A stretch of 45,160 bases of DNA from Gammaproteobacteria bacterium (lineage in GTDB: Bacteria; Pseudomonadota; Gammaproteobacteria; SZUA-229): positions 1 through 45,160 of the forward strand of contig JAPHSS010000009.1 of assembly GCA_026195255.1 (NCBI GenBank), in the 5' to 3' direction. How positions within the stretch are numbered: the stretch's first letter is position 1; every line of letters starts with the position of its first letter. Of this stretch, positions 1-45,160 are shown one piece after another. The notes beneath the pieces were generated by a model that saw only the letters and a list, made by a program, of their open reading frames with translations, did not search any database and was not told where the DNA came from. Position numbers and translations under genes: made by a program.

Positions 1-133
1 AATGCCGGGTGATAACGTGAAGATGGACGTTACATTAATTGCGCCTATCGCAATGGAAGAAGGTTTACGTTTCGCGATTCGCGAAGGTGGCCGTACTGTA
101 GGTGCAGGCGTAGTAAGCAAAATCACTGATTAA
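1..133 (+). CDS. tuf: Elongation factor Tu, C-terminal end (partial)
   Basis: The frame entering the window from the left encodes 43 residues plus a TAA stop and matches the end of EF-Tu domain 3 ([10 protein letters not shown] near the start, then [19 protein letters not shown]). EF-Tu is the GTPase that brings aminoacyl-tRNA to the ribosome; the visible part belongs to the tRNA-contacting beta-barrel. Its place just before rpsJ is that of tufA at the end of the str operon (rpsL-rpsG-fusA-tufA), so a str cluster probably lies to the left. The start is outside the window. Confidence 0.97.
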
Positions 134-145
134 TTGCTCAGCTTA

Positions 146-236
146 CCCTCTGGGGCGCCCTGGCTCTTCGTTGAAAAATGTTTACTTACACTTGTAAGCG
201 CACATTTTTCGCCTTGATCCAGTGCACCGCAGAGGG
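146..236. repeat. Long imperfect hairpin after tuf
   Basis: A 91-base inverted repeat occupies most of the tuf-rpsJ gap. The arms 146-190 and 193-236 can be aligned base by base: CCCTCTG/CAGAGGG at the base, CTGG/CCAG further in, GAAAAATGT/ACATTTTTC in the middle and CTTACA/TGTAAG at the tip with a 2-base loop. By hand about 33 of 45 positions pair. No T-run follows, so it is not a standard intrinsic terminator. It could be an RNA processing or attenuation structure, or a decayed palindromic mobile repeat. Confidence 0.7.
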
Positions 237-352
237 CGATCTGAACAATTAATGGGTTGGAAAGATTTAAATGTATGATTGCTCGATTTTCGGGTGATTA
301 TTTAATAACTACTCACTTATCTTAGAATAGTGTTTTTTGAAGAGTAAAAATT

Positions 353-667
353 ATGGCAGAAAGTCAAAGAATCCGTATCCGTCTTAAGTCATTTGATCAC
401 AAATTAGTTGATCGTTCATGTGCTGAGATTGTTGATACAGCAAAGCGTACCGGTGCTCATGTTAAGGGTCCGATTCCTTTGCCTACAAAGAAAGAGCGTT
501 TTACTGTTCTGGTTTCTCCACACGTAAACAAAGATGCTCGTGATCAGTACGAATTACGTACTCATAAGCGTTTAATGGATATTGTGGACCCAACCGATAA
601 AACGGTTGATGCTCTTATGAAGCTGGATCTTGCAGCGGGTGTTGATGTTCAGATTAAACTGAATTAA
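353..667 (+). CDS. rpsJ: 30S ribosomal protein S10
   Basis: The 104-residue product matches S10 over its whole length ([39 protein letters not shown] split across the centre, [14 protein letters not shown] at the end). S10 sits in the 30S head and, as NusE, also takes part in transcription antitermination with NusB. The start is supported by a GAAGAG ribosome site at 339-344. It is the first gene of the S10 operon, but the next gene, rplC, is 273 bases away instead of the usual few tens, which leaves rpsJ partly detached from the rest. Confidence 0.98.
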
Positions 668-808
668 TACCACTTAGATATTTTGCTCTTTAAAGGGCTG
701 TTCGGGCTGTTATCTCGCGATAGAGCCAGGATATGATCCTGAAAATATCTGAGTTCTGAAATCACTGCAATATATTTGAAACAAAGTGTAGTGGCTTTCA
801 AAGAAACA

Positions 809-817
809 TGATAGAAT
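809..817 (+). promoter_or_regulatory. Candidate extended -10 promoter between rpsJ and rplC
   Basis: TGATAGAAT at 809-817 reads as an extended -10 element (TG, one base, TAGAAT). No good -35 lies 16-18 bases upstream, which is tolerated for extended -10 promoters. Transcription from about base 824 would run through the hairpins at 828-913 into rplC. This would be an internal promoter giving rplC-rpsQ a transcript without rpsJ. It is a motif reading only. Confidence 0.4.
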
Positions 818-827
818 TCGCGCCTCT

Positions 828-913
828 TTCGGCCCAGCTAATTGCTTGGGCCGAATTTATCAGAAGTGTAAATTAAGTTAAATCAAGGGTTTAGCTTCAT
901 TAGTTGAAGTTTT
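828..913 (+). promoter_or_regulatory. Leader-like hairpins ahead of rplC
   Basis: A strong stem TTCGGCCCA (828-836) / TGGGCCGAA (847-855) is followed by a second, weaker hairpin CTTCA (895-899) / TGAAG (905-909) running into TTTT (910-913). In E. coli a structured leader upstream of rpsJ mediates L4 autoregulation of the S10 operon. Here the structured segment lies between rpsJ and rplC, so a displaced L4-type leader or an attenuator is possible. Homology to the E. coli leader was not tested. Confidence 0.45.
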
Positions 914-940
914 GCTCTGATAATATTTTGGAATGCAGAC

Positions 941-1585
941 ATGGCCATCGGTTTAGTTGGTAAAAAATGTGGAATGACACGTATCTTCACTGAAGACGGC
1001 GAATCAATTCCAGTAACAGTAGTAGAAGTGTCGCCAAATCTGGTTACTCAGGTTAAATCTGTTGAGTCAGATGGTTATGACGCAATTCAGATTACAACAG
1101 GTGCGCGTCGCGCGTCTCGTGTAAGTAAATCTGCAGCTGGTCACTATGCGAAAGCAGGTGTCGAAGCGGGCCGCGGTTTATGGGAATTTCGTCTAGACGC
1201 TGCTGCTGAGCATGAGACAGGTTCTCAGCTTCCTTTGACTATGTTTGAAGCAGGTCAGAAAGTTGATGTAACAGCAAAATCTATCGGTAAAGGTTTTGCG
1301 GGTGGTGTTAAGCGCTGGGGTTTCCAGATGCAAGATGCGACACACGGTAACTCGGTATCTCACCGTGCTCCTGGTTCTATCGGTCAGTGCCAGACGCCTG
1401 GTCGTGTATTCAAGGGTAAGAAAATGGCGGGTCACATGGGTGACAAGCAGCGCACTGCGCAAACTCTTGAGCTGGTTCGTGTTGATGAAGAACGCGGCTT
1501 ATTATTGATTAAAGGTTCTGTGCCTGGCTCTAAAGGTAGTGACGTTATTGTACGTGCTGCAATTAAAGCTAAGAAATCGGCATAG
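941..1585 (+). CDS. rplC: 50S ribosomal protein L3
   Basis: The 214-residue product is full-length L3: [13 protein letters not shown] at the N-terminus, then [22 protein letters not shown] and GKKMAGHMG in the loop that reaches the peptidyl transferase centre. L3 is an early-assembly protein bound near the 3' end of 23S rRNA. The conserved Gln of the FQMQDATHG region, methylated by PrmB in E. coli, appears to be present. A GGAA ribosome site lies just upstream. rplD follows after 19 bases. Confidence 0.98.
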
Positions 1586-1604
1586 TTAAAAGAGGTTAGA
1601 TCTA

Positions 1605-2210
1605 ATGGATCTTCAGTTACATAAAGCAAGCGATAAAGTTTCTGTAGCAGACGCTATATTCGCAAGAGATTTCAATGAGGGTCTGGTTCACCAGGCTGTT
1701 GTTTCATTTCTTGCTGGTGCGCGCTCAGGTACTAAAGCACAAAAGAATCGTGCGGCAGTCAGTGGTGGTGGTGCTAAGCCATGGCGTCAAAAAGGTACGG
1801 GCCGAGCTCGTGCAGGTACTATTCGTAGTCCAATTTGGCGCTCAGGTGGTCAAACATTTGCAGCTGCTCCGCGTGATCATTCGGTTAAGCTGAATAAGAA
1901 GATGTATCGTGCTGCAATCAGCTCGATTCTGTCTGAACTTGTTCGCCAGGATCGCCTTAAAATTGTAGAAGATATTACTGTTGATTCTGCAAAGACTAAA
2001 GGCATGGTTGCCAAGTTAAACGATCTTGAAGTATCGAAAGTGTTGATCGTTACAGAGACGGGTGATGAAAACCTTTATCTGTCAGCTAGAAATTTACACC
2101 AGGTAGAGATTACTGATGTGGCAGGTATGTCAGCAGTAGATCTAGTTGGCGCAGAAAACGTTGTAATGACAGTTGGTTCATTACGCGCGATTGAGGAATG
2201 GTTGTCATGA
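1605..2210 (+). CDS. rplD: 50S ribosomal protein L4
   Basis: The 201-residue protein has the usual L4 length and the conserved extended loop that lines the peptide exit tunnel ([19 protein letters not shown] region). L4 binds 23S rRNA domain I and, in E. coli, represses its own operon by binding the S10 leader. It matters here because a leader-like structure lies upstream of rplC rather than of rpsJ. The gene overlaps the start of rplW. Confidence 0.98.
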
Positions 2211-2506
2211 TGCAACAAGAAAGAATTCTTCAGGTACTGTTAGCTCCACATATTTCTGAAAAGTCTACAATGGCTGCAGATACATCTGGAACTCATGTGT
2301 TTAAAGTTAACACTACGGCAACAAAAACTGAAATCAAGCAAGCTGTTGAAGAGTTGTTTGAAGTGAAAGTTGCTCAAGTACGAGTATTGAATGTAAAAGG
2401 CAAGACCAAGAGATTTGGTCAACGAATGGGTAAACGTTCTGACTGGCGTAAAGCATATGTTAAACTGGCTGAAGGCCAGGACATAGCTTTAGCCGGTGCA
2501 AACTAG
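2207..2506 (+). CDS. rplW: 50S ribosomal protein L23
   Basis: L23 lies at the tunnel exit and is the docking site for trigger factor and SRP. The product has the typical beginning [18 protein letters not shown] and the basic loop [20 protein letters not shown]. Three in-frame ATGs exist (2198, 2207, 2210). I prefer 2207 because it forms an ATGA overlap with the rplD stop and has GAGGA at 2193-2197 about ten bases upstream; 2210 is nearly as likely. The longer reading from 2198 would add MVV, which the family does not have. Confidence 0.95.
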
Positions 2507-2518
2507 AAGGCTGAGACA

Positions 2519-3349
2519 ATGGCATTAGTAAAATCCAAGCCAACTTCACCGGGTAGTCGCCACGTAGTTAAGGTTGTAAACCATGAGCTACATAAAGGCG
2601 CTCCACATGCTCCTCTGTTAGAGAAAAAATCTCGTAACGGTGGGCGTAACAATGCGGGTCGTATTACAACTCGTCACGTTGGTGGTGGTCATAAACAACA
2701 TTATCGAGTAATCGATTTTAAACGTACCAAAGATGGCGTTCCAGCTGTTGTTGAGCGTTTAGAGTACGATCCAAACCGTACTGCAAATATTGCTTTATTA
2801 AAGTATGCAGATGGTGAGCGTCGTTACATTATTGCACCTAAAGGTGTGAGCGCAGGTGATGCGATTTCTTCTGGTTCAGCAGCGCCGATTAAAAGCGGTA
2901 ATGCGATGCCATTAAGAAATGTACCAGTTGGCTCAACTATACACTGTATTGAAATAAAGCCTGGTAAAGGCGCGCAGATTGCACGTAGTGCAGGTGCTTC
3001 TGTACAGCTAGTTGCTCGCGAAGGCATGTACGCAACCGTTCGTTTACGTTCAGGTGAAATGCGTAAAATTCATGTTGATTGCCGTGCAACAATTGGTGAA
3101 GTAGGAAATAGTGAACATAGTTTACGTTCACTGGGTAAGGCGGGTGCTAAGCGCTGGCGTGGTGTTCGTCCAACCGTTCGTGGTGTTGCGATGAACCCGG
3201 TAGATCACCCACATGGTGGTGGTGAAGGTCGTACTTCTGGTGGTCGTCATCCTGTATCTCCATGGGGTATGCCTACTAAAGGTAAGAAGACTCGTAGCAA
3301 CAAGCGCACTGACAATATGATTGTTCGTCGCCGCAACAACCGTAAATAA
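2519..3349 (+). CDS. rplB: 50S ribosomal protein L2
   Basis: The 276-residue product is complete L2, a primary rRNA binder needed for subunit joining and peptidyl transfer. It has the RNA-binding core ([17 protein letters not shown] near residue 50) and the C-terminal signature [14 protein letters not shown], which includes the conserved histidine implicated in peptidyl transferase function. It starts 12 bases after rplW, and rpsS follows after 14 bases. Confidence 0.98.
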
Positions 3350-3363
3350 TAGAGGGTATTAGA

Positions 3364-3636
3364 GTGCCACGTTCATTAAAAAAAGGACCATTTATTGACC
3401 ATCATTTGATGGCCAAGGTCGAGAAAGCAGTAGAAGAGAAGAATCGTCGTCCAATTAAAACCTGGTCACGTCGTTCTACTATTTTCCCTGAAATGGTTGG
3501 ATTGACAATCGCAGTACACAATGGTCGTCAACATATTCCCGTTTTAGTTAACGAGAATATGGTGGGTCACAAGTTAGGCGAATTTGCTTTAACTCGTACT
3601 TACCGCGGTCACACTGCCGACAAAAAGTCGAAGTAA
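3364..3636 (+). CDS. rpsS: 30S ribosomal protein S19
   Basis: The 90-residue product ([14 protein letters not shown] at the N-terminus, [10 protein letters not shown] near the C-terminus) is full-length S19, which pairs with S13 in the 30S head and contacts the A-site tRNA. It uses a GTG start preceded by AGAG; the N-terminus fits the family exactly, so the non-ATG start is credible. It lies in the operon between rplB and rplV. Confidence 0.97.
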
Positions 3637-3643
3637 GGAGTAG

Positions 3644-3979
3644 ATGATGGAAGTATTCGCAAAGCATCGCTATGCACGTATATCGCCTCAGAAAGCTCGT
3701 CTGATTGCTGATCAAATACGTGGCCAGTCTGTAGAGCAGGCTCTAAGTATATTAACGTTCAGCAATAAGAAAGGTGCGGGTCTGGTGCAAAAAGTACTGG
3801 AGTCAGCCATTGCAAACGCTGAGCATAATGAAGGTGCAGATATCGATGAGTTAACGGTATCTAAAGCTTTTGTAGACGAAGGTCCGACAATGAAGCGCAT
3901 TCAAGCACGCGCTAAAGGTCGAGCTAATCGAATTTTAAAACGCAGTAGCCATATTACGGTTACGGTTTCGGATAGTTAA
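3644..3979 (+). CDS. rplV: 50S ribosomal protein L22
   Basis: L22 (111 residues here) binds all six 23S rRNA domains, and its beta-hairpin lines the exit tunnel next to L4. Visible family features are [22 protein letters not shown] at the N-terminus, written here as one family block, and the hairpin [17 protein letters not shown]. The start ATGATGG offers two adjacent ATGs (3644 and 3647); GGAG of the preceding sequence fits either. The gene begins 7 bases after rpsS. Confidence 0.97.
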
Positions 3980-3991
3980 GAGAGAAGCAGA

Positions 3992-4687
3992 ATGGGCCAA
4001 AAAGTACATCCTGTCGGGATTCGTCTGGGTATATCCTCAGACTGGAACGCAAAATGGTATGCAAACAGCAAGGATTATCCTTTACTGTTAAATGCTGACA
4101 TTAAAGTTCGTGAATTTCTGAAGAAGAAATTAGCAGCTGCCAATGTAAGCCGCATTCAAATCGAACGTCCAACACGTGCAGCAGTGATTACAATTCACAC
4201 GGCTCGCCCTGGTGTTGTTATCGGTAAGAAAGGCGCAGATATTGAGATTCTTCGTAAAGAAGTTTCTAAAATATTAGATCTTCACATTAATAATGTGAAA
4301 ATCAACATTGAAGAAATTCGTAAACCTGAACTTGATGCTCAGTTAGTAGCAGAAAGTATTGCGCAGCAGTTAGAACGTCGTGTGATGTTCCGACGTGCCA
4401 TGAAACGTTCTATGCAAAATACGATGCGTATGGGCGGTCAGGGAATCAAGATTCAAGTTGGCGGTCGTTTAAATGGTGCTGAAATTGCACGTAGTGAATG
4501 TTATATGGAAGGGCGTGTTCCATTGCACACACTTCGTGCAGACATTGATTATGGTTTTGCAGAAGCGCTAACCACTTACGGTATTCTGGGTGTAAAAGTC
4601 TGGATCTATAAAGGTGAAGTTTTTGATCTTGAGCAGAAGCGTAATGCTTCTCAGCAAGAAGCTAAGCCAAAGAAAGGTGGTAGATAA
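3992..4687 (+). CDS. rpsC: 30S ribosomal protein S3
   Basis: The 231-residue protein is complete S3, part of the mRNA entry helicase site of the 30S head with S4 and S5. It begins [13 protein letters not shown], carries the KH-domain loop [13 protein letters not shown] (around residues 73-85), and has the C-terminal domain with [12 protein letters not shown]. The tail is basic (KPKKGGR). It is tightly spaced with rplV (12 bases) and rplP (2 bases). Confidence 0.98.
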
Positions 4688-4689
4688 TC

Positions 4690-5103
4690 ATGCTTCAGCC
4701 TAAACGTACAAAATTTAGAAAAGCTTTTAAGGGTCGTAATCGCGGTTTAGCTCAAAATGGTAATAAAGTGAGCTTCGGTGAGTACGGTTTAAAAGCAGTT
4801 GCTCGAGGTCGTATATCAGCTCGCCAAATTGAGGCAGCTCGTCGCGCAATGACTCGTCACATTAAACGTGGCGGTAAAATCTGGATACGTGTTTTTCCAG
4901 ATACACCTATTTCAAATAAGCCATTAGAAGTTCGAATGGGTAAAGGAAAAGGTAACGTAGATCACTGGGTTGCTAAAGTTCAGCCTGGATCAGTTTTATA
5001 TGAAATGGAAGGCGTTTCTGAAGATATAGCCAGAGAAGCTTTTCAGTTGGCAGCAGCGAAATTGCCAATCAAAACAACATTTGTTTCTCGTGCGGTGATG
5101 TAA
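4690..5103 (+). CDS. rplP: 50S ribosomal protein L16
   Basis: The 137-residue product matches L16, which organises the A-site region of the 50S subunit. It begins [19 protein letters not shown] and carries [23 protein letters not shown] and the [12 protein letters not shown] loop. The conserved Arg of that loop region, hydroxylated by RoxA in E. coli, seems to be present ([11 protein letters not shown]). Its stop overlaps the rpmC start by one base (TAATG), typical of translational coupling. Confidence 0.97.
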
Positions 5104-5321
5104 TGGCCAGTAATAGTAGCTTAACAGCAAAAGATTTAAGAGAAAAAGACGAAGCAGGTCTTAAAGAAGAAATACTGAATATACGTAAAGAGCAGTTTAA
5201 TTTACGTATGCAGCAAGGTGCTGGTGAGATGTCTAAACCGCATTTGTTTAGGAATGCGCGTCGCGATGTCGCACGAGTGAAGACTATTCTTGCTGAGAAA
5301 AAACAAGCGGGTAAAGCATAA
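5103..5321 (+). CDS. rpmC: 50S ribosomal protein L29
   Basis: This small helical protein lies next to L23 at the tunnel exit. The 72-residue product has the family core [17 protein letters not shown] followed by [15 protein letters not shown]. The N-terminus ([20 protein letters not shown]) is a few residues longer than the E. coli protein. It overlaps both rplP and rpsQ by one base, so all three are probably translationally coupled. Confidence 0.96.
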
Positions 5322-5584
5322 TGAGCGTAGATAATAAACAAAGAACACTACAAGGTGTTGTTACTAGTAATAAAACTGAGAAATCAGCAACTGTAACTAT
5401 CTCACGTCGTGTTAAGCACCCTCTTTATGGCAAAATCATTAACCGTTCAACAAAGTTGAGCATTCATGATGAAGCAAACGAGTGTGAAATCGGTGATACT
5501 GTTTTAATTGAGCAGTGTGCGCCCGTTTCAAAAACTAAATCCTGGAAACTGGTTCAAGTTGTTGAGAAATCAACTGCTGTTTAA
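5321..5584 (+). CDS. rpsQ: 30S ribosomal protein S17
   Basis: S17 is an OB-fold primary binder of 16S rRNA. The 87-residue product shows [18 protein letters not shown] and the conserved [11 protein letters not shown] segment followed by the [18 protein letters not shown] core. This is the last gene of the S10 operon. The 53-base gap that follows is where the spc promoter sits in E. coli; here it is A+T-rich (TATAGATAAT near 5609), but no convincing promoter can be fixed by eye. Confidence 0.97.
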
Positions 5585-5637
5585 TTAAACAGCCACTTAA
5601 TTAGTTAAATATAGATAATTAGAAATTTGGTGTCGTC

Positions 5638-6006
5638 ATGATTCAAATGCAAACCGTTCTCAACGCAGCAGACAACAGCGGAGCACGCCGAGTACAGTGT
5701 ATTAAAGTACTAGGTGGTTCACATCGTCGTTATGCGCGTATTGGTGATGTTATTAAAGTTAGCATCAAGGAAGCAATTCCAAGAGGCAAGGTTAAAAAAG
5801 GTGAAGTGTATAACGCAGTCGTAGTTCGTACTGCAAAAGGCGTTCGTCGCCCAGATGGTTCACTTATTCGCTTTGACAATAATGCTGCTGTTCTATTGAA
5901 CGCAAACTTGCAGCCTATTGGTACACGTATTTTTGGCCCTGTTACACGTGAGCTACGTAATGAGAAATTTATGAAAATTATTTCTCTCGCTCCTGAAGTA
6001 CTGTAG
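5638..6006 (+). CDS. rplN: 50S ribosomal protein L14
   Basis: The 122-residue product is canonical L14 ([17 protein letters not shown] at the start, [21 protein letters not shown] in the middle, [13 protein letters not shown] near the end). L14 sits at the subunit interface, forms bridges with 16S rRNA and is the binding site of the silencing factor RsfS. It is the first gene of the spc operon and ends 12 bases before rplX. Confidence 0.98.
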
Positions 6007-6018
6007 AGAGTTATAGAT

Positions 6019-6336
6019 ATGCAAAGACTTAAAAAAGGTGATGAAGTTATTGTAACTACGGGTAAAGACAAAGGTCGCCGTGGCAAAGTAATGAGCATCC
6101 TTAAAAACGATCGCGTAATGGTTGAAAATATCAACGTGGTTAAGAAACATGCTAAGCCTAACCCTATGGCGGGTATTGAAGGCGGTATTATTGAAAAAGA
6201 AATGTCTATTCACATTTCAAATATAATGCCGTTTAATCCAGCCACTAATAAGGGTGACCGCATAGGTATCAAGACTTTAGAAGACGGTAAAAAAATTCGT
6301 GTCTTTAAGTCTAACAACGAAAACGTAGACGTTTAG
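6019..6336 (+). CDS. rplX: 50S ribosomal protein L24
   Basis: L24 is one of the two assembly-initiator proteins of the 50S subunit. The 105-residue product carries the KOW motif ([20 protein letters not shown], residues about 5-24) and the [21 protein letters not shown] segment that follows it. It is spaced as in other spc operons between rplN and rplE. Confidence 0.97.
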
Positions 6337-6351
6337 TAGGGCACCGGAACA

Positions 6352-6891
6352 ATGGCAAGACTACAGCAAGTATATAAAGACTCAATTGTTAAACAGTTGA
6401 TGGAAAGCCAGGGTTACACAAACCCTATGGACGTTCCTCGCATTGAAAAAATCACACTTAATATGGGTGTTGGCGATGGCGTTTCTGATAAAAAGGTTGT
6501 TGAAGCAGCACGCACTGACATGGAAAAAATCGCCGGTCAGAAAGCGGTAACTACAATAGCTCGTAAATCAGTGGCAGCATTTAAATTACGTGAAGGTTCA
6601 CCAATTGGTTGTAAGGTGACATTGCGTAAAGCGAATATGTACGAATTTCTGGATCGTTTGATCAGTATTTCAGTGCCTCGTATTCGTGACTTCCGTGGCC
6701 TGAATGGTAAATCATTCGACGGACGTGGTAATTACAGCATGGGCGTAAAAGAACAGATTATCTTCCCTGAAATCGATTATGAAAAAATTGATAAGATTCG
6801 CGGAATGGATATCACTATTACAACTTCAGCTAAAACAGACGATGAAGCTAAAGCTTTGCTAAAAGCATTTAACTTCCCGTTCAAAAACTAG
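6352..6891 (+). CDS. rplE: 50S ribosomal protein L5
   Basis: L5 binds 5S rRNA and contacts P-site tRNA. The 179-residue protein has the usual length and motifs: [18 protein letters not shown] near residue 25, [21 protein letters not shown] mid-protein and the C-terminal [16 protein letters not shown]-type helix ([20 protein letters not shown]). In E. coli, S8 represses spc mRNA at a site near the start of this gene; I cannot confirm such a structure here. Confidence 0.98.
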
Positions 6892-6911
6892 ATCGAGATA
6901 AAGAGTAAAAC

Positions 6912-7217
6912 ATGGCAAAAACTTCTATGGTTCAGCGTGAAAAAAAGCGCACAAAACTAATCGCAAGAGATTTCGAGAAACGCAGTAAATTACGTGCAAT
7001 TCTTAAAGATCCAGAAGCAGATTTTGACGCTAAAATGGAAGCACAGGTAAAAATGCAAAAGCTACCTCGTGATTCTAGCCCTAGCCGTAGTCGTAATCGT
7101 TGCCAGATTACTGGTCGTCCACATGGTTACTACCGTAAGTTCGGTTTATCACGTATTAAATTACGTGAAGCTATGATGCGCGGTGATGTTCCAGGCCTGG
7201 TTAAGGCTAGCTGGTAA
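6912..7217 (+). CDS. rpsN: 30S ribosomal protein S14
   Basis: The 101-residue product is the long, zinc-free S14 type found in most gammaproteobacteria: no CXXC-X(n)-CXXC pattern is present and only one Cys lies in the [19 protein letters not shown] signature. S14 is a late-assembly protein of the 30S head. The 56 bases that follow are very T-rich (7220-7246) but lack a stem, so I do not call a terminator. Confidence 0.97.
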
Positions 7218-7273
7218 GATTTTTGAATTTTTTTAACATTTTTTTAAAGTATTAAGAGTAAGGTAAATAGATT

Positions 7274-7666
7274 ATGAGTATGTCAGATCCAATAGCAGAT
7301 ATGCTGACTCGTATTCGAAATGGACAGTCTGCTTCTAAAGCAGAAGTTAAGATGCCTGCATCTAATATGAAACAATCAATAGCTAAAGTTTTAAAAGACG
7401 AAGGTTATATAAGTGATTATTCTGTTTCTGAAGGTGCAAAGGCTGAAATGTCTGTTTCGTTAAAGTATTACGACGGCAAACCAGTTATCGACACAATTCA
7501 ACGAATGAGTCGTCCTGGTCTTCGCATCTACAAAAACAAAGACGAATTACCAAGTGTTTTAAATGGTCTTGGTATCGTTATTATTTCAACCTCAACTGGT
7601 ATGATGACTGACCGAGCTGCACGCGATGCAGGTATTGGTGGTGAGTTAGTCTGCTCAGTTTCTTAA
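7274..7666 (+). CDS. rpsH: 30S ribosomal protein S8
   Basis: S8 is a primary 16S rRNA binder and, in E. coli, the translational repressor of the spc operon. The 130-residue product begins [18 protein letters not shown] and ends with the [21 protein letters not shown] block followed by GGELVCSV. The 56-base spacing from rpsN is longer than elsewhere in this operon. Confidence 0.97.
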
Positions 7667-7676
7667 GGGGACTGGA

Positions 7677-8204
7677 ATGTCACGTATAGCAAAGAAGCCA
7701 ATTACTGTACCAGCTGGAATTGAAGTAAAAATTGCAGGTCGCTCAGTAAATGTAAAAGGCCCTAAGGGTAACTTAAATATCGATTTACACGAAACTGTGT
7801 CAATTGCTCAGGACGGTGAAGTATTAAATCTTTCACCACAAAATCCTGCCGCAATAGCTATGACAGGAACTATGCGTTCTTTAGTTAGCAATATGGTTAC
7901 GGGTGTATCAGAAGGTTTTGAAAAGAAGCTAACTTTGATTGGTGTTGGTTACCGTGCAAAAGCACAGGGTAATTCATTAAATCTTCAATTAGGTTTTTCT
8001 CATCCTGTAGATTATACAGTTCCTGAGGGAATAACAGTTGAAACACCTAGCCAGACTGAAATCCTGGTTAAAGGTGCGGACAAGCAGAAGGTTGGTCAAG
8101 TATCAGCTGAGATTCGTGCTTATCGTCCACCAGAGCCTTATAAAGGCAAGGGTGTTCGTTATGCCGATGAGTATGTTATCCGTAAAGAAGCTAAGAAGAA
8201 GTAG
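7677..8204 (+). CDS. rplF: 50S ribosomal protein L6
   Basis: The 175-residue protein has two L6 repeats: the N-terminal half with [16 protein letters not shown] and VKGPKGNL, and the C-terminal half with [12 protein letters not shown] and the RNA-binding signature [17 protein letters not shown]6 stabilises the base of the P stalk and the sarcin-ricin region. It begins 10 bases after rpsH with GGGGA as ribosome site. Confidence 0.98.
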
Positions 8205-8212
8205 AGGCTGAT

Positions 8213-8569
8213 ATGAAATCAAAGAAAGCAATCCGTATTCGTCGCTCTACACGTACTCGCATGAAAATTCGTGAGTTGGGTGCAGAAAGATTATGTATCC
8301 ACCGTACGCCTCGTCACATGTATGCGCAGATTATTTCTGCAGACGGTGGCAAGACATTGGCTTCAGCTTCTACATTAGATGCTGATGTTAAGTCAGCAAT
8401 TAAAAATTCTGGTAATGCAGATGCAGCTACAACTGTTGGTAAGATCATTGCTGAAAAATCAAAAGCAGCTGGAGTAACAACTGTTGCATTTGACCGCTCT
8501 GGTTTCAAATACCACGGTCGTGTTAAAGCACTGGCTGAAGCTGCACGTGAAAACGGACTGGAATTTTAA
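8213..8569 (+). CDS. rplR: 50S ribosomal protein L18
   Basis: L18 binds 5S rRNA together with L5 and L25. The 118-residue product has a basic N-terminus ([20 protein letters not shown]), then [16 protein letters not shown], and ends [26 protein letters not shown], whose FDRSG...YHGR block is the family signature. Spacing to rplF is 8 bases. Confidence 0.97.
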
Positions 8570-8580
8570 AGGCAAAGACT

Positions 8581-9093
8581 ATGGCACAAAATAGAGACAA
8601 TCAAAGAGAAAAGTCTGACGATTTTATTGAGAAACTAGTAACCGTTAATCGTGTTGCAAAAGTTGTTAAAGGTGGTCGTCAATTTGGTTTTACAGCACTT
8701 ACAGTAGTAGGTGATGGTAACGGTACTGTAGGTATCGGTTATGGTAAAGCTAAAGAAGTACCTGCTGCAATCCAGAAAGCTATGGATAAAGCACGTAAGA
8801 ATATGCGTAAGGTTCATCTTAAAGAAGATACTTTGCAACATTCTGTTACAGGTCTTCATGGCGCAGCAAATGTATACATGCAGCCAGCTTCTGAAGGTAC
8901 AGGTATTATCGCCGGTGGTGCGATGCGTGCAGTATTTGAAGCGGTTGGTGTTAAAAATGTACTGGCAAAAATTAACGGTACGCGTAACCCAATCAACGTT
9001 GTTCGCGCAACAGTCAATGGATTAGAGAATATGCATTCTCCAGAATCTGTAGCTGCTAAGCGTGGCAAAAAAGTTGAAGAAATTTTAGGCTAA
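8581..9093 (+). CDS. rpsE: 30S ribosomal protein S5
   Basis: S5 belongs to the decoding-fidelity and mRNA-entry region of the 30S subunit. The 170-residue product has the double-stranded-RNA-binding-like N-terminal domain ([19 protein letters not shown], then [15 protein letters not shown]) and the C-terminal domain with [19 protein letters not shown]. Spectinomycin-region residues VVKGGR look unaltered. It starts 11 bases after rplR. Confidence 0.98.
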
Positions 9094-9098
9094 TCGTC

Positions 9099-9284
9099 AT
9101 GGCACAGAAGAAAATCAAAGTTACATTGGTGAAAAGTACAATCGGACGCCTTAAATCACATGTTGCATGTGCAAAAGGTTTGGGTTTACGTCGTACTAAT
9201 CACACAGTTGAAGTTATTGATACACCTGAAAACCGTGGAATGATTAATAAAATCAACTACATGGTTAAGTCAGAGGAAGTTTAA
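9099..9284 (+). CDS. rpmD: 50S ribosomal protein L30
   Basis: The 61-residue product matches the short bacterial L30: [13 protein letters not shown] at the N-terminus, [22 protein letters not shown] in the middle and a C-terminal NYMVKSEEV. It is 5 bases downstream of rpsE and directly abuts rplO (the stop is immediately followed by the rplO ATG), implying translational coupling. Confidence 0.97.
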
Positions 9285-9719
9285 ATGTTATTAAATACTC
9301 TTACGCCCGATGAGGGTAGCCGTAAATCACGTAAACGTGTTGGTCGTGGTATTGGTTGTGGCCAGGGTAAAACCTGTGGTCGTGGTCATAAAGGTCAGAA
9401 ATCACGAAATGGTGGTTTACCTAAAATAGGTTTCGAGGGTGGTCAGATGCCACTTCAACGTCGCCTACCAAAGGTTGGCTTTAATTCACGTATGGCTAAA
9501 TACAGCGCAGAGGTTCGTTTAGGCGAAATTCAAAAGCTGGACCAGGACACTGTTACATTGGCAACTCTTATAGAAGCTAATGTAGTTCCTGCATTCACTA
9601 AAAAAGCTAAAGTAATTGCTTCTGGTGAAATCACTTCTGCAGTAACTCTGCAAGGTGTTAAGGCAACTAAAGGTGCTCTAGCCGCTATTGAAGCAGCTGG
9701 CGGAAAGGTAGAAGCTTAA
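9285..9719 (+). CDS. rplO: 50S ribosomal protein L15
   Basis: L15 (144 residues) is a late-assembly 50S protein. It has the extended glycine/arginine-rich N-terminal arm ([30 protein letters not shown]) and the [18 protein letters not shown] signature. Two cysteines (in GCGQGKTCG) lie in the arm. secY follows after 4 bases, the usual arrangement. Confidence 0.97.
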
Positions 9720-9723
9720 ACAC

Positions 9724-11043
9724 ATGGCAGTTGATCTGAGTAAATTGCAAGAATTAAGACAGCGCATCTTTTTTGTTATAGGTGCGCTGATTGTTTATCG
9801 TATTGGTACATTTATTCCTGTGCCGGGCGTTAATCCGACTATAATGTCTGCAATTTTTGATCAGCAGTCAGGCACTATTCTGGACGTATTTAATATGTTT
9901 TCAGGTGGTGCTCTTGAGCGTATGTCATTGTTCGCTTTAGGTATTATGCCTTATATTTCTGCATCTATTATTATGCAGTTATTAACGGTTACAGTTCCAA
10001 GCCTTGAAGCATTGAAAAAAGAAGGTGAAGCGGGTCGTCGTAAAATAACAAGTTATACACGTTACGGCACTGTTGTACTGGCTTTATTCCAGTCTATGGG
10101 TGTTGCTAATATGTTGTTATCGCAGACACATGCAGGTGCGCCTTTAGTTTATATAGAATCAACTGTCTCCTTTTATGTAATTGCAATTACATCCCTGGTA
10201 ACCGGTACAGTTTTCTTAATGTGGCTGGGTGAGCAGATTTCAGAACGTGGTATTGGTAACGGTATATCAATAATCATATTCGCAGGTATAGTTGCTGGTT
10301 TACCAGCTGCTATCGGCGGCACTGCAGAATTAGTAAGAACCGGTGAATTGCATACATTAACGGCAATCGTCTTATTTATTCTTGCTCTTGCCGTAACTGC
10401 ATTTGTTATTTTTGTGGAGCGTGGGCAACGCCGTATTACAGTAAATTACGCCAAGCGACAGCAAGGCCGTAAAATGTATGCAGCACAGAGTAGCCATCTT
10501 CCATTGAAGTTAAATATGGCAGGTGTAATTCCACCTATTTTTGCTTCAAGTATTATTTTATTTCCAGCCACTTTAGGCGGCTGGTTTGGTCAGAGTCAGG
10601 GAATGGAGTGGTTAGCTGATTTATCAACTACGCTTTCACCCGGCCAGCCTATATATGTAATGTTTTATGCAGCAGCGATTATTTTCTTCTGTTTCTTTTA
10701 TACCGCACTGGTATTTAACAGTCGTGAAACTGCTGATAACCTGAAAAAATCAGGTGCGTTTATCCCGGGCATACGTCCTGGTGATCAAACGGCTAAATAT
10801 ATTGATGGCGTGATGACACGTCTGACTCTGGTAGGTGCGTTGTATATTACTGCAGTGTGTTTACTACCGGAGTTTCTAATTTTGTACTGGAATGTACCGT
10901 TTTATTTTGGTGGTACTTCATTGTTAATCATTGTGGTTGTGGTCATGGATTTCATGGCACAAATGCAATCGCATATGATGTCACAGCAGTATGAAGGCTT
11001 AATGAAAAAAGCCAATTTTAAAGGATTAGGCGATAAAGCTTAA
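9724..11043 (+). CDS. secY: Preprotein translocase subunit SecY
   Basis: SecY is the channel protein of the inner-membrane SecYEG translocon. The 439-residue product has ten hydrophobic segments. Family motifs include [24 protein letters not shown] split around TM2 (plug region and TM2), [14 protein letters not shown] (around residue 175) and the cytoplasmic loops with [17 protein letters not shown] and [22 protein letters not shown] that bind SecA and the ribosome. It closes the spc operon; rpmJ lies 178 bases downstream with its own promoter-like sequence. Confidence 0.98.
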
Positions 11044-11151
11044 TCCGTGCTGAGAAAATTGTGTTGATCTAGACAATCAACTTGAATGTCACACTTGTGA
11101 ACAATTAACACTAATAGAAATTTATATTTCTAAATCGTCGTTATTTAGTTC

Positions 11152-11179
11152 TTGTTATATTCATAAAATCGTCTAAAAT
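11152..11179 (+). promoter_or_regulatory. Candidate promoter for rpmJ and the alpha operon
   Basis: TTGTTA (11152-11157) and TAAAAT (11174-11179) are separated by 16 bases, a fair sigma-70 pair, with transcription predicted to begin near 11186. In E. coli rpmJ belongs to the end of spc and the alpha promoter follows it; here the better promoter is before rpmJ, and the secY-rpmJ gap is long (178 bases). Confidence 0.5.
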
Positions 11180-11221
11180 CCGCGCACATTTCAGTTTTAC
11201 CAAAAAAAGTGAGAAGCAGTT

Positions 11222-11335
11222 ATGAAAGTTCGTGCATCTGTAAAGAAAATGTGCAGAAACTGTAAAGTTATTAAGAGAAATGGTGTTGTTCGTGTGATTT
11301 GTAAGGATCCACGTCATAAACAACGTCAAGGTTGA
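11222..11335 (+). CDS. rpmJ: 50S ribosomal protein L36 (zinc-binding type)
   Basis: A 37-residue protein beginning [14 protein letters not shown] and ending [10 protein letters not shown] is full-length L36. The zinc ligands of the C+ form are all present: Cys11, Cys14, Cys27 and His32. L36 binds 23S rRNA near the L7/L12 stalk base. The ribosome site is GAGAAG about seven bases before the ATG. It sits between secY and rpsM as in E. coli, 55 bases before rpsM. Confidence 0.97.
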
Positions 11336-11390
11336 TTTTAGAGCGATTAATCGCTAAAATGCAGCGCTTTGCGCGATCTGGAGACGGTGA
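11336..11390 (+). promoter_or_regulatory. Structured leader before rpsM (possible S4 target)
   Basis: The rpmJ-rpsM gap folds readily: AGCGA (11342-11346) pairs with TCGCT (11351-11355), flanked by TTTT (11336-11339) and AAAA (11356-11359), and GCGC (11364-11367) pairs with GCGC (11371-11374). GGAG at 11380-11383 then precedes the rpsM ATG. In E. coli, S4 represses the alpha operon at a pseudoknot overlapping the rpsM start; the position suggests the same role, but I did not establish a pseudoknot. Confidence 0.4.
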
Positions 11391-11747
11391 ATGGCCCGTA
11401 TAGCTGGTATTAACATACCTGATAATAAACATGCTGTCATTGGTTTGACATATATTTACGGCATAGGCCGTACACGTGCACAAGAAATTTGCGCACTGAC
11501 AAAAATAGAACCAGCGGCAAAATTAAGTACGTTAAGTGAAGATCAAGTTGAATCTTTACGTACAGAAGTTGGTAAATTCATTGTAGAAGGTGATTTACGA
11601 CGCGAAGTTTCAATGAGCATCAAGCGTTTGATGGACATGGGTTGTAACCGTGGCATCCGTCATCGTCGAAGCCTACCACTACGTGGTCAGCGCACTAAGA
11701 CAAACGCTCGTACTCGTAAGGGCCCTAAACGCCCGATCCGTAAGTAA
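11391..11747 (+). CDS. rpsM: 30S ribosomal protein S13
   Basis: S13 (118 residues) forms head bridges to the 50S and contacts P-site tRNA. It starts [19 protein letters not shown], has the helix-hairpin-helix-like [14 protein letters not shown], and ends in the basic tail with [21 protein letters not shown] split by one turn. The start has GGAG seven bases upstream. It is the first gene after the putative S4-regulated leader. Confidence 0.98.
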
Positions 11748-11781
11748 TACGGGTTAATAATTGGTTAATTAGGTAAAAGCA

Positions 11782-12165
11782 ATGGCAAAACCAACAGCTA
11801 AGAAGAAAATTAAACGCACGATCACCGATGGTGTTGCACATATATATGCATCGTTTAACAACACTATCGTAACGATCTCTGATAGACAGGGTAATACTCT
11901 GTCGTGGGCGACTGCAGGCGGCTCTGGCTTCCGTGGTTCTCGTAAAAGTACTCCTTTTGCAGCACAGGTAGCTGCTGAACGTGCTGGTACACGTGCTAAG
12001 GATTATGGCGTAAAGAATTTAGAAGTTCTTGTAAAGGGTCCAGGCCCAGGTCGTGAATCAGCCGTTCGTTCTTTGAATAACGCTGGTTTTAAAATTACTA
12101 ATATCAGTGATATTACCCCTATTCCACACAATGGCTGTCGTCCTCCAAAACGACGTCGTGTATAA
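11782..12165 (+). CDS. rpsK: 30S ribosomal protein S11
   Basis: The 127-residue product is S11 of the 30S platform: [21 protein letters not shown] near the N-terminus, [15 protein letters not shown] mid-protein and the C-terminal [11 protein letters not shown]. The NG of PHNGCR is the isoaspartate-forming site known in E. coli S11. It lies 34 bases after rpsM. Confidence 0.98.
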
Positions 12166-12180
12166 GGCTGGAGATTAGAA

Positions 12181-12804
12181 GTGGCTCGTTATTTAGGTCC
12201 TAAGTGTAAATTAAGTCGTCGTGAAGGTGTTGATTTAGAGCATAAATCAGGCGTTCGTTCACTAGACAGTAAGTGCAAACTTGAACAAAAACCTGGCCAG
12301 CATGGTCCTGGTGCTCGTGGTCGTCTTACAGACTACGGTGTTCAGTTACGCGAAAAACAAAAATTACGTCGTATCTACGGTGTTCTTGAGAAGCAGTTTG
12401 TAAATTACTACAAAAAAGCAGCTTCACGTAAAGGTTCTACAGGTGAAAACCTGCTGGAATGTCTTGAGACACGTTTAGATAATGTTGTTTACCGCAGTGG
12501 TTTTGGTTCAACTCGTAATGAATCTCGCCAACTAATTAGTCATAAATCAATATTGGTTAATGATGTAATTGTAAACATTCCATCTTATGTTGTTAAAGCT
12601 GACGATAAAGTTTCTGTTCGTGAAAAATCACAGAAACAAATTCGTATTAAAGATTCATTAGAGCTAGCAAAGCAACGTGGTATAGCAGACTGGATTTCAC
12701 TAGACGAAGGTAAGATGGAAGCAACATTTAAATCTGTACCTGAACGTAGCGAATTATCAGCTGATATAAATGAACAGCTCGTTGTTGAACTGTACTCTAA
12801 GTAA
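12181..12804 (+). CDS. rpsD: 30S ribosomal protein S4
   Basis: S4 is a 16S rRNA primary binder and the translational repressor of the alpha operon. The 207-residue product starts at GTG (GGAG at about 12170 supports it) with [15 protein letters not shown] and carries the S4 RNA-binding domain [20 protein letters not shown]. Only two N-terminal cysteines (9 and 32) are present, so it is the zinc-free form. It ends [14 protein letters not shown] as in E. coli. Confidence 0.98.
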
Positions 12805-12819
12805 AGGATACCTCACAGA

Positions 12820-13818
12820 ATGTCAGGCAAATCTGAAGAACTACTAACACCTCGTAATATTGATGTACATCAGTATAACGATACTCATGCGAAAATTGTA
12901 CTTGAGCCATTAGAAAGAGGCTTTGGTCATACGTTAGGTAATGCACTACGTCGTATTCTGTTATCTTCAATTGAAGGTGCCGCTATCGTAGAAGCTGAAA
13001 TAGATGGCGTTTTACATGAATACAGCTCAATCGAAGGTGTTCAGGAAGATGTGCTTGATATTCTACTGAACCTGAAGGGCGTTGCAATTATGATGCACGA
13101 GAAATCGGAAGCATTATTAACGCTTAAAAAATCAGGACCAGGTGTTGTTACAGCCGCTGATATTGCAACTGATCATGATGTTGAAATTGTTAACCCTGAT
13201 CATGTTATTGCAAATATCACAGGTAAAGTTGACCTGAACATGACTTTAAAGATCACTAAAGGCCGTGGTTATGTTCCAGCTACACAGCGTAAAGCTGCTG
13301 AAGGTGCGGAAACAACTTCAATTGGCGCATTAGCGATCGATGCTTCATTTAGCCCTATTCTACGCGTTAATTACACGGTAGAAAGTGCACGTGTTGAGCA
13401 ACGTACTAACCTCGATAAACTGATCCTTGATGTAGAAACTAATGGAACAGTAGATCCTGAAGAAACAATTCGTGTAGCAGCAACTGTATTACAGAAGCAG
13501 TTATCTGCATTTGTTAATCTTCAGAGTATCGAAGAAGCAGAGCAGCAAGATGAAGAGGAAGAAATCGATCCTATTCTGTTACGCCCTGTAGATGATTTAG
13601 AGTTAACTGTTCGTTCAGCGAACTGCTTAAAAGCAGAAAACATCTATTACATCGGTGATTTAATTCAACGTACAGAAGTAGAGTTACTTAAAACTCCAAA
13701 TCTGGGTAAAAAATCACTGACTGAAATCAAAGACGTTCTGGCATCTCATGGCTTGTCACTTGGTGCACGCCTTGAAAACTGGCCACCAGCGTCTATTCGT
13801 GAAAAACAAGCAAGCTAA
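12820..13818 (+). CDS. rpoA: RNA polymerase alpha subunit
   Basis: The 332-residue protein has both alpha domains: the assembly domain (residues 1-235 with [28 protein letters not shown] split around residue 40) and, after an acidic linker ([10 protein letters not shown]), the C-terminal domain with [14 protein letters not shown], where the Arg corresponds to the UP-element contact of E. coli R265, and the helix-hairpin-helix region [13 protein letters not shown]. It lies between rpsD and rplQ as usual. A Crp/Fnr-type activator in this organism would contact this domain. Confidence 0.98.
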
Positions 13819-13865
13819 TTATTAATTAGTTTAAATTGCAGAGAATCTGTTTAAGGTAAAAGAAA

Positions 13866-14255
13866 ATGCGTCATCGTCATTCAGGTCGTCAACTAAATAG
13901 AAACAGTAGCCATCGTAAAGCTATGTTTCAAAACATGGTTAATTCATTATTTAAACATGAATTAATTAAAACTACTTTGCCAAAAGCAAAAGAGTTACGT
14001 CGTTTTGCTGAGCCTTTGATTACATTAGGTAAAGAAGATAGTGTTGCTAATCGTCGTTTAGCATTCAGCAGAATGCGTGATAAAGATATGGTTGGTAAAC
14101 TGTTCACAGATTTATCGCCTCGTTATAAAGAGCGTCCTGGTGGATACTTGCGTATTATGAAGTGCGGTTTCCGTGCTGGTGATGCTGCGCCAATGGCTTA
14201 TGTAGAATTGGTTGATCGCCCAGAACTAGCTGAAGATGCTGTTGAAGTAGAATAA
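13866..14255 (+). CDS. rplQ: 50S ribosomal protein L17
   Basis: L17 (129 residues) has the typical N-terminus [20 protein letters not shown] and the [20 protein letters not shown] block. It is the last gene of the alpha operon; a strong terminator follows 23 bases after its stop, ending the 14-kb ribosomal cluster. Confidence 0.98.
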
Positions 14256-14272
14256 CTTTAACTTCACTGAAT

Positions 14273-14303
14273 AAAAAAGCCGGCACTGAGTGCCGGCTTT
14301 TTT
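14273..14303 (+). terminator. Rho-independent terminator of the alpha operon
   Basis: GCCGGCA (14279-14285) and TGCCGGC (14291-14297) form a perfect G+C-rich stem with a 5-base loop, followed by six T. The matching A-run at 14273-14278 makes it bidirectional, so it can also end the convergent lipoprotein gene. Confidence 0.95.
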
Positions 14304-14336
14304 GTGTGTGAAATAAATAATTTAAGGTTACATTAA

Positions 14337-14870
14337 TTACTCAGCAATTGTTAAGGTTAGTATGTCACCTAATGATTTACGTATTTCGCGAATGCTTAAA
14401 TGCCTGTTCTCGTATGGTGAGTCCCACCTTATACACTCAAGGGTTCTAACATCTTGTTCTATAGAAGAGCTTAAATAATAGTAACTAACCAGCCCTGTTA
14501 TTAAAGGCCCATCAGAGCTTACAGAAATATTGTTAGAAGCAAAGTGAAGATAGCCTTGTGCATACTCTTCGTCATCAATAACTTTTTGAACAATAAAAAT
14601 AGCAGGTGAAATAACCCTGTCTTTATCCGTTAAAGTGTTTGTGGTTAAACTGCAGTGCGGATAGTAAATATTTAAATTGCTCTCATCTATAACTGCGCCA
14701 TTTTGAAAAAATGTTCTTGCCAGATTTGCACGAATGGTTATGTTCTGATTAAGAGTTAATGTAGAGCCAGGTGGAACTGAGTATAAGTAAGAATCTTCAT
14801 CTTTGATGGCTTCATTAGAGCATGATGTGATTGTTAGCAAGGAAAGCATAGCTAAATTTATATATTTCAT
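14337..14870 (-). CDS. Conserved hypothetical lipoprotein
   Basis: The 177-residue product has a lipoprotein signal with lipobox TITSC (Cys17), so the mature protein should be membrane-anchored. The body contains LTLNQNITIRANLARTFFQNG and YYPHCSL followed by a short spacer and ISPAIFIVQKV, a pattern I recognise from small uncharacterised gammaproteobacterial proteins (a basic-amphipathic strand, a conserved Cys in PHC, then an IxP-x-x-F segment). I assign no function. It is convergent with rplQ across the shared terminator and separated from uvrA by a 194-base gap with a REP-like hairpin. Confidence 0.75.
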   Translation of the reverse strand: MKYINLAMLSLLTITSCSNEAIKDEDSYLYSVPPGSTLTLNQNITIRANLARTFFQNGAVIDESNLNIYYPHCSLTTNTLTDKDRVISPAIFIVQKVIDDEEYAQGYLHFASNNISVSSDGPLITGLVSYYYLSSSIEQDVRTLECIRWDSPYENRHLSIREIRKSLGDILTLTIAE

Positions 14871-14952
14871 TTGGTCTGTTCCTGATATTAAATTTCGATC
14901 AGATTGGCAGTGCCATAAACGACTCCGCTTAGCTACTGGTGGTTTGGGTTAA

Positions 14953-14986
14953 GGGGACAGGGCTCAAAATGCTGAGACCTTTCCCC
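14953..14986. repeat. REP-like imperfect hairpin
   Basis: GGGGA/TCCCC (14953-14957, 14982-14986), AGG/CCT (14959-14961, 14978-14980) and CTCA/TGAG (14963-14966, 14973-14976) form a 34-base stem. The lead-in TTAAGGGGACAG resembles dispersed REP-type palindromes of gammaproteobacteria. It lies between two minus-strand genes and has no T-run on either side. Confidence 0.5.
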
Positions 14987-15064
14987 GAGGGATATGTGCC
15001 CTGGCAGTGTACTTTCAGAAGTAAATAAACGTTAAAAATATTTACTAGAGTATTAGTTCGTAGC

Positions 15065-17911
15065 TCAAGCCTTATTGTTTTTCTTTAAAATTGGCTTCAA
15101 GTAGTGACCTGTAAATGATGATTCAATTTCACAAACATCTTCAGGTGTGCCTTGAGCTATGATTTCACCACCACCTGTGCCACCTTCCGGTCCAAGATCA
15201 ATAATCCAGTCAGCTGTTTTTATAATATCTAAATTATGTTCAATAATGATAATCGTATTACCGTGATCGCGTAACCTTATAAGAACCTGTAACAACTGTT
15301 CTACATCGTGAAAGTGCAATCCGGTAGTCGGTTCGTCTAGTATGTAAATCGTATTACCTGTATCTCGTTTAGACAGCTCGCGAGCAAGTTTTATGCGTTG
15401 AGCCTCTCCTCCAGATAATGTCGTCGCTCTTTGTCCAAGTGTTATGTATGAAAGCCCAACATCCATTAATGTCTGGAGTTTTCTATGTATCACCGGCACA
15501 GCTTTAAAGAAAACAACTGCATCTTCAATTGTCATCTCTAATACTTCATTAATGCTTTTGCCCTTGTATTTAATATCAAGGGTTTCTCGATTATAACGTT
15601 TACTTTTGCAAACATCACAAGGTACATAAATGTCCGGTAAAAAATGCATTTCTACTTTTATAACGCCATCACCCTGACACGCTTCACATCGTCCGCCCTT
15701 AACATTAAAGCTAAATCGGCCTGGCTTATAACCACGGGATCGAGCCTCTTGTGTGCCAGAAAATAATTCACGAATAGGCGTAAATAATCCGGTGTAAGTT
15801 GCAGGATTAGATCGCGGAGTTCTTCCAATAGGGGCCTGATCAATATCAACAACTTTATCGAACTGATCTAAGCCATCATGACTAATGTATTTTGCAGGAA
15901 TGAGTGACGATTTATTGATTTCACGGGCTAAAAGTCTATATAAAGTATCATTTATTAAGGTGGACTTACCGGAGCCCGAGACTCCTGTTACGCAAGTCAT
16001 TAAACCAACGGGAATTTCAACATCAACCTGTTTTAAATTATTACTGCTTGCCCCGGAAATTTTTAGAACTTGTCCGGTGTGCTGAATTCTCTTCTCGGGT
16101 ATTTTTATTTCAAGTGCCCCGGATAAATATTGCCCTGTTAATGAAGCAGGGTTCGACATAACTTCTTTTGGAGTGCCTGCAGCCACCACGTGACCGCCGT
16201 GTACGCCAGCACCTGGCCCAATATCAATAACGTAATCAGCATTTAAAATTGCATCTTCATCATGTTCAACAACAATCACAGTGTTGCCAAGATCTCGCAA
16301 ATGAATCAGTGTTGAAAGCAGGCGATCGTTGTCTCGTTGATGTAAACCAATTGAGGGCTCATCGAGTATGTACATAACACCCACAAGGCCTGCACCAATC
16401 TGACTTGCTAATCTAATACGTTGAGCTTCACCACCTGATAAGGTGTCAGAACTTCTGTCTAAAGATAAATAGTTTAAACCAACGTTTACCAAAAACTGCA
16501 AACGAGATGATATTTCTTTTACTATTTTTTCAGCAATTTCACCTTTGTTACCTTCAAGCTCTAGAGACTTAAAAAAATTGAGGCATTCTAAAATTGATAA
16601 ATGCGTAATATCAGGAAGCGTCTGGTTACTCACAAAAACATGTCGAGCGCCTTTGTTTAGTCTCTGGCCATTACAGCTTGGGCAGGCACGGTCAGTAAAG
16701 TATTTGGTCATTTCATCACGTACAGCTGAAGATTCTGTTTCTTTAAAGCGGCGCTGCATATTTGGAATGATGCCTTCGAAGGGGTGAGTTTTAGTTTTCA
16801 TACCGCCTTTGGCTGAAGGGTAGCTAAAATCGATATCTTCTTCACCACTGCCAAATAATATTATTTGCTGAATTGTTTCTGTTAACTCATTAAATGGGGA
16901 GTCCAGTTCAAAACCGAAATGTTTTTCAAGGCTTTCTAACATTCCGTTATACCAGGCATTACGTCGATCCCAGCCTCGTACAGCACCACCGGGTAAACTT
17001 AAAGACGGATTATTTACAACAAGCGCTGGATCTATATGTTGTATATGTCCGAGGCCATCACATTCGCCACACGCACCAGCGGGGTTATTGAATGAGAATA
17101 AACGGGGTTCTAATTCACTTAGGCTATATCCACATTTTGGGCATGCAAAGCGAGATGAAAAAACGATATCTTCTTTAGATGAGTCGGCCTGTTCATCCAT
17201 ATAAGCAATACGAGCGATGCCATCTGTCAGGTTTAGCGCCGTTTCGAAAGACTCAGCCAGACGTAACTCCAGGTCTTCACGTACTTTAAATCGATCAACC
17301 ACCACTTCAATTGTGTGTTTAAAATTCTTTTCTAATTGCGGAGCTTCGTCAATTTCAATAATTTTGCCATCTATTCTTGCGCGAATAAAACCTTGTCGTT
17401 TTAAGTCTTCGAGCAATTCTTTGTGCTCCCCCTTGCGGTCTTGAACAATAGGCGCAAGTAACATTAGCCTGGTTTCAGACGGTAGAGCGATTACATGATC
17501 AACCATTTGTGAAATAGTTTGAGCAGCAAGTGCAACATCGTGTTCAGGGCACTTTGGCGTGCCAGCTCTGGCAAATAAGAGGCGCAAATAATCATAAATT
17601 TCTGTGACCGTACCAACAGTAGAGCGGGGGTTGTGTGACGTGGTTTTTTGTTCGATAGAAATAGCCGGTGAAAGCCCTTCAATATGATCTATATCTGGCT
17701 TTTCCATTATAGATAAAAATTGGCGTGCATAAGCTGAAAGGGATTCAACATAGCGGCGCTGACCTTCGGCAAAAATAGTATCAAATGCTAAAGAAGATTT
17801 TCCCGAACCGGATAACCCTGTAATGACAACCAGTTTATCTCTGGGTATATCCAGATCAATATTTTTAAGGTTATGTGTGCGTGCGCCGCGTATCTGTATC
17901 TCGGTAATCAT
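15065..17911 (-). CDS. uvrA: UvrABC excision nuclease subunit A
   Basis: UvrA is the damage-recognition ATPase of nucleotide excision repair. The frame is open from 18004, but the family N-terminus begins at the ATG at 17911 ([18 protein letters not shown]), giving 948 residues against 940 in E. coli. Walker A GLSGSGKS is at residues 32-39 and the second GVSGSGKS in the C-terminal half. Two ABC signatures ([10 protein letters not shown]) and two zinc modules (CPKCGYS...CGEC and CEACQGDG...CDVC) are present. No clear ribosome site precedes 17911, so the start is chosen by homology. I found no good LexA box upstream. Confidence 0.96.
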
Positions 17912-18266
17912 GAAAGCTAAGGCCGTTTTATATGCTGCAAGGTAACGCGCTAGCATACCATATTCTGTGATATTAGAGTCCTCAGTCTGTGAAAATTTAA
18001 CCATAGGGTTACCTGTTCTGGTTAGCTCTATATGTTGCTGAAACGGGCTTTATAATGCTGTGCAAATATCAATGAAATATTAGAAAATCACTTATGGGTG
18101 GGCTTTTGACCTATGTCAATCACTAAAAATATAAACGTACTACAGTATATATAACAGATGTATACTTAATAACACAGCCTGTTGGTGCAGGCCTGGATTA
18201 GAACTAAATTTATAGTCATTGATATCTGTTGTATTAATTATTAATCGATAAAATGAGGAAAAGCGC
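17912..18266. other. Divergent intergenic region between uvrA and the globule-protein gene
   Basis: This 355-base stretch has no gene. The uvrA frame stays open through its first 93 bases, but that extension lacks family similarity. It holds a TATAAT at 18051-18056 without a matching -35, the TTGA-N6-TCAA palindrome at 18106-18119 and A+T-rich sequence with TATATATAA at 18146-18154. Confidence 0.6.
18106..18119 (+). promoter_or_regulatory. Crp/Fnr-type binding-site candidate upstream of sulfur-globule-like gene 1
   Basis: TTGACCTATGTCAA is a perfect palindrome except for its 4-base centre and fits the TTGA-N6-TCAA pattern of the Fnr/FixK/Dnr branch of Crp-family regulators. It lies 147 bases before the ATG at 18267. 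A -10-like TATATA begins at 18146, which would put the box roughly 45 bases before transcription start, close to class II activator geometry. A similar box precedes the second gene at 37271. Confidence 0.45.
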
Positions 18267-18701
18267 ATGAAGAAACTAAAACTATTTACAATTGCAGCGG
18301 CATTAACCATCGCTTCTACTACAGCAAGTGCGTGGTGGGGCCCGTTCGGTAACAATGGTTATAATAATGGTTATAATAATTATAATAATAATTATAACGG
18401 TTATAACGATGGCTACGGACGTGGCTTCGGCGACATGATGGGTGATGGTAATTTTGGTTTTAATATGAGTGGCAGTGGTCGAGGTAGTGGTCAGGGTTAC
18501 GGTAGCGGTTATAACGATTATAACGGGCGGAATAATTTCAACCATTATAACAGGTATAACGGATATAATGGTTATGCACCTTATGGTTATGGCTATGGTC
18601 CTGCGCCTTATGGTTATGGTCCGGCACCTTATGGTTACGCGCCAGCGCCTTATGGCTATGCTCCTGCCCCCGTAGCACCAGCGGCACCAGCTGCGCCTTA
18701 G
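18267..18701 (+). CDS. Sulfur-globule-envelope-like secreted Gly/Asn/Tyr-rich protein 1
   Basis: The 144-residue product has a clear Sec signal peptide ([21 protein letters not shown], cut after residue 22) and a cysteine-free low-complexity mature part starting WWGPFG. It has three zones: Asn/Tyr/Gly repeats ([14 protein letters not shown], residues 29-42), a Gly/Ser-rich middle, and C-terminal [15 protein letters not shown] repeats ending in an Ala/Pro tail. This composition and the Trp-rich mature start resemble the CV1/CV2 sulfur globule proteins (SgpA/SgpB) of Allochromatium vinosum, which coat periplasmic sulfur. GAGGA precedes the ATG. A strong terminator follows at once, so it is a single-gene unit set between uvrA and yajR. 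Low-complexity proteins can converge, so homology is likely but not proven. Confidence 0.65.
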
Positions 18702-18730
18702 AAAGTAGTAGCGGGTATTTTAATACTCCG

Positions 18731-18761
18731 AAGCTGACCTTTATCAGGTCAGCTTTTTTTT
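18731..18761 (+). terminator. Rho-independent terminator after globule-protein gene 1
   Basis: AAGCTGACCT (18731-18740) and AGGTCAGCTT (18746-18755) form a perfect 10-bp stem with a 5-base loop followed by T6 (eight T in all with the stem end). Confidence 0.95.
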
Positions 18762-18898
18762 GCACAAAAATTAAGTATTTAGCCTGTTTTTCACAGCGGA
18801 TACCATTAAAAGGCTGTACCCTCGATAACAACAAGAGTGTGTTTTTAAGGTATGATATCGGCTTTTAAATAATCGAAATTCGGGATTTGTAGACGTTA

Positions 18899-20296
18899 AT
18901 GCGAGATAACACTCAGCAGGTAGGTGAGCAAGCGAGCTGGAGCTCCCTGGAAAAACGCGCGGGAGTCTCACTGGCGACAATATATGCGGTGCGCATGTTA
19001 GGTCTGTTTATGATACTCCCCGTCTTTTCGCTTTATGCTGAGCAATTTGAAGGTTCAACTCCTCTACTGGTAGGGCTGGCACTGGGTATATATGGCCTGA
19101 CCCAGGCCTTGTTGCAAATTCCTTATGGTATGTTGTCTGATCGTTTTGGACGTAAACCGATGATTACAATCGGTTTGCTGGTGTTTGCGGCGGGCAGCCT
19201 GTTAGCGGCTGATGCGAATACTATTTATGATGTCATTATTGGCCGAGCTTTGCAGGGGAGCGGGGCAGTAGCCGCTGTTCTTATGGCACTTGCAGCTGAC
19301 TTATCTCGGGAAGAACATCGCCTGAAAATGATGGGTTTCATCGGGGTTAGCATCGGTTTTGCTTTCGCTATTGCAATGATTACCGGGCCCATTCTTAATC
19401 AAATTGTTGGTTTGTCGGGAATCTTTATTGTGACCGCGATACTCGCTATATTTGCTTTAATTATATTATTTGTCTGGGTGCCAAACCCAAAAGAAAGTAT
19501 CTTCCATCGAGATACACAGGCGAATCCAACGTTGTTTAAAACCGTACTAGCAGATACCCAGTTATTACGCCTGGATTTTGGTATTTTAATACTGCATATG
19601 GTGCTCATGGCGACCTTTGTGTCATTTCCATTAGTATTACAGAATGAAGCGGGCCTGGCTTCGGTAGATCACTGGAAACTCTATCTGCCGGTATTTTTAC
19701 TCAGTGTTGCCATTATGGTGCCCTTTATTATTATTGCGGAAACCAAACGTCGTATGAAGCAGGTCTTTGTGGGTGCTATTGCGGTATTGGCTGTTGCAGA
19801 GCTCAATCTATTTTTTGGTGGAGGCTCTATGTGGCATTTAGCATTAACGATGGTTGTGTTTTTTAGTGCTTTTAATTTACTGGAAGCCAGTTTACCTTCG
19901 CTGGTTTCCAAAATGTCACCTGCTGATCGTAAGGGCACGGCAATGGGGCTGTATTCGTCAAGCCAGTTTCTGGGGGCCTTTTTCGGCGGGGTGTTAGGCG
20001 GGTTGGCATATGAATTCGCAGGGGCTCAGGGCGTTTATCTGATGTGTAGCTTTGCCTTATTGGTATGGTTGCTGTTAGCCTATACAATGAAAAACCCGAG
20101 ATATGTGAGCACATACCTGTTAAAAATCGGTAAAATAGAGCCGTCAAAAGTAAATCAGATGGTTTCTGCTTTAGTTTCGGTGCAGGGTGTGGCTGAAGCG
20201 GTAATTCAGCCAGATGAGGGCATTGCGTACCTAAAAGTAGAGTTGCATGCACTGGATAAAACAGCGTTACTGAAGTACTCAATTAACGAAACATAA
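18899..20296 (+). CDS. yajR: YajR-type MFS transporter
   Basis: The 465-residue protein is a 12-segment major facilitator followed by a soluble C-terminal domain of about 65 residues. The MFS signature QIPYGMLSDRFGRKPMI is in the TM2-TM3 loop, followed by GRALQGSGAVAAVLMAL in TM4, both very close to E. coli YajR. The tail (YVSTYLLKIG to YLKVELHAL) matches the ferredoxin-like YAM domain. The substrate is not known; it is an inner-membrane proton-coupled drug-type exporter by family. No strong ribosome site precedes the ATG. The uvrA-MFS-ssb neighbourhood is also seen in Pseudomonas. Confidence 0.9.
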   Translation: MRDNTQQVGEQASWSSLEKRAGVSLATIYAVRMLGLFMILPVFSLYAEQFEGSTPLLVGLALGIYGLTQALLQIPYGMLSDRFGRKPMITIGLLVFAAGSLLAADANTIYDVIIGRALQGSGAVAAVLMALAADLSREEHRLKMMGFIGVSIGFAFAIAMITGPILNQIVGLSGIFIVTAILAIFALIILFVWVPNPKESIFHRDTQANPTLFKTVLADTQLLRLDFGILILHMVLMATFVSFPLVLQNEAGLASVDHWKLYLPVFLLSVAIMVPFIIIAETKRRMKQVFVGAIAVLAVAELNLFFGGGSMWHLALTMVVFFSAFNLLEASLPSLVSKMSPADRKGTAMGLYSSSQFLGAFFGGVLGGLAYEFAGAQGVYLMCSFALLVWLLLAYTMKNPRYVSTYLLKIGKIEPSKVNQMVSALVSVQGVAEAVIQPDEGIAYLKVELHALDKTALLKYSINET

Positions 20297-20361
20297 ACAT
20301 AACGTTGCAGTTAATATCTGCAGTATTATATGTAAAATCATAGATAATATAGGGCAAAAAC

Positions 20362-20808
20362 ATGGCAAGAGGCGTAAATAAAGTAATTCTGGTGGGTACC
20401 TGTGGTAAAGACCCTGAAACCCGTTATATGCCTTCCGGCGGCGCAGTAACATCAATTAGTATTGCTACTAATGAAAGCTGGAAAGATAAAAAAACCGGTG
20501 AAAAACAAGAGCGTACGGAGTGGCACAATATTACCTTTTTTAATCGTCTTGGTGAAATCGCCGGAGAATATTTAAAAAAAGGTCAGCAGGTATATATTGA
20601 AGGCAGCCTACGTACTGAAAAGTGGCAGGATAAAAGTGGTAACGATCGTTACACTACGAAAATTATTGCCAATGAAATGCAAATGTTAGGTGGTCGTGCA
20701 GGTGGTGGAGATTTCACACCGCAACAGCAGTCTCAATCTCAGCCTGCTAATGAGCCCGCACCGATGGCACCAGTTGATGATAGTTTTGATGATGATATTC
20801 CGTTTTAG
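20362..20808 (+). CDS. ssb: Single-stranded DNA-binding protein
   Basis: The 148-residue product has the SSB OB fold ([20 protein letters not shown] at the start, [22 protein letters not shown] mid-protein), a Gln/Pro-rich linker and the acidic tail DDDIPF that binds partner proteins of replication and repair. It coats ssDNA as a tetramer. It lies 65 bases after yajR and is followed by two terminators. uvrA is nearby on the other strand, as in E. coli where ssb and uvrA are divergent neighbours. Confidence 0.98.
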
Positions 20809-20814
20809 CAAACA

Positions 20815-20893
20815 CCTAAAGAAAATGTAAAGATTCTTTAGGTTTTTCTAACTGTAAAATATTTTAAAGCCCTGTTTCAACAGGGCTTTTTTT
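20815..20893 (+). terminator. Two tandem rho-independent terminators after ssb
   Basis: First: CCTAAAGAA (20815-20823) / TTCTTTAGG (20834-20842) then TTTTT. Second: AAAGCCCTG (20866-20874) / CAGGGCTTT (20881-20889) then more T to 20893. The second has the better stem. Together they isolate the following DsrC-like gene from ssb transcription. Confidence 0.9.
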
Positions 20894-21025
20894 ATGCCAA
20901 TAAATTCATTTTTGGTTTGTTGTATTGTAATAAAAAAAACTACAAAAATAAGTACGTGGAACACTAGATAAACTGTGTTTTATCAGCTAAAAATATAATA
21001 CACGTTTGAAATGATCTAAGAACTG

Positions 21026-21063
21026 CAGGGGGGATTTTTTTATTATAGCTTTAGGTTCCCCTG
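21026..21063. promoter_or_regulatory. Possible stem-loop upstream of the DsrC-like gene
   Basis: CAGGGGGG (21026-21033) can pair with TTCCCCTG (21056-21063) using two G-U pairs, with a T-rich loop. It lies about 120 bases before the ATG at 21184. The remaining 290-base gap (20894-21183) has an ATGCA...TGCAT repeat near 21070-21090 and no open gene. Function unknown. Confidence 0.3.
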
Positions 21064-21183
21064 TCTGCAATGCATGGTTTGAAAAGTGCATGTCCACACC
21101 TGACGTTCGCTCTGTTATGTCCTGAATTTAAAAAATGACTAATTTCGATCGTAAAACTTAATTAAATCAATAAGGTACGCATT

Positions 21184-21921
21184 ATGAATAATCTTGAAAT
21201 AGAGGGAAATATCATAGAGTTAAGAGCAGATGGTCGATTGCAGAATTCTGCAGACTGGACGCCAGAACTCGCGTTAGAGTTGGCAAGTAATGAAGGCCTG
21301 ACATTGACAGATGAGCACTGGGATGTGATTAATACAATGCGAGATTATTACAATGACTTTAATACCTCGCCTATTTTAAAACTATTGCGTCGTGAATTGT
21401 CTAAAGAGTATGGTGTAGAGCGGGCAACAGAAGGCGCTTTAATCGCTCTATTTCCAGGTGGGGTGCAACATCAGGGAAGTCGGATTGCGGGGATTCCCCT
21501 TGCCTATCTTGATGCCGAGTTAGACGAGGCTTCACGTATCAAACCTGTACAACCAGGTAAGCACTCCACTGGTCATTTTAATGACGTATTTGACTTTAAT
21601 GGTAAATCCATCACCGTGTATACATCGGGAAACCTGGTCAATCTGGAAGACTGGAATGAAGAGATGGCGGGTGTGTTAGCTGAGAAAGAAGGCATTCAGC
21701 TGACAGATGAACACTGGGTGGTTATTAACTTTCTGCGCAAGTTCTACTTCCAGTACGGCGTGGCACCGATGGTGAAAATTCTTATTAAGCATATGACGGA
21801 TGAGTTGGGTGCAACCATTGTAAATAAAGAAAGAATGTATGAGTTATTTCCTGGTGGGCCGGCTAAGCAAGGCTCACGTATTGCCGGTTTACCATTCCCA
21901 CAGGGCTGTATTGACGATTAG
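21184..21921 (+). CDS. Tandem DsrC/TusE-like protein with a single cysteine
   Basis: The 245-residue protein contains two consecutive DsrC/TusE domains. Domain 1 (about residues 4-105) has DWTPELALELASNEGL, LTDEHWDVIN and FPGGVQHQGSRIAG; domain 2 (about 133-245) has DWNEEMAGVLAEKEGI, LTDEHWVVINFLRKFY and FPGGPAKQGSRIAGLPFPQGC. DsrC carries two redox cysteines on its C-terminal arm; TusE keeps only the last. Here both CysB positions are Ser (99 and 231), domain 1 lacks the terminal Cys, and only Cys242 remains in the whole protein, followed by IDD. Single-domain homologues are sulfur carriers for Dsr sulfite reductase or TusBCD-MnmA. A sulfur-trafficking, scaffold or RspA-like regulatory role is possible. 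It is a single-gene unit between terminators. Confidence 0.85.
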   Translation: MNNLEIEGNIIELRADGRLQNSADWTPELALELASNEGLTLTDEHWDVINTMRDYYNDFNTSPILKLLRRELSKEYGVERATEGALIALFPGGVQHQGSRIAGIPLAYLDAELDEASRIKPVQPGKHSTGHFNDVFDFNGKSITVYTSGNLVNLEDWNEEMAGVLAEKEGIQLTDEHWVVINFLRKFYFQYGVAPMVKILIKHMTDELGATIVNKERMYELFPGGPAKQGSRIAGLPFPQGCIDD

Positions 21922-21976
21922 CCGCAAATTGTCAGTTACATAAGTGCTGGCCTAAACATGTATGATGTTTTTTACT

Positions 21977-22005
21977 AAAGCCGCCCTCAATCGGGGCGGC
22001 TTTTT
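21977..22005 (+). terminator. Rho-independent terminator after the DsrC-like gene
   Basis: GCCGCCC (21980-21986) pairs with GGGCGGC (21994-22000), extended by AAA/TTT, then TTTTT to 22005. Confidence 0.95.
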
Positions 22006-22156
22006 AGGCTATTAAAATACGCATAATAATACCGCAGTTGGGTACTTCATCAAATGTCTGCAAATTAGCGACAGGGCACGATTGCATTCACCCGTTCAAC
22101 GGTTAGAATACCTTGAAATAATGAATACTGATTAAGAGTTAAGGAATTAGGAAAAT

Positions 22157-23986
22157 ATGTGCGGAATTGTAGGAGCAGTAGCAGAGCGTAATGTGACACC
22201 TATTTTATTAGAGGGTTTAAGGCGTCTTGAATACAGGGGATACGATTCAGCGGGTATTGCAGTTATAAACGAAGCGAGTCGCCTGGATCGGGTGCGTCGC
22301 GTCGGTAAAGTAGAAAACTTATCTGAATCACTAAAAGAACACCCATTAAAAGGTTTTTTAGGTATTGCGCATACCCGTTGGGCGACACATGGTGAGCCAT
22401 CCGAGCCAAATGCTCATCCGCATATTTGTAATAATTCAGTTGCAGTCGTACATAATGGCATTATTGAAAACCATGGTGAGTTGCGCGAGCAGCAAAAAGC
22501 GAGTGGATATACCTTTACCTCAGGAACCGATACTGAAGTGGTGGTGCATCAGATTGAGCTTTATAAAAAAACTGGTGACGATTTATTGCAAGCAGTAAAA
22601 AAAGCCACCCAGGATTTTGAAGGTGCTTATGCATTAGGTGTAATTTCAGTTGATGAACCAGGGCGTTTGATAACTGCTCGCAGTGGCAGCCCACTAGTTA
22701 TAGGTATAGGTTTTGGTGAATACTTTATCGCTTCTGATGTTGCGGCTCTGTTACCGGTTACGCAACGTTTTATATTTTTAGAAGAAGGTGATATTGCTGA
22801 TATCACAAAAGATAGCCTGGTTATTTATGATAAAAATGACCAACAGGTTAAACGAGATATCAGTACATCTGAATTAAGTGTTGATGCGGTTAGCCGCGGT
22901 GAATTTCGTCATTACATGATGAAAGAAATTCACGAACAACCGATTGTTTTAGGTGAGGTGTTAGAGGGCAGAATTTATGATGGTAAAGTTTTAGATTCAG
23001 CCTTTGGTGCCGAAGCCGGGCAAGTTTTTGATAAAGTAAAACGTGTACAGATTATTGCCTGTGGAACATCATTTCATGCGGGCATGGTGGCGCGTTACTG
23101 GTTAGAGTCACTGGCGGGTATACCCTGTAATGTAGAAGTTGCATCAGAGTTTCGTTACAGAAATCCGGTTGTATCGGATGACACCCTGATTGTCACTATT
23201 TCCCAGTCTGGGGAAACCGCGGATACGCTTGCAGCGTTACGTAACCTTAAGGAAAAATCCGAGTACTCACTGTCTATTTGTAATGTGCCAGAAAGCTCCC
23301 TGGTACGTGAATCAAAATTAGTATTAATGACACGAGCTGGCCCGGAAATAGGCGTGGCATCAACCAAGGCATTTACAACCCAGTTAGTGTGTTTAATGTT
23401 AATGACAATTGCTTTAGGAAAACGTCACGGTTTAGCTGAAGAAAAAGAAAAACAATTAATTGAACACTTAGTTGGTCTGCCTTCTATTATTGAAAGTGTG
23501 CTTGAGAATAACCATATCGAAGACTGGGCCGATGAATTTAAAGACACATTAAATTCTATTTTTCTGGGTCGTGGTGTGCAGTATCCAATCGCAATGGAAG
23601 GCGCGTTAAAGTTAAAAGAAATTTCCTACATACATGCCGAAGCCTATGCGGCAGGTGAGTTGAAACATGGGCCGCTGGCTCTGATTGATCCGCAAATGCC
23701 GATAATTGCAATCGCGCCTAAAGATGGCATGCAAGATAAATTAAAGTCTAATTTAATGGAAGTGCTGGCTCGTAACGGCGAAGTTTATTTATTTGCTGAT
23801 GAAAGACTTGATATGAGTGATATGGGGGATATGTGCCATGTAATGACGATTCCCGCAGTTGAACCAGAAGTGGCCCCCATTTTGTACGCTATACCTATGC
23901 AGTTGTTTTCATATTTTGTTGCGGTGAGAAAAGGTACTGACGTAGATCAACCAAGAAACCTGGCTAAATCGGTTACAGTTGAATAA
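22157..23986 (+). CDS. glmS: Glutamine-fructose-6-phosphate aminotransferase (isomerizing)
   Basis: GlmS makes glucosamine-6-phosphate from fructose-6-phosphate and glutamine, the first step to UDP-GlcNAc for peptidoglycan and LPS. The 609-residue protein has the class II amidotransferase start MCGIVGAV (Cys2 becomes the nucleophile), YRGYDSAGIAV, and HTRWATHGEP, then two SIS domains (IACGTSFHAG, TISQSGETADTLAAL) and the C-terminal PRNLAKSVTVE. It stands alone after a 151-base gap; in many bacteria it follows glmU, which is not seen here. Confidence 0.98.
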   Translation: MCGIVGAVAERNVTPILLEGLRRLEYRGYDSAGIAVINEASRLDRVRRVGKVENLSESLKEHPLKGFLGIAHTRWATHGEPSEPNAHPHICNNSVAVVHNGIIENHGELREQQKASGYTFTSGTDTEVVVHQIELYKKTGDDLLQAVKKATQDFEGAYALGVISVDEPGRLITARSGSPLVIGIGFGEYFIASDVAALLPVTQRFIFLEEGDIADITKDSLVIYDKNDQQVKRDISTSELSVDAVSRGEFRHYMMKEIHEQPIVLGEVLEGRIYDGKVLDSAFGAEAGQVFDKVKRVQIIACGTSFHAGMVARYWLESLAGIPCNVEVASEFRYRNPVVSDDTLIVTISQSGETADTLAALRNLKEKSEYSLSICNVPESSLVRESKLVLMTRAGPEIGVASTKAFTTQLVCLMLMTIALGKRHGLAEEKEKQLIEHLVGLPSIIESVLENNHIEDWADEFKDTLNSIFLGRGVQYPIAMEGALKLKEISYIHAEAYAAGELKHGPLALIDPQMPIIAIAPKDGMQDKLKSNLMEVLARNGEVYLFADERLDMSDMGDMCHVMTIPAVEPEVAPILYAIPMQLFSYFVAVRKGTDVDQPRNLAKSVTVE

Positions 23987-24083
23987 GTAATTAATTAGTG
24001 TTTTCAGATTATTCCAGACAAATATAGTCGAAAACTGATAGAAGATGAATCAGTGATATGATTTCAAAAACTAAGTGGAAACC

Positions 24084-24656
24084 ATGACAGTTGACCTAAA
24101 TAGCCGTTACGGCCTAAACCCTGCGCATAGCGAAGTGGTAGAGGCATGTAAAATTATTGAGCCATGTAAAACCTTGGACATGGGCTCTTCCAATGGACGT
24201 AATGCCTTATACCTGGGCCAGCTTGGCTTTGACGTAATCGCAGTTGACAACAACCCCAGTGCTATTGATATGCTGCAGAAAATTGTCAGTGAAGAGGGGC
24301 TAGCCAACATTAAGGCACAGGTGTACGACATTAATAATGCCGGGCTTGATGTGGATTATGGCTTTATTGCCTGCACCGTAACCTTGATGTTTGTCGAGCC
24401 GGCTCGCGTTGATGTGGTTATTGCCGATATGCAAGCGCATACTCTAGCTGGTGGTTATAACCTGATTGTTTGCGCTATGAGCACTGAAGAACACCCATGC
24501 CCAGCCAACTTCCCTTTTACCCTGGGAGCAGGGCAGTTGCGTGAGGCCTACGAGGGCTGGGAGCTGATTAAGTACAATGAAGATTTAGGTACTATGCACA
24601 ACGGCGCGCAATTGCAGTTTGCGACCATGTTGGCGCGGAAACCAGAGCATAACTAA
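24084..24656 (+). CDS. tehB: TehB-like SAM-dependent methyltransferase
   Basis: The product (190 residues from the ATG at 24084; an in-frame GTG lies at 24075) matches TehB along its length: LNPAHSEVVEACKIIEP, KTLDMGSSNGRNALYLGQLG, TVTLMFVEP, GGYNLIVCAMSTEEHPCP and YNEDLGTMH. TehB uses SAM to methylate tellurite or selenite; its normal role is unclear. The SAM-binding loop reads GSSNG where E. coli has GCGNG. The gene looks richer in G+C than glmS and the repeat-rich stretch beyond, which may indicate recent acquisition. No tehA partner is nearby. Confidence 0.88.
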   Translation: MTVDLNSRYGLNPAHSEVVEACKIIEPCKTLDMGSSNGRNALYLGQLGFDVIAVDNNPSAIDMLQKIVSEEGLANIKAQVYDINNAGLDVDYGFIACTVTLMFVEPARVDVVIADMQAHTLAGGYNLIVCAMSTEEHPCPANFPFTLGAGQLREAYEGWELIKYNEDLGTMHNGAQLQFATMLARKPEHN

Positions 24657-24876
24657 AATCAATCGATTCTGCTTTGTAGTTTGGTCGAATTAACTAAACG
24701 TCTGCTTACCTGAAGCAAACGACCATATATGATTATCGCCTAATCTCCCAAAAACCGTGACCCCATTTTTAAATTTCATAACCCTTAAAAAATAGGGTTG
24801 AAAGCATATTAGAAATCCATTAAATTGCACTCCGCCGTGTGGCCCCCCAAAGATTATAAGTATAGAGAGATTTAAG

Positions 24877-24996
24877 ATGGTAGATGCAACTGCAATTCTG
24901 GCGGTTTTCGGTGTTCTTGGTTCAATAACAGTTTTTGCTGTGCTTGGTTATAGAATTACTCGTTTAATGAAAACGTGTAATTCAGAAGATTCATAA
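24877..24996 (+). CDS. Putative 39-residue single-span membrane protein
   Basis: ATG at 24877 opens a 39-residue frame (MVDATAILAVFGVLG, then SITVFAVLGY, then RITRLMKTCNSEDS). It has one hydrophobic helix with a positively charged flank, suggesting an inner-membrane protein with its basic end inside. GAGAGA at 24865-24870 gives a good ribosome site with 6-base spacing. I recognise no family. It sits in an otherwise gene-free stretch between tehB and trhO. Its coding nature rests on the ribosome site and the coherent membrane segment. Confidence 0.45.
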   Translation: MVDATAILAVFGVLGSITVFAVLGYRITRLMKTCNSEDS

Positions 24997-25033
24997 TTTT
25001 TTTTAAGAAACTCTTAAAAGAAAACATTAAAAA

Positions 25034-25127
25034 ACTACCACAAATGAACACAAATTTTATTGAGTATTAAAACCAAATAATATTGTGTTTTTATTTGAGT
25101 GACCATTAGCGTGTATTTTCGATAGTC
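25034..25127. repeat. CGCAAATGAACGC-type palindromic repeat, copy A (degenerate)
   Basis: The left arm reads CCACAAATGAACACAAAT (from 25038), the centre TTGAGTATTAAAACC and the right arm CATTAGCGTGTATTTTCG (25104-25121) then ATAGTCT. It has the same architecture and centre wording (TTGAGTAT) as copy D at 27666. It occupies part of the 420-base gap between the 39-residue frame and trhO. Confidence 0.55.
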
Positions 25128-25252
25128 TTTCACCTTTATAATTCTTCATGTATTCCACGATAATGTATGACTGATTGAGTTAATGAAATATGGGTTTATG
25201 TTTTGTTAAAAGGAAATGAAAATTACCACTTAAATACAATCATCTAGCATTG

Positions 25253-25365
25253 ACATTAGTGCGTCCATGCACGTCAAAACGAATAAACGGAAATAAGTTT
25301 TTGTATAACTACATTAAATAATTTAGCTTTTAATTTGCGTTCATTAGCGTGTATTTGCGGTAGTC
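25253..25365. repeat. CGCAAATGAACGC-type palindromic repeat, copy B
   Basis: The left arm contains AACGAATAAACGGAAATAA (25278-25296) and the right arm TTTGCGTTCATTAGCGTG TATTTGCGG (from 25334). The segment from 25342 to 25380 (CATTAGCGTGTATTTGCGGT and on) also repeats copy A from 25104 with few changes. Between the copies I see no other structure. Confidence 0.6.
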
Positions 25366-25416
25366 TTCTATCTTTAATCCGTTAATTTTCGGTAATCTCT
25401 CGTCCGTATACTAATC

Positions 25417-26394
25417 TTAACGATGTTTTTGAGACTGACGTTTGCTGTATTTTATCTGCCGGTTTTTTATACTCGCTTCTTGCGCAGCAGAACCAATATG
25501 TTCTTCACCCCGTGATCGGGCTAATTGAACCTGTTTTTCACGTTCACTAAATCGTTTACGCTGTGTTTCGGTTTTTTTATCGAAACAATGATGGCAGCTA
25601 ACCCCCTGAATAAACTTTTCACTTTTTTTGTCATCTTCAGTAATCGGTAATCGACAGGCATGGCACTGGTCATAAGTGCCCTTTTCTAATGAGTGATCAA
25701 CGCTAACGCGATTATCAAATACGAAACACTCGCCTTCCCATAGAGACTCTTCCTGGGGAACATTTTCCAGGTACTTTAATATGCCGCCCTGTAAATGATA
25801 AACCTCTTCAAAACCCTGCTCTTTCAGGTAAGCGGTCGATTTTTCACAACGTATACCACCGGTGCAAAACATGGCTACTTTTTTATGTTTTGCAGGTTGC
25901 AGGTTTTGTTTAACATAGTCAGGAAATTCACGGAAAGTTTCTGTTAGCGGATCAACTGCATTTTTGAATGTGCCGATGGACGTTTCGTAAGCATTACGTG
26001 TATCAATTAATGTCACGTCAGGATCTGAAATTAAAGCATTCCAGTCTTCCGGTTTAACATAGGTGCCTACTACATGATTCGGGTCTATGCCCTCAACACC
26101 CATAGTAACAATTTCTTTTTTGAGTTTTACACGGGTTCTGTAAAAAGGCATATTGTCATCGTAAGATGACTTGTGGCGAAGATCCGCCAGGCGAGGATCA
26201 GATTTTAACCAGTCAAGTAAAATATCAATCGACTTCTGACTACCCGCTACGGTGCCGTTGATGCCCTCACGAGCCAGTAAAAGTGTGCCTTTAACTTCAT
26301 TCTCTAACATGAGGTCTAATAGTGGCTGGCGTAATTCTTTATAATTATCAAGAATCACGAAGTGATATAAGGCGCTAATAACGACTTGTGACAT
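25417..26394 (-). CDS. trhO: tRNA uridine-34 hydroxylase TrhO (rhodanese family)
   Basis: TrhO (YceA) hydroxylates U34 of certain tRNAs to 5-hydroxyuridine using O2. The open frame runs from 26457, but the family start is [13 protein letters not shown] at 26394, preceded by AGGT eight bases upstream, giving 325 residues. The rhodanese active site [12 protein letters not shown] has Cys177, the residue number used in E. coli. The C-terminal part has a Cys-rich knuckle (CHAC...CHHC) and a basic, Arg/Lys/Gln-rich tail that may bind tRNA. It lies on the minus strand with repeats downstream. Confidence 0.95.
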
Positions 26395-26598
26395 AGTATC
26401 TACCTGTGTACTGCGAGCTGGAACGTAAATCCAGTGCATATTTTTAAAGCAAAGCATTATACCTAAATGCTTATTATTAGCGTAACTATTATCCCGACAC
26501 TTCGTCTGCTAAATGGTGTTTATGCCATAAATGAGTGATCATATTTAGCAAATAAGTAATGAGGTGATGTAAATGACGAATTATCAGGCGAAATATGA

Positions 26599-27144
26599 AT
26601 GTTAGGTTTCATTAAATCGATAACTCAATTTTTGGGTATTAATGCACAAAGTGCAAAACTGAGCGCTATTTTTATAACGGAAAGTGGCGGCCAGCCAATG
26701 CACTTGGTTAAAACAGTTAATGTTATAAAAGACGGTGGTTTAGAAGGTGATAGATATAACTCGAATACGGGTTACTGGCATCGGGTAGAAGCCTGCCAGG
26801 TTACGCTTATTTCAGAGCATGATTTGATGTTAGCTGAGAAATCGAGTTCTCTTACTTTTAGAAATGGTGAACACCGTCGTAATCTTGTAATTTCAGGTTT
26901 AAAAACAAAACAACTGGAAGGTAAATTATTTCGTATTGGTGAAGTTGTGTTTCGTTACGATAAAAAAAGACCACCCTGTGGTTACCTTAATAAAATAGAA
27001 GGTAGAGGTAGGGCGCTGGCGCTTAGTTATAATAGTGGTGTTTGTATTAAGGTGTTACAGGGTGGGAGAATATCAGTGGGTGATAAGGTTTACGTTGTAA
27101 AAGAAAAGAATAAAGAAAAAGACAACGCAAATGAACGCAAATAA
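26599..27144 (+). CDS. MOSC domain protein
   Basis: The 181-residue product has a MOSC domain, a fold of molybdenum-cofactor sulfurase C-termini and standalone sulfur-carrying proteins (YiiM-like). Visible motifs are GGLEGDRYN (residues 47-54), HRRNLVISG (92-100), the probable sulfur-carrying Cys127 in RPPCGYL, and VLQGGRISVGD (152-162). The last residues, KEKDNANERK, are translated from the left arm of repeat copy C, so the original C-terminus has probably been replaced. Substrate unknown. Confidence 0.8.
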   Translation: MLGFIKSITQFLGINAQSAKLSAIFITESGGQPMHLVKTVNVIKDGGLEGDRYNSNTGYWHRVEACQVTLISEHDLMLAEKSSSLTFRNGEHRRNLVISGLKTKQLEGKLFRIGEVVFRYDKKRPPCGYLNKIEGRGRALALSYNSGVCIKVLQGGRISVGDKVYVVKEKNKEKDNANERK

Positions 27145-27262
27145 CCGCGAATGCACGCCATAAAATTAAAAGTAAAATAAAAAATATATCATGCAGTGTG
27201 CCGCAGGCACACAACATAAATATTCGCGTTTATTTGCGGAATTTGGCGTTCATTTGCGTTTT
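27123..27262. repeat. CGCAAATGAACGC-type palindromic repeat, copy C
   Basis: The left arm ACGCAAATGAACGCAAATAA with CCGCGAATGCACGCC (27125-27159) is matched by the inverted right arm ATTCGCGTTTATTTGCGG (27221-27238) and GGCGTTCATTTGCG (27245-27258). At the centre GTGTGCC (27196-27202) pairs with GGCACAC (27206-27212). The left arm overlaps the end of the MOSC gene. Confidence 0.75.
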
Positions 27263-27302
27263 CTTTTTCTTCTTACGCTTTTTATAAATAACATAATATT
27301 TT

Positions 27303-27331
27303 ATTTGCGTTCATCCGCGTGCATTTGCGAA
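27303..27331. repeat. Isolated right-arm copy of the same repeat
   Basis: ATTTGCGTTCATCCGCGTGC followed by ATTTGCG repeats the right-arm wording of copies A to D without a nearby left arm of its own. It sits between copy C and the 301-base inverted-repeat element. Confidence 0.55.
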
Positions 27332-27351
27332 AAATATGTTTTATTTTTTAT

Positions 27352-27652
27352 CTCGTTCCCATGCTCCTGCGTGGGAATGCATAGGTTTCGATGTACTAGC
27401 CAGAACTCCGTGCGGCTTCAGGTACAGGGCTTAATTCATCTTTTAATGCAACCAGTGAAACCTGGCTAATCTCATAAATACGATGCGCTGAGTTATTTTT
27501 CCCCGTGTCGTAGTAAACAACGTATTGTTTGTTTATATATCCAGGCAATCAATTTTTTATGGTGTGAGTTACTAATGACGGGAGTGAAGAAGTTTGTAAG
27601 GTATGATTTACCAGGTTAGCTATGCATTCCCACGCGGGAGCGTGGGAACGAG
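27352..27652. mobile_element. MITE-like element with 33-base terminal inverted repeats
   Basis: CTCGTTCCCATGCTCCTGCG and following bases (27352-27384) recur inverted at 27620-27652 with 31 of 33 positions identical. Each end is itself a hairpin (TTCCCA...TGGGAA). The 235-base interior has no complete gene. No target-site duplication is visible. Similar CTCGTTCCCACGCTCC repeats are common in gammaproteobacterial genomes. Confidence 0.65.
27396..27548 (-). pseudogene. Possible gene remnant inside the inverted-repeat element
   Basis: A 50-residue open frame (from TTG at 27548; YINKQYVVYYDTGKNNSAHR, then IYEISQVSLVALKDELSPVP) reads like ordinary protein rather than noise, but has no ATG and no ribosome site, and a stop lies just before it. 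It may be a fragment captured between the terminal repeats. I recognise no family. Confidence 0.25.
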
Positions 27653-27665
27653 TTAAAAGCAGGCT

Positions 27666-27761
27666 AACGCAAATGAACGCGAATAAACGCAAATAATCGT
27701 TTGAGTATCTAAATTGAATAATGTTGTTTTTAATTTGCGTTTATTTTCGTTTATTTGCGGT
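27666..27761. repeat. CGCAAATGAACGC-type palindromic repeat, copy D
   Basis: The left arm AACGCAAATGAACGCGAATA with AACGCAAATAATCG (27666-27699) is matched by the inverted right arm TTTGCGTTTATTTTCGTTTA with TTTGCGGT (27733-27761). The centre begins TTGAGTAT. It is the best-preserved copy. It lies 34 bases before the nfeD stop. Confidence 0.75.
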
Positions 27762-27794
27762 AAATGTTTGATGCTTTTTTTCTTTATTCCAGTC

Positions 27795-28268
27795 TCAAAC
27801 AGGTTTAACTTTAAACCTGCCCACTTCTACTGAACAAACTACCACACGTGTTGCTGCTTTAATTTCATCAACACCCGCATCTCTATAAATTTCAACCTTC
27901 CATTCAATACCTGAATATTGAGTTGTACCCGGTGATAGTAAAGTGATGTCCTGTTGTAAAACAAATTCATAACCAACCAGATCACTGCTGTTATCCTTTT
28001 TGGGAACGTCGACATTTTGTAAGTTCTGCAGTGGTTTCCATAAAAGAAGGGCGGCGATGGCAGCGCAAATTCCGCTGCTGGCAAGGCCTGTTTCCCAGGT
28101 TTCATTTAATATACCTGTCATCATCAAAATGCCGGTAATGATTGCACCTATGCCACCAAATAGTAGTATACCGGTAATCGCACCCAGGCTTATTTCAGCC
28201 ACGAGCATAGCAAAGCCAAGCATAATCCAGAACTCGGCCTGATGTGTGTTGATATATTCAGCTATCAT
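27795..28268 (-). CDS. NfeD-like membrane protein
   Basis: The 157-residue product has an N-terminal membrane part with about three hydrophobic segments (residues 12-33, 36-55, 62-78) and a C-terminal OB-fold-like domain (about 95-157, with LVGYEFVLQQDI and GIEWKVE). It matches the short NfeD family (YbbK/QmcB type). NfeD proteins pair with SPFH proteins and are proposed to organise membrane microdomains. It lies 5 bases after qmcA, so the two are one operon. Confidence 0.88.
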   Translation of the reverse strand: MIAEYINTHQAEFWIMLGFAMLVAEISLGAITGILLFGGIGAIITGILMMTGILNETWETGLASSGICAAIAALLLWKPLQNLQNVDVPKKDNSSDLVGYEFVLQQDITLLSPGTTQYSGIEWKVEIYRDAGVDEIKAATRVVVCSVEVGRFKVKPV

Positions 28269-28273
28269 AGTGA

Positions 28274-29224
28274 TTACTCAGATGTTTTTTTATTTAAGGT
28301 ATTAATAATAGTCATTGCTTCAGCGACCATACTAGATGCATTACTCTGGTTTTCAGGTAGCAACACAACCGAAGATTCTTTTGCAATGGCATGTTTGGCT
28401 TCAATGGCCTGCCCAGCAAGATCAAGTTGAATCGCTTTCTGACCTTCTTCTGTATTAGCGACTTTACCAATGGTATCAATTGCTTTTGCTTTTGCTTCGG
28501 CAACGGCAATAATCGCCTGAGCTTCACCTTCAGCGCGGAGTATCTGTTCAGCACGGTCAGCTTCTGCATTTAATACCGTAGCGCGTTTCTGGCCTTCAGC
28601 AACATTAATGGCTGACTGGCGTTCACCTTCTGACTCTAAAATAGAAGCACGTTTATCACGCTCCGCTTTCATCTGTCGTTCCATGGCTTCGAGTACAGAA
28701 CGAGGGGGCTCTATGTCTTTTATCTCATAACGTAAAACCTGCACGCCCCAGGGTTCAGCCGCTACATTAATACTATTCACAATATTTACGTTTAAAGCAT
28801 CACGTTCTTCAAATGTTTTATCCAGATCAATTTTACCAATTTCTGAACGCATGGTCGTTTGCGCAAGTTGCGTAACCGCGTAGGCATAATTATCAACACC
28901 GTATGATGCTTTATAAGGGTCAAGTACTTTTATATACAGAACACCATCTACAATTAAAGATATATTATCTTTAGTAATGGCGCCCTGGCTTGGCACATCA
29001 GTCGCCTGTTCTTTTAATGAGCGGTTGTAAGCTACTTTATCAATAAAAGGAATCATAAAGTTCAAACCAGCTTCCATGCTTTTATTGTATTTACCAAAAC
29101 GTTCAACTACAAAAGCCCGGTTTTGTGGAACAAATTTAATTGAAAACTTAATTAGAATGAAAATAAGGATGGCCAGGCCAACCCAAAAGCTAAAAATTAA
29201 ACCTAATATTTCTTCAATAATCAT
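28274..29224 (-). CDS. qmcA: SPFH/stomatin-family protein QmcA
   Basis: The 316-residue protein has an N-terminal membrane anchor (residues about 8-28), the SPFH domain (VPQNRAFVVERFGKYNKSME, then RSLKEQATDVPSQGAITKDN) and a long Ala/Glu/Lys-rich coiled coil (about 190-270) that drives oligomerisation. E. coli QmcA forms large membrane cages and is linked to FtsH regulation. It is the first gene of a qmcA-nfeD pair. Confidence 0.93.
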   Translation of the reverse strand: MIIEEILGLIFSFWVGLAILIFILIKFSIKFVPQNRAFVVERFGKYNKSMEAGLNFMIPFIDKVAYNRSLKEQATDVPSQGAITKDNISLIVDGVLYIKVLDPYKASYGVDNYAYAVTQLAQTTMRSEIGKIDLDKTFEERDALNVNIVNSINVAAEPWGVQVLRYEIKDIEPPRSVLEAMERQMKAERDKRASILESEGERQSAINVAEGQKRATVLNAEADRAEQILRAEGEAQAIIAVAEAKAKAIDTIGKVANTEEGQKAIQLDLAGQAIEAKHAIAKESSVVLLPENQSNASSMVAEAMTIINTLNKKTSE

Positions 29225-29300
29225 CTTAAATGTATCCTTATTTATAATTGTTTTAACTTAGTTGTTACAGTTCAGTTCTTAAGTAGCTATGTAAACCTGT

Positions 29301-30590
29301 TTAATCTTCAAGCACCTCAAAAATAGCATTACACAAAATTTCAATTTCCTCTTGTTTGATAATATACGGAGGCATCAAATAAATCAGTTTACCAAAAGGC
29401 CGAATCCATACACCCTTATTAACAAAAGCCGTCGGTATGGTTTTCATATCCACCGCAGTTTTGCATTCAACTACGGCTATAGCACCGAGTACTCTCACAT
29501 CTTTAACATTAGTTAATTTAGAGCATTTTTCAAGAGAATGGTTTAACCAGCCTTCAATCTGTTTTATTTTAGACTGCCAGTCAGAGTTTAAGAGTATTTT
29601 AATGCTTTCATTAGCAACAGAGCAGGCTAAAGGGTTGGCCATAAATGTTGGGCCATGCATAAATAAACCCGGGTAACCGTTTGATATGGTATGGGCTATT
29701 CTGTCATTAGTGAGTGTGGCGGCCAGGGTTAAATAACCACCGGTTAAAGCTTTGCCTACGCACATGATATCCGGTTGAATCTGTGTGAATTCGCAGGTAA
29801 ATAGTTTTCCGGTGCGCCCAAAACCCGTGGCTATTTCATCAAAGATTAACAGTACATTAAATTCATCACACAACTCACGAGCTTTATTTAAATAATCAGC
29901 AGAATAAAAGCGCATACCTCCAGCGCCCTGTACAACCGGTTCAATAATAAAGGCAGCTAGTTGTGTGTGGTTGGCCTCCAGCGCAGACCTGAGATTGTTT
30001 AGATCGGTTTCGTTACAGCTCTCATTAAAAGCACTCGTTGGTGAATCAATGAATAGCTGCTGTGCAAGTGACTGATTAAATAAACTGTGCATACCGGTTT
30101 CCGGGTCACTGACCGACATAGCGCCAAAAGTATCACCATGATAACCGATACGAACCGTCAGAAACTGTTGTTTCTGTGACGAGGAGTCGGCCTGCTTATC
30201 CTGCCAGTATTGAATGGCCATTTTCATCGCAACTTCAACGGCAACAGAACCGGAATCACTGAAAAATACAGAGTTTAAAGTTGAAGGCGTGATATCAACT
30301 AACGTTTTAGCAAGCTCAACAGCCGGTGGGTGAGTCAGGCCGCCAAACATTACGTGACTCATGTTTTGTAACTGGTTTTCTATAGCTTTGTTCATCTGCG
30401 GATGATTATAACCATGAATGGCGCACCACCATGATGACATGCCATCTATCAGCTCCCTGTCATCCGCCAGTTTCAGGCGCACGCCATGGGCAGATACCAC
30501 TGGAAACACGGGCAAATCGCTTCCCAGAGCTGAATAAGGATGCCAGATATATTGTTGATCAAGTTGTAATAACTGCTGGTATAAATCCAT
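29301..30590 (-). CDS. bioA: Adenosylmethionine-8-amino-7-oxononanoate aminotransferase
   Basis: BioA converts KAPA to DAPA in biotin synthesis using SAM as amino donor and PLP as cofactor. The 429-residue product has IWHPYSALG at the N-terminus, DGMSSWWCAIHGYNHP (substrate pocket tyrosine/tryptophans), GYHGDTFGAMSVSDP, LLIFDEIATGFGRTG with Asp251, and the PLP Lys280 in CVGKALTGGY. No other bio gene lies nearby, so the gene is detached from any bioBFHCD cluster. Confidence 0.96.
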   Translation of the reverse strand: MDLYQQLLQLDQQYIWHPYSALGSDLPVFPVVSAHGVRLKLADDRELIDGMSSWWCAIHGYNHPQMNKAIENQLQNMSHVMFGGLTHPPAVELAKTLVDITPSTLNSVFFSDSGSVAVEVAMKMAIQYWQDKQADSSSQKQQFLTVRIGYHGDTFGAMSVSDPETGMHSLFNQSLAQQLFIDSPTSAFNESCNETDLNNLRSALEANHTQLAAFIIEPVVQGAGGMRFYSADYLNKARELCDEFNVLLIFDEIATGFGRTGKLFTCEFTQIQPDIMCVGKALTGGYLTLAATLTNDRIAHTISNGYPGLFMHGPTFMANPLACSVANESIKILLNSDWQSKIKQIEGWLNHSLEKCSKLTNVKDVRVLGAIAVVECKTAVDMKTIPTAFVNKGVWIRPFGKLIYLMPPYIIKQEEIEILCNAIFEVLED

Positions 30591-30618
30591 AAGAGTGGGC
30601 TTGATGAAATAAGCTGTT

Positions 30619-30644
30619 ACCTTACCTTATGCTCATGGTAAGGT
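30619..30644. promoter_or_regulatory. Inverted repeat in the bioA / methyltransferase divergent region
   Basis: ACCTTACC (30619-30626) and GGTAAGGT (30637-30644) are perfect inverted half-sites 10 bases apart in the 87-base gap between divergent genes. The position suits an operator. A BirA box would be expected at bioA but has AACC...GGTT half-sites and wider spacing, so this is not clearly one. Confidence 0.4.
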
Positions 30645-30677
30645 CGAGAGTCTGATTAAATGCGAAAGATAAACTGA

Positions 30678-31421
30678 ATGATTAAAGAGTTATACCGAGT
30701 AGAAGATGAACTGGGGCCAGTTCTGGTTCTGGAAAAGGGTGATAAAAGAATTTTAAGCTTTGACTCCAGGTTGCAACAAAGCTCTGTTTATATGAATAAA
30801 CCCTTTTATCTGGCCCATGAATACACGCAGATTATGATACTCGGTATGTTATTTGTAGACGCGAAAAATGTCACCATTCTCGGTCTGGGCGGAGGTAGTT
30901 TAGGGCATTACTTTAATCATTATTATCCACATGTACTGACTCGTATTGTTGAATTAAGACAATCGGTAATAGATGTCGCCTATCAATGGTTTAACTTGCC
31001 ACAAAAAGCCAATTTAAAAGTTATATGTAAAGATGCTAACGTTTATATAAAACAGGCAAAAGAACAAAGCATTGATCTGTTATTAAGTGATCTTTATATC
31101 GCAGAGGGAATGAGTGAGATCCAGGCGCACACTGGCTTTATTAAAAGCTGTCATCAGGCGTTAAGTGAAAATGGCTGGTTAGTGATTAACCTGCATGACT
31201 TGCCCGGTGATGATTCAGAAATTATGCAAAGCATTCGTAATACTTTTGCAGATCTGTATATGTGTGAAGTTTATAGCGGCAACTGGATATTATTCTGTGG
31301 CAAAACAGAAGTTGAGTATACCGACCATGAGTTAAACGAACGTGCCAGAGCTTTAGATAAAAATGTTGAAATGCAGTTAATGTATTATTACAAGCAATTA
31401 CGAAACATATATAGTGTATGA
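30678..31421 (+). CDS. Spermidine-synthase-like methyltransferase-fold protein
   Basis: The 247-residue product has the Rossmann core of the SpeE family: VTILGLGGGSLG (residues 65-76) for nucleotide binding, RIVELRQSVIDVAYQWF where the acidic residue contacts the SAM-type ligand, and LLLSDLYIAEGM, matching the catalytic Asp region. It lacks the full polyamine pocket wording of true spermidine synthases, so the product is uncertain. It is divergent from bioA. Confidence 0.75.
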   Translation: MIKELYRVEDELGPVLVLEKGDKRILSFDSRLQQSSVYMNKPFYLAHEYTQIMILGMLFVDAKNVTILGLGGGSLGHYFNHYYPHVLTRIVELRQSVIDVAYQWFNLPQKANLKVICKDANVYIKQAKEQSIDLLLSDLYIAEGMSEIQAHTGFIKSCHQALSENGWLVINLHDLPGDDSEIMQSIRNTFADLYMCEVYSGNWILFCGKTEVEYTDHELNERARALDKNVEMQLMYYYKQLRNIYSV

Positions 31422-31493
31422 AGTGAATATTATAAATTCAGTTTTATATGTTAAGTTTTATATAAATAGTTAAGAATAAGGCTTTGGTAATTA

Positions 31494-32054
31494 ATGAATA
31501 AATTGATTCTAATAATGTTGCTCACGGTAGTAGTAACAGCATGCACTACAAATAAATCAAAATTTGTAGAAGTAAAAGCATCGTCAGAATCAGAAACAGC
31601 GTTATATATTTATCGCCCCTATTCCATGTCAAATATGATGATAACACCAGAGATAAATATTGATGGCATAATAATAACCGATATTAAAAACAGTAGTTAT
31701 CATTATTTCTTTTTGTCACAGGGAAAACATACTGTAAAGCTGGAAGTAGACGAACGTTATTCCGGGGTGCAGAAAGTTGATATAGATTTACAGCAGGCTA
31801 AAACAGTGTATTTACGGGTTAATACATCACTTAAGTTTGAAAAGAATAAACCTTACAGCCGCAGTTTTAGTCTTCAGGTGGTTGATAAAGAGACCGCATT
31901 AACGGAAATTCAGACTACTCAATATGCAGGTAAAGAAAAGGCGGCTAAAAAAGAAGAGTTAGAAAATGAAATCAAGTCTTCGGCTGATTCTCAAGATGAA
32001 ATAGCTAAAGATCAGTTCACAATACAAAAAACCAGAAATCCTTTTGCTAAGTAA
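31494..32054 (+). CDS. DUF2846-like lipoprotein 1
   Basis: The 186-residue product has a lipoprotein signal (KLILIMLLTVVVTAC, Cys17) and a beta-rich domain with ALYIYRPYSMSNMMITPEIN and FFLSQGKHTVKLEVD that fits the DUF2846 pattern (short strand YxYRP, small-molecule-like turn, G-x-H-T). The C-terminus is a charged, Lys/Glu-rich helix (about 145-175). Function unknown. A related lipoprotein lies at 32626. Confidence 0.65.
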   Translation: MNKLILIMLLTVVVTACTTNKSKFVEVKASSESETALYIYRPYSMSNMMITPEINIDGIIITDIKNSSYHYFFLSQGKHTVKLEVDERYSGVQKVDIDLQQAKTVYLRVNTSLKFEKNKPYSRSFSLQVVDKETALTEIQTTQYAGKEKAAKKEELENEIKSSADSQDEIAKDQFTIQKTRNPFAK

Positions 32055-32138
32055 GCGTACCAAATTATAAGCCTTGCGAGAGCAGATCATCCTTAAATTG
32101 GTAGGCTTAAAAATCGTTAGTTGTTAATGTTTAACATG

Positions 32139-32162
32139 ATTTGTAGGAAAAATCCTACAAAT
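32139..32162. repeat. Perfect 10-bp hairpin
   Basis: ATTTGTAGGA (32139-32148) and TCCTACAAAT (32153-32162) are perfect complements around AAAA. No T-run follows. It lies 85 bases after the lipoprotein gene, in a 571-base stretch that otherwise holds only two more palindromes and a small frame. Confidence 0.6.
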
Positions 32163-32232
32163 AATAAATTGAACGCAAAACTATTTACTGATACCCTTTG
32201 TCGCAATAAGTTCAAAATAAATAATAATTCTG

Positions 32233-32291
32233 TACAACACGTTGTAACAGAAATAGTGATATCAGTGCATTAAATGATGTGTTAATGCACT
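32233..32291. repeat. Two further palindromes in the lipoprotein intergenic region
   Basis: TACAAC-AC-GTTGTA (32233-32246) is a 14-base operator-like palindrome. AGTGCATTAA (32264-32273) and TTAATGCACT (32282-32291) form a perfect 10-bp hairpin with an 8-base loop. Both precede the small frame at 32334. Confidence 0.5.
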
Positions 32292-32333
32292 ATTAGTGCT
32301 GGAAAGACAGGGCAAGGAAATAGGGCAGGGAAA

Positions 32334-32471
32334 ATGAAAAGTTTGTTTTCAAGTAAACTTGCGTCTGCAGGTTTATGTTTGTGTGTGACTGTGTGTCTAC
32401 CGTTCAATTCTTTCTTCATGCCTTCTATCTCTGCGGGTAAAAACCGTTTCATATCTCCATCTGATAATTGA
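32334..32471 (+). CDS. Putative 45-residue exported peptide
   Basis: ATG at 32334 after AGGG opens a 45-residue frame with a signal-like N-terminus (KSLFSSKLASAGLCLCVTV) and a short remainder (SISAGKNRFISPSDN). The region is T- and GTGTG-rich, so a chance frame is quite possible. No family recognised. Confidence 0.25.
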   Translation: MKSLFSSKLASAGLCLCVTVCLPFNSFFMPSISAGKNRFISPSDN

Positions 32472-32625
32472 GCTGGCAATCTCTCCTAATAATAAATGTC
32501 GCATTAATGCGTAATTAATAAAAATAAAAAGTAACCGTATGAATAAATCAAGCAGTCTAAAGCGCCGAATAAGTAGGAGTTAGGCTTTATATCAAATTCA
32601 ATATCATTAAAACAGGAGAATATAA

Positions 32626-33093
32626 TTGAATAATTTAATCGCAGTAAAAACAATAACTATATTAGCATTATTTGCACTTTTAGGTGGTTGCGCAGGTATT
32701 GCCAAAGCACCAGATCATTTAGACAAACAAGCAAAAGAGTTTAAAGCTCACCCTGATTACTCTCAGGTATATGTTTATAGGAATGAGTCATTTGGTGGCG
32801 CAATTTCTATGCCTGTAACTATTGATGGAGAATTGGCAGGTACTACCGGGCCGAACTCTTTTTTCAAATTCAATCTTTTGCCCGGCGTTCACACCATAAC
32901 GTCACAAGAAGATGAATCAAAATTAAAAATTACAACTAAAAGAAATGAGCTCTATTTTGTATGGCAAGAAGTTAAGATGGGCGCGTTCTCTGCAGGATCA
33001 AAATTACAATTAGTTAACGCATCTCAAGGTAAGAGCGGCGTATTAGAAAGCACTCTTATTGACTCTAAAGCTGGAATAAACCCTAATAAATAA
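32626..33093 (+). CDS. DUF2846-like lipoprotein 2
   Basis: The 155-residue protein starts at TTG, supported by AGGAG at 32614-32618 with 7-base spacing, and has a lipoprotein signal ending FALLGGC (Cys22). The mature part has VYVYRNESFGGAISMPVTID, FFKFNLLPGVHTITSQ and LYFVWQEVKMG, a good fit to DUF2846. It shares order of elements with the lipoprotein at 31494 but little direct identity. Function unknown. Confidence 0.75.
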   Translation: MNNLIAVKTITILALFALLGGCAGIAKAPDHLDKQAKEFKAHPDYSQVYVYRNESFGGAISMPVTIDGELAGTTGPNSFFKFNLLPGVHTITSQEDESKLKITTKRNELYFVWQEVKMGAFSAGSKLQLVNASQGKSGVLESTLIDSKAGINPNK

Positions 33094-33107
33094 GTTAACA
33101 CTGACTG

Positions 33108-33146
33108 TTTTTTCTTGCGGCCTGAATATCAGACGGTAAGAAAAAA
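33108..33146. terminator. Weak bidirectional terminator candidate
   Basis: TTTTTTCTT (33108-33116) and AAGAAAAAA (33138-33146) pair around an inner CTGA/TCAG stem. It follows the DUF2846 gene by 15 bases. The stem is A+T-rich, so efficiency is doubtful. Confidence 0.35.
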
Positions 33147-33256
33147 TAGCAGGTTATTGAGTTGTTAGAGTCTTTTTAAAAAGGCGAACAGATCTGTTAA
33201 ATTATTCTTTTTTAGTTTAAATGGTATAAGAGTTTGGCTTTATTGAGGAGTTAAAG

Positions 33257-33811
33257 TTGATTAAGTATCTTTTGTTTGTAGTTTTACATATGTCCGCATT
33301 TAGTAGTTATGCATCAGAAAGTGTTTTAGGCGATAGTAAATGGCTGTTTGAGATGTCAGGCTCATATGGTGGTGATAGTCTGGGTACGATTTTGTTTTAT
33401 GGTGGTGAAGATCAGAGTATTAAAGCAGGTCAAGGACTGGCTTTTTCTACTGGCTTTCAACAGGAATTAAAAGATTCAGATTTTGGAATTAAAGCCCTTA
33501 TCGGTTATAAGTTTTCATCATCTATGGCATCTAATGCTGATGTGTGGAAAACAGTAACGCCATTAGATATTATTCCTTATTACAGGATAAATAAAAACAG
33601 TCGTATTGGTCTAGGTGTGACTCTTCACCTTAATCCACAAATAGATTGGGATTGGCTGGCTCCTTCAGAAAAATTTGATGATGCTAGTGGCCTGGTTTTT
33701 GAATACTCATATAGTGCATTTTCTTTTGGTTATACTTCTATTTCATACACCTCTATTAATCGTGATGTGGATGCAAGTCATTTTTTTATTAAGGTAAATA
33801 ACTCATTTTAG
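33257..33811 (+). CDS. Outer-membrane beta-barrel-like protein
   Basis: The 184-residue product starts at TTG after GAGGAG (33245-33250), has a signal peptide cut near SYASES (residue 19) and then alternating hydrophobic/aromatic strands rich in Gly, Ser and Tyr (LFEMSGSYGG, IKALIGYKFSS, RIGLGVTLHLN, FEYSYSAFSFGY) ending in Phe, as outer-membrane barrels do. About eight strands would fit. I cannot name a family; an OmpW- or PagL-like small barrel is conceivable. Confidence 0.55.
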   Translation: MIKYLLFVVLHMSAFSSYASESVLGDSKWLFEMSGSYGGDSLGTILFYGGEDQSIKAGQGLAFSTGFQQELKDSDFGIKALIGYKFSSSMASNADVWKTVTPLDIIPYYRINKNSRIGLGVTLHLNPQIDWDWLAPSEKFDDASGLVFEYSYSAFSFGYTSISYTSINRDVDASHFFIKVNNSF

Positions 33812-33981
33812 TGAGCGGTCATTGATAACTTAAGGGGCAAGGGGACTATAAATAAGAGGCAGATCCAGTTAACCTCAAGTCTCTTTGTAAATTAAATATG
33901 ACATTGCTTATATTTACAACTAAAGTTGTGACTAGAATTACAAACAACACACTAATAAAGAAAATATAGGGAATTTGAATC

Positions 33982-34800
33982 ATGTCAGAAGACCAGGATA
34001 TAAAAAAGATGATTCAGCAGGGCTTTGATACGGTAGCGCAGGGTTATGATCATCCGTCTTTATCGTTCTTTCCAGAAACCGCAAAACGTATGATGCATCA
34101 TCTGGATTTAAACTCAGATCAGTTATTGCTTGATGTATGTACCGGTACGGGTGTTGTTGCACTGGCTGCGGCTGAGTTGTTAACCGAGGGTAAGGTGACA
34201 GGTATTGACCTGTCTAGAGGCATGTTAGAACAGGCTAAAAGTAAAGCTTCTGTACAGAATTTAAGCAATGCCGAGTTTTTGCAAATGGATTTAGATCATC
34301 TTGATTTTGCAGATGGCAGTTTCGACATTGCTAGCAGTAGTTTTGGTTTGTTTTTTTTAGAAGATATGACTCACGCTTTAAATAATATCAGTCGAGTTGT
34401 TAAGTCAGGCGGAAAAATTACAATTAGCACATTTACAGGTGAGGCTTTTTCACCTATGTCTGATATGTTTCTGCAATGTTATGAATCTTTTGGTATGCAA
34501 GTGCCTTCATTATCCTGGAAAAGATTATCAACTAAAGAGTTGATTCAGGCGCAATTTGAGGAAGTGGGTATAACTAAAGTAAATGTTCACCATGAGCCGC
34601 TTGGTTACCAGATGACGGATGCACAGATGTGGTGGGACGTAGTCTGGAATGCGGGTTATCGTTCTTTATTAAATCAGTTAACTGAGCAGCAACAAATTGA
34701 GTTTAAGGAAAAACATATCGCTGAAATTAACCAGTTATTAGGTGAAGAGGGTGTCTGGTTTAACACGGAAGTATTGATAGCCGTAGCAGAAAAAAAATAA
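33982..34800 (+). CDS. Class I SAM-dependent methyltransferase
   Basis: The 272-residue product has the SAM fold: LLLDVCTGTGVVALAA (motif I, residues 48-63), VTGIDLSRGMLEQAK (motif II), FLQMDLDHLDFADGSFDI (motifs III/IV) and RVVKSGGKITISTF. It resembles UbiE/Methyltransf_11 enzymes, many of which act on quinones or small molecules. The C-terminal extension (about 160-272) has Trp-rich MTDAQMWWDVVWNAGY. Substrate unknown. Confidence 0.82.
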   Translation: MSEDQDIKKMIQQGFDTVAQGYDHPSLSFFPETAKRMMHHLDLNSDQLLLDVCTGTGVVALAAAELLTEGKVTGIDLSRGMLEQAKSKASVQNLSNAEFLQMDLDHLDFADGSFDIASSSFGLFFLEDMTHALNNISRVVKSGGKITISTFTGEAFSPMSDMFLQCYESFGMQVPSLSWKRLSTKELIQAQFEEVGITKVNVHHEPLGYQMTDAQMWWDVVWNAGYRSLLNQLTEQQQIEFKEKHIAEINQLLGEEGVWFNTEVLIAVAEKK

Positions 34801-34872
34801 CGTAGGAGTGACCTTTGTGGTCACATTTTATTCAGACCTGTGTGAAGTCTAAAGCAGGGTGTCCCTCCTACG
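34801..34872. repeat. REP-like element (GTAGGAG type)
   Basis: CGTAGGAG (34801-34808) pairs with CTCCTACG (34865-34872) enclosing GTGACC/GGTCAC (34808-34813, 34819-34824) and AGAC/GTCT. The GTAGGAG-stem layout is like REP elements known in Pseudomonas. It begins right after the methyltransferase stop. Confidence 0.6.
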
Positions 34873-34888
34873 GTATTTAAAATAAGGT

Positions 34889-34914
34889 GGGTGGTTGGCC
34901 CCAGCCAACCACCC
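34889..34914. repeat. Perfect 11-bp G+C-rich hairpin
   Basis: GGGTGGTTGGC (34889-34899) and GCCAACCACCC (34904-34914) are perfect complements around a 4-base loop. There is no T-run. The rest of the gap to 35113 holds AGCTTTTATAAAAGCT near 35047 and no credible gene. Confidence 0.6.
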
Positions 34915-35113
34915 TAGCAGCGCATGACTTCTGCTAAACCGATAGAATATTCTTTTATCATTTCTATCGTAATCGCAGAGAAGCTCCCGGATAAGTTACC
35001 AGAGAAGTTACTTAGGCAATCACGCATTGGCTTTCATTTTACATCAAAGCTTTTATAAAAGCTCTGATTTACTTCGCACTTACTAAACAACTCGGTAAGT
35101 TAATTGTTTAAAA

Positions 35114-35791
35114 TTAACTTTTGGTTGTGTGCGCCTGATTCATTTCTGAAATAAATTTCTGGCGACGCTCTTCCATTAGTTTCATCATTTCAACTCGGTG
35201 TGTTTCCATAACTTCAAACATCGGATCTTGCTTAAACGCAGGTTGTTGAAAAGCAGCAGTTTGATGAGTTTGTCTGTTACGTGCAAACTCCATCATTAAC
35301 TGACGTTGTTTGTCAGATTTTTCAAAAGCCGCTTTCATCATTTCTCTTTGCTTTTGCAGGTTGTTAGTTATTGTTTCACGTTGCCTGGCTCTCATGTCCT
35401 GAAAGGCCTGCTGATTATTTTTAGAAAAATCATCTATTAATACAGGTGCAGTTGAAGCCATTGTCTCAGTCGGATTAAATGTGTTTTCTGCTATTGCATT
35501 TTCTTTATTTGTTAGTGTATTAACTGAAGATGTTTCAATAACATCACTGCTGCCTTCGGTGCTTTCTAGTATGGCAATAATATCTGTCGAATGAGTCGAC
35601 CATACCGAGCCAATAATTAAAGCAGCAATGCCAACAAACACTGCCAGTGTGCCCGCTCTAAGAAAGAAACCATTAGCGGTTTTTGATTTTGCTTCTACAG
35701 ATTCTTTAACAGATGTTTCAGTTTCTGTAACGGTTATAACATCTTCTTTAGTTGTAACAGCGTCTTTATTTTCTGTGTCTTTTTTAGTCAT
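35114..35791 (-). CDS. Membrane-anchored coiled-coil protein of unknown function
   Basis: From the preferred ATG at 35791 (GAGG nine bases upstream; the frame is open to 35842) the product has 225 residues. A Thr/Glu/Lys-rich N-terminal part of about 37 residues is followed by one membrane segment (LRAGTLAVFVGIAALIIGSV, about residues 44-63), a Ser/Thr/Asn linker and a Met/Gln/Arg-rich helical C-terminal half (about 120-225). No cysteine is present. No family recognised; the charge pattern suggests an inner-membrane anchor with a periplasmic or cytoplasmic coiled coil. Confidence 0.65.
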   Translation of the reverse strand: MTKKDTENKDAVTTKEDVITVTETETSVKESVEAKSKTANGFFLRAGTLAVFVGIAALIIGSVWSTHSTDIIAILESTEGSSDVIETSSVNTLTNKENAIAENTFNPTETMASTAPVLIDDFSKNNQQAFQDMRARQRETITNNLQKQREMMKAAFEKSDKQRQLMMEFARNRQTHQTAAFQQPAFKQDPMFEVMETHRVEMMKLMEERRQKFISEMNQAHTTKS

Positions 35792-36122
35792 TTCTATATG
35801 CCTCAAAATATTTAACATAATTGAACCAGTACTTAATATCACCGGTTATCATGTATAATTTTTTTAATTCGTAAATGTTAATAAAACAGTAAGCTTCATG
35901 CGCTTGTGACCAGTACAGGTCAGTAGTTTAAATATATAAGAGAATTATTATATTAGCAATATATGATGAGTGCCGTTGGTCGGGTTTTAGCCAGATAAAT
36001 ATTAAGGTTTATATAACACTGCGGTGCCTGAATAATGTCTGATGTTAATGTTTGCAAAAGCTGCAGTAGAAGGTTGTAAGATAAACTTATAAGAGAATTT
36101 GTTATTAACAGGATATTAATAA

Positions 36123-37046
36123 ATGACTGACACACAGATAGAGAGCTTAAATCAGCAATTTGCCCTGTCGTCACCTGAGGTGAGTCTTCGTATCGTTAAG
36201 GGAGAAGGTGATATACCGCTTATAGAGGTTAAAAACCAGCTGGCTGAAAGCAGAATACGCTTACAGGGCGCGCATATTTTAAGCTGGCAGCCCTCTAATC
36301 AGGATGATGTTATCTGGTTATCAAAAGATGCCAGCTTTTTAGAAGGTAAATCTGTTAGAGGGGGCATACCTATATGCTGGCCCTGGTTTGGTGCTCATCA
36401 GAGCAATAACTCTTTTCCCGCCCATGGGTTTGCACGCACAGTTATGTGGGAGTTATGCGGAACAGAGCAATTGAAAACGGGGGAGACAAAAATTCGCTTC
36501 TGTTTGAATACCGAACATCTAAACGAGGCGATTCAGCTTATGTGGCCTTATGCAACTTCCGTTGAATATACCATTACACTGGGGTCTTCACTGAGTCTAG
36601 AGCTGAAAACCACTAATAATAGCGCAGAAGAATTAGTTATTGGTGAGGCCTTACACACCTATTTTAATATAAATGATATTAGCGCTACTCGGGTAGAGGG
36701 CTTGGATTCCAGGGAATACCTGGATAAGCCGGATAATTTTAAACGTAAAAAACAAAAGGGTCCTATTATTATCAAAGAAGAAGTGGATCGTATTTATGTG
36801 AAAACCGCAGATGATATTATTATTAATAATAGTTTAAGAAAAATTAAAATAAACAAACAGGGAAGTCAGTCGACCATTGTCTGGAACCCCTGGAAAACAG
36901 TGGCAGAGAAAATGGGTGACCTGGGTAAGGATGGTTATTTACAAATGTTATGTGTTGAATCGGCTAATGCAGCGGAAGATGTTATTCATATAAAAACGGG
37001 TCAGTCTCATACCTTATGTGTCACATATAGTGTGCAGGATGTTTGA
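36123..37046 (+). CDS. yeaD: D-hexose-6-phosphate mutarotase (YeaD family)
   Basis: This aldose-epimerase-fold enzyme interconverts anomers of hexose-6-phosphates. The 307-residue protein has GAHILSWQP, the signature RGGIPICWPWFGAH (around residue 80), FPAHGFARTVMWEL, the catalytic Glu/His region IGEALHTYFN and WNPWKTVAEKMGDLG. It stands alone, with 280-base and 350-base gaps on each side. Confidence 0.92.
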   Translation: MTDTQIESLNQQFALSSPEVSLRIVKGEGDIPLIEVKNQLAESRIRLQGAHILSWQPSNQDDVIWLSKDASFLEGKSVRGGIPICWPWFGAHQSNNSFPAHGFARTVMWELCGTEQLKTGETKIRFCLNTEHLNEAIQLMWPYATSVEYTITLGSSLSLELKTTNNSAEELVIGEALHTYFNINDISATRVEGLDSREYLDKPDNFKRKKQKGPIIIKEEVDRIYVKTADDIIINNSLRKIKINKQGSQSTIVWNPWKTVAEKMGDLGKDGYLQMLCVESANAAEDVIHIKTGQSHTLCVTYSVQDV

Positions 37047-37396
37047 TCTAAAACTGTTATGTTTTGGTTTTGGCATGATCTTAAAGTGCTGAAATTATTT
37101 TGAAATCTGACTTCTGTACTTCGCCTTTATGGTGAGTGTGGTGTTATTTTAAATGTATGTAGAGCCAGTAAAATGACTTCACTATGTTATTTTATGCAAG
37201 TTTAACTACTGGTTACAGGCATCATAGATGCTCTATGAGAAGTTGATATAGATTCTGATAATGGCAAAATATGATCCAGGTCAATGCATGAAACGGAGTC
37301 TATTTTTAGTATTATAGACATGGTTGTTTTTTATGCATGATGGGATGTTGTCCCTGAAAAATAATCGCTGACAATGAAAAATCAAGGAATCAGAAT
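37047..37396. other. Intergenic region upstream of globule-protein gene 2
   Basis: This 350-base stretch has no gene. It contains the Crp/Fnr-like box at 37271-37284 and a -10-like TATTAT at 37310-37315. The left 200 bases show no structure I can name. Confidence 0.6.
37271..37284 (+). promoter_or_regulatory. Crp/Fnr-type binding-site candidate upstream of sulfur-globule-like gene 2
   Basis: ATGATCCAGGTCAA matches TTGAT-N4-ATCAA of Fnr at 8 of 10 positions. It lies 112 bases before the ATG at 37397. TATTAT at 37310-37315 would set transcription start about 45 bases from the box centre, the same geometry as for the box at 18106. Confidence 0.45.
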
Positions 37397-37771
37397 ATGA
37401 CTAAAATTCATAAAATTCTTGCAATCATAACAGTAGCCTCAGCAACGCTGTTTATCATGTCTCCTGTTAACGCATTCTGGAGTCCATTTAACTGGGGTAA
37501 CGGTAATAACTGGGGTAATGGTCCTGGCTGGGGTGGTTTTCCTGGCGCTTATAATAACCCCTGGGGTGGATATCCTGGATATGGTTATGGCGGTTATCCC
37601 GGAGGTTATGGTGGCTATCCTGGGTATGGTTATGGAGGTTACCCAGGTGTTTATGGTGGTTATCCTGCGTATGGTTATGGTGGTCTTAGTCGATACCCGG
37701 GTTACGGTGCGTTTCCAGCATATGGTGCCCCCTACGGTGGACCAGCGCCGATGATTGTACCGGCGAACTAG
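37397..37771 (+). CDS. Sulfur-globule-envelope-like secreted Gly/Tyr/Pro-rich protein 2
   Basis: The 124-residue product has a Sec signal peptide (cut after PVNA, residue 26) and a cysteine-free mature part starting FWSPFNWGNGNNWGNGPGWG, then repeats of GGYPGYGYGGYPGGYGGYPG type (about residues 57-95), ending with a Pro/Ala tail. Trp/Gly/Asn at the start and Tyr-Gly-Pro repeats are characteristic of A. vinosum CV1/CV2-type sulfur globule proteins. The mature start FWSPF mirrors WWGPF of the protein at 18267. AAGGAAT lies before the ATG. It is a single-gene unit followed by a strong hairpin. Confidence 0.72.
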   Translation: MTKIHKILAIITVASATLFIMSPVNAFWSPFNWGNGNNWGNGPGWGGFPGAYNNPWGGYPGYGYGGYPGGYGGYPGYGYGGYPGVYGGYPAYGYGGLSRYPGYGAFPAYGAPYGGPAPMIVPAN

Positions 37772-37778
37772 TCTTTAT

Positions 37779-37809
37779 GTAACGCAAAAAGCCTGACTTT
37801 TTGCGTTAC
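37779..37809. terminator. Bidirectional terminator between globule-protein gene 2 and dbpA
   Basis: GTAACGCAAAAAG (37779-37791) and CTTTTTGCGTTAC (37797-37809) form a perfect 13-bp stem with a 5-base loop between convergent genes. The flanking bases are T-rich on the plus side (TTATTATTCTT). Confidence 0.75.
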
Positions 37810-37818
37810 TTATTATTC

Positions 37819-39192
37819 TTAAAGTTTTCGCACCCTGTATTTGCGACCTTTAATTTTTCCATCAGACAGTATCTGTAAAGCCTGTTTAGTAAACGCCTGT
37901 TCTACTGCAACATAAGATACGATATCAAAAATATCAATTTTTCCGATATGTTTGCCCGCGAGTTGAGTGTTTTTAGTTAAAGCACCGAGGATATCACCCG
38001 CACGAATTTTGCTTTTTCGACCCGCAGTAATACATAAAGTATTCATGTCGGGTTTTATTTTAACACCCTGTTTGGGTTTTAATGCTGATATGTTTTCTAT
38101 GCTCAGCGCTGATTTTTGATAGTCTTCTATGGCATTTACTTTGGGGGCTTCTGAGGCTGTAAACAAACTTAATGCCAGGCCATTTTTTCCGGCACGGCCT
38201 GTTCTACCAATTCGATGAATGTGTATTTCAGGGTCGGGTGAAATTTCAAAGTTAATAACCGCTTCTAAATCTTTTATATCTAAACCCCGTGCAGCGACAT
38301 CCGTGGCAATTAAGATTGAGCTGCTTTTGTTAGAAAACTGAACTAACTTTTGATCGCGCTCTTTTTGCTCCAGATCTCCATGTAATGCGACCGCATGAAA
38401 ACCTGATCTCCAGAGTTCTTCAGCCAGATCCTTACATTGCTGTTTTCGATTGCAAAATATAACGGACGATTGTGGGCTATAGTGCTGAAGCAATAAAACA
38501 AGGCTATCGGTTCGTTTGTTTCTATCTATTTCGTAAAACACCTGTTTTATATTTGCATCGTCATGAATAGATTCAACTAATATTTCAACAGGATTCTTTT
38601 GCATGGCCTGGCTTATTTTTTTTATTTGCTGCGGGAAGGTGGCAGAAAATAACAGGCTTTGTCTTTCTTTTGGTGTTTTATCAATAATGCTATTTATGTC
38701 ATCTGAAAAACCCATATCTAACATTCTGTCAGCTTCATCAAGTACCAGCGTTTTTAAGTTATCCAGTTTTAATGTGCCTTTCTTTAAATGCTTTAAAATT
38801 CTACCCGGTGTGCCAACTACAATGTGTGGGTGATGATCAAGTGATGCAAATTGTAAGCCGATTGGGGTGCCGCCACATAAGGTAGAAATTTTTATATTAG
38901 AGATGGGGCGTGCCAGACGGCGCAATTCTTTACTTACCTGGTCTGCCAGTTCACGTGTCGGACAAAGAATTAAAGCCTGTGTAAGGTAACTTTTTGAATC
39001 AAGTTTATGTAATAAACCAATTCCAAATGCAGCGGTTTTTCCACTCCCTGTTTTTGCCTGGGCGCGTATGTCTTTACCCTCTAATACCAGGGGGATACTT
39101 TGCGTTTGTACTGGCGTCATTTCTTTGTAATCTAAAGAATTTAGATTAGTTAAAAACTCATCAGATAAAGGTAGAGTGGAAAAGCTGGCCAT
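37819..39192 (-). CDS. dbpA: ATP-dependent RNA helicase DbpA
   Basis: DbpA is a DEAD-box helicase that helps 50S assembly by acting at hairpin 92 of 23S rRNA. The 457-residue product has [54 protein letters not shown] and [10 protein letters not shown] in order, and the DbpA-type RNA-binding domain (about 385-457; CITAGRKSKIRAGDILGALT, then GKIKGRKYRVRKL). It is close to E. coli DbpA throughout. Confidence 0.95.
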   Translation of the reverse strand: MASFSTLPLSDEFLTNLNSLDYKEMTPVQTQSIPLVLEGKDIRAQAKTGSGKTAAFGIGLLHKLDSKSYLTQALILCPTRELADQVSKELRRLARPISNIKISTLCGGTPIGLQFASLDHHPHIVVGTPGRILKHLKKGTLKLDNLKTLVLDEADRMLDMGFSDDINSIIDKTPKERQSLLFSATFPQQIKKISQAMQKNPVEILVESIHDDANIKQVFYEIDRNKRTDSLVLLLQHYSPQSSVIFCNRKQQCKDLAEELWRSGFHAVALHGDLEQKERDQKLVQFSNKSSSILIATDVAARGLDIKDLEAVINFEISPDPEIHIHRIGRTGRAGKNGLALSLFTASEAPKVNAIEDYQKSALSIENISALKPKQGVKIKPDMNTLCITAGRKSKIRAGDILGALTKNTQLAGKHIGKIDIFDIVSYVAVEQAFTKQALQILSDGKIKGRKYRVRKL

Positions 39193-39249
39193 TGTTGCTG
39201 GTGTTCCATGAAAGATAAGAGAATTTTAAATATGTGAATAAGCCATTTT

Positions 39250-39287
39250 CAGTTAACACCTGAAAATAATTTATCAGGTGTTAACTG
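39250..39287. repeat. Perfect 14-bp inverted repeat between ybiT and dbpA
   Basis: CAGTTAACACCTGA (39250-39263) and TCAGGTGTTAACTG (39274-39287) are perfect complements with a 10-base A+T loop. Neither strand has a following T-run. It lies about 58 bases upstream of the dbpA start, and downstream of the ybiT stop. Confidence 0.7.
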
Positions 39288-39346
39288 AGGCAGTGAGCTG
39301 CTAAATAAATTTGATGAGTTTTTAGCATAACCCGTGTGTGTCCAGT

Positions 39347-40954
39347 TTAAGCTTGTTTCTTTTTCTTACTCACTTCCTGGCTGGCAAGATAGTCTTCATA
39401 ACTGCCACGGAAATCAATTATTCCGTTGTCCGTTAGCTCTAGAACACGTGTCGCCAGAGATGAAACAAATTCACGGTCATGGCTTACAAAAAATAATGTC
39501 CCGGGATAATTTTCCAGTGCCAGATTAAGTGACTCAATAGACTCCATGTCCATATGGTTAGTTGGTTCGTCTAACAGTAAAATATTATTACGTTGCAGCA
39601 TTAATTTACCAAATAACATGCGCCCCTGTTCACCACCGGAAAGAACTTTAACCGACTTGTCGATATCATCCTGTGAAAACAATAAACGACCTAATGTGCC
39701 ACGAATAACCTGTTCATCGTCCTTTTCCTGACCCCATTCAGACATCCAGTCAATAAGTGTATTGTCTTTTTCAAAATCGCTAGCATGATCCTGTGCGTAG
39801 TAACCTAGGTCTGAATTATCTGACCATTTTACTGAACCAGCTGTTGGTTCTATATCGCCGTACAGACATCTTAAAAGCGTGGTTTTTCCGATACCATTCG
39901 GACCGATGATTGCTATACGTTCACCAACTTCTGCCATCATATTAAAATCTTTAAAAACTTCTTTATCAAAAGTCTTTCCTAAACCGTCAACCTCTAACGC
40001 TAAACGGTGAAGTTTTTTGTCTTCCTGAAATTGAATGAAGGGGTTTTTACGACTTGATGGTTTTACTTCATCTAATACAATTTTGTCGAGCTTTTTAGCA
40101 CGAGATGTTGCCTGTTTAGACTTTGAAGCATTTGCAGAAAATCGACTAACGAAAGCTTTAAGTTCTGCTACTTCGGCAGATTTTTTGGCGTTGCCAGCTA
40201 ATAACTGTTCCTGCACCTGTGTTGCTGCGGTCATGTATTCATCATAGTTGCCCGGGTACAAACGTATCTCACCGTAATCCAGGTCAGCCATATGTGTGCA
40301 AACACTGTTTAAAAAGTGACGGTCATGGGAAATAATAATCATCGTGCAGTTACGTGAATTTAGAATCGCTTCTAACCAGCGAATCGTGTTGATGTCCAGG
40401 TGGTTGGTTGGCTCATCGAGTAACATAATGTCGGGTTCAGAAAACAAAACCTGTGCCAGAAGTACACGTAGTTTCCAGCCAGCCGCAACATCAGACATTG
40501 GGCCGTAGTGTTGCTCAACGGGAATGCCAACACCTAATAATAATTCACCGGCACGTGCCTCAGCGGTATAACCATCCATTTCAGCAAATTCAGCTTCCAG
40601 ATCGCCGGCACGTATACCATCTTTTTCGGTCATCTCCGGGTTAGCGTATATAGCATCTTTTTCGGACTTCACTGCCCATAATGCTTCATGTCCCATTAAT
40701 ACAGTGTCAATTACTGAGTGCTCTTCATAAGCAAACTGATCCTGTCTTAATTTACCAATGCGCTCTTCCGGGTCTTTTGAAACGTTACCGGCGGTTGGCT
40801 CAAGATCACGGCCAAGAATTTTCATAAAGGTTGATTTTCCACAACCATTAGCACCAATTAAACCGTAACGATTACCATTGGTAAATTTAACCGAAACATT
40901 TTCGAATAATGGCTTGGAGCCAAATTGCATGGTGATATTTGCAGTAGTTAACAA
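39347..40954 (-). CDS. ybiT: ABC-F family ATPase YbiT
   Basis: ABC-F proteins bind the ribosomal E site and modulate translation; they have no membrane domain. The 535-residue protein has two ABC domains: Walker A GANGCGKS (about residues 35-42) and GPNGIGKT, Walker [12 protein letters not shown] and [11 protein letters not shown]. The first signature is degenerate ([11 protein letters not shown]), the second is normal (LSGGEQGRM). Start [20 protein letters not shown] and overall match to E. coli YbiT are strong. The linker [13 protein letters not shown] is the ABC-F P-site tRNA motif. Confidence 0.94.
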
Positions 40955-41041
40955 TGTCTTAATTCCTAAAATTTGTATATTTAAATAAATACTTTTTGTT
41001 TAAAGTCGTGAGGCCTAAAAGGCCTGCTTACAGACTTTTGT

Positions 41042-42316
41042 TTACGCCGCCTGGGGTTTGCGGCGTTGTTGATTTCGCTTTTTATTCTGATTGCCACCAG
41101 GGTTTTGTTTTTTGCCTGAAGGGCGTCTTCCTCTTTGCTGTCCGCCGCGTCCATTTTGTATTGGTTCAGCTTTGATAGAAGGGTCGGGGGTATAACCGTC
41201 AATAATTACTTGCGGGATATCAAAGTTTATTAAACGTTCAATGTCTTTTAGTAGTTTGAGTTCATCAACACAAACTAATGACATGGCTTCACCTTCATTA
41301 CCCGCACGCCCTGTGCGACCAATACGGTGTACATAGTCTTCTGCAACATTAGGCAGCTCATAATTGACTACGTGTGGTAGCTGGTCAATATCTATGCCGC
41401 GGGCGGCAATGTCTGTTGCAACCAGAACGCGTATTTTTCCGGCTTTAAAATCAGCCAGCGCTTTTGTTCGAGCGCTTTGACTTTTATTTCCATGAATAGC
41501 TGCAGAATTTATTCCATCTGTTGTTAGCTGTTCAGCAAGTCGGTTGGCACCGTGTTTTGTTCTATTAAAAACCAGTACCTGTTGCCAGTTATTGGAACCA
41601 ATTAAGAAAGAAAGTAACTCGCGTTTACGTCCTTTATCAACCGGATGTATGACTTGTGTAACTGTTTCAGTTGCTGCATTGACTCTGGCAACTTCAATTA
41701 ATGTCGGGTTATTAAGCAGGCCATTGGCTAACTTTTTAATGTCATTAGAGAATGTTGCGGAGAACAGCAGGGTTTGTTTCTTTTTAGGCACTAACGCCAG
41801 TACTTTACGAATATCGTGGATAAACCCCATGTCTAACATGCGGTCTGCTTCATCAAGCACTAAAATTTCAAGCTGTGAAAGATCAAGCGTTTTCTGGTTT
41901 ACATGGTCAAGTAAACGACCAGGTGTTGCGACCAGAATATCAATGCCGTTTTTTAGCTTTTTAATTTGTGGGTTGATACTCACGCCACCAAAAATCACAG
42001 TTGATCTAAGAGGCAGGTATTTACCATACATTTCTACGCTTTCGCCTACCTGAGCAGCTAATTCACGGGTGGGTGTTAATACCAGTGCGCGAATTGCACG
42101 GCCTTTCTGGTTTTTACCAGAAGACATGAGGTTGTGTAGCAACGGTAATGTAAAACCGGCAGTTTTGCCTGTACCTGTTTGCGCGCCACCCATAAGATCT
42201 TTGCCGGCTAAAACAGACGGAATGGCTTGTTGTTGTATAGGTGAAGGAGTGGTGTAACCTTTTTCGGATACAGCACGGAGTAATTCAGCCCGTAGGCCAA
42301 GGGTTTCAAATGACAT
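41042..42316 (-). CDS. rhlE: DEAD-box RNA helicase RhlE
   Basis: The frame is open from 42496, but the family start [16 protein letters not shown] is at 42316, with GGAGAA about ten bases upstream, giving 424 residues. Helicase motifs: Q-motif [59 protein letters not shown] and [11 protein letters not shown] basic Arg/Gly/Gln/Lys tail ([15 protein letters not shown] and on) ends the protein, as in RhlE. It acts in ribosome maturation and RNA decay. Confidence 0.93.
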
Positions 42317-42601
42317 ATTTCGATGTTCTCCAGAACACAGATTTTTGGTATCTGCCCATCCATTACAAAACCGGAGGTCTGTTATGGGACGGTCTAGGCG
42401 GAAACAGTTAGTTTGTTTCGAGCTGAGTAAAGCATGAATACAGGCGCAGACCGAGGTGCGCCTTGAAGTTGAACGCGGATTATACACGAAATTCAAATAT
42501 AAGGCTATTCTAATTTATCTTGTTACAGGCGTGCTCTGGATTTATTGAGCAAGTTATAAGGCTGACTTGATTTTGCCCGTCTAATAAATGGATAATGAAC
42601 T

Positions 42602-43123
42602 ATGCATATATTACATAGATTACAAAAGTTACCTTATAGTCGTATTTACTGGTTGGCCTATATTGTTATAGGGCTGTCAATGTTAACTGTGGCACTGTTT
42701 TATCAATATCAGCTCGAAGAGCTGCCCTGCGTGGTATGTATACAAATACGTTTATGGTTTTCTGTATTAGTTATCGTGGGTATTTTGGGATATTTACTGC
42801 GTAAACACAGCTTGCTAAATATGATTACTCAGTTAGGTATAGTGATTAGCGCAATAGGACTGGTAGAAAGAAGTTATCTATTATTGGGTACAGAGCGTGG
42901 ATTTATCTTTTCCGACTGTGGTTTTAATGCGGGTTTACCACAGTGGTTTGCTATTGAGCAGTGGCTGCCCTGGTTATATCAAGTTGAGGCATCCTGTGGG
43001 TATACACCGGAAATTTTATTTGGCGTAACCATGGCTGAGGCGCTCATGTTGTTATCCATCTGTATGCTGTTGGTGTGTGTAACGATTGTTAGCGTTACAC
43101 TTGCCAGTATATTTAAAAACTAA
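42602..43123 (+). CDS. dsbB: Disulfide bond formation protein DsbB
   Basis: DsbB reoxidises DsbA and passes electrons to quinone. The 173-residue product has four membrane segments. The periplasmic cysteines are all present: Cys43 and Cys46 (LPCVVCIQIR) in loop 1 and Cys106 and Cys132 (SDCGF, ASCGYTPE) in loop 2, spaced 26 residues apart as in E. coli Cys104-Cys130. No dsbA is nearby. Confidence 0.95.
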   Translation: MHILHRLQKLPYSRIYWLAYIVIGLSMLTVALFYQYQLEELPCVVCIQIRLWFSVLVIVGILGYLLRKHSLLNMITQLGIVISAIGLVERSYLLLGTERGFIFSDCGFNAGLPQWFAIEQWLPWLYQVEASCGYTPEILFGVTMAEALMLLSICMLLVCVTIVSVTLASIFKN

Positions 43124-43133
43124 GTTAATCTCA

Positions 43134-43388
43134 CTAACTGGCAACGTTCTCATTGTGAGCGGCTAACATAAGAATAAGCGCCTGTGCATGTTCAGCTGCT
43201 TTACGACCCAGGTCAGTTAAATAACCGCCATCAATTGCTGTCACAAGGCCCTTATCAAATAATCTTTCAACGGCTTCAATCTTTTCTACGTCTGCACTTG
43301 AGTGAATCTTTATACCTTGCTGTGTTGAATCAAGGCTGTATTGAATTAAAATGTCGAGTTCAGCCAGGTGGTCTTTTGAATAATGCAT
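43134..43388 (-). CDS. TIGR02647 family protein
   Basis: The 84-residue product (YSKDHLAELDILIQYSLDST, then GIKIHSSADVEKIEAVERLF, DKGLVTAIDGGYLTDLGRKA) fits the TIGR02647 family of gammaproteobacterial proteins, thought from their shape to be small winged-helix-like DNA-binding proteins. Function unknown. It is convergent with dsbB, 10 bases between stops. Confidence 0.85.
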   Translation of the reverse strand: MHYSKDHLAELDILIQYSLDSTQQGIKIHSSADVEKIEAVERLFDKGLVTAIDGGYLTDLGRKAAEHAQALILMLAAHNENVAS

Positions 43389-43841
43389 TTTATTGCCTTT
43401 GAACTGTTATTAATGTGGACACGCAACAATATATCATATTATTGTGTGCGTTCGCTGTGCTTAAATCAATTAATATGATGTAAAACAGAAAAAATAATGC
43501 TTTCAATTTCGATATTATTCACTTATGGCAGATTGTTTATATAACAGCATTTAGTTAGTCTACAGTGGCAATGAAACAGAAGCTGATAAAAGCGCATTTG
43601 TAGAAAATATTTAAAGAAAAATCAAGTCAAATTAAAAGTAGTGATTAGTGGCTGAGTTATGGCCACTGAAAAGTATTTGTGATTTGACAGTTGATAACTG
43701 GCTCAAAACCTCTGTTAAAAAATAGAGTTGGTGTCTGAAAATCTATTTTTATCTTAATGTTCATGCCCGGGCGTTCGACACAGATGTTTTTGAAAGCCTT
43801 TAAGGTTAATTTTACTAATAATATTAAAAATCGGAATAACT
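43389..43841. other. Gene-free stretch between the TIGR02647 and DUF502 genes
   Basis: These 453 bases separate divergent genes. ACAATA (43426-43431) and TATTGT (43440-43445) form an inverted repeat about 40 bases before the TIGR02647 start that could be an operator. I see no other structure and no credible small gene. Confidence 0.5.
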
Positions 43842-44426
43842 ATGTTCAAGTCTCTCGGCAAAATACTGTTAACAGGTTTTATAACGCTGTTACCTATTAT
43901 ATTAACCGTTTATTTGCTGTACTGGTTAGCAGTGACATCAGAAAATATGATGATTACAGCGCTACGCTGGGTTTTGTCTGATGAAATATACTTTCCTGGT
44001 ATGGGTGTGATAGCGGGTTTGGTTGTTGTTTTTATTGTTGGCCTGCTGATGAAAGCAATACTTGTAAGGCAGATATTTTCCTTCGGTGAAAGGATTCTTT
44101 ACAGAGTGCCTTTAATTAAAACAGTATATCGATCGATTCGTGATTTGTTTGATTTCTTTTCACCTAAAAAAGAAGGTTTTGGCAAGGTTGTCTCGGTGAA
44201 TATAAATGGCATGTTTATGATTGGTTTTGTCACTCAGGATGATTCAGGCAGGCTTCCAGCATTTGCCAAACAAACTGATAGTGTGCTTGTTTATATACCA
44301 ATGAGTTATATGATAGGCGGTTTCACAGTGTTGATTCCAAGAAAAGATATTCATGAGTGTGATATGAGTATGGATGAAGCTATGCGATTTGTTTTAACCG
44401 CAGGTATTACAGGGAAGAAAGATTAA
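43842..44426 (+). CDS. DUF502 family inner-membrane protein
   Basis: The 194-residue product has two hydrophobic segments at the N-terminus (residues 8-31 and about 53-75), then RVPLIKTVYRSIRDLFDFFS and a soluble C-terminal domain with VYIPMSYMIGGFTVLIPRKD, typical of DUF502. Role unknown. arfB starts 21 bases later and may be cotranscribed. Confidence 0.9.
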   Translation: MFKSLGKILLTGFITLLPIILTVYLLYWLAVTSENMMITALRWVLSDEIYFPGMGVIAGLVVVFIVGLLMKAILVRQIFSFGERILYRVPLIKTVYRSIRDLFDFFSPKKEGFGKVVSVNINGMFMIGFVTQDDSGRLPAFAKQTDSVLVYIPMSYMIGGFTVLIPRKDIHECDMSMDEAMRFVLTAGITGKKD

Positions 44427-44447
44427 CTTTTTTAATGATTATTTAGT

Positions 44448-44864
44448 ATGTTGATTATATCAAACAATGTGTCTGTGCCGCTTAATGAAATAGAGCTCAC
44501 TGCTATTCGTGCACAGGGTGCGGGCGGGCAAAATGTAAATAAAGTGTCTAGCGCAATACATCTGCGATTTGATATCGCGGCTTCATCTTTACCTGAGTAT
44601 TATAAGGACAGGTTATTAACCTTAAATGACAAACGCATTACGAAAGAGGGTGTGATTGTTATGAAGGCGCAACGTTTTAGAACGCAGGAAAAAAACAGGG
44701 ATGATGCGTTAGAGCGTTTACAGGCATTTATTAAAAGTGTTTCCATTGTCAATAGAGCGCGTATTGCGACTAAACCCGGGAAGGCGGCTAAGGCTCGGCG
44801 GGTTGATAGTAAAACCCGGCGGGGTAAGGCTAAGTTGTTGCGGGGTAAGGTTCGGGATTTGTAG
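44448..44864 (+). CDS. arfB: Alternative ribosome-rescue factor ArfB
   Basis: ArfB (YaeJ) hydrolyses peptidyl-tRNA on stalled ribosomes. The 138-residue protein has the GGQ motif at residues 26-28 (AIRAQGAGGQNVNKVSSA) and the basic C-terminal tail (KAAKARRVDSKTRRGKAKLL) that enters the empty mRNA channel. Length fits E. coli ArfB (140 residues). Confidence 0.95.
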   Translation: MLIISNNVSVPLNEIELTAIRAQGAGGQNVNKVSSAIHLRFDIAASSLPEYYKDRLLTLNDKRITKEGVIVMKAQRFRTQEKNRDDALERLQAFIKSVSIVNRARIATKPGKAAKARRVDSKTRRGKAKLLRGKVRDL

Positions 44865-44954
44865 TTAGTTTTTTTTAGGTGTTGAGTCTTATGGGGTTAG
44901 AGCTGTTTGAGATTGGGCAAGCTCTGATCTTTATGGGAATTTGAATTCTGTGTA

Positions 44955-45055
44955 GTCGCCGCGCTGGCGACTTACTTTTCTTACAACAGCGTAAGAAAAG
45001 TAAGCAAAAGAACGCCGTCCTTTATTCGCTTGTTCTCATCAAAAAACGATGAGAA
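44955..45055. repeat. Three-hairpin repeat element at the right end
   Basis: Three perfect hairpins follow each other: GTCGCC/GGCGAC (44955-44960, 44966-44971), CTTACTTTTCTTAC/GTAAGAAAAGTAAG (44971-44984, 44991-45004) and TTCTCATC/GATGAGAA (45033-45040, 45048-45055). The CTTACTTTTCTTAC...AAAAGAACGCC wording is like dispersed repeats common in gammaproteobacterial genomes. The last 105 bases (45056-45160) show no gene. Confidence 0.65.
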
Positions 45056-45160
45056 TTCCCAAAAATTGTTCTGACGGCTTCCAGTAGTATATTAACCTGT
45101 TAGTCATTTACTCTGTTACCGGGTCGTTCTGATGCGCCATCCAGGCTTAACAGAACTCAA

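Follow-up and report, generated by a model that had tools for sequence, protein, structure and literature searches.

Bacteria with a reverse Dsr pathway harbor many DsrC-like genes besides the one DsrC that is understood. A gene apparently encoding two DsrC-like domains in a single polypeptide raises the question of whether such a chain is genuine and, if so, whether it carries sulfur and where to. The gene lies in a gammaproteobacterial contig, referred to here as the window, i.e., the whole stretch of 45,160 nucleotides that was analyzed. The chemistry of two cysteines, CysA and CysB, serves DsrC in the DsrAB route, where it acts together with DsrAB and DsrMK.

According to PMC3397948, DsrC accepts sulfur solely on CysA, with DsrE-Cys78 of DsrEFH as the donor, CysB is dispensable for this transfer, and one or two DsrC molecules are proposed per DsrE2F2H2; family members from organisms without DsrAB are said there to have almost always Ala, Ser or Thr at the CysB position. 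Multiple family members are on record as well: the accessible text mentions four additional family genes for A. vinosum (PMC11267869), three dsrC/tusE genes, with no word on their domain architecture, in Thiohalobacter thiocyanaticus Hrh1 (PMC6504805), and four DsrC-family proteins detected in the Riftia symbiont (PMC7787665). The Solemya symbiont possesses extra homologues lacking the two conserved cysteines (PMC4287430), and single-cysteine phage proteins have been treated as TusE-like (PMC8190135). Queries of the open-access literature, several of which returned mostly unrelated results (e.g., papers on DSRCT tumours), gave no two-domain DsrC, and PDB searches gave single-domain relatives and no solved two-domain structure. 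A tandem form with this residue pattern was likewise not known to the first-pass annotation of the window, and no characterized family of the kind was found in that literature or in the PDB.

The gene and its two domains

The features relevant to the argument are the following:

20866..20889, + strand: terminator-like hairpin 5' of the fused gene, from a consensus scan
21184..21921, + strand: gene of the two-domain DsrC/TusE-like protein; ATG start, 245 aa plus stop; PF04358 twice, TIGR03342 match
21199..21498, + strand: N-terminal DsrC domain, without arm cysteine; PF04358, 96.0 bits, positions 2-101 of 107, genome-wide search
21478..21480, + strand: Ser99, CysB position of domain 1, from the window sequence
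21499..21582, + strand: linker, residues 106-133; its conserved first part (Leu109, Asp110, Glu112) occupies the place of the first arm
21595..21912, + strand: C-terminal DsrC domain with arm; PF04358, 132.3 bits, positions 2-107 of 107, genome-wide search
21874..21876, + strand: Ser231, CysB position of domain 2, from the window sequence
21907..21909, + strand: Cys242, CysA equivalent and sole cysteine of the window protein, from the window sequence
21910..21918, + strand: Ile-Asp-Asp extension past Cys242, then stop, from the window sequence

The protein belongs to the TusE/DsrC/DsvC superfamily by profile scores above the curated cut-offs: PF04358 (Pfam DsrC) matched two stretches of the 245-residue chain with 224.9 bits per protein (cut-off 24.9), and TIGR03342 scored 213.9 bits (cut-off 53.5). 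PF04358 was also matched by all 50 fused family members considered below. The reading of two DsrC domains in one chain, made initially from the letters alone, is borne out by the two PF04358 stretches; its residue calls (Ser at both CysB positions, 99 and 231; no terminal cysteine in domain 1; Cys242 alone, followed by Ile-Asp-Asp) proved exact, and the residue at the CysA distance in domain 1 (position 110) is Asp.

The hairpin at 20866..20889 and the 295-base gap separating it from the start codon suggest a separate transcript for the fused gene; the consensus scan returned three terminator-like sites versus 1.6 expected by chance, which by itself is no functional evidence. The flanking genes, which we take from their translations rather than from a family search to be SSB-like (20362-20808) and glmS-like (22157-23986), lie on either side of it.

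Distribution of the fused family

Among 58 genomes (the source genome and its relatives), the two-domain protein occurs in each of the five genus genomes and in five further members of the family (G006, G008, G013, G018 and G025); a second fused copy is present in G003, G006 and G018 and, cut by a contig end, in G025. The search across the order, covering 54 genomes, recovered exactly these ten, the raw tally of 38/54 including single-domain matches. The scan of genome_contigs, made with an alignment of 13 sequences as the query and two peptide patterns, which divergent fusions could escape, yielded 65 loci. Two-domain proteins are encoded at 49 of them (L061-L109), which handles and record titles assign to 45 genomes. 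At the remaining 16 loci (L110-L125), a single DsrC domain was matched; L110 and L117 also have long N-terminal parts to which the model used gave no match. The fused gene of L106 is interrupted by a contig end, and one genome carries two complete two-domain genes in tandem (L075:10001-10744 and L075:11071-11808, both +; re-encountered as L185), with 54% and 51% identity to the window protein.

By record title, the 49 loci come from Gammaproteobacteria or its subgroups (among the named ones Chromatiales, Thiohalobacter, Thiogranum, Ectothiorhodospiraceae, a Methylococcales bin and a Lysobacteraceae bin); L098 and L100 are titled Proteobacteria without further specification, and L085 is a Sulfuricellaceae. 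The fused design recurs in dozens of related bacteria, most of them sulfur oxidizers. Thiohalobacter thiocyanaticus Hrh1 (L086) is a named strain with the fused gene, and L082 is a single-contig chromosome bearing it. In a sample of 274 genomes of the class, the fusion was found in 14, from 10 families.

This survey, advised by the first-pass annotation, also settles the outcome that would have undone its reading, namely two adjacent dsrC genes joined through a frameshift or an assembly error. Such a join could draw on the broken dsrC-like gene, in two overlapping pieces, on contig C14 of the source genome and on a viral contig (L128) with two separate adjoining dsrC genes. It is refuted by the fused frame, unbroken in 5/5 genus genomes and at 49 further loci in 45 genomes, strain Hrh1 and the single-contig chromosome included, and by a dN/dS of about 0.1 (see below), so its probability is practically negligible; the same unbroken relatives rule out chance.

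A phage or plasmid origin was considered and rejected. The viral scan gave 14 loci, of which L128 holds two separate single-domain genes and the other 13 are matches of at most 351 bases, roughly one domain. In protein searches, 18 plasmid and 8 phage records were hit, all with less than 60% identity, and the rows examined (the best 8 of 18 and 8 of 8, respectively) cover 291 to 447 bases each, i.e., single-domain length; 14 plasmid and 2 phage records score 80% query coverage because both halves match one place. No PADLOC family matched, which dismisses a defence role. In the viral contig (L128:3849-4483, +), the first of the two separate adjoining dsrC-like genes encodes the terminal cysteine only, and the second encodes both.

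Conserved residues

Residues were counted in 50 aligned full-length fused proteins (alignment A2), a cysteine tabulation that had been recommended at the outset and that gave the single Cys in 50/50. Both Cys242 and Ile243 are kept in every protein, position 244 is Asp in 48 and Glu in 2, and 36 of the 50 have no cysteine besides Cys242. The CysB position is occupied in domain 2 by Ser (46), Ala (2), Thr (1) or Cys (1) and in domain 1 by Ser (27), Thr (18), Leu (3), Val (1) or Ile (1); the CysA equivalent of domain 1 is Asp in 47, Ala in 2 and a gap in 1. The tail past the cysteine is 2 residues long in 13 proteins, 3 in 30, 4 in 2, 5 in 4, and 6 in 1. The linker is conserved at its beginning (Leu109 in 45/50, Asp110 in 47/50, Glu112 in 47/50) and far less so in the remainder. 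Within the arm (residues 236-244), the mean majority frequency amounts to 95% versus 61% in the N-domain and 69% in the C-domain. Since these traits are constant in 50/50 or nearly so, the missing first arm and the Cys-Ile-Asp/Glu tip count, as judged from the alignment, as fixed family features and not as quirks of a single genome.

Origin and selection

A maximum-likelihood tree was built from 111 domain sequences (113 columns), in which 28 of the 50 fused proteins were split in two and accompanied by 55 single-domain rows from the source genome, its relatives, E. coli (TusE), A. vinosum (DsrC), A. fulgidus (DsrC) and the viral contig. All 28 N-domains formed one clade (100/97) and all 28 C-domains another (99/77 as drawn); the two clades were joined at 100/97, with all 55 single-domain rows outside, and in all 200 bootstrap trees (100%) a single change accounted for each domain label. 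Such sister clades are most simply explained by one old tandem duplication followed by fusion. The tree has few columns, some of its single-domain rows sit on long branches, and more closely related single-domain proteins may lie outside the sample.

Both domains are under purifying selection: the comparison of the window gene with L061 (92.9% nucleotide identity) gave dN/dS of about 0.13 for the N-domain and about 0.10 for the C-domain.

Predicted structure

The AlphaFold2 model based on alignment A2 (pLDDT 90.2, pTM 0.85) consists of two DsrC-like repeats with an identical order of elements; a structure prediction had been proposed at the outset. A second model, based on alignment A3 and headed by a protein 43% identical (L102), reached a pLDDT of 86.8 and a pTM of 0.77, with a low-confidence linker. 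The two pTM values hint at a defined mutual arrangement of the domains. Foldseek retrieved eight chains of the DsrC family with E values of 1e-5 or lower; DsrC-family chains aligned over the N-domain of the predicted model with Z of 12.1 to 17.1, and a viral fold library gave no match at E 0.001. The model accordingly shows the DsrC fold, and CysA sits on the C-terminal arm of domain 2 (50/50) and is absent from domain 1. The built-in pseudo-dimer with one sulfur-bearing arm, put forward in the initial description, is supported as far as the tandem and the one arm are concerned (family scores, single Cys in 50/50, confident model); the pseudo-dimer itself is only suggested, by the pTM.

Genomic context

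In the class sample of 274 genomes, DsrA was found in 12 of the 14 fusion-bearing genomes versus 80 of the 260 others (Fisher p 5.8e-5, indicative only because of kinship); it was counted in 92 genomes at E 1e-60, with 87 above the curated cut-off. The two carriers without it (G276 and G283) have the fusion on contigs of 3.9 kb and 8.9 kb, in G276 as the sole DsrC match of the genome, and may be exceptions through mis-binning or missing contigs. DsrA exceeds the cut-off in 34 of the 45 named carrier genomes and fails to do so in the other 11, which include the single-contig chromosome L082 with only a partial DsrA match of 252.8 bits. The co-occurrence with dsrAB that had been envisaged is therefore real at the level of genomes and fails at the locus: the fused gene lies on contig C56, outside the dsr cluster, with dsrA, dsrE and the two-Cys dsrC on contig C47.

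DsrE/TusD exceeded the cut-off in the same 12 of the 14 class-sample carriers, but DsrE is also present in 6/6 comparison genomes (G011, G047, G050, G051, G055 and G100) and hence is no marker of carriers. For Hrh1 (G100), PMC6504805 reports the absence of dsrEFH and proposes two dsrC/tusE genes as DsrEFH substitutes. A DsrE/TusD match of 166.1 bits, above the cut-off, was found in that genome (contig C2:34149-34526), roughly 1.3 kb beyond the match to DsrA, so the reported absence looks like an annotation gap.

These matches bear on the idea that the fused protein stands in for TusE, feeding MnmA for tRNA 2-thiouridine where DsrEFH is present and a separate TusBCD is absent. The single cysteine and the replaced CysB, as in E. 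coli TusE, would fit, as would the source genome with one DsrE/TusD only, its sole TIGR03012 match being the DsrE of the dsr cluster. Nevertheless, the window protein misses the cut-off of the TusE equivalog PRK11508 (182.5 vs 191 bits), three class-sample carriers (G004, G220 and G330) have a second DsrE/TusD above the cut-off, and the fusion is absent from 80 of the 92 DsrA genomes, which renders this function improbable.

The source genome contains 11 DsrC-like genes, counted from 13 matches; it and its relatives possess a two-Cys DsrC plus another single-domain paralogue with a cysteine near the end. Fusion-bearing DsrA genomes have a median of 5.5 DsrC paralogues (n=12) versus 4.0 in the others (n=80; Mann-Whitney p 0.053), and an excess is not claimed. 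Among the paralogues, the C14 gene (L060, C14:7678-7991) is apparently broken, with two overlapping profile pieces in different frames. Another, on contig C39 (L056:4851-5489, -), encodes a 213-aa DsrC-like protein that ends in KGEH, has no arm cysteine, and bears, N-terminal to the DsrC domain, about 100 residues that the model used does not cover. Ten single-domain paralogues of the family (L148-L157) combine a cysteine at the CysB position and a second one with a C-terminal extension of the NDxSFGSxH type (IDPSFGSAH in L149).

The neighborhood of the fused gene was surveyed in 51 loci (gene clusters within 10 kb), with a simple gene caller recovering the fused gene in 45. No neighbor is widespread, the commonest non-self cluster occurring in 6/51 loci, and a co-directional neighbor within 100 nt was found upstream in 4 of 43 scored loci and downstream in 6 of 39, which speaks against a common operon partner. 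The company of sulfur globule proteins, another association thought of earlier, did not materialize: a sulfur-globule-like gene is near the fused one in only 3/51 loci. In the window itself, a 144-aa protein with a signal-peptide-like start (18267-18701, +) scores 29.8 bits against the sulphur globule family PF17228 (cut-off 26.7).

The lone position of the gene, as regulators may have, could speak for a DNA-binding or sensing protein reading the persulfide state of Cys242 and controlling sulfur genes. PMC7787665 cites a putative function of DsrC in regulating transcription, and residues ~25-108 weakly resemble Fur/PerR-type chains (Z 3.5 to 5.2). However, such Z values are commonplace by the tool's own note, and no adjoining target gene is conserved in the 51 loci. 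The PC4 DNA-binding family, rejected as an identity of the protein, was matched in 5/50 members and lies below the cut-off in the sole member with a known score (L097, 22.3 vs 25). The initial suggestion of a regulator thus gained no support here, no DNA-binding family exceeding its cut-off and no neighbor being widely conserved, and is highly doubtful.

Proposed function

The reading that we tentatively prefer, giving it somewhat less than even confidence, is a TusE-type persulfide carrier composed of an armed C-domain and an unarmed docking N-domain. Cys242 on the arm of the C-domain would accept persulfide from a donor of the DsrE/TusD type (in the source genome, DsrEFH) and pass it on to a client. 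With CysB lost, the CysA-CysB bridge formed by true DsrC beside DsrAB would not be expected, so that the protein would serve a side branch. Two DsrC sites have been proposed for the DsrEFH hexamer, and the armless N-domain may be a docking half, perhaps seated in the second of them. The replacement of CysB mainly by Ser favors the carrier, being the change reported in PMC3397948 for family members from organisms without DsrAB. Also in its favor are the two DsrC domains, the invariant Cys242 on a strongly conserved arm, DsrA and DsrE/TusD in 12 of the 14 class-sample carriers, the lone DsrE in the dsr cluster of the source genome, the low dN/dS of both domains, and the two AlphaFold2 models. 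Against it, the two-Cys DsrC and the end-Cys paralogue already present in the source genome and its relatives leave it doubtful that a fused carrier is needed. Furthermore, DsrA above the cut-off is absent in 11/45 named carriers, DsrE is not specific to carriers (6/6 comparison genomes), the extension past the cysteine is unlike DsrC and TusE, whose Cys is penultimate, and no neighbor gene indicates a donor or a client in the 51 loci.

A more specific version, with the fusion as a class of its own, is distinctly unlikely: a covalent pseudo-dimer would occupy both DsrC sites of DsrE2F2H2 in reverse-Dsr sulfur oxidizers, take up one sulfur at a time with its one live arm, and divert it past DsrAB to a dedicated client. 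If true, it would mean that a pathway depicted as linear conceals a branch.

Alternatively, the protein could be a competitor or brake, which binds DsrEFH or DsrAB instead of true DsrC and either stores sulfur on Cys242 or obstructs the site, thereby metering the flow into the DsrAB route. In favor of a brake, CysB is lost while the fold and a large share of the DsrC sequence are retained, the N-domain keeps its fold though devoid of an arm cysteine, and the gene occurs mainly in genomes with DsrA. Yet conservation peaks at the arm tip, beyond the needs of a mere blocker, and we consider this role unlikely.

The fused family is easily spotted by its two domains and one tip ending in Gly-Cys-Ile-Asp/Glu, and it is present in 10 families of the class sample and in the named strain Hrh1. 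It offers a clean handle on the job of the extra carriers and on the branching of sulfur flow before DsrAB.

Comparison with known family members

The fused protein resembles DsrC (1yx3, 1sau, 2v4j) in both halves: the N-domain aligns to 1sau with Z 17.1 and to 1yx3 with Z 16.9, and the C-domain scores 106 bits to 1yx3 and retains CysA. In contrast to DsrC, it has two domains per chain and is encoded outside the dsr cluster (C56 vs C47). Where DsrC proper has CysB, 11 residues before CysA, the window protein has Ser231, and only 1/50 members has Cys; where CysA of DsrC proper is penultimate, 2 to 6 residues follow the cysteine in 50/50 members (3 in the window protein vs 1).

With E. coli TusE, the sulfur carrier for tRNA 2-thiouridine that is supplied by TusBCD and supports MnmA, it shares the one arm cysteine and the replaced CysB, the pattern of CysA only with Ala, Ser or Thr at the CysB position being found in the window protein (Ser231) and in 49/50 members. 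It differs from TusE in having two domains and the extension past the cysteine; besides the missed equivalog cut-off, E. coli TusE lies outside the fused clade in the tree.

The single-domain DsrC-like paralogues of sulfur oxidizers, such as those ending in GCS or NCND...FGSVH and the additional genes of A. vinosum and the Solemya symbiont, are likewise extra family members encoded outside the dsr cluster, and some of them extend past the last cysteine; unlike the fused proteins, the 55 sampled rows fall outside the fused clade (100/97). Overall, the fused protein is a member of the superfamily for which the definitions of DsrC and TusE each fail on at least one tested feature, and it is a real and apparently undescribed branch of an established family of sulfur carriers.
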